From Anaerolineae bacterium (lineage in GTDB: Bacteria; Chloroflexota; Anaerolineae; Aggregatilineales; Phototrophicaceae), in NCBI GenBank assembly GCA_023382675.1, contig JAHDWN010000053.1, positions 1 to 39,783 on the forward strand: a stretch of 39,783 nt of DNA. Reading direction: 5' to 3'. The notes below the pieces were generated by a model. It was not told the origin of the DNA. It searched no databases and saw nothing but the letters and a program-made list of their open reading frames with translations. The stretch's first letter is position 1. Every line of letters begins with the position of its first letter. Below are positions 1 to 39,783 of the stretch, in pieces. A program made the position numbers and the translations under genes.

Positions 1-2
1 AA

Positions 3-53
3 ATCCTGTTCAAGACGCCCTTCGCTGTCCTCCAATCCAAGGGCGCTGCCTAA
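3..53 (+). CDS. C-terminal tail of an upstream gene (partial, unidentified)
   Basis: An open frame enters from the window edge and stops at TAA 51-53, giving 16 residues ending FAVLQSKGAA. Most codons end in G or C, as in the real genes nearby, and a good rho-independent terminator follows 57 bases later. Both points fit the end of a plus-strand gene. The fragment is too short to identify a family. Confidence 0.45.
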   Translation: MLFKTPFAVLQSKGAA

Positions 54-109
54 ACCGCTAACCCTTCCTCCCCTTTCCGAATCGCGCTAACATACACACG
101 TAATGAAAT

Positions 110-140
110 CGCCGGGGTCTACAAGCCCCGGCGCTGTTTT
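110..140 (+). terminator. Rho-independent terminator after the truncated first gene
   Basis: A perfect 8-bp G+C stem pairs 110-117 with 126-133 around an 8-base loop. It is followed by CTG and four T at 137-140. It lies between the stop at 51-53 and the next start at 171, so it should end the upstream transcript. Confidence 0.7.
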
Positions 141-170
141 GTCGTGTTTGTGTGAGCGCTGGATGCAATC

Positions 171-1574
171 ATGCCTCTCTTGAAACGGCGCGCCAGGCGT
201 GTCCTTGTACTCGGCCTGGACTGTGCCTCGCCGGATCTCATCTTCGACCAATTTCGCGCGGACTTGCCTACCTTCACCCAGCTTGCTGCCCAGGGCACGT
301 GGGGCAGGTTGGAATCGTCGATCCCCTGCATCACCGTCCCTGCCTGGACGAGTATGCTCAGCAGCCGCGATCCCGGCGTACTCGGCGTTTACGGCTTCCG
401 CAACCGCGCGGATCGCACCTACAACGCCATGACGACCGCCAATAACACCGCAGTTAAAGTCAACCGCGTCTGGGATTATCTGGGTGAGGCTGGCAAGCGT
501 TCAATTGTCGTTGGTGTGCCGCAGACATTTCCGCCACGCGCGCTGAACGGCGAAATGATCGGCTGCTTTCTCACGCCAGGTATCGAGAGCGCCTTCGCTT
601 ATCCGGCACTTTTGCGCCAGGAGGTGCTCCAGCGCGTACCCAACTACATGTTCGATGTGCGTGAATTCCGCACGGTAGACAAGGCGCGCCTACACCAGAG
701 CCTGCTGGATATGACGGACATGCAGTTTCGCCTGGTCGAGCACCTGATGACAACGCGAGACTGGGATTTTCTCATGTACGTCAACATCGGCGTTGACCGG
801 GTGCATCATGGCTTCTGGCGCTATCACGATCCATTGCATCGCCTGCACGAGCCGAACAGCCCGTTTGCCCGCGTCATTCATGACTACTACGTGCTGATGG
901 ACGATTGGGCGAAACGCCTGATCGAACACGCCGGCGACGACACGCAGGTACTGATCGTCAGCGATCATGGTGTCAAGCGCATGGATGGCGGGATCTGCAT
1001 CAACGAATGGCTCTGGCGTAACGGCTGGCTGGCGCTCAGGACGCCGCCGCGTGAGGGTGAAATCACACCGCTAGAAAAGCTCGATGTCGATTGGGCGAAC
1101 ACGAAAGCCTGGGCAAGCGGCGGCTATTACGGGCGCGTGTTTCTCAACGTGCAGGGCCGTGAGCCACAGGGCACGATCCCGCAGTCGGCCTATGAGACGA
1201 CGCGCGACGAATTGGCGGCGGCGTTGGCGTCGATCCCGGACGCTGCGGGTGAACCGTTGAATACTAAGGTGTTCAAACCGGAACAGATCTACAGCGAGGT
1301 CAACGGCATTGCGCCCGATCTGATGGCCTATTTCGGCGATCTCCATTGGCGGGCAGTCGGCAGCCTCGGACACGGCAGGCATTTCACGCTCGAAAATGAT
1401 ACCGGCCCGGATGACGCCAACCATGCTCAACACGGCATGTTCATTCTCCATGATCCTGGCGTGCGTGGAGCCGGGCAAGTCGATGGACATCAACTAATGG
1501 ATATCGCGCCCACGCTCTTGCAGCGCATGGGTGTGAAAGTGCCTCGCGAAATGCAGGGCAAGCCGATCAAGTAA
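171..1574 (+). CDS. Alkaline-phosphatase-superfamily phosphodiesterase / nucleotide pyrophosphatase
   Basis: This 467-residue protein belongs to the type I phosphodiesterase/nucleotide pyrophosphatase branch of the alkaline phosphatase superfamily, which are two-metal hydrolases of phosphate mono- or diesters. Visible motifs in order are LGLDCASPD near residue 14 (first metal Asp, D17), ITVPAWTSMLS near 54 (Thr nucleophile, probably T55), GVDRVHHGFW in the middle (Asp/His metal ligands), IVSDHGVKRMDGG (Asp-His pair) and HAQHGMF near the end (last His). No signal peptide or membrane segment is evident, so it is probably cytoplasmic. It is monocistronic between a terminator and a convergent operon that ends 12 bases away. 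The substrate cannot be told from sequence. The family assignment is firm. Confidence 0.88.
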   Translation: MPLLKRRARRVLVLGLDCASPDLIFDQFRADLPTFTQLAAQGTWGRLESSIPCITVPAWTSMLSSRDPGVLGVYGFRNRADRTYNAMTTANNTAVKVNRVWDYLGEAGKRSIVVGVPQTFPPRALNGEMIGCFLTPGIESAFAYPALLRQEVLQRVPNYMFDVREFRTVDKARLHQSLLDMTDMQFRLVEHLMTTRDWDFLMYVNIGVDRVHHGFWRYHDPLHRLHEPNSPFARVIHDYYVLMDDWAKRLIEHAGDDTQVLIVSDHGVKRMDGGICINEWLWRNGWLALRTPPREGEITPLEKLDVDWANTKAWASGGYYGRVFLNVQGREPQGTIPQSAYETTRDELAAALASIPDAAGEPLNTKVFKPEQIYSEVNGIAPDLMAYFGDLHWRAVGSLGHGRHFTLENDTGPDDANHAQHGMFILHDPGVRGAGQVDGHQLMDIAPTLLQRMGVKVPREMQGKPIK

Positions 1575-1586
1575 GGTGCGGGCGCG

Positions 1587-2537
1587 TTACCCGTCGAACG
1601 CCAGTGAGACCACCAGCGGAAAATGATCGCTGCCGCCATTGGACGACCATACGTGGGCGTCAATGGCTGCGATTGCGTCGCTGGTGAACACATAATCCAG
1701 CCGCGCGACGGGAATCCACGACGGAAACGTGAAGCCGAAACCGCTGCCTCGCGCTCGGAATACATCCTGAAGCGACGCTGTCATCTTGAAGTAATCGCCT
1801 GTTTGGTCGGACATATTGAAATCCCCGGCGAGGATGATCGGCATCATCTCACCGGCAACACGCAGCAGAATGTCGTCAATCTCTCGGCCTCGTGGTTCGG
1901 TGTTAAAGAAGCCGCGCTCAGGCAGAAACGGATGTACGGGATGAACGCTGTAGAGCGCTACCCGTCGATCATGGATGTTGAGCGTCACGCGCTGGTGGCC
2001 TAGTTCGATCTGCCAGTAGTCATCATTCTGAAGCGGAAACGTGCTAAAAATTCCCTGACCAGGATAGCCATCAGCTGGATGCAGCGCTTGATGTGGAAAC
2101 GTATCGGCAAGCGCCTCTTGAAGGTAAAGCGCGGCTGCGGGCGTGATTTCCTGCATGGCAACGACATCAGCGCCGACATCGCGAATTATCCTGGCGATGG
2201 CTGCAAAGTCGCGATTGTCCTTGCTCACGTTGTACGTTAGCAAGGTGATGCCATCATCATGCGCCGGGAGTACAGGCCGGGGAACGAACAAATCCCCATA
2301 GCTCCAAATCAGCATGATGAGCGGCGGGAGTTGCAGCGCGAGGCTGCGCCAGCGCCTCAGCCCAATGCAGATCAGTGCTGTCGGCAGTGCTAGCAGCCAG
2401 AAAGCAGGCACATACTGGTCGAGCAGTGTGACCGGCAGAAGTTGCTCGCCCACGATCAGACGTAGAAGCAGGTGCAGGCTGGCTGTGAGGCCATAGAGCA
2501 AACACAGCCCAGCCGCAGCGCGGGATTTATTGATCAC
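1587..2537 (-). CDS. Membrane-anchored endonuclease/exonuclease/phosphatase (EEP) family hydrolase
   Basis: This 316-residue protein has two or three hydrophobic segments within residues 8-85 and an EEP domain from about 95 to 314. Catalytic signatures are TYNVSKDN (N103), VVAMQEI (E130), SVHPVHPF (H199), ILAGDFNMSD (D239, N241) and a terminal SDHFPLV (D304, H305). This is the full Mg-dependent phosphoesterase set. The domain probably faces outward, and known EEP substrates include nucleic acids, phospholipids and inositol phosphates. It is the last gene of the minus operon, and its ATG lies inside the final 11 bases of rlmN, which suggests translational coupling. The specific substrate is unknown. 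Confidence 0.85.
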   Translation of the reverse strand: MINKSRAAAGLCLLYGLTASLHLLLRLIVGEQLLPVTLLDQYVPAFWLLALPTALICIGLRRWRSLALQLPPLIMLIWSYGDLFVPRPVLPAHDDGITLLTYNVSKDNRDFAAIARIIRDVGADVVAMQEITPAAALYLQEALADTFPHQALHPADGYPGQGIFSTFPLQNDDYWQIELGHQRVTLNIHDRRVALYSVHPVHPFLPERGFFNTEPRGREIDDILLRVAGEMMPIILAGDFNMSDQTGDYFKMTASLQDVFRARGSGFGFTFPSWIPVARLDYVFTSDAIAAIDAHVWSSNGGSDHFPLVVSLAFDG

Positions 2538-3591
2538 CGGCCCGCTCTGTGGCAGCGTGTTTGCCGCTCAAGACCTTGGACTTGAGTTGGCCGCAGCCGG
2601 CGTCGATGTCGATGCCGCGCCGCACGCGCACGGTGGCCGGAATCCCATACTGCGCCAGGGCTTCGATGAAGGCATTGACACGGCGCATGGACGACGGGCC
2701 GCCCGCATAGCCGCCGGTCGGGTTGAGCGGGATGATGTTGACGTGGCATTTCAGCCCGTGCAATAGCTGTCCGAGGGCGCGGGCTTGCTCCGGGGTGTCA
2801 TTCTCGCCGCTGATCGCCGCCCATTCGAAGGTGACGCGCCGCCCGGTTTTGTCCGCATAGTCGCGGCAGGCGGCGATCAAGTCTTGCAGCGGGTAGCGCT
2901 TGTTGACGGGCAGCAGCGCCGCGCGCTCCTCGTCGGTGGCAGCGTGCAGACTGATCGCCAGCTTGACTTGCAAGCCCTCCTCGGCAAAGCGCCGGATCTG
3001 CGGCACCAGACCGACCGTGCTGACCGTGATATGCCGTGCGCCGATCCCAAGCCGCTCCATAAGCAGGTGAATGGCTTCCAGCGCGGCGTCGTAGTTGTGG
3101 AACGGTTCGCCCATGCCCATCAAAACGACGTTGCTCAAGCGCTCGCCGCGCGCCTCAAGCTCACAGGCAAAGCGCATGGATTGCTCGAAAATCTCATAGG
3201 CTGTCAGATGCCTTGCAAAGCCCATCTGACCTGTCGCGCAAAAGACACAGCCCATGGCACAGCCCGCCTGCGTCGAAATGCAGGCCGTGCGCCGCGCGTC
3301 GTCGTACTCCATCAGCACGCTTTCGATCATCTGGTTGTCGTGCAGACGATAGAGCCGTTTGATCGTGCCGTCGTGACTTTCCTGCTCGGCCACCAGTTCC
3401 AGCGCGCCCAGGCGCGTCTCGGCTGCCAGGCGCTCACGCAGCGCCTTGGGTAGATTGTGCATAGCATCGAACGAACCGGCGCGTTTCTCGTAGAGCCACT
3501 CCCAGATCTGTTTGGCGCGGTAGGCCGGTTCGCCCCAGCTTGCCAACAGTGTTTGCAGCGCCTCGGATGAGAGCGTGTAGAGGTCGATCAT
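2527..3591 (-). CDS. rlmN: RlmN, 23S rRNA (A2503-C2)/tRNA (A37-C2) methyltransferase
   Basis: This radical-SAM enzyme methylates C2 of A2503 in 23S rRNA and of A37 in some tRNAs. The 354-residue length is typical. The radical-SAM cysteines sit in CAMGCVFC (C111, C115, C118). The SAM-binding GMGEPFHNYD motif is intact, and a C-terminal IDIDAGCGQL carries the resolving cysteine, about C333, which forms the transient protein-RNA link. The ATG at 3591 overlaps the TGA of the upstream gene (ATGA), and its own end overlaps the EEP gene. Nothing in the motifs suggests the Cfr C8-methylating relative. Confidence 0.96.
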   Translation of the reverse strand: MIDLYTLSSEALQTLLASWGEPAYRAKQIWEWLYEKRAGSFDAMHNLPKALRERLAAETRLGALELVAEQESHDGTIKRLYRLHDNQMIESVLMEYDDARRTACISTQAGCAMGCVFCATGQMGFARHLTAYEIFEQSMRFACELEARGERLSNVVLMGMGEPFHNYDAALEAIHLLMERLGIGARHITVSTVGLVPQIRRFAEEGLQVKLAISLHAATDEERAALLPVNKRYPLQDLIAACRDYADKTGRRVTFEWAAISGENDTPEQARALGQLLHGLKCHVNIIPLNPTGGYAGGPSSMRRVNAFIEALAQYGIPATVRVRRGIDIDAGCGQLKSKVLSGKHAATERAGDQ

Positions 3592-5144
3592 CGATTGCCC
3601 ACTCTCGCAAAAGCGATCACCAGCACCGCGATGACGATGATGAGCACCGCCAGAATACTCGAACGCGATCCGGATTCGATCAACGGCGGTTGTGTCTGGA
3701 CGGGGATCGGCGTTGCGGTGTCCAGACTGCCCGGCGGGCGCGGCGTCACACTGGGGGTGGGCGTGTGCGTCGGGCGCGGCGTCGGCGTTAGCGTGATCGT
3801 CGCTGTCGCCGTTGCCGATGGCTCTGGACGCTGGGTGCGCGTCGGCGGGAAGGCGGTGAAGGTTGGGCTCGGTGATGGGATGGCCGTTGGCTCACCATAG
3901 AGCACGACACGGAAAGCTGCTGACGCACGCGGCGATACCAACCAGTCACGCACCAACGGGATCAGGCTGTCAGGGGGCAGCCCGGTTGCGGCCTGATATG
4001 CCGTGGCGAAAGCAGTAGTGTCCGCAGTCTGTGCGAGATCGTACACCGCCGGCAGGCCGAGCGTGTCCGCCAGATAGAGCACCATGCTATAGGCCTGCGC
4101 ATTCCAGCGTGAGCGCAAGGTCTCATCCTGTGGTGCTGCGGCCATCTCGCTCAGGCTGAACAGCGTATTGCTGCGCGCCGCGCTGGCCGCCGGGGCCAGG
4201 AGCGCATCTTTGGCTGTCGGCGTATACAAACGCCGCAAGCCATCGACAAACCATTGCGGCACGTCCCGATCTGTCCACATGGGCAGATAGAAAGCGTCGA
4301 ACAGGGAGCTGCTGATCGCATCCTGACTACTGTTAAAGGCATTCAGACGTGCGTACACGATGTCATAGCCGCTGCGGGCAATGATTTGCTCGCCCAGGTC
4401 TGGAACAGGGCATGGCAGCACTGTGCCGGTCGTTTGCCCGACGGCGACCAGTTCGCCCTCTGCATCGGGCGCGCAATTGTTCACGTTGATCGCGCTGTCG
4501 TACAACACAATGTTGAGTGCTGGCCGTCGCTCAGTATTCGCTGCCATCAAGTCGTAGACGGTATCTAGCGAGCGGCTAAGCTGGCTGAGATTGACACTCG
4601 TTGGCGCTGTCAGATCGAAGGGGCGCGATTGACTCTCGCGTCTTTGCCAGGGGGTGCGGCTGTCTGTAAACTGGAGAGTGCCTTCACCGACGTTTGTGAC
4701 ACCGCCTGTGTTGCGCACCGTCCAGACATAATGGATCTCGCTGAACAGCAGCGGCGGGTTAGCCGCGTCGATCTGCCAAACGTAGGCGAATTCCGGGTTG
4801 GGGAAGTCGCTCACCAAGGCTTCCTGCATGTCGATGTTGATCGTTTCGGCAGCGCGGTTTTCGACCTCGATGCGCAAGCTCAGGCCGGCGATGCCTTCCA
4901 GGCGTTGGAGGATAATCGTCGTGAAGCGGATGCCGACAGGGAAAATCACTTCTGCATCGGCGCTGTAAACGAAGCCCTCGGTCGTCACGGCCAGAGTCGG
5001 CGCAAGACTTGGCGTGATCGTGGGCACAGGCGTGGGGGTCTCGGTTGGCAGTGGTGGCACCGGGAGCTGTTGCCCATCCTGCGCCATCGCCGGTAAGGCG
5101 AACCACATGATCGCTGCCAGGATTACAGTGAGCCGACGCATCAT
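3588..5144 (-). CDS. Secreted, C-terminally anchored protein resembling an inactive peptidase MA-like domain
   Basis: This 518-residue protein has a signal peptide (MMRRLTVILAAIMWFALPAMA, cleavage near residue 21), a short Pro/Thr segment, a folded region of about 45-410, a long Pro/Thr/Ser linker of about 410-485 and a C-terminal hydrophobic anchor ending ARVGNR. The stretch VPQWFVDGLRRLYTP resembles the P-WL-EG-A-Y element that follows HExxH in gluzincin peptidase MA-like proteins. Upstream, where HExxH should sit, the sequence reads SSSLFDAFYL with no zinc ligands. I infer a non-catalytic surface protein. It overlaps CPBP protease and rlmN by 4 bases each. The fold assignment is tentative; export and anchoring are clear. 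Confidence 0.7.
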   Translation of the reverse strand: MMRRLTVILAAIMWFALPAMAQDGQQLPVPPLPTETPTPVPTITPSLAPTLAVTTEGFVYSADAEVIFPVGIRFTTIILQRLEGIAGLSLRIEVENRAAETINIDMQEALVSDFPNPEFAYVWQIDAANPPLLFSEIHYVWTVRNTGGVTNVGEGTLQFTDSRTPWQRRESQSRPFDLTAPTSVNLSQLSRSLDTVYDLMAANTERRPALNIVLYDSAINVNNCAPDAEGELVAVGQTTGTVLPCPVPDLGEQIIARSGYDIVYARLNAFNSSQDAISSSLFDAFYLPMWTDRDVPQWFVDGLRRLYTPTAKDALLAPAASAARSNTLFSLSEMAAAPQDETLRSRWNAQAYSMVLYLADTLGLPAVYDLAQTADTTAFATAYQAATGLPPDSLIPLVRDWLVSPRASAAFRVVLYGEPTAIPSPSPTFTAFPPTRTQRPEPSATATATITLTPTPRPTHTPTPSVTPRPPGSLDTATPIPVQTQPPLIESGSRSSILAVLIIVIAVLVIAFARVGNR

Positions 5145-6151
5145 GATGCACCGCCCATCACCACATTGCCGATCAGCACTGCTGCGGCAAGTTGGAAGAA
5201 ATCGTAGCCGATGTGAGCGACAATCGCGCTGGCAGTGCCATAATGCTTGCGCAAGTAGCCAAGCCCCAGTGAAACCACAAAGATGATCAGCGTTGCGGGC
5301 GTCAACGTGTATTGGGTGTGGATGACGGTGAACAGCAGACTGGTCATCAAGTTGCCAAACACGGGCTGGACGGCGCCACGAAACAAGATCTCCTCACCGA
5401 TGCCGACGGCGACCGCAACGAAAAATGCCATGCTCACCGAGTTGAACTGCTGCACAAGCGCCTCGCTGGCTGCCTGTTGTTGTTGCAGCACGTCAGGTTG
5501 CAGCAGCATCTGCATCGCTATGCCCGCGAGAATGATGAAGCCGATGCCCGCAACCACGCCGACCAGACCGGCAATGATGTTACGAGGTGTGAATGTGTTC
5601 AGGCCAAGGCGATCAATCGTTGCCTTGAGATCGCGCCTGATCCATAAGCCGACGCCGAAGACAGCCAGCGCCACCCAGATTAGATTCTGGAAGATCACGC
5701 CGTTCAACGTGATCCCGGTGTCCGCGATGTCACTGGCGAGGCCAGAGATGCCGCCGCCAAGAATGAAAAGGATCAGATTGGCCGACACACCCGTGATGGC
5801 AAGCACGAACGCCGCCAGATGCATATTCGAGTCCGGGTCGTAACTGCCGCCTGTCCCAATCACGCGCTGGAGCATCCGCCGAAAATCAGGCGCACTAATC
5901 GCGAACAAGGCGATGCCGCTCGTGATAACCGCCAGCGCGAAAGCGCCACGGCCATCCGCAGCGGTGAGTGTTTCGACGCGACCGCTCAGGCCGCTCAAGA
6001 GCGCCGATGATCCCAACATGAGATTCAGCCCGGCAATTCCGTAAAGAATCCAGTTGAGAATGGGTCTGTATTTATGAGAAGCATCCCCTACATTAGCGAT
6101 GTAGATGGCCGTCAGGATCAAGCCGACAATGATGAGACCGATCAAGAACAC
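5141..6151 (-). CDS. CPBP-family intramembrane glutamic protease (Abi/CaaX-like)
   Basis: This 336-residue polytopic membrane protein has about eight hydrophobic segments. The CPBP signature is complete: EEILFRG (E253, E254, R258), FTVIHTQY (H278) and IVAHIGYD (H313, with Asp where Asn is often found). The family includes Rce1-type CaaX proteases and bacteriocin-immunity proteins; most bacterial members have unknown substrates. The start is GTG at 6151, preceded by an AGGA ribosome site and an extended -10 element 43 bases upstream. It is the first gene of the operon CPBP, MA-like protein, rlmN, EEP, each overlapping the next. The adjacent secreted, membrane-anchored protein is a possible partner or substrate, which is inference only. 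Confidence 0.9.
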   Translation of the reverse strand: MFLIGLIIVGLILTAIYIANVGDASHKYRPILNWILYGIAGLNLMLGSSALLSGLSGRVETLTAADGRGAFALAVITSGIALFAISAPDFRRMLQRVIGTGGSYDPDSNMHLAAFVLAITGVSANLILFILGGGISGLASDIADTGITLNGVIFQNLIWVALAVFGVGLWIRRDLKATIDRLGLNTFTPRNIIAGLVGVVAGIGFIILAGIAMQMLLQPDVLQQQQAASEALVQQFNSVSMAFFVAVAVGIGEEILFRGAVQPVFGNLMTSLLFTVIHTQYTLTPATLIIFVVSLGLGYLRKHYGTASAIVAHIGYDFFQLAAAVLIGNVVMGGAS

Positions 6152-6193
6152 AGTGTTCCTAGCCTGTCATTGTATAGGACACATTATGTTCGC

Positions 6194-6202
6194 ATTATAC
6201 CA
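6194..6202 (-). promoter_or_regulatory. Extended -10 promoter for the CPBP-rlmN operon
   Basis: Read on the minus strand, the site is TGG followed by a perfect TATAAT. Transcription would start near 6187 and leave a leader of about 36 bases before the GTG at 6151. There is no convincing -35 box, which is usual for extended -10 promoters. Confidence 0.6.
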
Positions 6203-6250
6203 GTGCCCTTGGCGTATTCGCAGTGAGGTTGGCGCACGATGTAAATTTGT

Positions 6251-6274
6251 CGATATATCGGCTAAAATACCGAT
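6251..6274. promoter_or_regulatory. Overlapping palindromes upstream of aconitase
   Basis: A perfect 10-base palindrome, CGATATATCG (6251-6260), overlaps a second inverted repeat with arms ATCGG (6257-6261) and CCGAT (6270-6274). The stretch between them contains TAAAAT (6263-6268), which could serve as a weak -10 for acnA. The position, about 80-100 bases before the acnA start, suits an operator or promoter, but no known regulator motif is recognised. Confidence 0.3.
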
Positions 6275-6351
6275 TGATGTATACCTTCCAACCCTTTCGG
6301 CAGTCCAATTCACTGCCGTTTGCCTCGTTTTGAGTTACATGGGGATAGCGC

Positions 6352-9060
6352 ATGAGCAAACGAATTGACGCATTTGGAGCTAAAGGCACCCTCGACACCG
6401 GAAATGGGCCGGCGATCATCTATCGGTTGAGCAAGCTTGCGGAGCGCGGTGTCGGTCACGTTGACCGGTTGCCCTTCAGCATCAAGATTCTGCTGGAGAA
6501 CGCGCTGCGCAACCTCGACAACTACGAAGTTGACGAGGCGGCTGTGACCGCCATCGCTGGCTGGAATGCGCCCGATCCGGGGCAGGTGGAAATCCCTTAC
6601 AAACCATCCCGTGTCATCTTGCAGGATTTCACCGGCGTGCCGGTCGTGGTCGATCTGGCCGCGCTGCGCAGCGCGATGAAGCGGATGGGCGGGGATGCCA
6701 AGAAGATCAACCCGACCGTCCCGGTCGATCTCGTCATCGATCACTCGGTTCAGGTTGACCGGTTCGCTTCGGCGGGCGCGATCCAGTTCAACGCCAACAT
6801 CGAGTTCGAGCGCAACCGCGAGCGCTATGAGTTCCTGCATTGGGGGCAGAAAGCCTTCGATAACTTCCGTGTCGTGCCGCCCGCAACCGGCATTGTCCAT
6901 CAGGTTAATCTTGAATACCTGGCGAAGGTCGTTCAGCTTTTCGATGTGGATGGCGAAATGGTCGCTATGCCGGATACGCTTGTCGGCACGGACAGTCACA
7001 CGACGATGATCAACGGACTGGGCGTGCTCGGCTGGGGTGTCGGCGGCATCGAGGCAGAGGCGGCGATGCTCAGCCAGCCGATCTACATGCTCATGCCGCA
7101 GGTGATCGGCGTCAAGCTGACGGGCAGCCTGCCGGAGGGTACGACGGCGACCGATTTGGTGCTGACCGTGACGCAGATGCTGCGCAAGAAGGGGGTGGTC
7201 GATAAGTTCGTGGAGTTCTATGGCGAAGGTCTCGGCAGCCTGAGCCTGGCTGACCGCGCGACGATTGCCAACATGGCGCCGGAGTACGGTGCGACCATGG
7301 GCTTCTTCCCGGTCGATGACGAGACGCTCAGCTATCTGCGCCGCACAGGCCGCGATGAAGCATTGGTTCAGCTTGTCGAGCGCTACTGCAAGGAGCAGGG
7401 GCTGTTCCGCACCGCTGCAACACCCGATCCCGTCTTCACCGACACGCTCGCGCTCGACCTAAGCGATGTGCAGTCGAGTATGGCGGGGCCGAAGCGCCCC
7501 CAGGATCGCGTGCTGCTGCGCGACATGAAAGCCACCTTCGAGAAGGCGCTGATCACGCCGGTCGATCAGCGAGGCTTCGCCGTTGGCGAGGACAAGGTTG
7601 GTCGCCGTGCCGTTGTCCATGATAACGGGCACACGGCGGAGGTCGGACATGGGGTAGTCGTCATCGCTGCGATCACGAGCTGCACCAACACCAGCAACCC
7701 CTACGTGATGGTCGGCGCGGGCTTGCTGGCGAAGAACGCCGTCGAAAAAGGCCTGGACGTGCAGCCCTACGTCAAGACCAGTCTCGCGCCCGGCTCGCGC
7801 GTGGTGACGGAATACCTGGACAAAGCCGGGTTGACGCCGTATCTGGAAGCGCTCGGCTTCTATACCGTCGGCTACGGCTGCACGACCTGCATCGGCAACA
7901 GCGGCCCGCTGCCACAGCGCGTGGCACAGGCCGTTCAAGAGGGCGATCTGGTTGCGGCGGCGGTCTTAAGCGGCAACCGTAACTTTGAAGGTCGCATCAA
8001 TCCGTTCGTGAAAGCGAACTATCTGGCGTCTCCGCCGCTGGTCGTCGCCTACGCGCTGGCGGGCACGGTCGATATTGACCTGGTCAACGACCCGCTCGGC
8101 AGCGACCGTGACGGCAACCCGGTCTACCTGCGCGACATCTGGCCGACGCAGGCAGAAGTCCAGGAAACGGTCAACAGCGTCATCACACCGGAGATGTTCC
8201 AGAAGCAGTATGGCAACGTCTACGACGGCAACGAAGTCTGGAACGCGATTCCCGCCAGCGGTGGCGACGTCTACACGTGGGATAACAGCAGCACCTATAT
8301 TCAGGAGCCACCGTTCTTCTTCGAGTTTGCGCGTAATCCTGCGCCTATCGAAGGTATTCACGGGGCGCGCGTCCTGGCGCTGCTCGGCGACTCGATCACG
8401 ACAGATCACATCTCTCCCGCGGGCGACATCGCGCTGAAAAGCCCGGCGGGCGAGTATCTCGTTTCGAATGGGATTGAGAAGCCTGATTTCAACAGCTATG
8501 GCACACGCCGTGGCAATCACGAAGTCATGATCCGGGGCACGTTCGCCAACATTCGCCTGCGCAACCAGCTTGCGCCGGGCACGGAGGGTGGCGTCACGAT
8601 CTATCTGCCCACGGGCGAGCAGATGAGCATCTACGAGGCGTCATCGCGCTATCAGGCTGCGCGCACACCGCTGATTGTGCTGGCGGGTGCGGAGTACGGC
8701 ACGGGCAGCAGCCGCGACTGGGCCGCCAAAGGCACGGCGCTGCTCGGCGTCCGCGCGGTCATCGCCCGCAGCTTTGAGCGCATCCACCGCAGCAACCTGG
8801 TCATGATGGGTGTGCTGCCACTCCAGTTCAAAGACGGCGACAGCGTTGAGTCACTTGGTCTGACCGGGCGCGAAACGTTCGACATTGTTGGCTTGAGCGA
8901 CGACCTGCAGCCCAAGCAAACACTGACCGTGCGCGCCACGGCGGAAGATGGCAGCGTCAAGGAGTTTGAGGTTGTCTGCCGTGCCGATACGCCGGTCGAG
9001 GTCGAGTATTATCACAACGGCGGCATCTTGCAGACGGTGCTGCGCAAGTTCCTCCAGTAG
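6352..9060 (+). CDS. acnA: Aconitate hydratase A
   Basis: This 902-residue monomeric aconitase converts citrate to isocitrate in the TCA cycle. The three [4Fe-4S] ligands are C444 in [10 protein letters not shown] and C510/C513 in [10 protein letters not shown]. Other signatures are [20 protein letters not shown] in domain 1-3, [13 protein letters not shown] at the start of the swivel domain, and the active-site loop [14 protein letters not shown]. The length matches AcnA/IRP1-type enzymes. The ATG has GGGGA at 6341-6345 as ribosome site. It is monocistronic, flanked by palindromes upstream and a strong terminator downstream. With the KorAB oxidoreductase in this window it supplies two steps of an oxidative or reductive TCA route. 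Confidence 0.97.
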
Positions 9061-9083
9061 ACCTGTGCAATTTGATGAACGAC

Positions 9084-9119
9084 CAGGGGCGGATCAACGT
9101 ATCCGCCCCTGACTTTTTT
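9084..9119 (+). terminator. Rho-independent terminator of acnA
   Basis: A perfect 11-bp stem pairs 9084-9094 with 9101-9111 around a 6-base loop. It is followed by ACTTTTTT (9112-9119). It lies 24 bases after the acnA stop and before rnhA. Confidence 0.93.
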
Positions 9120-9158
9120 GCGTTGGGTCGATAAACGGCGATTGTTCGATGAGGTGAT

Positions 9159-9614
9159 ATGGAGCAGGAACAGAAAGTCATCATTTACACCGATGGCGGT
9201 TGCAAACCGAATCCCGGTGCAGGTGGTTGGGCGGCGCTGCTTATTTATGGGGATATGCAGAAGCCGCTGTACGGTTACGATGCACGGACGACCAACAATC
9301 GCATGGAACTCACGGCGGCGGTGCGGGCGCTGTCTGCGCTCAAGCGCCCCTGCGCAGTCGAGTTTCACACCGATTCGCAGTACATGCGCAACGGCATCAC
9401 TTCGTGGATTGATAAGTGGCGGCAAAACGGTTGGCGCACGGCCAACAAGAAACCGGTCGAGAACCAGGATTTATGGATGCGGCTCTATGAGCTAACGCAG
9501 CAGCATACCATTGATTGGAAATGGGTGCGGGGACACGCCGGGAATCAGTATAATGAGCGTGTTGACCAACTGGCGACCCGCGCGCGCGAGCAGCGGATCT
9601 CGTCAGAGGCTTGA
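9159..9614 (+). CDS. rnhA: Ribonuclease HI
   Basis: This 151-residue enzyme cleaves the RNA strand of RNA-DNA hybrids, for example R-loops and Okazaki primers. All catalytic residues are present two positions later than in the E. coli protein: D12 (YTDGGCKPNPG), E50 (NNRMELT), D72 (HTDSQY), H126 (VRGHAGN) and D136 (ERVDQLA). The basic hybrid-binding segment WRQNGWRTANKK is also present, placing it in the classic bacterial type 1 group. The start is ATG 9159, immediately preceded by GAGGTGAT (9151-9158), a long match to the 16S rRNA anti-SD. The aminotransferase begins 32 bases downstream, so the two are probably co-transcribed. Confidence 0.96.
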   Translation: MEQEQKVIIYTDGGCKPNPGAGGWAALLIYGDMQKPLYGYDARTTNNRMELTAAVRALSALKRPCAVEFHTDSQYMRNGITSWIDKWRQNGWRTANKKPVENQDLWMRLYELTQQHTIDWKWVRGHAGNQYNERVDQLATRAREQRISSEA

Positions 9615-9646
9615 TCCGCTCATCACTTACTGATGGAGTATGTCTG

Positions 9647-10813
9647 ATGCCTGCCATCGCCAATCGCGTCGCTTCTCTGGGGACGACGGTCTTCACCGAG
9701 ATCAACGATCTCGCGCTCAAACACAATGCTATCAATCTGGGGCAGGGCCGTCCCGATTTCGATGGGCCGGCTGACATCATCGCGGCGGAAGTGGCCGCGC
9801 TCCAGGATGGCAAGCACAACCAGTATGCACCCGGTGCGGGCACGCTGAACATGCGCAAAGCCATCGCCGATCATGCCGGGCGTTTCTATAACCTCGATCT
9901 CGATCCCAACACCGGCGTGATTGTCACGGCGGGGGCGACCGAGGGTATCTTTTCGTCGCTGCTGGGATTGGTCAACGCGGGCGATGAAGTGATCGTCATC
10001 GAGCCGTATTTCGATAGCTACGTGCCGAACCTGCAATGGATCGGCGCGATGCCGGTCTACGTGCCGCTGCGCCCACCAGCCTGGACACTCGACCCAGATG
10101 AACTGCGCGCGGCTTTCACACCGCGCACGCGCGCTATCCTCCTCAATACACCGCAGAACCCGACCGGACGTGTCTTTACCTACGCCGAACTCAAGCTGAT
10201 CGCTGATTTATGCATCGAGTTTGACGTGATCTGTATTTCGGATGAGGTCTACGAGCATCTCACCTTCGGCGAGACACCACATATCCCGATAGCGACGCTG
10301 CCGGGCATGGTCGAGCGAACGGTGACGATCAGCAGCCTGGGTAAGAGCTACAGCGTGACCGGCTGGAAGATCGGCTGGGTGTATGGGCATCCGGCGCTGG
10401 TCACGGGTGTCCAGCGTGCGCACCAGTACGTGACATTCGCGGCGCATCACCCGGCGCAGACGGCGGCGGCTTATGCCCTCAGCCAGCCGGGCACATATTA
10501 CGAAGACTTTCTGACGATGTACACCGCCAAACGCGATCTGATGATGGCCGCGCTGAACGGCTCAGGCCTGAAAGCCTTCGCGCCGGAGGGCACGTACTTT
10601 GTGATGGCGGATTTCCGCGACGTCTTCGACGGCGACGACGTGGCCTTTGCGCGCTATCTGACCACCGAGATCGGCGTCGCCTGCATCCCGCCGAGCGTCT
10701 TCTATTGCCCGGAGCACGCCGAGATTGGCCGTCGCTTTGCACGCTTCGCTTTCTGCAAGGGCGATGATACGCTCCGCGCCGCAGGGGAACGGCTGGCGAA
10801 GCTCAAGCGATGA
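9647..10813 (+). CDS. PLP-dependent class I/II aminotransferase (kynurenine/methionine-type)
   Basis: This fold-type I aminotransferase has 388 residues from the chosen start. INLGQGRPDFDGP near residue 27, the NTPQNPTGRVF loop, the SDEVYEHL Asp/Tyr pair and SSLGKSYSVTGWKIGW, carrying the PLP lysine K233, match the KAT/glutamine transaminase K and YbdL methionine aminotransferase group. It would exchange amino groups between an aromatic or sulfur amino acid and a 2-oxoacid. The frame is open from a TTG at 9611, but ATG 9647 has GGAG at 9635-9638, so I start there. Its stop overlaps the next start by 4 bases. The precise substrate cannot be read from sequence. Confidence 0.9.
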   Translation: MPAIANRVASLGTTVFTEINDLALKHNAINLGQGRPDFDGPADIIAAEVAALQDGKHNQYAPGAGTLNMRKAIADHAGRFYNLDLDPNTGVIVTAGATEGIFSSLLGLVNAGDEVIVIEPYFDSYVPNLQWIGAMPVYVPLRPPAWTLDPDELRAAFTPRTRAILLNTPQNPTGRVFTYAELKLIADLCIEFDVICISDEVYEHLTFGETPHIPIATLPGMVERTVTISSLGKSYSVTGWKIGWVYGHPALVTGVQRAHQYVTFAAHHPAQTAAAYALSQPGTYYEDFLTMYTAKRDLMMAALNGSGLKAFAPEGTYFVMADFRDVFDGDDVAFARYLTTEIGVACIPPSVFYCPEHAEIGRRFARFAFCKGDDTLRAAGERLAKLKR

Positions 10814-12684
10814 CCGCGTTGACGACGCGCCGTAGCATCGTCTCGCCAGAGGCGATCCTGGGAGTCACGGTAATCGTTGCCTTTCTCCAGGCGGTGCGCG
10901 TCTATCTGCCGCTCACGGTCTTTCATCCAGGGCTGTGGTGGCGCACAGCTTCGGAAATACAACTCGGCCTGCTGACCCTGGTGCTCTTCTGTGCGCCGCT
11001 GCTCGCACCGCTCGTCACGCGCCTGCTTGGTGTGCGTCGTTCGTTGTGGTTGGCATTCGGCGGCCTGGCACTGATGCGCCTGGCGCTTCAACTGGCTCCA
11101 AACCCTCACGTGACGCACATCTTCGCTGCCGCAGCTATCATCTGCGGATTGCTTGGCGTGACGCTGTGGGCACGTCATCTGAGGTCGGATGTGGTTGGGT
11201 TCATCCTCACCGCATTTCTGGGGCTGGCGCTTGACGCCGGACTCAATCTCACTTTCCTGACCTGGGACTACGCCTGGCAGCCCACTCTACCCGCCATCCT
11301 GATCGCGTTCAGCATCAGCGCCGGGCTAGTCTACAGCTTGTATGCTGTTACGCGAGCGAACGCCGACAGGCAAATCGTACCGCTGTCGAGCCATACGCTG
11401 CTTGCGCTGGCAGCGTTCCTCGCACTTCACGTCATCCTGATTCACAACCCGGCGACGGTCGCGTCACTGACCGGATTCTCGTTGCCTGGGGCTGGGGTGG
11501 TCGTCATTGCTTGCACCACTGGGGGTATTCTCGGTGCCCAGGCTGCATTGTGCTGGCCGATGGCGGTCCCGCTCCGTAGCGGGATCGTAGCGATCGTCGT
11601 GCTCAACCTCGTGGTCATCCGAACGCAGACGGGTTTGATCGTCGTGATTGTCCTGCTGGCTGCTTCCACGCTTTCGGGGAGGCTGCTGGCGCTTTCCTAT
11701 AGTCAAACTCCCGAGCGTCCCAGGACAATATCATGGCTGCTTGCTTCACTTGGCGCATCACTCTTGTTTCTGCTCCTCTTGCTCGCGATCAACTACCTGG
11801 GCGGGCTCGTTCGTATGCCGGTCGAACTCTGGTTTGCGCCGTCGCTGGCAATCGTAATTCTGTTGCTGATGAGCCGAACGCTGGCGCCCGATGGGCAGCG
11901 TTACGTCGGGTTCACGTGGGTGCTCGCGCCGCTGATCGGACTGCTCATTCCCGCCGTCTTGTTCGTGCAGCTCGTGGTGGAGCAATCCGCCGCAACGGAC
12001 TCCCTGCGTGTCATGACCTACAACATCCGCCAGGGCATCGACATTGAAGGCCGGGTGGCGATGGAAGCCCAGGTAGCGACGATCAAGGCGGAACACCCAG
12101 ATATTGTGCTGCTCCAGGAAGTGATGCGCGGTGCAATCGCCAGTGGTAACGTGGATACGGTCGGGTGGCTGGCACAGCGTTTGGGGATGAACTATCACTA
12201 CGCCGCCGCCGATAGGCAGTTTGGCAACGCGATCCTGTCGCGCGTGCCTATCCTCGAGCGGGGCAGTGGGCTGCTTCCGCGTAATGACGAAATGGGGCAA
12301 CGCAACTATGTGCGCATCGTCGTCGATGTCGGTGGTGAGCCTGTGACGATCATCAGCACGCATCTGGATCATCAGCGGCGCGAGAACAGGCTGCCGCAGG
12401 TGGCGAGTTTGATCGATCTGTGGGCGGGTGCGCCGCGCACCATCATCGGCGGCGATCTCAATTCGAAGCCGGATAGCGTCGAGATACAGGCGCTGCTGGA
12501 TGCGGGACTGCTCGACTCGCAGGCCGTGACCGGCAATGGTGACGTACTCACTGCCAACACGTTCGATCCTCAAGCGCGCATTGACTACATCCTGACCTCG
12601 CCGGGCGCGGTGTTCAGTGACTTTTCACGCCCGCGCTCGGATGCCTCTGATCATCTCCCTATTGTCGTGACGGTGAGATTTTGA
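10810..12684 (+). CDS. Polytopic membrane protein with C-terminal EEP phosphoesterase domain
   Basis: This 624-residue protein has a hydrophobic N-terminal region (about 15-390, roughly 11 membrane segments) followed by an EEP domain (about 398-624). Active-site motifs are MTYNIRQG (N405), LLQEV (E437), ISTHLDHQ, IIGGDLNSKP and SDHLPIVV (D614, H615), all intact. The layout of many membrane segments plus a C-terminal EEP domain recalls eukaryotic CWH43/PGAP2IP-type proteins of lipid remodelling, but homology of the membrane part was not tested. The ATG overlaps the aminotransferase stop (ATGA). It probably hydrolyses a phosphate ester at the membrane; the substrate and which side it faces are unknown. 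Confidence 0.82.
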   Translation: MTALTTRRSIVSPEAILGVTVIVAFLQAVRVYLPLTVFHPGLWWRTASEIQLGLLTLVLFCAPLLAPLVTRLLGVRRSLWLAFGGLALMRLALQLAPNPHVTHIFAAAAIICGLLGVTLWARHLRSDVVGFILTAFLGLALDAGLNLTFLTWDYAWQPTLPAILIAFSISAGLVYSLYAVTRANADRQIVPLSSHTLLALAAFLALHVILIHNPATVASLTGFSLPGAGVVVIACTTGGILGAQAALCWPMAVPLRSGIVAIVVLNLVVIRTQTGLIVVIVLLAASTLSGRLLALSYSQTPERPRTISWLLASLGASLLFLLLLLAINYLGGLVRMPVELWFAPSLAIVILLLMSRTLAPDGQRYVGFTWVLAPLIGLLIPAVLFVQLVVEQSAATDSLRVMTYNIRQGIDIEGRVAMEAQVATIKAEHPDIVLLQEVMRGAIASGNVDTVGWLAQRLGMNYHYAAADRQFGNAILSRVPILERGSGLLPRNDEMGQRNYVRIVVDVGGEPVTIISTHLDHQRRENRLPQVASLIDLWAGAPRTIIGGDLNSKPDSVEIQALLDAGLLDSQAVTGNGDVLTANTFDPQARIDYILTSPGAVFSDFSRPRSDASDHLPIVVTVRF

Positions 12685-12713
12685 TGTGCGTTCGGCCATT
12701 TTTTGGGGCAGAA

Positions 12714-12722
12714 TGCTATCAT
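12714..12722 (+). promoter_or_regulatory. Possible extended -10 for the cystathionine beta-synthase gene
   Basis: TGC followed by TATCAT (5 of 6 matches to TATAAT) lies 33 bases before the chosen ATG at 12756, giving a start near 12729. No clear -35 was found. It would separate this gene from the upstream transcript. Confidence 0.35.
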
Positions 12723-12755
12723 GAAGTTCATTGTGTCGAAGACGGAAGAGAAACT

Positions 12756-14207
12756 ATGGCCGCAAATGAAATGGATGTGATTCCACCGCCGCAGGTCGAA
12801 CTGCCGGATGCGCCGGAGATCCACGACAATATTCTGGGCGTGATGGGAAATACGCCGCTGGTGCGTCTCAATCGCGTGGCGCGCGGCGTGCGGGCGCAGA
12901 TGGTGGCGAAGGTCGAATATTTCAACCCTGGCGGCTCGGTCAAAGATCGCATCGGCACATACATCATCGAAGATGCCGAGCGCAAAGGCCTGCTCAAGCC
13001 CGGTGGCACGATTGTCGAGGCGACATCAGGCAACACGGGTATCGGCCTGGCGATTGCGGCGGCCATGAAGGGCTACAAATGCGTCTTCGTGCTGGCGGAT
13101 AAGCAGTCCGAAGAGAAAATCCGTATGCTGCGTGCCTATGGCGCACGTGTGATCGTCACGCCGACCAACGTCGAGCCGGATGATCCGCGCAGTTACTACA
13201 GCGTCGCCAAGCAGGTCGTGGCCGAGACACCGAACAGCTTCCTCGCCAATCAGTATCACAATCCGGTCAATCCGCTGGCGCACTATCTGACCACTGGCCC
13301 GGAAATCTGGCGGCAAACGGCGGGCAAGATCGATGTGCTGGTCGTCGGCATGGGCACGGGGGGGACGATCAGCGGGGCCGGGCGCTATCTGAAGGCGATG
13401 AATCCGAAAGTGCAAATGGTCGGCGTCGATCCTATCGGTTCGATCATCGCCGATTATTTTTATACCGGCAAAATCACTGAGGCGAACAGCTACAAAGTTG
13501 AAGGTGTCGGCGAAGATTTCATCCCATCCATCTATGATTTCTCGGTGATTGACGACTGCGTGCGCGTCAGTGACAAAGAGTCGTTCTTGATGACGCGCCG
13601 CCTGGTGCGCGAAGAAGGCTTGTTTGTGGGCGGGTCGAGCGGCATGGTGCTGGCAGGCGCGCTCAAGTATGTCGCCGAGCGCGACCTGGGGCCGGAGAAG
13701 CTGGTCGTCGTGCTGCTGCCCGACGGCGGTGCGAAGTATTTGAGCAAAGTCTTCGACGACACGTGGATGCGCGAAAACCGCTTTCTGGAAAGCGACTGGG
13801 TCGAAACGCGCGTCTCGACAGTACTTCAGCGCAAAGCCGATCAACGTCTCGTGCTGGCGCAGGCCCGGCAGACGGTCGGCGACGTTATCCCGCTCATGAA
13901 AGCCGACGACGTATCACAACTACCCGTGGTCGGTGAACAAGGCGAACTGCTCGGCCTCGTCAGCGAAGTCAATCTACTGACGTTCTTGTTGAGCGGCGGC
14001 GCGAGCACGACACCGCTCGAAAGCGCGGGTGTCATCGATGCGAATGTGCCGACGCTGAACATCGAGACGCCGATTGAATCCGTCATGAGCATCTTTGGGA
14101 CGACGCCGGTTGCGCTGGTCACGGAGCCGCTGCCCGGCAGCGAACACAAGCGCGTCATCGGCATCATCACCAAGATTGATCTGCTGGATTTCCTGGCTAG
14201 TCGCTAG
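12756..14207 (+). CDS. Cystathionine beta-synthase (with regulatory CBS domains)
   Basis: This 483-residue PLP enzyme probably condenses serine and homocysteine to cystathionine in transsulfuration. The catalytic domain (about 22-350) has GNTPLVRLNR, NPGGSVKDRIG with PLP lysine K63, TSGNTGIGLA, GMGTGGTISGAGRYLK and GGSSGMV. A C-terminal pair of CBS domains (about 365-480) is a usual regulatory part of this enzyme and separates it from plain CysK. The frame is open from 12681, inside the upstream gene, but GGAAGAG at 12744-12750 points to ATG 12756. A convergent cystathionine gamma-lyase/synthase gene supports the role. O-acetylserine sulfhydrylase activity cannot be excluded. Confidence 0.9.
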   Translation: MAANEMDVIPPPQVELPDAPEIHDNILGVMGNTPLVRLNRVARGVRAQMVAKVEYFNPGGSVKDRIGTYIIEDAERKGLLKPGGTIVEATSGNTGIGLAIAAAMKGYKCVFVLADKQSEEKIRMLRAYGARVIVTPTNVEPDDPRSYYSVAKQVVAETPNSFLANQYHNPVNPLAHYLTTGPEIWRQTAGKIDVLVVGMGTGGTISGAGRYLKAMNPKVQMVGVDPIGSIIADYFYTGKITEANSYKVEGVGEDFIPSIYDFSVIDDCVRVSDKESFLMTRRLVREEGLFVGGSSGMVLAGALKYVAERDLGPEKLVVVLLPDGGAKYLSKVFDDTWMRENRFLESDWVETRVSTVLQRKADQRLVLAQARQTVGDVIPLMKADDVSQLPVVGEQGELLGLVSEVNLLTFLLSGGASTTPLESAGVIDANVPTLNIETPIESVMSIFGTTPVALVTEPLPGSEHKRVIGIITKIDLLDFLASR

Positions 14208-14502
14208 GATTCGAGAACGCCGTCTCGAAGTGCTCAATCGTCGGAGCCGGGTCGTAAAACGGATAGAGTTTCGCGCGGAACGTCTGGTACTCGGGTGATC
14301 CGCGGAACCCTATCGTGTGATCTTCCAACGTCTCCCACTGGACGAGCAGCAGGTACTTGCCTTTGACCTCGATGCAGCGCTGAAGCTGATGCCAGATGTA
14401 ACCCTTCATCGACGCGATGATCGGCGCAGCCTCGGCGAAGGCGGCCTCGAATTCTGCCTCGCGCCCGGCAACGATATAGAGGTAGCCAGCTTCTAAGATC
14501 AC
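14197..14502 (-). CDS. Small ABM-fold (antibiotic biosynthesis monooxygenase-like) protein
   Basis: This 101-residue protein matches the dimeric alpha/beta ABM pattern: an N-terminal strand with ILEAGYLYIVAGREAEFE, a central GYIWHQLQRCIE strand, LLLVQWETLEDHTIGFRGS and a C-terminal PAPTIEHFE. Members include heme-degrading and quinone monooxygenases and many of unknown function. No heme-binding residue can be assigned here. It is translationally coupled (ATGA) to the upstream cystathionine gamma-lyase/synthase gene, and its last 11 bases overlap the convergent cystathionine beta-synthase gene. A link to sulfur metabolism is possible only by context. Confidence 0.78.
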   Translation of the reverse strand: MILEAGYLYIVAGREAEFEAAFAEAAPIIASMKGYIWHQLQRCIEVKGKYLLLVQWETLEDHTIGFRGSPEYQTFRAKLYPFYDPAPTIEHFETAFSNPSD

Positions 14503-15647
14503 GACAATGCCTCCTGCAAATCCTGGATGAGATCGTCCACGTGCTCGATGCCGACGCTCAAACGGACGAGCGTGCTCGGCACTTCGAGGGTGCTGCCCTG
14601 CGTGCTCATGTGCGTCATGGCGGCGGGGACTTCGATCAGGCTTTCGACGCCGCCAAGGCTCTCTGCCAGGGCGAACAGCTTTGTCCGGCTGACCATGCGC
14701 TGCGCGGCGGCTGGACTCTCTACCAGAATGCTGATCATGCCGCCAGGGTAGCGCATTTGTCTGCGGGCGAGTTCGTGCTGTGGGTGGCTCTCCAGACCGG
14801 GATAGAGCACATGCTGGACGGCAGGGTGATCTTCCAGGAACTGCGCGATTTTGAGCGCATTCTGGCTGTGCCGTTCGATGCGCACAGCCAGCGTTTTGAT
14901 GCCGCGCAGCACCAGGAAGCAGTCCATCGGGCCGGGCACGCCGCCAGCGGCATTCTGCAGGAACTTGAGTTCGCCGTACATCTGCTCGTCGTTGAGCGCC
15001 AGCAGTCCGCCGACGACATCGCTGTGCCCGCCGAGGTACTTGGTGCTGCTGTGCATGACAATGTCCGCGCCGAGGCGCAGCGGTTGCTGGATGGCCGGGC
15101 TGGCAAAGGTGTTATCGACGGCGACGATCACGTGATCCGGCACACGTTCCACGAGGGCAGGGATGTCAACCAGCGTCATCAGGGGGTTGGTCGGCGTTTC
15201 CAGCCAGAGCAGTTTTGTTTGCGGAGTCAGCGCAGCGTCGAGTGTTTCCGGTTGCGTCAGATCGACCCAGCTAAAGCGCAGGCCATAGCGCGCCAGCACC
15301 CGCTCGAACAAGCGGTACGTGCCGCCGTAGACATCGTTGCCGACGATCACATGGTCGCCCGGATTGAGCAGGCGCATAACGGTGTCGATGGCCGCCAGTC
15401 CGCTGGCGAACGCCAAGCCATATTGCCCGCCTTCCAGCCCGGCGATACAGTGTTCGAGCGCTGTGCGGGTCGGGTTACCGCTGCGGCTGTATTCGTAGCC
15501 TTTGTGGTTGCCCGGCTCGGCCTGGACGAAGGTCGAAGTCTGATAGATCGGCGTCATAATCGCGCCGGTTGCCGGGTCGGGTTCCTGTCCGGCATGGATG
15601 GCGAGGGTTTCCAGATGGTAGGCGTCGTTCACGATCACTATCCCCAT
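14499..15647 (-). CDS. Cystathionine gamma-lyase / gamma-synthase family enzyme
   Basis: This PLP enzyme of the Cys/Met metabolism family has 382 residues. LETLAIHAGQEPDPATGA, YEYSRSGNPTR, LETPTNPLM and HSSTKYLGGHSD, with PLP lysine K203, are all characteristic. Together with the convergent cystathionine beta-synthase it would run homocysteine to cystathionine to cysteine, so gamma-lyase is more likely than gamma-synthase, though the motifs do not separate them. ATG 15647 lacks a ribosome site; GTG at 15632, five codons in, has GGGGA eight bases ahead and may be the true start. It is followed by the ABM-fold gene with an ATGA overlap and preceded by an extended -10 element. Confidence 0.92.
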   Translation of the reverse strand: MGIVIVNDAYHLETLAIHAGQEPDPATGAIMTPIYQTSTFVQAEPGNHKGYEYSRSGNPTRTALEHCIAGLEGGQYGLAFASGLAAIDTVMRLLNPGDHVIVGNDVYGGTYRLFERVLARYGLRFSWVDLTQPETLDAALTPQTKLLWLETPTNPLMTLVDIPALVERVPDHVIVAVDNTFASPAIQQPLRLGADIVMHSSTKYLGGHSDVVGGLLALNDEQMYGELKFLQNAAGGVPGPMDCFLVLRGIKTLAVRIERHSQNALKIAQFLEDHPAVQHVLYPGLESHPQHELARRQMRYPGGMISILVESPAAAQRMVSRTKLFALAESLGGVESLIEVPAAMTHMSTQGSTLEVPSTLVRLSVGIEHVDDLIQDLQEALS

Positions 15648-15657
15648 AAAGTCGGGC

Positions 15658-15686
15658 TTGGCAAATGAGAGTCGCGAAAGTATAAC
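15658..15686 (+). promoter_or_regulatory. Sigma-70-type promoter for the lipoprotein gene
   Basis: TTGGCA (15658-15663, 5 of 6) and TATAAC (15681-15686, 5 of 6) are separated by an optimal 17 bases. Transcription would start near 15693, about 29 bases before the lipoprotein ATG. The -10 hexamer shares four bases with the opposing minus-strand -10. Confidence 0.65.
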
Positions 15687-15687
15687 A
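15679..15687 (-). promoter_or_regulatory. Extended -10 promoter for the cystathionine gamma-lyase operon
   Basis: On the minus strand the site reads TGT then TATACT (5 of 6). Transcription would begin near 15672, giving a leader of 25 bases to ATG 15647 or about 40 to GTG 15632. It overlaps almost exactly the plus-strand -10 of the divergent lipoprotein gene. Confidence 0.55.
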
Positions 15688-15721
15688 CCATCGGTCGATC
15701 TCCAACGCTGGATGGACTGGC

Positions 15722-16630
15722 ATGGTTCTCATCACCGCACGTCGCCAACTCCATATCTACCTGATCGCGATGCTGATGCTTCTCAGCGCCTGTAATCTCA
15801 CGGGCGCGCCGCGTGAAACCTCAACCCCGGCAGCACGCACGCCTACGCTTACGCGTGAGTCTTCGTTATCCACCACGGCAGAAACGCCAGATGCGACCAC
15901 AGCAGCGTCGCCCGATGTCACGAATCTCGGAGCAACCGACGCTGCGCCCCTTTCCGCGACCCAGGCTTCGGGTAGCCCGCCGAGCGCCAGCAACGCGGTG
16001 ATTGCGTCACCGGTGGTCGGGGCAGTCGTGAGCGGCACGCCGCTGGAAATTAACGGCGTCGTCAGCGGTCTGGCGGAAGATCGCTTCTGGCTCGAACTGG
16101 TTGACGATCAAGGCAATGTGATCAACCGGCAGGAAATCACCCTACGCAATCCGAGCCGGGCGCGCGAGATCAACTGGTCGGCCTCTCTGTTTACACGCTA
16201 TACCGGTGAAGGGCAACTGCGCCTGATCGCGCGCGATCGCAATGGGCGGGAGTATGTCGGCACGTCAGTGAGCATTATCGTCGCGTCGGAAAGTGGCGCT
16301 GCGTCACTCCCAACAACGACCGTGCCGTTGGCAACGATTACCAATCCGGCTCCTGGCAGTACGGTGCAGGGCGAGACAATCCAGATCAGTGGCACGGCGG
16401 GCGGGCTGTTCGAGGCGGCGTTCACCCTGGAACTCGTATCGGTGAATGGCACAGTCATCACGAGCCAGGCGATCACGCTGACCAGCAGTGATCCCAGCTT
16501 TGTGGTGCCCTGGTCGGCGGTGCTTGACAGCGGTGGTTATCGCGGCCTGGTGGAGATCCGCGCGTATTATGAGCAGGCATCAGATGGGCAGGCGGTGACG
16601 CTCGCGAGCGTTACCGTCACGCTCGAATAA
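15722..16630 (+). CDS. Lipoprotein with two Gmad2-like immunoglobulin-type domains
   Basis: This 302-residue secreted lipoprotein has a hydrophobic signal ending in the lipobox LLSAC (lipidated C24), a Thr/Ala/Pro-rich spacer (about 28-95) and two repeats of about 95 residues. The repeats share the pattern GLxExxFxLELVxxxGxVI, then Q-ITL, then a W-SA element, seen at about 112-155 and 216-260. This fits the Gmad2 immunoglobulin-like domain first described in spore-germination proteins and common in cell-envelope proteins of non-sporeformers. Its role is probably structural or ligand-binding outside the membrane. It is followed after 26 bases by the deoxynucleoside kinase gene. Confidence 0.8.
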   Translation: MVLITARRQLHIYLIAMLMLLSACNLTGAPRETSTPAARTPTLTRESSLSTTAETPDATTAASPDVTNLGATDAAPLSATQASGSPPSASNAVIASPVVGAVVSGTPLEINGVVSGLAEDRFWLELVDDQGNVINRQEITLRNPSRAREINWSASLFTRYTGEGQLRLIARDRNGREYVGTSVSIIVASESGAASLPTTTVPLATITNPAPGSTVQGETIQISGTAGGLFEAAFTLELVSVNGTVITSQAITLTSSDPSFVVPWSAVLDSGGYRGLVEIRAYYEQASDGQAVTLASVTVTLE

Positions 16631-16656
16631 GATTTGCAGCTTTCGGAGTATAGATC

Positions 16657-17301
16657 TTGGACACGACGCAGAAACAGTTTATCGCCATCGCCGGCAATAT
16701 CGGCGCTGGGAAGTCAACGCTGACGGGTCTTCTGGCTCGCCATTTCGGCTGGGAACCGTTTTACGAGGCGGATGTCGAGAATCCGTACCTGGCCGATTTC
16801 TACACCGATATGAAGCTTTGGAGTTTCCACTCACAGGTGTTCTATCTCGGCAAACGGCTGGAAGCGCACCGTTTGCTGGTGGATCACCCCGGCAGTGTCG
16901 TGCAGGATCGCACCGTGTACGAGGACGCCGAAATCTTCGCCCAGAACCTTTATGAACAGGGCGCTATGTCTGACCGCGATTACGATGCCTACCGCCGTCT
17001 CTATCGTGCAGTCAGCAGCTTTTTGCCGCCGCCGAACGTCATCATCTATCTTCAGGGCAGCGTCGATACGCTGATGACGCACATCCACCGGCGTGGACGC
17101 GACTATGAACGCAACATCGCCCCTGCGTACCTCGAAAGCCTCAATCGCCTCTATGATCGTTGGATCGATGGTTGGACTCTATGCCCGGTGCTGCGCATTT
17201 CGATGGATGGGCGGGATTTTGCCGGGCGTGCCGACGACTTCGCGCACATCGTCGCCGAGGTGCGGGCCTACCTCAGTCCGATCAATCTCGATACACCCTA
17301 A
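16657..17301 (+). CDS. Deoxynucleoside kinase (dAK/dGK-type)
   Basis: This 214-residue salvage kinase phosphorylates deoxynucleosides using ATP. The P-loop AGNIGAGKST covers residues 12-21 (K19). The family DRx motif appears as QDRTVYEDAEIF, and the lid arginines lie in HRRGRDYER. Length and motifs match the Dck/Dgk family of bacterial deoxyadenosine/deoxyguanosine kinases; the base preference is not readable. The start is TTG 16657, supported by GGAG at 16645-16648; there is no in-frame ATG at the N-terminus. Its TAA interleaves with the TAG of convergent comEC, so the two genes overlap by 4 bases. Confidence 0.92.
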   Translation: MDTTQKQFIAIAGNIGAGKSTLTGLLARHFGWEPFYEADVENPYLADFYTDMKLWSFHSQVFYLGKRLEAHRLLVDHPGSVVQDRTVYEDAEIFAQNLYEQGAMSDRDYDAYRRLYRAVSSFLPPPNVIIYLQGSVDTLMTHIHRRGRDYERNIAPAYLESLNRLYDRWIDGWTLCPVLRISMDGRDFAGRADDFAHIVAEVRAYLSPINLDTP

Positions 17302-19655
17302 CCCGCGGTCTGTGGCAACAGCCAGAGCGTGCTGCCATCCGTCCACAGGTGCAGCGTGCCGGATATATCCGTGCGATAGAGCGGAAGATGCTCGACTTGT
17401 GCCAGCGTATCCGGGTCAGGATCACCGATGCGGTTGGCCGGGTCGGACTCCAGGAGCACGATCTGCGGCTGTACCGCGTCGAGGAAGGCGTCTTCAAGCG
17501 CACGGGCAGCGCCGTGTTTGGGCAAGATCAAGACGGTCGCATGCGCGGCGTAACCTTCGTCAACCATGGCTTGCTGTGCGAACGCGCTGGCATCCGACGT
17601 AATCAGGAATGAAGCGCTGCCATAGCTCAGGCGCATGACGAGCGCGCCGTCGTCCAGGCTTTCACCCAGGACGGGTGGCTGTTCAGGGTGCAAGACTTCG
17701 AGCGCGACGCCATCGCTGAGCGTGATGTTCTGCCCCGCCTGTAGCGTTTGCATCTGGGTATCGCCAGCGGCATTCAGAAGGGCTTCGTAGGTTCGACTCA
17801 AGCTCGGCTGCCCGTTGGTGACGATCAGGCCTGCGTGGTAGCGCTTCAGCACCTCCGGCAGCGCGCCGTAGTCGTAATCATCCGGTTGTGTAATGGCAAG
17901 GAGATCGATCTCGCGATCATTGAGCGCCATATGGTCGCCGAGCGTCAGCAGCAGCCTGGAGGGAAAACGCCCGCCGTCGATCAGAATCTGCGCGCCGCTG
18001 GGTGTCTGCACTAGCAGTGTGTGGCTGTGACCCATCTCCAGCAACCACACATGCAGCATTCCATCCGGGCGTGCGATCAGCAGCAGGGTGATCAGCACCA
18101 GCAAAATGAGCGCGGCAGCAACTGCGCTTACCCGAACTGTGCTGCGGCGCACAAAGGTCACACTTGCTTCAATCCATTCCGGCTGAGTCGCCTGGATCAT
18201 CACCGCGGCGATCACGACGACGAAGAAGGCTGCGATCCAATTCGGATGGAACTGGACGGCGATTTCTGCGGAGGGTAGTTGCGCGAACTGGCGAACGATG
18301 CCCGTCGTCCATGCCAGCGCCGGGATCGCCGCGTAATAGGCTGGCAGCGCGACGAGAGGCGAGATGAGCGCCACGATTGTTGCTAACCCGCCAAGCACCA
18401 GAATCAGCGGCTGTACAGGGATGATGAGCAGGTTGACCAGCATCGAGACGATGGAGATGCGTTCGAAATACAGCGCGATCAGCGGCAGTACCAACACCTG
18501 CGCGGCCAGGCTGACGATCAGCGTCGGGCCGAGCCAGTTCAATACGCGCTCGGCAGCACGCGGCGGCAGTACAGCATCCACGCCGCGCTGAAACCAGCGC
18601 GTGAATGGCGCAGTAAAGAGGGTGATGCCCAACGTCGCGAACAGGGATAGTTGAAAGCCCACATCCCAAAGGACGTAGGGATTCGCCAGCGACATCAGCA
18701 GTGCGGCAAAGGCGAGAGAAGCCGGGACGAAAGTCTTGCGCTGCAGAATGCTGCTGCCCGCGATCCAGAGGCTGGTCATCACGGCAGCGCGCACGACACT
18801 GGCGCTCGCCCCGACGAACACGGTATACAGAGCAACGACGATGATGCCGACGAAAGCCGCTCGCCGGTCGGGTATCCGGGCGCGCTTCAAGACGGCCAGC
18901 ACAATTCCGCTGACGACCACCATGTTGAAGCCGCTGATGGCGATAACATGGGCCGCGCCGGTGCGGGCGAAGGCATCCTCGATTTCCGGCGCAATGCCGC
19001 TTTCGTCGCCGATCAGTATGCCCGTCAGCAAACCCGCGTAAGGCTCAGGCAGCGCTGAGGCGATGCGCTCACGGGCTTGTTCGCGCAGAGAAACCAGCGC
19101 AGACGCCAGTGAGGTATCTGTACTCCGCTGAACGACTTCGACGGCGGCGTTGGGCATCAGGCTGAAAATGCCTGCACGCGCCAGATAATCCGCATACGAA
19201 AACGTGTCATAAACGGGCGGGCGAAATTGATCGCCGCTGGCACGCACGCGGTCGCCGAAACCGAGCTCCTGGTTGCCCGGCGTTTCGGCCAGCACGATCC
19301 CGCTCGTGGTTTCGGTGCGACCTGCGTAGCTGACAGTCTCTGCGGCGATGCGCAGTTGCAGGCTATCGCTGTTGCGCTGCGGCGCTTCGACGACGGTACC
19401 TTCGACTGTCAGTGCGTGGCCGTTATGGGCCGCCAGAGCGCTGGTGTTCGGTGTGAGTGTGAAGCGCAGCCCGCCGAGCGTGAGCACCATCAGCAAAAGG
19501 TGCACGGATCGATAACGGGGTTGACGCCAGACAAGGGCAAGTGAGATCGCGGCGAGACAGAACGCCGCCAGCCAACCAATGGGCAGCGGGGCGCTGAGGT
19601 TGGCGGCGCAGACAATACCGGCACACCAGGCGAGGGCAACGTAAACAAGACGCAT
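17298..19655 (-). CDS. comEC: ComEC/Rec2 DNA-uptake channel with a degenerate C-terminal metallo-hydrolase domain
   Basis: This 785-residue membrane protein carries transforming DNA into the cytoplasm. Parts in order: N-terminal membrane segments (1-50), an OB-like DUF4131 region (about 60-165), the Competence channel domain starting near TGILIGDESGI with HVIAISGFNMVVVSG (about 205-475), more membrane segments to about 525, and a metallo-beta-lactamase-like domain to the end. In the last domain the usual HPDxDH ligand motif reads QPDDYD, VGQGD reads MGHSH, and TGD reads TSD. The strand motif ILIDGG and one His (PKHGA) remain. The channel should work; the nuclease is probably inactive. No comEA or comF gene is nearby. 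Confidence 0.93.
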   Translation of the reverse strand: MRLVYVALAWCAGIVCAANLSAPLPIGWLAAFCLAAISLALVWRQPRYRSVHLLLMVLTLGGLRFTLTPNTSALAAHNGHALTVEGTVVEAPQRNSDSLQLRIAAETVSYAGRTETTSGIVLAETPGNQELGFGDRVRASGDQFRPPVYDTFSYADYLARAGIFSLMPNAAVEVVQRSTDTSLASALVSLREQARERIASALPEPYAGLLTGILIGDESGIAPEIEDAFARTGAAHVIAISGFNMVVVSGIVLAVLKRARIPDRRAAFVGIIVVALYTVFVGASASVVRAAVMTSLWIAGSSILQRKTFVPASLAFAALLMSLANPYVLWDVGFQLSLFATLGITLFTAPFTRWFQRGVDAVLPPRAAERVLNWLGPTLIVSLAAQVLVLPLIALYFERISIVSMLVNLLIIPVQPLILVLGGLATIVALISPLVALPAYYAAIPALAWTTGIVRQFAQLPSAEIAVQFHPNWIAAFFVVVIAAVMIQATQPEWIEASVTFVRRSTVRVSAVAAALILLVLITLLLIARPDGMLHVWLLEMGHSHTLLVQTPSGAQILIDGGRFPSRLLLTLGDHMALNDREIDLLAITQPDDYDYGALPEVLKRYHAGLIVTNGQPSLSRTYEALLNAAGDTQMQTLQAGQNITLSDGVALEVLHPEQPPVLGESLDDGALVMRLSYGSASFLITSDASAFAQQAMVDEGYAAHATVLILPKHGAARALEDAFLDAVQPQIVLLESDPANRIGDPDPDTLAQVEHLPLYRTDISGTLHLWTDGSTLWLLPQTAG

Positions 19656-19720
19656 AGTACAAATTTACCAGTCCGTGCCCAACATGCGCCTAAATGATCT
19701 GTTTATGCTGGTTCGTCTTT

Positions 19721-19757
19721 TCAAACAAAAGAAGGAGGTCGTCGCTGCACGCCTCCT
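19721..19757 (-). terminator. Terminator of the rpe-fakA-recG-coaD cluster
   Basis: A 6-bp G+C stem (19733-19738 with 19752-19757, 13-base loop) is followed on the minus strand by a T-rich run (TTCTTTTGTTTGA). It lies just beyond the last gene of the cluster and before comEC. Confidence 0.6.
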
Positions 19758-19764
19758 ATAAAGG

Positions 19765-19783
19765 CCGATCGTGAATTGATCGG
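19765..19783 (-). other. Stem-loop directly after the coiled-coil gene stop
   Basis: A perfect 6-bp inverted repeat, CCGATC and GATCGG with a 7-base spacer, abuts the stop codon at 19784-19786. It has no T-tract of its own and may help protect or process the 3' end ahead of the terminator. Confidence 0.45.
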
Positions 19784-20329
19784 TTAGCGCGTTTCTTTTT
19801 CTTGTTGTTTGTTCTCGACATCGATGGTCTCGCGCGCCGGAGTCGGCGGCACAAACGTCTGCGGCGGCTGCGAGCCTTCGGCAGCGCCCGACTCATGGAC
19901 GTGCTGAATACCGGCTCGAACTTCGCCAAGCAGCTTGATCAGCCGCTGTTCCAGCGCGCCCAGATTGTCGAGCACGTACTGGTCGGCGTCGTCGGTGATG
20001 CCTTCCGCTTCCTGGCGCGCCTGCTCGACGATGTTGGCGGCGCGGCTTTGCGCTGCCTGCACCATCGCTTCGCGGTCGATCAACTGCTCGCCCCGTTCGC
20101 GCGCCTGCTGGATCACACGCGCGGCTTCTTCGTTCGCCTGGGCGAGAATGCGGTCACGCTGTGCGAGGACGCGCGTGGCTTTTTCGATCTCTTCCGGAAT
20201 GGAGATGCGCATCTGGTCGATGATTTCGAGCGCTCGTTCCTCATCGATCATGGTGAACTTGCTGAAGGGCATGTGTCGCCCTTCGTCGATCAGATCTTCC
20301 AACCGGTCAATAAGATGTTGAATATCCAT
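19784..20329 (-). CDS. Coiled-coil protein linked to coaD (V-ATPase subunit/DivIVA-like)
   Basis: This 181-residue cytoplasmic protein starts MDIQHLIDRLEDLIDEG, contains IDEERALEIIDQMRISIPEE, and then has a long charged coiled coil of about 50-125 rich in Ala, Glu, Gln and Arg. It ends in a disordered Pro/Thr tail. Such proteins are often labelled ATPase or DivIVA-like because their coiled coil resembles V-ATPase E/H subunits and DivIVA. From memory, similar proteins sit beside coaD in Firmicutes and Chloroflexota. No catalytic motif is present and the function is unknown. The ribosome site is GGGGAAG before ATG 20329. It is the last gene of its cluster. Confidence 0.75.
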   Translation of the reverse strand: MDIQHLIDRLEDLIDEGRHMPFSKFTMIDEERALEIIDQMRISIPEEIEKATRVLAQRDRILAQANEEAARVIQQARERGEQLIDREAMVQAAQSRAANIVEQARQEAEGITDDADQYVLDNLGALEQRLIKLLGEVRAGIQHVHESGAAEGSQPPQTFVPPTPARETIDVENKQQEKETR

Positions 20330-20359
20330 ACGCTTCCCCTTCCGTGTCGCACGTAATTA

Positions 20360-20872
20360 TCAGGCCTTCGCATTCACGCGCGGGTTGTTAACCTCAGCAT
20401 ACCGCCGTTTCAACGCGTCAACAATAAACGGCGGGGTCATGCCGGAAACGTCGCCGCCAAGCTCGGCTATCTCACGGATAGTGCTTGAACTGATATAGAC
20501 GTGCTTGACATCGGTCATGATTGCGACTGTTTCAATCTCCGGCGCGAGCTTCTTGTTCGCCAGGCCCATCCTGAATTCAAATTCGAAATCTGAAAACAAC
20601 CGCAAGCCCCGCACGATCACCGTTGCACCAACTTCTTTTGCATAGTCTACAGTGAATCCTGAAAATGGTGCAACCCGTATATTCGTTGTGCCTTCATAGG
20701 CCTTTTCGGCTAGTGCGACGCGCTCTTCGATACTGAAAAGTAACTGTTTCTTGGGTAAATCATATACTCCAATAATAACTTCGTCAAAAATTCGTGCTGC
20801 GCGGTGAGCGATGTCAATGTGCCCATAATGGGTCGGATCAAACGAGCCGGGATAGAGAGCGCATATCATCAT
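20360..20872 (-). CDS. coaD: Phosphopantetheine adenylyltransferase
   Basis: CoaD joins 4'-phosphopantetheine and ATP to dephospho-CoA, the penultimate step of CoA synthesis. The 170-residue length is close to typical. The nucleotidyltransferase motif is ALYPGSFDPTHYGHIDI (the conserved GSFDP and the HxGH pair). RGLRLFSDFEFEFRM and the C-terminal YISSSTIRE nucleotide-binding motif are present. Two ATG codons open the gene; the first (20872) has GGAG eight bases upstream. A hand count over 20701-20820 gives about 43% G+C, lower than recG upstream. It lies 33 bases after recG and 30 before the coiled-coil gene. Confidence 0.96.
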   Translation of the reverse strand: MMICALYPGSFDPTHYGHIDIAHRAARIFDEVIIGVYDLPKKQLLFSIEERVALAEKAYEGTTNIRVAPFSGFTVDYAKEVGATVIVRGLRLFSDFEFEFRMGLANKKLAPEIETVAIMTDVKHVYISSSTIREIAELGGDVSGMTPPFIVDALKRRYAEVNNPRVNAKA

Positions 20873-20905
20873 GGCGACGACTCCTGAGCTGCGAAAACGA
20901 TCAAT

Positions 20906-23593
20906 CTAACTGATGTCACTCCGTGCATCGTGCAGCATATGAACGCGCTGCGCCAGCAGTTGGTGTTGTTGCTGTCTGAGTTCGGGATCTTCTTCGAAAA
21001 TGGTGCGCGCTTCTCGTTGGGCCAATTCGACCAGTTCCGGCGACATATCCTCCATAAGCTGGAGCGCGTTTTTCCCACTCTGCCGTGTGCCGACGAGATC
21101 ACCTGCGCCGCGCAGCTTCCAATCGATTTCGGCCAGCTTGAAGCCGTCGTTGAAGCGTTCCAGGGCGCTGAGCCGTTCGCGAGCTTCGGGGACATCGGTA
21201 TCACAGACCAGCAGGCAGTACGACGCATAACCACCGCGTCCAACACGCCCGCGGAACTGGTGCAACTGCGCCAGGCCGAAGCGGTTCGCACCCTCGATCA
21301 GGATCACGGTCGCGTTCGGGATGTCTACGCCAACCTCAGCGACCGAGGTCGTTACGAGCACGTCGAATTCACCCTGGCTGAAATCGGCCATGATGGCGTC
21401 TTTCTCCGCCGGTTTCATACGACCGTGGAGCAAGCCCACCTTATGGCGATAAAAGACTTGCTTCAGCTGGTGGTAGGCTTCGGTGGCGGCGGCAGCTTCG
21501 ATTTTGTCTGATGCTTCGACCAGCGGGTAAACGATGAATGCCTGGCGTCCCAAATCGAGTTGTTCTTCGATCAGCACATAGCTGCGCTCGACAGCGGTCG
21601 GGGGGATGACTTTGGTCGAGATCGGCGTGCGCCCTGGCGGCATCTCGTCAATGATCGACAGGTCGAGATCGGCGTGGATCGTCAGCGCCAGCGTGCGCGG
21701 GATCGGCGTGGCAGTCATGATCAGCAGGTGGGGATTCTTGCCCTTGCCGCGCAGCGCGCCGCGCTGTTCCACGCCGAAGCGATGCTGCTCATCGATGATC
21801 GCCAGCGCCAGATCGGCAAATTCCACGCCTGACTGGATCACGGCATGGGTGCCGATCACTATGTCAATGCTGCCGTCAGCCAGACCGGCATAGACGCGGT
21901 CGCGCTCCGCCGCTGTCACAGAACCTGTGAGCAGCGCGACGACCGGCTGCCGCTCGCCGGGCATTTGCGCCAGCGCGGCGCTGATATTGCGGAAGTGCTG
22001 CTCGGCCAGGATGCCGGTCGGGGCCATCAATGCTGCCTGCTTGCCATTGGCAAAGGTAATCGCCAGCGCCGCAATTGCGACCGCCGTCTTGCCCGAACCG
22101 ACATCGCCCTGAAGCAGACGATTCATCGGTATCGGTTTGGCGATGTCTCGTCGAATGTCATCGATGCTGCGGCGCTGTGCTCCGGTCAACGCATACGGAA
22201 AAATCGCCTGTAGGACGCTGTCCAGATGTGCATCGTCGCTAGAGAGTGGGTCGGCGGGCGTCGCTTGCCAGGCGAAGCGATTGCCCAGAATTGCGAGTTG
22301 CAAGAGCAGAAGTTCATCGAAGATGTAGCGACGCTTGGCGTGATGAAGGTGTTCCCAGCTTTCGGGAAAATGCAGATTGTTGAGCGCCCAACCGAGATCG
22401 GCCAGATCGGCGCGTTCCAGTGTCGCTTCAGGGATGTAATCGGGAATGCGCTCGGCCCAATAGTCAAGCGCCTGACGGATGGCATCGCGCAGCGTTTTTG
22501 CGCGCAGTCCTTCTGTAAGTGAGTAGACCGGCACGATTCGGGCGAGTTGCAAATCGTCGGGATCGAGTTCTTCCCAATCGGGATTGGTCATTTGCAGGCG
22601 GTCGCGAAAGACAGACGTGATGCCGCGCAGCACGAGCTGTTGCCCGATGCGAATACGCTGCTGCATATAGAACTGTCCCTGGCCGAACATCGTCACGGAA
22701 AGCGTGGCACTGCCATCGTCAATGACAAAGGCATAGTCCTTGCGACCGCCGCTGCTGATGCGGACTTCAGTGTGGCGCACAACGCCGATAATCGTCACCT
22801 GGGTATTGGGCTGGAGTTTCGCAATTGGAATGAGTTGCGTGTAGTCATCATAGCGGCGGGGCAGATAGAGCAGCAAATCGTTGATCGTTTCGATGCCGAG
22901 CTTGTTCAGGATCGATGCTGTTTTCGTGCCGACACGGTGAATATTCTCGACGGTCGCTTCCAGGCCGTGCATCGTCGCCCTGGCTTGCTCCGGATCAAGC
23001 TGCGGACGCGGCTTGCGTGGCGGTCGCTCGAGGCGCGGGGGAGTCGGAATGTCACGTTTGGTCGGTACGCGAACATCGCCGCCATAGGTCGCATATTCCG
23101 TGCGCTCGCCGTCGCTGCCGAACGAATCACTCGACGGCAGGTTTTCCTGTGCTCTGCGTCCGTCCCCTGGTGACCGACTCTTCTTGCCGCCGCGCTTCTC
23201 CGGGCGACTGCTGGGCGACTTTTTTGATTTGCTTTCTGACTGCGCGGGCGCAGACATGCGCTCCTGCTCGGGCTGGCGCGCCTTTTCCGGTTGCTGTGCG
23301 GTCACTTCCGACGCTGGCGCAGTGGGCGCGGGAATTCGACCGGTGATCCGGTCGAGGATGTAGCTGACGGTGTTATGGCGCTCATTGCGGTTTTTCAGTT
23401 CATCGTACTGGCTGAGACGCTCAGAAATCTCATCGACCAGTTGGTGATGTTCCGGCTTGCGCGCCTGTGTATGGGCCTGCTCTTGCCAGCCCTGGGCATA
23501 AGCCGCTATACCGCCTATGACGGCTGTATTCTTATACCCGGTATCACGTTCGAGCTTGAGGATTTTGACCAGAGTTTCCAGTGCCGATGGCAT
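20906..23593 (-). CDS. recG: ATP-dependent DNA helicase RecG with long N-terminal extension
   Basis: RecG regresses stalled replication forks and branch-migrates Holliday junctions. At 895 residues it is about 200 longer than the E. coli protein. The extra part has a helical N-terminus (1-85) and a low-complexity Pro/Ser/Lys/Arg-rich segment (about 86-205). The wedge/OB domain then begins near 210 (VGTKTASILNKLGI), followed by helicase motif I GDVGSGKT (496-503), motif II DEQH (601-604), motif III TATPIP, and LHGRMKPAEK and the QFRGRVGRGG motif near the end. All helicase motifs are intact. The start, ATG 23593, follows the degV stop by 8 bases. Confidence 0.95.
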   Translation of the reverse strand: MPSALETLVKILKLERDTGYKNTAVIGGIAAYAQGWQEQAHTQARKPEHHQLVDEISERLSQYDELKNRNERHNTVSYILDRITGRIPAPTAPASEVTAQQPEKARQPEQERMSAPAQSESKSKKSPSSRPEKRGGKKSRSPGDGRRAQENLPSSDSFGSDGERTEYATYGGDVRVPTKRDIPTPPRLERPPRKPRPQLDPEQARATMHGLEATVENIHRVGTKTASILNKLGIETINDLLLYLPRRYDDYTQLIPIAKLQPNTQVTIIGVVRHTEVRISSGGRKDYAFVIDDGSATLSVTMFGQGQFYMQQRIRIGQQLVLRGITSVFRDRLQMTNPDWEELDPDDLQLARIVPVYSLTEGLRAKTLRDAIRQALDYWAERIPDYIPEATLERADLADLGWALNNLHFPESWEHLHHAKRRYIFDELLLLQLAILGNRFAWQATPADPLSSDDAHLDSVLQAIFPYALTGAQRRSIDDIRRDIAKPIPMNRLLQGDVGSGKTAVAIAALAITFANGKQAALMAPTGILAEQHFRNISAALAQMPGERQPVVALLTGSVTAAERDRVYAGLADGSIDIVIGTHAVIQSGVEFADLALAIIDEQHRFGVEQRGALRGKGKNPHLLIMTATPIPRTLALTIHADLDLSIIDEMPPGRTPISTKVIPPTAVERSYVLIEEQLDLGRQAFIVYPLVEASDKIEAAAATEAYHQLKQVFYRHKVGLLHGRMKPAEKDAIMADFSQGEFDVLVTTSVAEVGVDIPNATVILIEGANRFGLAQLHQFRGRVGRGGYASYCLLVCDTDVPEARERLSALERFNDGFKLAEIDWKLRGAGDLVGTRQSGKNALQLMEDMSPELVELAQREARTIFEEDPELRQQQHQLLAQRVHMLHDARSDIS

Positions 23594-23600
23594 TGTATGC

Positions 23601-24455
23601 TTACGCTTTCCAGCTTTGACTCACGGTAGCTATCCCTAATCCACCAGGGCCGATATGTGTGCCAATGGTAGGGGTGATGTTCAAGATTAGCGTGTTTTCC
23701 GGCACAATGTCCTTCAGTGCCTCTCGAAGGTCTTGCGCTCCTTGTTCATTGTCGGTATGCAAGATACCGAGCCGATCCAGCGGCGCTTGCTGGTGTGCCA
23801 GATCGACCAGGGCTTCGAAGGCTCGTTTGAATGTGCGCACGCGGGCGTATTGTTTGACTTCTCCGTCTTGCACGTCCAGGATGGGCTTGATCTGGAGCAG
23901 CGCGCCAATACTGGCGCTGGCCCACCCCACACGCCCGCTGTGCATCAGATACTCCAGCGTATCGAGCGCTGCATACAAACGTTGATTAGCACGGACGCGC
24001 TTGATGGCATCGAGCACCTGTGCTACGTCACCAGTCGCTTCAGCGGTCTCGGCGGCGATCAAAACCTGCCAGCCCAAGGCCATCGCGACCTGACCACTAT
24101 CGATCAACGTGACTTTCTCTGAGGGAAAATTGCTCGCCCCCAAACGAAAAGCATTATACACGCCACTCAATTTGGCGGGAACACACAATATGACCACATG
24201 TTCTGCTTCCTGGAAGGCTTCGTCCAGCAGTTGTTCCGCTATGCCGGGCGGAAAAGCGGATGTTTTCGGCACGGGGCGGATGTGGCGCAGATCCTTGTAA
24301 TACTGTTCACGGGTAAGCTGAACACCGTCATCGGCGTAGCTGTTGCCGCCGTAATTGATGAAACACGGGGCTACCCCAATTTTGTGCTGTTCCAAGAGGT
24401 CAGCCGGAATGTCGCAGGTGCTGTCAGTGATGATACGAATATTCTTGAATGCCAT
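23601..24455 (-). CDS. DegV family protein, probable fatty-acid-binding FakB
   Basis: FakB proteins hold a fatty acid for phosphorylation by FakA. This 284-residue protein keeps the family marks: IITDSTCDIP, PKTSAFPPG (the Thr-Ser lipid-carboxylate loop), AKLSGVYNAF, LIDSGQVAMALG and GTHIGPGGLGI with the conserved His. The frame opens at GTG 24473, but AGGAT eight bases before ATG 24455 favours that codon. It is separated by about 250 bases from the upstream degV-like gene and followed closely by recG. Canonical motifs make it the likely working FakB for the fakA gene in this cluster; the preferred acyl chain is unknown. Confidence 0.9.
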   Translation of the reverse strand: MAFKNIRIITDSTCDIPADLLEQHKIGVAPCFINYGGNSYADDGVQLTREQYYKDLRHIRPVPKTSAFPPGIAEQLLDEAFQEAEHVVILCVPAKLSGVYNAFRLGASNFPSEKVTLIDSGQVAMALGWQVLIAAETAEATGDVAQVLDAIKRVRANQRLYAALDTLEYLMHSGRVGWASASIGALLQIKPILDVQDGEVKQYARVRTFKRAFEALVDLAHQQAPLDRLGILHTDNEQGAQDLREALKDIVPENTLILNITPTIGTHIGPGGLGIATVSQSWKA

Positions 24456-24472
24456 TTTCATAATCCTATTCA

Positions 24473-24500
24473 CTTATAGGGTTTATAGAATTTAGCGCAA
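24473..24500 (-). promoter_or_regulatory. Weak promoter candidate before the canonical degV gene
   Basis: On the minus strand, TTGCGC (24495-24500) and TATAAG (24473-24478) are 16 bases apart. The -10 matches 5 of 6 and the -35 only 3 of 6. The implied leader before ATG 24455 is very short, so confidence is low. Confidence 0.3.
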
Positions 24501-24708
24501 GGTGCGATCACTTTCAGGCAGATTAGGAATGAATATTGCTGCCTCGCTCGTTTGTGCTACATCGCCTATCATACTGCACCTTCCAGATTCGAGCTTGCCC
24601 GGTTGTCAAGCACAGGGTTGGACACAATACTTGGATCACACGGACGCACAAGCTGCGTTCGAACGTACATCCAGGCAGGGAATTCAGGCGCTAACATCAG
24701 CCGTTCGG
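24501..24708. other. Long non-coding gap inside the fakA-recG cluster
   Basis: This gap interrupts a cluster whose other genes are at most about 40 bases apart. Neither strand has a credible gene: the plus-strand frame 24502-24798 shows no recognisable protein character. It holds a TTGACA on the minus strand (within 24600-24615) without a well-spaced -10, and a 12-base palindrome AGCCGTTCGGCT (24699-24710) at the end of the upstream gene. It may carry an internal promoter or a leader RNA, but I see no defined structure. Confidence 0.4.
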
Positions 24709-25590
24709 CTAGACATCACCCGAAACGCCTTCCACTTTCGCAGACGGCGTCGTCACAATGGCTATGCCGATAGCGCCAAGTCCTATCAGCGCAGCTAAAG
24801 ATGGATTATAAACCATCGCCGCGACATTCTCCGCAGGTGCAAAGCCAGATAAACGCGCGTATAACCGTTCTCCGATGTCATGGCTTTTGTGATCGTGCAG
24901 GATCACTATCGAGTCTGCGTTGGGAAATTCGGTTGCGAATTCCAGCAAGCGGTCGATAGCATGTGTGCGGGAGCGAGCTTTGGCGACGGCGTGCAGCAGC
25001 CCACTTTCCATGCTGAGGATTGGCTTCATATTCAGCATGGCACTGAAAAGAACATGCTCGGCAGATAACATCTCGATCTGCCGCAGCATTTCGACCTGTT
25101 CGACCGCAATCATGAAATAGGTGCGCGCCGCGATAGTCCGCGCCAGCCGTTCAATGTCGTTGATCTGTGGCTGGCTGGCAATCGCTTCGGCGATGGCATT
25201 CGTCGCTAGCGCCTGACCGGCAGAGATAAGCTGTGAATCGATCAGCTTGATTGGACTTGTCCCGGCTGCCAACTGTGCGCCCCGACGGGCGCGTTCCCAA
25301 TGGGCAGTCAAATGGCGGGACGGGCAAATACACACGATCTGGTCGGCATCCCGCGAAAGCGCCGTGAAGGTACGCGCATACATCTCTGGGGTAGGTGGTT
25401 CAAGGACAGGCGGGGATGGCGACTGCGCCAATAGCGACAGGGCTGCCTCGTTGCCCGGTTCCTGCTCCTCCAGAAATGTGCTGCTTGCCGTCGTTATTTG
25501 ATTCGGCAGGATCGTCACTGGCAAAGCGGCGCGCTCGGTAATATCTCCCAATGAAACGCCGCTATCCGTGATGATGGCTGTGCGCTGCAT
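24709..25590 (-). CDS. Divergent DegV-like protein
   Basis: This 293-residue protein shares the DegV layout: IITDSGVSLGD at the start, CICPS mid-protein, KLIDSQLISAGQAL, and a C-terminal GAIGIAIVT. Several lipid-binding marks of FakB are changed. The Thr-Ser loop is replaced by PVLEPPTPEMY, LSGTY by LTAHW, and the GxHxGPG His motif by LAALIGLGAIG. It starts directly after the fakA stop (TAG then ATG with no gap), so its translation is probably coupled to FakA. It may bind a different ligand or act as a partner of FakA; a working FakB role is uncertain. Confidence 0.82.
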   Translation of the reverse strand: MQRTAIITDSGVSLGDITERAALPVTILPNQITTASSTFLEEQEPGNEAALSLLAQSPSPPVLEPPTPEMYARTFTALSRDADQIVCICPSRHLTAHWERARRGAQLAAGTSPIKLIDSQLISAGQALATNAIAEAIASQPQINDIERLARTIAARTYFMIAVEQVEMLRQIEMLSAEHVLFSAMLNMKPILSMESGLLHAVAKARSRTHAIDRLLEFATEFPNADSIVILHDHKSHDIGERLYARLSGFAPAENVAAMVYNPSLAALIGLGAIGIAIVTTPSAKVEGVSGDV

Positions 25591-27285
25591 CTACTCAATA
25601 CTGATAATGTATGGATAGAGCGGTTGCCCGCCCGAAATAACCTCGAATTCCAGATCTGGAAAGCTGTCTGCGAGAATCGCGACCATGGCGCGTGCATCGG
25701 ATTCACCGATGCCTTCGCCATAATAGAGTGTGACGCGCTCAAAACGGCTGGCGTCGGCCATCCGCAGCAGATCACGGGCGACCTGGGTCAGATCATTGCC
25801 CGCGACTTTGAGCACGTCGTCGATCAAACCAATGAACTGCCCGGCGCGGACTTCAAGCCCGTCGATTTCCACGTCGCGGGTGGCGCGGGTGATTTCGCCG
25901 GTGACGACCTGAGATAGCGTCTCGGTCATCATTTCGGTGGTGTCGTCCAGGGTTGCCGGTGGCTCCATGTTTGCCGCGTTGACGTACTCGAACATCGCGG
26001 CAATTCCCTGGGGCACGGTTGCGCTAGGGACGACGCGCACCTGCTTATGCTGCTCTTGCTCCGCTGCCTGGCGGGCTGACAGCAGCACATTCTTGTTGTT
26101 GGGCAGCAGAATGATGTCGTTGTTTGGGATCTTGTCGATGGCGGCCAGAAAATCGCCGGTGCTGGGGTTCATCGTCTGCCCGCCGGTGATGACGTAGGCC
26201 GCGCCAAGTTCCTGGGCAAACAAGCGCTTCATCCCTTTGCCGGTGGCGACGGTGATGACACCCACACCTTCGGTTTCGGTGAGGACATCGCCTTCCCGGT
26301 CCGCGCGCGCCTGCACGTACTGTTCGTACTGGCGGTGCATGTTTTCGACCACGACATCGTCGATGTCTGCACCGCTGGAGATGGCATAATTCAACGGTTC
26401 CGCCGGGTTATGGACGTGGACATGTACCTTGATGAGATTGCTATCGCCGACGACGAGGGTTGACCAGCCCATTGCATTGATGTCCGTGCGCACCTTAGCA
26501 ACGTCCATGTCACGCCCGTGCATCAGAAACTGCACGTCATAGCCGTAGCCTTCCTCGTCTTCCGGCACGAGCGCTTCCTGCCACGTTTCGGCCTGCTGCC
26601 CCAGAATTGGCACCGCCACGTCCACGAGCGAGATGTCTTTGCCACACAGCGCGCGCAGCATCCCTTCGAGAATGAAAACCAGCCCTTGTCCGCCCGAATC
26701 GACTACGCCTGCCTTCTTGAGCAATGGCAGCATGTCCGGGGTGCGCCGGAGTGACGAACGCCCGGCGAAGACCATCGTCTTGAGAATGCTGACGAGGTCA
26801 TGCTGCTTCTCTGTCTTCTGCACGACTGCATCTTTGATGTCGCGCGAGACGGTGAGAATTGTGCCTTCCACCGGCTTTTCGACCGCGCGATAGGCCCAAT
26901 CGACCGCCGAGACACAGGCATCGGCAACCGAGGAAGCGTCGAGTAATTCGTGCCCATCGAGCGCGCGCGCCACGCCGGCCCAGATCTGGGACAGGATAAC
27001 GCCCGAATTGCCGCGTGCGTGGCGCAGCGCGCCATCTGCGAAGGCCTTCGATAATCTGCCGACGTGTGGTTCCTCGATGTCAGCGATCTGGCCAAACGCG
27101 CCGCGCATGGTCAACAGCATGTTCGTGCCCGTGTCGCCATCCGGCACCGGGAAGACGTTGAGTTGGTTGACCTGTTCTTTATTGCGTTCCAGCCATTGAA
27201 CGCCGCCCACTGCGAGGTCTTTAAGCAAATAGCCATCACAGATGAGATTGCCATTTTCACGGAACTGTGCTCGTGTCATAGCCAT
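25591..27285 (-). CDS. fakA: Fatty-acid kinase FakA (YloV/DhaL-DAK2 domain protein)
   Basis: FakA phosphorylates fatty acids bound to FakB, giving acyl-phosphate for phospholipid synthesis. The 564-residue length is typical. The N-terminal DhaL/DAK2 kinase domain (about 8-210) has NVFPVPDGDTGTNM, with Mg-binding D49 and D51, and RHARGNSGVILSQIWAG. The middle domain (about 215-320) and C-terminal DegV-contact domain (about 340-560, with TGGQTMNPSTGD and LLPNNKNV) follow the YloV pattern. ATG 27285 is preceded by GAGGG. The gene lies between rpe (36 bases upstream) and the divergent degV (0 bases downstream), an arrangement related to the yloV-degV-recG order of Firmicutes. Confidence 0.93.
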   Translation of the reverse strand: MAMTRAQFRENGNLICDGYLLKDLAVGGVQWLERNKEQVNQLNVFPVPDGDTGTNMLLTMRGAFGQIADIEEPHVGRLSKAFADGALRHARGNSGVILSQIWAGVARALDGHELLDASSVADACVSAVDWAYRAVEKPVEGTILTVSRDIKDAVVQKTEKQHDLVSILKTMVFAGRSSLRRTPDMLPLLKKAGVVDSGGQGLVFILEGMLRALCGKDISLVDVAVPILGQQAETWQEALVPEDEEGYGYDVQFLMHGRDMDVAKVRTDINAMGWSTLVVGDSNLIKVHVHVHNPAEPLNYAISSGADIDDVVVENMHRQYEQYVQARADREGDVLTETEGVGVITVATGKGMKRLFAQELGAAYVITGGQTMNPSTGDFLAAIDKIPNNDIILLPNNKNVLLSARQAAEQEQHKQVRVVPSATVPQGIAAMFEYVNAANMEPPATLDDTTEMMTETLSQVVTGEITRATRDVEIDGLEVRAGQFIGLIDDVLKVAGNDLTQVARDLLRMADASRFERVTLYYGEGIGESDARAMVAILADSFPDLEFEVISGGQPLYPYIISIE

Positions 27286-27321
27286 GGTTCTAACCCTCGT
27301 TCAGGATGAAAAACATTTTTA

Positions 27322-28023
27322 TCACCTGGCCGCCATCTGCTTTTGGCTCACATCATAATTTTGCAGGGCTGTTCGCAGACGTTCCATGCCCTGATCTGGG
27401 GTGAATTTCGTGCTAAAGAACGCACTTCCAACCACCAGGGTATCCGCGCCTGCTGCCACGACCTGGCCGATGGTCGTTTCATTAACGCCGCCGTCCACCG
27501 CGATACTGATGGCGAGATCCTGGCTATCGATCAATTTGCGCAGTTGGTTGACTTTAGTGAGTGTTTCCGGAATGAGCGTTTGTCCGCCAAAGCCCGGATT
27601 GACGGTCATGACCAGCACAGTGTCAACCAGCGGCAAAATCTCGGTCAGAACAATCGCCGGGGTGTGCGGGTTGATCGCGATACCTGCCTTACAGCCCAAT
27701 TCTTTGATGCGGCTCAGCGTGCGATGAATGTGGAAGCCCGTCTCCCAGTGGATATGGAGCGTCGATGCGCCTGCCTTGACGAAGGCATCGATCATGTTTT
27801 CCGGTTCGATCATCATCAGGTGAACATCAAGCGGTAAATCGGTGCTGCGCCGCGCTGCTTCAACAATCAGTGGCCCCATGGTCAGGTTAGGCACAAAGCG
27901 CCCATCCATGACATCGACATGGATGAGTTCAGCCCCGGCCACCTGTGCATCATGAATTTGCTGCCCCAGCCGGGTGAAGTCGGCGGCGAGGATAGACGGG
28001 GCAATACGAATGTGATCTAACAA
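27322..28023 (-). CDS. rpe: Ribulose-phosphate 3-epimerase
   Basis: Rpe interconverts ribulose-5-phosphate and xylulose-5-phosphate in the pentose phosphate pathway. This 233-residue TIM barrel has IAPSILAADFTRLG at the start, HVDVMDGRFVPNLTMGP (catalytic Asp and metal ligands), DVHLMMIEPE (metal His), MTVNPGFGGQ and AVDGGVN (second catalytic Asp). The start is TTG 28023; no ATG lies near the N-terminus and the conserved IAPSIL begins at residue 7, so little upstream sequence is missing. It is the first gene of the minus cluster leading to fakA. Confidence 0.95.
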   Translation of the reverse strand: MLDHIRIAPSILAADFTRLGQQIHDAQVAGAELIHVDVMDGRFVPNLTMGPLIVEAARRSTDLPLDVHLMMIEPENMIDAFVKAGASTLHIHWETGFHIHRTLSRIKELGCKAGIAINPHTPAIVLTEILPLVDTVLVMTVNPGFGGQTLIPETLTKVNQLRKLIDSQDLAISIAVDGGVNETTIGQVVAAGADTLVVGSAFFSTKFTPDQGMERLRTALQNYDVSQKQMAAR

Positions 28024-28246
28024 AGCCTATGCAACCTCTACAATTCTCTGTCAATCATTCTGGCGGGTAATTGTATTGTTTTCCTTTGCAAAAGGCGAAC
28101 AATTGCCCACCGTCTTCACACATGCTCCTAGATATGAAAACAACCTGTCTTGCAGAAAGTTTCTGGATGCACAATCGATTGCTTCTACAGACTCACTGTT
28201 ATAATGTTGCCCCAAAAAAGGTTCATGAAACCATGAGGCGGCGATT
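28024..28246. promoter_or_regulatory. Divergent control region between rpe and the hydrolase-ligase gene
   Basis: This 223-base non-coding stretch is clearly A+T-richer than its neighbours (hand count 52 G+C of 120 in 28081-28200, about 43%). It must hold promoters for both flanking genes. The plus-strand one is clear (28197-28205). For rpe, minus-strand TACAAT (28070-28075) is a possible -10, and a TTGACA (28049-28054) lies too close to the start codon to be used with a normal spacing. Confidence 0.5.
28197..28205 (+). promoter_or_regulatory. Extended -10 promoter of the hydrolase-ligase gene
   Basis: TGT followed by a perfect TATAAT. Transcription would start near 28212, giving a 35-base leader that contains GAGG (28235-28238) eight bases before ATG 28247. 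No strong -35; TTGCTT lies 15 bases upstream. Confidence 0.65.
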
Positions 28247-30751
28247 ATGGAAGTCGATCTTGAGCTTTATCGAGAAGATATTCTTGTCAGTGAAGACCCT
28301 CCGGTGCGCATCAGTTACATCGAGGTTGCGCCAGAAGCACCCATCGGCACGCTGGTGTTCGTGCATGGTTATGGTGGCTATGCGCTCCAATGGCAAAATC
28401 AGCTCAGGGCGTTCTCGGATGATTATCGGGTGATTGCGCTTGACGTGCGTGGGCATGGCCGTTCGGATGCGCCGCCCAGCCGCTACGATATGAGCGAGCT
28501 ACAGTCTGATCTGGATATGGTGCTGGCGAAGCTCGAAGTCAAGTTCCCGATCATTCTATGCGGTCATTCGTTTGGCGGCGCGCTTGTCACCGAGTTTGCG
28601 CATCGCCGCCCGCAGGATGTCGCGCGGCTGATCCTGGTGGCGACCACGGGCGAGTACTCGCTCTTCAAAGGCGCGGAAACGCTGCTGCGTCTGCCGCTGA
28701 CGATTTTGCGACCAATTCGCCGGATGGTGCGCCGCCAACTGGCTGCCGAGGCACACGTGCTCAAGAATCTCTATTTCAATACCATGCGGGTCTGGAACGG
28801 TTGGAGCAAGTTTCGCGATCTGCAAATGCCAGTGCTCGTCATTCGTGGGGAGCGCGATCAGGTCTACCCGACTGCCGCATTCGAAGAGGTCGCGCAGACG
28901 ATTCCTGACGCCGAGGATGTCAACATCGGCGTATCCAGCCACCTCGTCCCCCTGGAGCGGGCGGATGCCGTCAATCGCGCCATCGAGCGGTTCATCAGCG
29001 ATCCGGAAGCCGAGAAATCCTGGCGCGCCCAGCGTGGCCGGCAGTCGATAGGGGCGAACAGACCATGGATACGCCACTACGAGAAAGGCGTGCCCTCGAC
29101 GCTGGGCCTGCCCAATCGCGCCCTGCATCGGCTGCTGCACAGCGCTGTGCGCCGCGCGGGGCATCGCCCGGCAATCAGCTTCTATGGCCGGACGATGACC
29201 TACCGCCAACTGGACGCCGAAGTCAACCGGTTGGCAAATGCGCTGCGCTCGCTGGGCGTTGACAAAGGCAAGCGTGTCATGCTCCTGCTGCCGAATACGC
29301 CGCAGTTTGTTATTGCCTATTATGCCGTGCTCAAGGCCGGTGGCGTCGTCGTCTCGACCAGCCCTGTCAATGATCGCGAAGAGATTCAGCGGCAGGTGCT
29401 CGATTCCGGGGCGGAAATCCTGGTGACGCTGACGCTGTTCAGCAAGACCGCGCGTGAGGTCAAAGCGCGGGCGGATCTGCGTGCGCTCATCTTCACCAAC
29501 ATCAAAGATTACATGGGGCCTATGGAGCGGACGGTCTTCAGCTTCGGACGTGAGCGACGCGAAGGGCATCTGCTGTCGGAAGGCTTGCAGCCGGGCGAGT
29601 ATAGCTGGCTGGCGCTGATCCAATCGCATCCGGCAATCCGTCCTCAGGTCGAGGTCAGCGCAGATTCGCTGGCCGTCATTCAATACACCGGCGGCACGTT
29701 GGATAAACCCAAAGGCGTCATGCTCAGCCACCGGGCGCTGCTTGCCAACGCGCTCCAGACGCGCCACTGGATCACCGAACTGCGTGAGGGCTATGAAGTT
29801 GTGCTGGGGGTGCTGCCATTTTCGCATTCCTATGGCATGACGGCGGCGATGAACGTGCCCATTGCCCTGGGCGCGAAAATCGTCATTCTGCCGAATTTCA
29901 TCACCCAGGATGTGCTCAAAGCGATTCAGAAGTCCAGGCCGACGCTGTTCCCTGGCGTGCCCACCATGTATATGGCGATCAACCAATTCTCCGGTGTCCG
30001 GCGCTATGGCATTCAGAGCATCAAAGCCTGCATCTCTGGCGCTGCGCCGCTGCCGGTCGAGGTCGCCGAAGCGTTCGAGAAGCTGACGCGCGGGCGCTTG
30101 GTCGAAGGCTATGGGCTGACCGAAGCCTCGCCCGTCACCCATTCAAATCCGCTGCATGGCTTGCGCAAAGTGGGGAGCATCGGCGTGCCTTTGCCGAACA
30201 CTGAGGCGAAAATCGTCGATCTGGCGACGGCGGAAACACTGCCAACCGGGCAGATCGGCGAACTGGCCGTGCGCGGCCCCCAGGTAATGGATGGCTACTG
30301 GGGACAGCCGGACGCCACAGCGCAAACCTTCACCGCCGATGGCTGGCTGCTGACCGGCGACATCGCGCGTATGGATGACGATGGCTATTTCCAGATCATC
30401 AGCCGCAAGAAAGAGATGATCCTCGCGGGCAAATACCAGGTCTATCCACGTGATGTCGAGGAAGTCTTATACGAACATCCCGCCATCAAAGAAGCCGCGG
30501 TCGTCGGGTTAGCGCGCGCAGGCAATGGCGATCAGCGGATCAAGGCCTACATCGTGCCGCGTGAGGGGACTCGTCTGACCAAAGATGAGATTATCGCGCT
30601 GTGCAAACGCCGTTTGAAAGAGTATGCCGTGCCCTGGGAGATCGAATTCCGCGATGAACTGCCGAAGAGCTTCGTCGGCAAAGTGCTGCGGCGTTTGCTG
30701 GTTGAGGATGATGACGAAATGCCCGGAGAAACGATCAGCGGTGGCGAGTAG
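28247..30751 (+). CDS. Alpha/beta hydrolase fused to an acyl-CoA synthetase-like AMP-forming ligase
   Basis: This 834-residue two-enzyme fusion has an N-terminal alpha/beta hydrolase (about 20-255) with the oxyanion HGYGG, nucleophile S108 in GHSFGG, acid D204 (RGERDQVYP) and H232 (SSHLVP). After a basic linker (about 256-290) comes an AMP-dependent acid ligase (about 293-825). It carries the ATP loop YTGGTLDKPKG (480-490), EGYGLTEASP, TGDIARMDDDGYF, the hinge SRKKEMI and the C-terminal lysine in PKSFVGKVLRR. It resembles long-chain acyl-CoA synthetase. I infer that one end frees a carboxylic acid from an ester or thioester and the other activates it. No frameshift divides the parts. The substrate is unknown. 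Confidence 0.92.
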   Translation: MEVDLELYREDILVSEDPPVRISYIEVAPEAPIGTLVFVHGYGGYALQWQNQLRAFSDDYRVIALDVRGHGRSDAPPSRYDMSELQSDLDMVLAKLEVKFPIILCGHSFGGALVTEFAHRRPQDVARLILVATTGEYSLFKGAETLLRLPLTILRPIRRMVRRQLAAEAHVLKNLYFNTMRVWNGWSKFRDLQMPVLVIRGERDQVYPTAAFEEVAQTIPDAEDVNIGVSSHLVPLERADAVNRAIERFISDPEAEKSWRAQRGRQSIGANRPWIRHYEKGVPSTLGLPNRALHRLLHSAVRRAGHRPAISFYGRTMTYRQLDAEVNRLANALRSLGVDKGKRVMLLLPNTPQFVIAYYAVLKAGGVVVSTSPVNDREEIQRQVLDSGAEILVTLTLFSKTAREVKARADLRALIFTNIKDYMGPMERTVFSFGRERREGHLLSEGLQPGEYSWLALIQSHPAIRPQVEVSADSLAVIQYTGGTLDKPKGVMLSHRALLANALQTRHWITELREGYEVVLGVLPFSHSYGMTAAMNVPIALGAKIVILPNFITQDVLKAIQKSRPTLFPGVPTMYMAINQFSGVRRYGIQSIKACISGAAPLPVEVAEAFEKLTRGRLVEGYGLTEASPVTHSNPLHGLRKVGSIGVPLPNTEAKIVDLATAETLPTGQIGELAVRGPQVMDGYWGQPDATAQTFTADGWLLTGDIARMDDDGYFQIISRKKEMILAGKYQVYPRDVEEVLYEHPAIKEAAVVGLARAGNGDQRIKAYIVPREGTRLTKDEIIALCKRRLKEYAVPWEIEFRDELPKSFVGKVLRRLLVEDDDEMPGETISGGE

Positions 30752-30797
30752 GTTTGTAGACGCCCCGAATGGGACGCCTACGAACAATAAGGCGCGC

Positions 30798-31526
30798 TTA
30801 TTGGGCAGCGATCCCTAATTGGTATTCACTCTGAACATCGCGGAAGATGTAGTCGCTCTCATCCGCAGCGACCATAACGATATAGATATCGTCTTCGTCC
30901 GCGTCGATGGTGAGTGTCCCTTGTTCGATAAAGACGCCAGCAATTTGCCCCAGGGGGCGCAACGTGCCTTGATTGACGACGTTGACGGACAGAATCGGAA
31001 TGTAAATCGAGTCGCCCGGTTGGTAGAGCACCGTCACCTCACCATCGGCGGGCAAATAATAGTATTGATCACGCGCATCGTTATCGATTTCGCCGTCGAT
31101 CAGGTCTGCACCTGCTTCCAGCATCGTCGGTTGGATCAACTCAAGCTCGAATTCGCTCACGCTGTCGCCGTCCGCGTCGTCGTTACGTGTCGCGACGATG
31201 GTATATGTAGCTGAATCGGTGAGCTTTGCGACCAGGACGGCTGCGCCGTAGCTGAACGTTTCTGCGGTTGTGGCGATTTCCTCGCCCTCGCTGTCCAGCA
31301 GATGAATTTCAGGGCGCGTCATGTCTTCGTCCGTGTTGGTGCGGCGCATCTCGACGACGACGACATCGCCCTCGCCGCCTTCAAACGTGTATTCGAACGC
31401 AAACTCGTCTGACGTAATCGAATTCGTGACGGTATCGCCATAGGCCATCGATTCCTGAGCCAGTGCCGCCGGAACCAGCAGCAACACCGCCACGCACACC
31501 ACGAGACACACGGCAAGTCTTTGCAT
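30798..31526 (-). CDS. Secreted acidic protein with PPC-like beta domains
   Basis: This 242-residue exported protein has a signal peptide of about 25 residues (hydrophobic core LVVCVAVLLLVPAALA, cleavage after AQ or near it). The mature part is very acidic. Residues of about 30-130 follow the bacterial pre-peptidase C-terminal (PPC) pattern: GDVVVVEM, a PEIHLLDSEGEEI strand-turn, then LTDSATYTIVATR. A second, looser copy spans about 140-240 (ADGEVTVLY, GTLTIDADEDDIYIVMV). The frame is open from 31613, but AAGGAG six bases before ATG 31526 and the signal peptide fix the start. No enzyme motif is seen; it may be a cell-surface or matrix protein. Confidence 0.75.
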   Translation of the reverse strand: MQRLAVCLVVCVAVLLLVPAALAQESMAYGDTVTNSITSDEFAFEYTFEGGEGDVVVVEMRRTNTDEDMTRPEIHLLDSEGEEIATTAETFSYGAAVLVAKLTDSATYTIVATRNDDADGDSVSEFELELIQPTMLEAGADLIDGEIDNDARDQYYYLPADGEVTVLYQPGDSIYIPILSVNVVNQGTLRPLGQIAGVFIEQGTLTIDADEDDIYIVMVAADESDYIFRDVQSEYQLGIAAQ

Positions 31527-31559
31527 GAAAAACTCCTTGGTAAAGGTTACGCTGAGTCC

Positions 31560-31588
31560 ATTGTATTCAGAAGTGTGTATGGCGCAAA
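31560..31588 (-). promoter_or_regulatory. Promoter candidate for the secreted PPC-like protein
   Basis: Minus-strand TACAAT (31560-31565, 5 of 6) lies 17 bases from TTTGCG (31583-31588, 3 of 6). The start would be near 31553, a 27-base leader before ATG 31526. It abuts the korAB terminator. Confidence 0.4.
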
Positions 31589-31589
31589 T

Positions 31590-31620
31590 AAAGCAAAAAC
31601 GGGAGGCGTACACCTCCCGT
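31590..31620 (-). terminator. Terminator of the korAB operon
   Basis: A perfect 8-bp stem, 31599-31606 with 31613-31620, has a 6-base loop. On the minus strand it is followed by TTTTTGCTTT. It lies 32 bases past the korB stop. Confidence 0.9.
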
Positions 31621-31651
31621 ATTCATCTTTGCTGCAATGTGGTGTGTGGTT

Positions 31652-32677
31652 TTAGCCGAACGTTGCCATCAGCTTTGCCAGAGCCTCTGGCGACGGGCGC
31701 AGTTGCTCGTCGGCCAATGCGCTCAGCGGTGTGTCCACCAGATTGAGCGTTTCGCCGAGGGTTGGGCGCGGCTCTTCGTAGTAGATCAGCCCTGTCAGGA
31801 ACAGCTCCTCACGCTGCGCCTTTTCCAGCACTGACAGCGCGGCGGCACGGTTGCGTGGATCGTGATCCTTATCCACTTGTTTCAGGCGAATGTACGAGCC
31901 GTCGTGCATTTGCACTTCGATCAGCTCGTAATCGCTCTTGACCGTGATTTCTTCGCGTTCCGGCACGAAGCCTCTGGGCATGTAATCGATCTGATGCAGC
32001 GGGATTTCGTTCGCCTTGCCGTATTCATAGCTCTTGGTCGAATCCGGTGCGTTGTTGAAGGTCACGCACGGGCTGATGATGTCGAGCACAGCGGTACCGC
32101 GATGGCTCAGCGCTGCTTTAATCAGCGTCTGAACCTGTTTCGCATCGCCGGAGAAGCTGCGCGCGACGAAGGTGCAGCCGCTGATGATCGCTTCCAGGCA
32201 CAGATCAATCGGCGGCAGTTCGTTCTTGCCATAGTATTTCAGCTTCGCGCCTTCGTCTGCCGTCGCTGAGAACTGTCCCTTGGTCAGGCCGTAGACGCCG
32301 TTGTTTTCGACGATGTAGACCATCGGCACGTTGCGGCGGATCAGATGCTTGAACTGTCCGAAGCCGATGCTGCCGGTGTCGCCATCGCCGCTGACACCAA
32401 TCGCGTAGAGCGACTGATTCGCCAACATCGCGCCGGTCGCTACCGAAGGCATACGACCATGTACGGCATTGAACCCGTGCGAGCCTCGCAGGAAGTAGGC
32501 GGGCGTTTTGCTGGAACAACCGATGCCGCTGAACTTGACGACATGCGGCATGGGCAGGCTGAGGTCATAGGCAGCGCTGATGATCTGGTTCGCAATCGAG
32601 TCATGGCCGCAACCGGGACATAGGGTGCTCTGTGCGGCGCGATAGTCTTGTCTTTCCAGGCCGAGTGCGTTGGGCAT
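31652..32677 (-). CDS. korB: 2-oxoacid:ferredoxin oxidoreductase, beta subunit
   Basis: This is the TPP-binding subunit of a ferredoxin-dependent 2-oxoacid oxidoreductase, 341 residues from the chosen start. The N-terminal CPGCGHDS motif (from C20), KFSGIGCSSKTPAYF, GDGDTGSIGFGQ and VENNGVYGLTKGQ form the TPP/Mg site. Substrate by similarity is probably 2-oxoglutarate (KorB-like), but other 2-oxoacids are possible. ATG 32677 comes one base after the korA stop and has GGGGAG upstream; an alternative ATG at 32695 lacks a ribosome site. No separate 4Fe-4S ferredoxin subunit gene is seen. Confidence 0.92.
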   Translation of the reverse strand: MPNALGLERQDYRAAQSTLCPGCGHDSIANQIISAAYDLSLPMPHVVKFSGIGCSSKTPAYFLRGSHGFNAVHGRMPSVATGAMLANQSLYAIGVSGDGDTGSIGFGQFKHLIRRNVPMVYIVENNGVYGLTKGQFSATADEGAKLKYYGKNELPPIDLCLEAIISGCTFVARSFSGDAKQVQTLIKAALSHRGTAVLDIISPCVTFNNAPDSTKSYEYGKANEIPLHQIDYMPRGFVPEREEITVKSDYELIEVQMHDGSYIRLKQVDKDHDPRNRAAALSVLEKAQREELFLTGLIYYEEPRPTLGETLNLVDTPLSALADEQLRPSPEALAKLMATFG

Positions 32678-32678
32678 G

Positions 32679-34529
32679 TTACTTGTTCTCCCCATGCATG
32701 ACTGATTCGAACACCCATTTCGCCGTCATAGGCAGTGTGTCGCCGAGCGGTAGTGAAATCATGTGCCGCGTGTCTTCCGCCGCTTCCATGCGGATGATCT
32801 GCGCCAGTTGTCCGTCGTGATTATTCTCCAGCACGTACACACGCTTATGCTTGAGGACAAACTCCTTGACCGACTGCGCCAGCGGCAGCGCGCGCACGCG
32901 CAGATAATTCGTCTTGATACCCGCCGCCGCCAAGCGGTCGCGACCCTCTTCGATGGCGGGGTCGTTCGAGCCGAACGAGACCAGGCCGATCTCGTTCTGA
33001 GCGTCGAAATCGATGATAGGCTGCGGCAATAGGACGCGGCTGTTATCGATCTTCTGCGTGATTCGATTCAGATTTTGCAGCCAATCGTCGCCGCGTTCGC
33101 TGTAGACTGCCATGTCATTGTGACCCGTGCCGCGCGTGAAATAGGCCGCGCGCATGTGATCAACGCCGGGAATCGTGCGGTAAGGCACCCCATCCTTATC
33201 ATAATCACGATAGCGATACCATTCGCCGTGCTCGGCTACAAACTGCTCGTATTTTTCCTTATTGGCGAGCAGCTTACCGCGATTCAGCGGCTGATCCGGG
33301 TAGACAAACGGGTCGCTCATCCAGATATTCATGCCCAGATCGAGGTCGCTCATGACGAAGACAGGTGTCTGGAATTGATCGGCCACGTCAAACGCACGCC
33401 AGCCGAATTCGAAACATTCAGCGACGCTGCCCGGCAGCAGGGTGATTTGGCGTGTGTCGCCATGTCCCAGGAAGTGAATGAACAGCAAGTCACCCTGGCT
33501 GGTGCGGGTCGGGAGGCCAGTGCTGGGGCCCATGCGCGTAATATCCCAGATCACACACGGAATCTCCGCGAAGTAGGCCAGGCCGGTGAATTCGGCCATC
33601 AGACTGATACCGGGGCCGCTGGTCGCAGTCATAGCGCGCGCGCCGGCCCAACCTGCACCAATGATCATGCCGATGGCGGCGAGTTCGTCTTCGGCCTGCA
33701 CGACGGCGACGGTATCTTTGCCCGTCTCCGGGTCTTTGCGGAGATGCTTATGATCCAGAACGCCATCGATCACGCTGGTCGATGGGGTGATCGGATACCA
33801 GGCCGCGACCGTGATGCCGCCAAACAGCGCTCCCAGCGCCGTCGCCTCGTTGCCCGTGATCAGGATTTTGCCCGTGGTCAGGTCGAGCGGCTGGAAACGG
33901 AACGGGTCTTGCTTGACCAGGTTTTCCTTCGACCAATCATAGGCATTCTGGACAACGCCGAAGTTCATGTTGGCCGGTTTTTCTTTGCCGTTGAAGGTGT
34001 CCAACAGTGCCTGACGCACAATATCGAGCGGAATGTCGAAAAGATAGGCGCAAGCGCCGACGTAGACCATATTCGCAATGCGATCGCGAAAATCGGACGG
34101 AATATCCGACATTCCGAGCGTCGATTTGACCGGGACTTCGTAGTAGATGATGTCCGGGCGTGTTTGACCCCACTTCCACTCTTGCGGAATGATGCAAACG
34201 CCGCCTTCCGGCAGATTGGCAATGTCTTCGGCGGCGGTATCCTGGTTCATTGTCACCGCGATATCGGTGGTGGCCCGCCGCGCAATGTAGCTGTCTTTAC
34301 TAGCGCGAATGGTGTACCAGGTGGGCAGACCCTTGATGTTGGATGGGAACAGGTTCTTGCCGCTCACCGGAATTCCCATGCGGAACAAAGATCGGATCAG
34401 GACTTCGTTCGAAGTCTGGCTGCCGGAACCATTCTTTGTCGCTATCATGAGGGCAAAATCGTTGATGACCGGCTCGCCCTGGTACGCAGAATGCGTTTTC
34501 GTGTCCGTTTGGATGTTGACTGTGCTCAT
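32679..34529 (-). CDS. korA: 2-oxoacid:ferredoxin oxidoreductase, fused gamma-alpha subunit
   Basis: This 616-residue subunit combines the gamma domain (about 20-200, beginning FALMIATKNGSGSQTSNEVL) with the alpha pyrimidine-binding domain (from about 215, GNEATALGALFGGITVAAWYPITPST, then AEDELAAIGMIIGAGWAG and ATSGPGISLMAEFTGLAYFAE). This gamma-alpha fusion is the usual KorA form. With KorB it oxidatively decarboxylates a 2-oxoacid to acyl-CoA and reduces ferredoxin, or runs the reverse carboxylation. AGGAG eight bases before ATG 34529 supports the start. The leader has a 6+6 inverted repeat, and a GntR gene lies upstream in the same direction. Confidence 0.94.
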   Translation of the reverse strand: MSTVNIQTDTKTHSAYQGEPVINDFALMIATKNGSGSQTSNEVLIRSLFRMGIPVSGKNLFPSNIKGLPTWYTIRASKDSYIARRATTDIAVTMNQDTAAEDIANLPEGGVCIIPQEWKWGQTRPDIIYYEVPVKSTLGMSDIPSDFRDRIANMVYVGACAYLFDIPLDIVRQALLDTFNGKEKPANMNFGVVQNAYDWSKENLVKQDPFRFQPLDLTTGKILITGNEATALGALFGGITVAAWYPITPSTSVIDGVLDHKHLRKDPETGKDTVAVVQAEDELAAIGMIIGAGWAGARAMTATSGPGISLMAEFTGLAYFAEIPCVIWDITRMGPSTGLPTRTSQGDLLFIHFLGHGDTRQITLLPGSVAECFEFGWRAFDVADQFQTPVFVMSDLDLGMNIWMSDPFVYPDQPLNRGKLLANKEKYEQFVAEHGEWYRYRDYDKDGVPYRTIPGVDHMRAAYFTRGTGHNDMAVYSERGDDWLQNLNRITQKIDNSRVLLPQPIIDFDAQNEIGLVSFGSNDPAIEEGRDRLAAAGIKTNYLRVRALPLAQSVKEFVLKHKRVYVLENNHDGQLAQIIRMEAAEDTRHMISLPLGDTLPMTAKWVFESVMHGENK

Positions 34530-34559
34530 GCACTAAGCTCCTGCTAGTCACATTTTCAG

Positions 34560-34579
34560 CCTGGCCGTTGGCTGCCAGG
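34560..34579. promoter_or_regulatory. Inverted repeat in the korA leader, possible operator
   Basis: Perfect 6-bp arms CCTGGC (34560-34565) and GCCAGG (34574-34579) are separated by 8 bases. It lies just downstream of the probable korAB transcription start, where a bound repressor or an RNA hairpin could act. It does not resemble the ATCAG repeats before the GntR gene. Confidence 0.4.
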
Positions 34580-34587
34580 TATCTTAA

Positions 34588-34593
34588 ATAATA
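34588..34593 (-). promoter_or_regulatory. Probable -10 element of the korAB operon
   Basis: Minus-strand TATTAT (5 of 6) lies about 59 bases before the korA ATG in an A/T-rich patch. No good -35 is visible at normal spacing, so an activator or another sigma factor may be involved. Confidence 0.35.
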
Positions 34594-34659
34594 GGAAGGT
34601 GGGAACCTGCGGCTGTCCCGATAAATGCTCCTTTATTGGCACGTGTTTATCACAATGGC

Positions 34660-35376
34660 TCATCTCCATTCAACCACGGTCGGATCGTCTGTCGCCGGAG
34701 CTCCATGTGGATGCTGCCGGAGGTCGATGTGCTCGATAAACAATTCCTGAGCGCGTTCGAAGTCGCTCGCGCAAATTGCGTCCAGGATGCGCTCGTGATA
34801 GTCCCACACTTTGGTGTGGTAAGCATAATCAGCGTAGCGGCTCACCTCAACCGCTTCGTAGGCGTCCCAATAAGCTTCCAGGATGCCGATCACGAACGGA
34901 TTTTCAAGATGATTAAACATGCCAAGATGAAAGGCGCGATGCTCTTCGTAGGGGATGTGGATGTGGCCGTTATGAGGGCTGAGTTTTTCGCGCGCCGCCA
35001 GAATGCACTGACGCATTCCTAGCCTGTCTTCGTCCGTCAGTAAAGCGCAGGCCTCGTGCCAGAAGGCGATTTCGACGTGGTTGCGGAGGGCGCTGAAGGC
35101 TTCAAAGAGCTGGGGTTGCGCCGAGAGCGCGTAGAACAGGCTCAAGCGGATGGCCGGCGTGAACGAATACTCACGCAGCTTCATTCCCGTCTTGGAGCGG
35201 ACTTCAACGATTCCGAGCGCGCGCGCGACTTCGAGTTGTTCGCGCACTTTGCTGATGCTGATGCCGAGATGTTCCGGGTCTTGCAGCTCGTTGATCGTGG
35301 GCAAACGATCTCCGGGGTGAAAACCCTTCTTGACGATGAAGTCGAGCAGGTCAGAATCGAGGGGCAAACGTGCCAT
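34660..35376 (-). CDS. GntR-family transcriptional regulator, FadR/FCD subfamily
   Basis: This 238-residue protein has an N-terminal winged helix-turn-helix (about 5-70; GDRLPTINELQDPEHLGISISKVREQLEVARALGIVEVR in two adjoining parts) and a C-terminal all-helical FCD domain (about 85-220). The FCD metal/ligand residues are suggested by RNHVEIAFWHEA, EEHRAFHLGMF and DYHERILDAI. FCD regulators sense small carboxylates or sugar acids. Its promoter region contains ATCAG repeats that suggest self-regulation. It lies 130 bases upstream of korA in the same direction, so korAB is a plausible target; the ligand is unknown. Confidence 0.9.
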   Translation of the reverse strand: MARLPLDSDLLDFIVKKGFHPGDRLPTINELQDPEHLGISISKVREQLEVARALGIVEVRSKTGMKLREYSFTPAIRLSLFYALSAQPQLFEAFSALRNHVEIAFWHEACALLTDEDRLGMRQCILAAREKLSPHNGHIHIPYEEHRAFHLGMFNHLENPFVIGILEAYWDAYEAVEVSRYADYAYHTKVWDYHERILDAICASDFERAQELFIEHIDLRQHPHGAPATDDPTVVEWR

Positions 35377-35389
35377 GAAATCTTGTCAA

Positions 35390-35420
35390 TTCATCTGATC
35401 AATCAGAATAATCAGTTGAA
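35390..35420. promoter_or_regulatory. Probable GntR operator overlapping the gntR transcription start
   Basis: Ten-base arms TTCATCTGAT (35390-35399) and ATCAGTTGAA (35411-35420) are complementary at 9 of 10 positions, with an extra ATCAG half-site at 35402-35406. The site lies immediately downstream of the -10, so binding would block transcription. Autoregulation by the adjacent GntR protein is the simplest reading. Confidence 0.55.
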
Positions 35421-35423
35421 TTC

Positions 35424-35452
35424 AGTATAGCACCCTGCCTCCCGTTTGTCGA
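35424..35452 (-). promoter_or_regulatory. Strong promoter of the gntR gene
   Basis: On the minus strand TCGACA (35447-35452, 5 of 6) is 17 bases from TATACT (35424-35429, 5 of 6), which also carries an upstream TGC extended -10. The start would be near 35417, inside the ATCAG repeat region. Confidence 0.7.
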
Positions 35453-35511
35453 TACAGATCAAGATGCCGTCGCTAGATTCGTCACAATCTACAAGTCGCT
35501 GCCCTGTATCA

Positions 35512-35925
35512 TTACTGCTGGACGAAAAACCAGAAGGCAAATGTGTAAACGCCGCCGATTATGCCCAACAAAATGCCAATCGGGACGACAGGGTTACTGC
35601 GTTTGCGCGTGCGCGTCATACCGGCGACAAGGAAGGGGAATAAGGCGGTTGTAGCATTCAAAAACAGGATGCCGAGCGCGCGCGGCTGAAAGAACGCACT
35701 GATCGATGCGCCGGCAACGGCCAGTTTGGCGACGACGGCGGCCATCAGAACGAAAGCGATCAACAGGGTAGACGGCAGATTCTTGTCCGGCATCAGGATC
35801 AGGGCGATGAACGCCAGGATGAAGATGATGTACTGAAAGAGACTCCAGAAGATCGGGGAAGGGACAGAAGCGCCTGCTGGGGACAGGCTGAGCAGGTTGA
35901 GAATCGCGTTGAAATCAATTTCCAT
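35512..35925 (-). CDS. Small four-helix membrane protein of unknown function
   Basis: This 137-residue protein has four predicted membrane segments, about 25-45, 50-75, 80-100 and 112-135, with a basic loop TRTRKRS between the last two. I do not recognise a family and no catalytic residues stand out. The start is ATG 35925, with GGAG ten bases upstream. It is monocistronic, between the gntR promoter region and the divergent YihY-family gene. Coding character is supported by clean membrane segments and G+C-rich third positions. Confidence 0.7.
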   Translation of the reverse strand: MEIDFNAILNLLSLSPAGASVPSPIFWSLFQYIIFILAFIALILMPDKNLPSTLLIAFVLMAAVVAKLAVAGASISAFFQPRALGILFLNATTALFPFLVAGMTRTRKRSNPVVPIGILLGIIGGVYTFAFWFFVQQ

Positions 35926-35993
35926 GCCGGGTGTACTCCATTATCGATGTTAGCTTCGCCCTATATGTCAGCATCGTAACATGAATTCCGGCG

Positions 35994-36021
35994 TTGGAAA
36001 TGAAGGACTCTCTGCTATCCT
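35994..36021 (+). promoter_or_regulatory. Promoter candidate for the YihY-family gene
   Basis: TTGGAA (35994-35999, 4 of 6) lies 16 bases from TATCCT (36016-36021, 4 of 6), the latter with an extended TGC. The start near 36028 leaves a 20-base leader holding GAGG before ATG 36048. Confidence 0.4.
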
Positions 36022-36047
36022 GAAGGAAAAGTCGAGGTTATTCGGAC

Positions 36048-36992
36048 ATGGCGCGTATTTCCAAGCCCTTGACCACGTCATTGGTTTGGTGGTGGTCTCA
36101 ACAACCGGAGAAAACCCGGTCGCTTCCGCTGTATTTGCGTGGCGTAGTGCATGGATTCCTGCGCTATGGCACGCGTCAGGCGGCGGCGCTTGCCTATTAC
36201 GCGATCTTCTCGATTTTCCCCCTGTCGCTGCTGCTGGCAGTGGTCATCAGCCGTGTGCTTGGCCCTGTAGTCGCTCAGCAGCAGATCCAGCTTGGTCTGA
36301 GCAACTTCTTGCCGCCCACGGTCAGTTCCATATTCGATGTCGTTGAAACCAATGTCACCACCGCGTTGGCGCAGAGCCAATCGTTCGGTCTGATCGCCAT
36401 TGTCGGCCTGACCTGGTCAGGGCTGGGGCTATTCAGCAACATCACGACATCGCTCGACCACATCTTTCGTGTCCCCGAAAGCCGCAGCATCTGGCGGCAG
36501 CGCCTGATTGCCATCGTCATGACCCTCATCCTGATCGCGCTGGTCGGCGCATCGTTTGTGACATCGGCTGCACAACGTTTGCTCAACGCACTGTTGCTGG
36601 AGCGCCCATCATTCTGGCTCACGATTGGCGCCTATTTCTTGCCGTTTGCGCTCAACATGGTGATCTTCGCGCTCTTGTTTCGCTATGTGCCTGCCCGTGC
36701 AGTCAAGTGGGATGCGGTCTGGCCTGCCGCCATCGTCGGCGCTCTGGGTTGGGAACTTGCCAAGTCGAGCTTTGGCTGGTATCTGAACAACGTCGCCAAT
36801 TACCAGTTTGTCTATGGCAGCATCGCAACAGTGATCGTGCTCTTGTTCTGGGCGTATCTCGTCGCCGCGATCTTCTTGTTCAGCGCTGAACTTTGCGCGC
36901 GTCTGAATGATTGGTTGGAGATGAACGAGCAAAACGCTGTCGACGAAAGCGCCCCTGGGGCGCTCACTCAGTTGCCCGGCGTCGGGCATTGA
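36048..36992 (+). CDS. YihY/BrkB-family inner-membrane protein
   Basis: This 314-residue polytopic protein has about six membrane segments. The family opening RQAAALAYYAIFSIFPLSLLL (in two adjoining parts, near residues 43-63), the central TWSGLGLFSNITTSLDHIF and RVPARAVKWDAVWPA-like region (YVPARAVKWDAVWPA), and the terminal YGSIATVIVLLFWAYLVA followed by LFSAELCARL are the usual YihY marks. The family was once misnamed ribonuclease BN; its true function is unclear. Its last 25 bases overlap the convergent glycosyltransferase gene. Confidence 0.93.
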   Translation: MARISKPLTTSLVWWWSQQPEKTRSLPLYLRGVVHGFLRYGTRQAAALAYYAIFSIFPLSLLLAVVISRVLGPVVAQQQIQLGLSNFLPPTVSSIFDVVETNVTTALAQSQSFGLIAIVGLTWSGLGLFSNITTSLDHIFRVPESRSIWRQRLIAIVMTLILIALVGASFVTSAAQRLLNALLLERPSFWLTIGAYFLPFALNMVIFALLFRYVPARAVKWDAVWPAAIVGALGWELAKSSFGWYLNNVANYQFVYGSIATVIVLLFWAYLVAAIFLFSAELCARLNDWLEMNEQNAVDESAPGALTQLPGVGH

Positions 36993-38530
36993 CCATCCCA
37001 GACAATCCGGTAGATGCTCATGTTATAGGTCTCGCTGACGTCTTCGTTCATGCCCCGCGCCCTGAAGATCGGGCACAAATGCGAGTCGTTCGGGTTCGCA
37101 TCCGGCAGTTGATCCGCAAAGCCCATGATGTAACGCGCGTCGCGCTCGCGCAGCATATTCCAGGTTGCCTGTGCATTCAGTTCAATCGGGATGAGCGGCA
37201 GCAGTTCCGGGCTGACGAGTCCGGCGAGATCGACGATTGGCCGCGGCGCATAATAGCCGACTGCGCCGATGTCATGGATGGCGAGCAGCTCGTCTGTGGG
37301 GAGGTTGGCTGCGATCCAGTGCGCCGCCGTCACCATCTCATGGTCGATGATCGACACGTCCTTCTGGTAGGCTGACAAACCCAAGCCCAGGGTCATGACG
37401 ACGTAGACGACAACCGTCGCCAACGCCAGCGCCCGCGAGAGCACACGCGCCCAGCGCCCACGCCGCGCCCGATTGATCAGCAATACTGTGCCGGCGACGC
37501 CACTGACGACGAAGGCGGGCACAGCCGGCATGACGTAGCGGCCATGCTGGAAATAGGCGGGCAGATAAGCAGCATAGAGCAGAATCAGGGCGGCGCTCCA
37601 CGCCAGCGGCAGCAGATGGAGCAGCGCTGTGCGATCACTGCGCAGAGTCCGCACGCGGTCGGCTGTGAAAACGAGCGCGCCGGGGAGCAACAGCAGCATT
37701 CCGCTTGCCGTGAGCGGCAGGATCATATCCACAACCCGCGAGAGATACGGTGCATTGAAGAGCAGGACGAGATCGGCGCGTTTCGAGGCAGCAGTGTTCG
37801 GCAGCAGACCGCCCATAAGCTGCACATTGAAGCTGAGGTAGGGCGCGAGCACGATACCAAAGGCGACGACCGCGGCCACGCCCCAGACGATCAGGTTGGC
37901 CCACGTCATGCCAGGGCGCACGATCAGTAGCGTCAAGCCGATCATGCCGACCAGGAGCACACCTTCCGGGCGCGCCAGCGTCGCCAGCCCGGCCGCGATC
38001 CCGAAGATCGCGCCGCGTACTGCGTATGAGCGTGACTGCCCGTTTGACGCGTCAAGCTCGCGCCAACCCAGCCAGATCAGCACCAGCGTCCACATGCTGA
38101 AGACCATCGTCTCCATGCCTGCGGCTGCCGCCCAGAGCAAATGCCATTCCGCGACCAGCGCGAGACCCGTATATAGACCGATGTTTCGATGCTCCGGCAG
38201 CAGCCGTTGTGCCATGCGCGCGCCGACCAGCCCGGTCACGATCAGGCAGATGATGCCAAGGCCATGCGTCCAGATGGCGAAGGGAATGCCCAGCCGATAG
38301 CCAATCGCCAGCATGACCGTGTACAGCGGCGAGGTCGAGGCGGTGCTCGGCGTGCCGGGCGTGAACGCCCATTCGCCGTATTCGGCCAGATTGCGGGCAT
38401 ACGTCTGATGAATCCAACTGTCATCCAGCGGGAAGCCGCCGCCCGCCGCCCAGATGTAGAGCAGCACCAGCCCGGCGGCGATGGCTGCAATGAACGTGTC
38501 GCCCCTACGGAGCAGGCTGGTCGATGGCAT
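36968..38530 (-). CDS. GT-C-type integral membrane glycosyltransferase (first of a pair)
   Basis: This 520-residue protein has about 11 membrane segments and a soluble C-terminal domain (about 400-520). The first extracytoplasmic loop has LDDSWIHQTYARNLAEYG, the acidic pair typical of GT-C enzymes that use polyprenyl-phosphate sugars. A conserved ARPEGVLL, a loop arginine motif of such enzymes, follows mid-protein. It probably adds a sugar to a lipid or cell-surface acceptor outside the membrane. The frame opens at TTG 38554, but ATG 38530 with GAGG just upstream is better and still overlaps the preceding gene by 26 bases. Donor and acceptor are unknown. Confidence 0.82.
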   Translation of the reverse strand: MPSTSLLRRGDTFIAAIAAGLVLLYIWAAGGGFPLDDSWIHQTYARNLAEYGEWAFTPGTPSTASTSPLYTVMLAIGYRLGIPFAIWTHGLGIICLIVTGLVGARMAQRLLPEHRNIGLYTGLALVAEWHLLWAAAAGMETMVFSMWTLVLIWLGWRELDASNGQSRSYAVRGAIFGIAAGLATLARPEGVLLVGMIGLTLLIVRPGMTWANLIVWGVAAVVAFGIVLAPYLSFNVQLMGGLLPNTAASKRADLVLLFNAPYLSRVVDMILPLTASGMLLLLPGALVFTADRVRTLRSDRTALLHLLPLAWSAALILLYAAYLPAYFQHGRYVMPAVPAFVVSGVAGTVLLINRARRGRWARVLSRALALATVVVYVVMTLGLGLSAYQKDVSIIDHEMVTAAHWIAANLPTDELLAIHDIGAVGYYAPRPIVDLAGLVSPELLPLIPIELNAQATWNMLRERDARYIMGFADQLPDANPNDSHLCPIFRARGMNEDVSETYNMSIYRIVWDGQCPTPGN

Positions 38531-39783
38531 ATAACCTCGCGTCGGCGTTCTCAAGCGGAATCGGGGAGAGGAAGGCGGGCAGCGTGTCGAGCAGTGGCGT
38601 TAGCGGTTCGGGGATGGCCGCCACACGCGAGCCATCCTCGAATGTCTGGAATTGGATCAGCAGATAATCAATGTCATAGACGCGCGCGATGTCGAGAATG
38701 GTCTCCGGCGCTTCATTCGGCAGGACAACGCCGCCGTGCCCGGTGTAGTAGTAGATTGAGGCCGGGTCGTTCGCCATGATTCGTGCGCCCTCCGGCAGTA
38801 TCGCACGCAGTTCTTGCATGAGGGCTGGCTCGCCATCCGGCTTGCCCTGCTGGCGCAGGATGCCGAGAATGGTTAGTGCCAGGGCCAGCGCCAGAATGCC
38901 GACCGAGAAGAAAACTTTCGCGACGCGCGCGTTCCAGCGCCGGCGTTTTCGCGCTACCCAGTCGATGCTGTTGTGCAGCCCGACGATCCCCAGCGCAGCC
39001 CACCAGGGGACCAGCGCCGCTGCCGAGTGGAACAGGCCGCCACGGTAGCCCGGAAATGGAAAGACCAGCGTCATTGCCAGGTGCAGGCCGAGCGCGTACA
39101 ACCAGAACGGGCGCAGCAGCCGCTCCCAGCGCCGCTGCCACAGGCCGATGAGCATGAACGGCGTCAGGATGACCCAGCCTTCGACGACGACCAGCGTGCT
39201 CAGATTTTGCGTAAACGCCAGCCAGCGCGACTGGAGGAACACGCCCACGCCATCGGCAAACAGGCTTTGCAGGCCGGAGTCCGGCGGATAGCTGAAGATC
39301 TCGTCGTAACTGCGAAACCACATCGCCTCTGCGCCGCCAACCGGCAGCACGCTGCCGACCGCGTTGAGATTGCGGATGAACCACGGCGACATGACGACGA
39401 GATAGGCGGCGATCAGAACTGCGATCTGCACGATTCGTTTCGAGAGCGGCGTTCTATCCCACGGCCATAACACGATCATGACACCAACAATCGGCAGCAA
39501 GAGGCCATCGGCACGCGTCAGATGTGCCAGCGCTGCAAACACGCCCGCCAGAATCCACCAGACGAAACCGCGCCCTTCCAGAGCCAGGCCGAGCGTTAGC
39601 AGGCCGAGCGATCCGGCGAAGGCATAGGGCGTGAAGGTATCGATTGCGCCCCAGAAGCCCGCGAACAGCCCGCTGAAGATCGTCAGCAGCCCGGCATACC
39701 AGCCGTGCGTCTTGCTGCCGCCCAGGCGCACACCGAGCCAGAAGCCGACACAGGCGACGACCGCCAGCATGGGAATGTAGAGG
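38505..39783 (-). CDS. GT-C-type membrane glycosyltransferase, cut at its 5' end by the window edge
   Basis: At least 425 residues are visible; the frame stays open to the edge (LYIP before the first internal Met at 39770), so the N-terminus with its catalytic first loop lies outside. Visible parts are about eight membrane segments, ALAHLTRADGLLLP (the loop motif HLTRADG comparable to ARPEG in the neighbour), SPWFIRNLNAVGSVLP, and a soluble C-terminal domain (ILPEGARIMANDPASIYYYTG). It is translationally coupled to the neighbouring glycosyltransferase. The two probably act in the same surface-glycan or glycolipid pathway. Confidence 0.82.
   Translation of the reverse strand, partial: LYIPMLAVVACVGFWLGVRLGGSKTHGWYAGLLTIFSGLFAGFWGAIDTFTPYAFAGSLGLLTLGLALEGRGFVWWILAGVFAALAHLTRADGLLLPIVGVMIVLWPWDRTPLSKRIVQIAVLIAAYLVVMSPWFIRNLNAVGSVLPVGGAEAMWFRSYDEIFSYPPDSGLQSLFADGVGVFLQSRWLAFTQNLSTLVVVEGWVILTPFMLIGLWQRRWERLLRPFWLYALGLHLAMTLVFPFPGYRGGLFHSAAALVPWWAALGIVGLHNSIDWVARKRRRWNARVAKVFFSVGILALALALTILGILRQQGKPDGEPALMQELRAILPEGARIMANDPASIYYYTGHGGVVLPNEAPETILDIARVYDIDYLLIQFQTFEDGSRVAAIPEPLTPLLDTLPAFLSPIPLENADARLYAIDQPAP

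Follow-up and report, generated by a model that had tools for sequence, protein, structure and literature searches.

A single gene of an Anaerolineae bacterium encodes an alpha/beta-hydrolase followed by a FadD-type adenylate-forming ligase, and we hypothesize, giving this reading slightly better than even chances, that the product is a two-step acyl-salvage enzyme in which an acyl-ester hydrolase is combined with its own acyl-CoA synthetase. The fusion, together with the side-by-side pair of genes found in relatives, is probably a lipid-recycling module. The conserved domain fusion resembles the known OleBC kind, but its hydrolase has a Ser nucleophile and does not belong to the Asp-nucleophile family.

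The genome measures 6.4 Mb, and the gene is found on its contig C53, within the window, that is, the whole stretch of 39,783 nucleotides that was analysed (Table 1). The single-frame fusion claimed in a preliminary description of this DNA was borne out: the forward-strand frame 28247-30751 starts with ATG and encodes 834 amino acids with no internal stop, both parts are recognized by Pfam, and full-length homologues occur in 18 of 61 genomes. An in-frame stop lies 5' of the ATG, with just six codons between the two.

Table 1. Coordinates of the fusion gene, its parts and the genes on its upstream side, numbered from the first nucleotide of the window.
Feature	Position	Strand	Basis
FakA/YloV-like gene, outside the unit	25591..27285	-	TIGR03599, 554.8 bits (cut-off 396.1)
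rpe (ribulose-phosphate 3-epimerase), divergent neighbor, outside the unit	27322..28023	-	Pfam and NCBIfam
GAGG, Shine-Dalgarno-like, ending 8 nt before the ATG	28235..28238	+	read from the sequence
Hydrolase-acyl-CoA synthetase fusion, 834 aa	28247..30751	+	ORF, full-length homologues, AlphaFold model
Alpha/beta-hydrolase domain, residues 32-245	28340..28981	+	Pfam; fold matches, best Z 29.5
Nucleophile Ser108 (GHSFGG)	28568..28570	+	same in 82/82
Catalytic acid Asp204	28856..28858	+	same in 82/82
Catalytic His232	28940..28942	+	same in 82/82
Flexible linker, residues 254-266	29006..29044	+	pLDDT <50; dN/dS of residues 251-294
Adenylate-forming N-domain (AMP-binding), residues 300-685	29144..30301	+	Pfam, 322.6 bits (cut-off 29.9)
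P-loop YTGGTLDKPKG, residues 480-490, Asp486 for the usual Gly/Ser	29684..29716	+	alignment
Ligase C-domain (AMP-binding_C), residues 737-812	30455..30682	+	Pfam, 65.2 bits
C-terminal lysine K812	30680..30682	+	Lys in 80/82

The AlphaFold model of the fusion, built with 72 aligned sequences, reached a mean pLDDT of 87.7 and a pTM of 0.87, and the hydrolase part modelled alone a pLDDT of 91.5. The Ser-Asp-His triad, a feature of serine esterases, is present in 82 of 82 sequences, and the hydrolase fold around it is supported by the model and its fold matches. By Foldseek and fold comparison, the hydrolase model is about equally like serine esterases, lactonases and haloperoxidases (Z up to 29.5), and therefore its substrate is not named by the fold. 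Among the best 25 of 139 NCBIfam matches inspected for the fusion protein, the top models for the ligase half are long-chain fatty acid-CoA ligases (PRK05605 and PRK06710), with 551 and 539 bits and thus under the curated cut-offs of 766 and 1116. The features of the ANL superfamily, namely AMP-binding, AMP-binding_C and the C-terminal lysine, are all present. A reading outside lipid metabolism, in which an esterase and an aryl-CoA ligase would catabolize aromatic or other non-lipid esters, for instance a feruloyl ester to feruloyl-CoA, draws on the solved structures: the best relatives of the ligase are feruloyl-CoA synthetase and 4-coumarate-CoA ligase, and the hydrolase's fold matches include a feruloyl esterase (7dq9). 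Nevertheless, the identity of the ligase to these structures is only about 30%, solved structures lean toward enzymes of this type, and the top curated models are those for long-chain fatty acids; we regard this reading as quite unlikely.

Homologues were searched for with the full chain and with the hydrolase part, along lines that the preliminary description had proposed. In the 18 of 61 related genomes, a count that includes the window's own, the whole chain has a co-linear match far above chance, with identities from 89 down to 44%; the closest copy is that of isolate SJ143 (L056, 89% identical), and the nearest named relatives are assemblies of Anaerolineae (Chloroflexota). When public genome contigs were scanned with the hydrolase part alone, 340 stretches were confirmed and the best 80 were kept as loci, 75 of which carry one frame aligned beyond fusion residue 700 (four of these, L069, L082, L097 and L131, reach the contig end). 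In three more, L088, L111 and L124, the contig ends before residue 700, and in L088 and L111 the frame is by then already in the ligase; in L105 the hydrolase runs on into the ligase with a frame change, and L125, a chromosome labelled Deltaproteobacteria, shows no match to the ligase over the roughly 10 kb that follow its hydrolase. An assembly error as the source of the fusion, which had been considered at the outset, is ruled out by the 18 of 61 genomes and the 75 of 80 loci. Judged by the titles of their records, the 80 loci comprise 74 from Chloroflexota, five from Deltaproteobacteria and one from Bacteroidetes. The Bacteroidetes label (L065) may be a binning error, the sequence lying on a short branch beside a Chloroflexi copy, and the sole Deltaproteobacteria row of the tree (L089) falls within Chloroflexota rows. 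A short basic N-terminal extension before the hydrolase (like MKKKLRGIKR), which could be a membrane-binding peptide, was seen by a loose pattern in 43 of the 80 loci, between L088 and L135, and none was seen in the window's clade. No published account of this fusion in Chloroflexota was found among the papers listed, a listing that covered titles and abstract openings and few of the subscription journals.

The supposition that homologues might always be separate genes proved wrong, yet separate versions do exist in other Chloroflexota. In a phylum sample of 201 genomes, 22 have the hydrolase at E 1e-40 or better, and 15 of these have an open frame of at least 826 amino acids. One of the 15 is the window's own, four (L143-L146) were examined by tblastn, and ten, whose sequences are not in the alignment, are recognized by frame length only. 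In G160 (L138) the reading frame of the hydrolase leads on into the ligase and is cut off by the contig end. In the remaining six (L136, L137 and L139-L142) the ligase adjoins the hydrolase in the same order as a separate gene or frame, and the split in L137 may be a frameshift. In the other five, L136 and L139-L142, one strand carries first another alpha/beta-hydrolase match, next the related hydrolase and, after a further 0.1-0.7 kb, the ligase; gene tables were inspected for L136 and L141, and the arrangement of the others is taken from the matches. Compared with the window fusion, these are two genes in the same order, with 37-42% identity in the hydrolase and 51-52% in the ligase and with a TSGTTG or TGGTTG P-loop in place of YTGGTLDKPKG. 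In a quick unrooted tree, for which SH-aLRT was the only support measure and no mixture model was used, a branch with support 100 sets the five clear separate-gene rows apart from all the others; on such a tree, whose root was not inferred, the joining of neighboring genes is a simpler reading than their splitting. The tree and all residue counts rest on 82 rows, of which 72 come from alignment A3 (the window plus those 71 of the 80 loci whose frame is complete and longer than 780 amino acids) and ten are phylum-search rows. Excluded were the other nine loci, which are incomplete or interrupted and among which L088, L097, L105 and L125 carry a Deltaproteobacteria label, and also L138, whose contig ends early.

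The intact triad described earlier holds at the positions claimed, since Ser108, Asp204 and His232 are invariant in all 82 sequences, window included. The lysine at position 812 is kept in 80 of 82 rows, the exceptions being L137, whose row stops earlier, and L094, which has Val; in the ANL/acyl-CoA synthetase family the C-terminal lysine has a catalytic role. The statement that the ligase has all core motifs holds in part: AMP-binding, AMP-binding_C and K812 are in place, but the P-loop has Leu-Asp where Thr-Gly is usual. The usual P-loop reads Thr-[Ser/Gly]-Gly-Thr-Thr-[Gly/Ser]-x-x-Lys, and in the window Thr481, Gly483, Thr484 and Lys489 are retained while Leu485 and Asp486 (29699-29704) deviate. 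Across the 82 rows, the commonest residue at position 486 is Asp (42), followed by Gly (18) and Ser (13), with other residues in the remaining nine; Thr-Thr-Gly is retained in the five clear separate-gene ligases and in a FadD-like protein that the window's genome encodes as a separate chain. Judged from the Leu-Asp in this motif, ligase activity of the window protein is not certain. In L145 Val replaces the P-loop lysine, and in L094 and L026 the P-loop is damaged and the C-terminal lysine lost, with the hydrolase triad intact.

Against L056, dN/dS was 0.082 in the hydrolase and 0.067 and 0.042 in two parts of the ligase (the last with a high dS, 1.39), as compared with 0.164 in linker residues 251-294, at least twice the values of the domains, and 0.70 in the 12-residue tail; in six further pairs dN/dS was 0.02-0.10 in both halves. 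Given these low values in hydrolase and ligase, both halves are therefore maintained by purifying selection. It is decidedly unlikely, in our judgement, that the hydrolase serves in editing, removing wrongly activated acyl groups, or that each half has a substrate of its own, unrelated to the other's, and the fusion serves co-expression only. Such independence would fit the flexible linker, the survival of the triad while the ligase decays in L094 and L026, and the hydrolase of L125 with no ligase match downstream; it is opposed by the triad and the C-terminal lysine standing together in 80 of 82 rows and by the order that the separate neighboring genes hold.

Several known systems share part of this layout. 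The esterases/lactonases 4uhc and 2xua have a fold in common with the window hydrolase (Z 27.9 and 29.5), which is about 23% identical to them and differs in being fused to a ligase. The same fold is found in 6i8w, which we take to be PlaF, at Foldseek rank 48 and 22% identity. PlaF of Pseudomonas aeruginosa is a cytoplasmic-membrane phospholipase A1 with a proposed role in membrane lipid remodelling; it is membrane-anchored, and the available part of PMC9132575 mentions no ligase fused to it, in contrast to the window hydrolase. Compared with FadD-type ligases (PRK05605/PRK06710), the ligase half aligns along nearly the whole model and has the lysine of the C-domain, but it is fused behind a hydrolase, scores under the curated cut-offs and has Asp in the P-loop, as do 42 of 82 rows. 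In OleBC, the two parts follow each other in the polypeptide in a comparable order. Like the window protein, oleBC gene fusions unite a hydrolase-fold and a ligase-type enzyme in a single chain (PMC7064751), and a beta-lactone synthetase joined to a beta-lactone decarboxylase for olefin synthesis might accordingly be considered. In PMC10503415, OleB is assigned tentatively to subfamily III of the haloalkane dehalogenases, enzymes in which Asp is the nucleophile, whereas the window hydrolase has Ser, as do all 82 rows; an OleBC identity was rejected on this ground. Moreover, fatty acid-CoA ligases are the top NCBIfam matches (best 25 of 139), and no thiolase (as encoded by oleA) or OleD-like gene was found among the neighbors scanned. 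This reading, already disfavored, has hardly any likelihood.

The genomic context was also assessed. The preliminary description had proposed that two acyl-activation routes, the fusion and a fatty-acid kinase cluster, share one control region, a proposal that found no support: the divergent neighbor, 223 bp away, is rpe, behind which come the FakA/YloV-like gene, under the FakA_VfrB cut-off (447.2 of 975), and then two DegV-like genes. Neighbor genes were clustered by blastp with thresholds of 30% identity and 60% coverage, at which copies of greater divergence could escape. On this basis the three genes next to the fusion (rpe, FakA-like and the nearer DegV-like) group with neighbors at only three of 80 other loci (L056, L060 and L074), and the farther DegV-like gene with those of L060 and L074; at least 3.2 kb of upstream sequence is present at 59 of the 80 loci. 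A conserved link between the fusion and the fatty-acid kinase cluster was thus rejected. A consensus scan of the gap between rpe and the fusion found one weak promoter-like site per strand (two found, 0.6 expected). On the other side, genes for a 2-oxoacid:ferredoxin oxidoreductase (31652-34529) converge on the fusion, and the gene for the beta subunit of this enzyme adjoins the fusion in 11 of 80 other loci.

Among the 66 loci in which the fusion is complete and followed by at least 900 bp of sequence, 11 have a patatin-like gene directly downstream of it on the same strand, at -132 to +339 bp with start codons as called (Pfam Patatin was run on L092 alone). These 11 loci are scattered over several branches of one 40-row clade. 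A second alpha/beta-hydrolase gene lies downstream in six loci of another clade (Pfam on L078 only), and an alpha/beta-hydrolase lies upstream in L130 and 1.5 kb downstream on the opposite strand in L133. In the window's clade neither a patatin nor a second hydrolase was found as neighbor (13 loci, at least 2.8 kb downstream). The other recurrent neighbors scanned (LON substrate-binding domain, NrdR, RNase J, carbamoyltransferase, rhodanese, cation ATPase and polysaccharide deacetylase) have, to the extent that Pfam shows, no tie to lipids, except for one SGNH/GDSL-type protein (L122).

We consider it unlikely that the hydrolase is an acyl-ACP thioesterase whose product is re-activated by the ligase, so that chains would move from synthesis to acyl-CoA pools. 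In engineered strains a thioesterase and an acyl-CoA synthetase acting after it do function together, according to PMC8956717, in which PhaG itself is read as a transacylase, and the hydrolase part gives a weak match to Pfam Thioesterase (26.9 bits, cut-off 26.4). Against such a shuttle, the genome has no match to PhaC_N (PF07167, the N-domain of PHA synthase), for which reason a PHA link was dropped; no fatty-acid-synthesis genes are among the ten recurrent neighbors scanned, and the lipase neighbors indicate ester lipids. Elsewhere in the window's own genome, nine matches to acyl-CoA dehydrogenase were found, and a use for acyl-CoA is therefore plausible. The genome also has two patatins, neither on the window's contig, and one WS/DGAT. 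On contig C4 (L150:5197-8357) a patatin gene stands directly before the WS/DGAT gene, with a divergent gene that looks reductase-like by eye; this set is possibly a neutral-lipid cluster. Over 61 genomes, WS/DGAT shows no association with the fusion, both being present in four where 4.1 were expected (18 with the fusion, 14 with WS/DGAT), and a storage-lipid link through WS/DGAT was dropped since the co-occurrence is at chance.

The suggestion of the preliminary description that an acyl group is released and reactivated in a coupled manner remains the best-supported idea for acyl esters, because the adjacent genes keep the same order, the two parts are conserved jointly and acyl-hydrolases recur as neighbors in other clades. 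We infer the ester substrate, CoA as acceptor, the transfer between domains and the physiological role of the fusion as follows. The N-terminal serine hydrolase (Ser108-Asp204-His232) would cut a long-chain acyl ester. Hydrolysis of acyl-CoA as the first step is unlikely, because such a thioesterase would run a futile cycle with the fused ligase; therefore the likeliest ester would be a lysophospholipid or an acylglycerol, left behind by another lipase. The freed fatty acid would then be adenylated by the C-terminal FadD-type domain, and the acyl group could be passed to CoA through domain rotation and Lys812, domain rotation and a C-terminal lysine being the usual means of acyl transfer to CoA in this family. 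The acyl-CoA product might enter beta-oxidation or serve in re-acylation, as in a bacterial 'Lands cycle' module.

To our knowledge, little has been described of how Chloroflexota turn over phospholipids and recycle fatty acids. It is conceivable, if doubtful, that the fatty acid of a membrane or storage lipid is handed over inside the protein, the free acid never leaving it, and that this one-protein front end of a Lands cycle, found chiefly in Chloroflexota, serves bacterial lipid remodelling; if true, such an in-protein transfer would offer a compact route in place of a lipase step and a FadD step by separate enzymes. The conserved fusion and its separate-gene relatives tie one specific uncharacterized hydrolase to acyl-CoA formation and thereby provide a testable enzyme.
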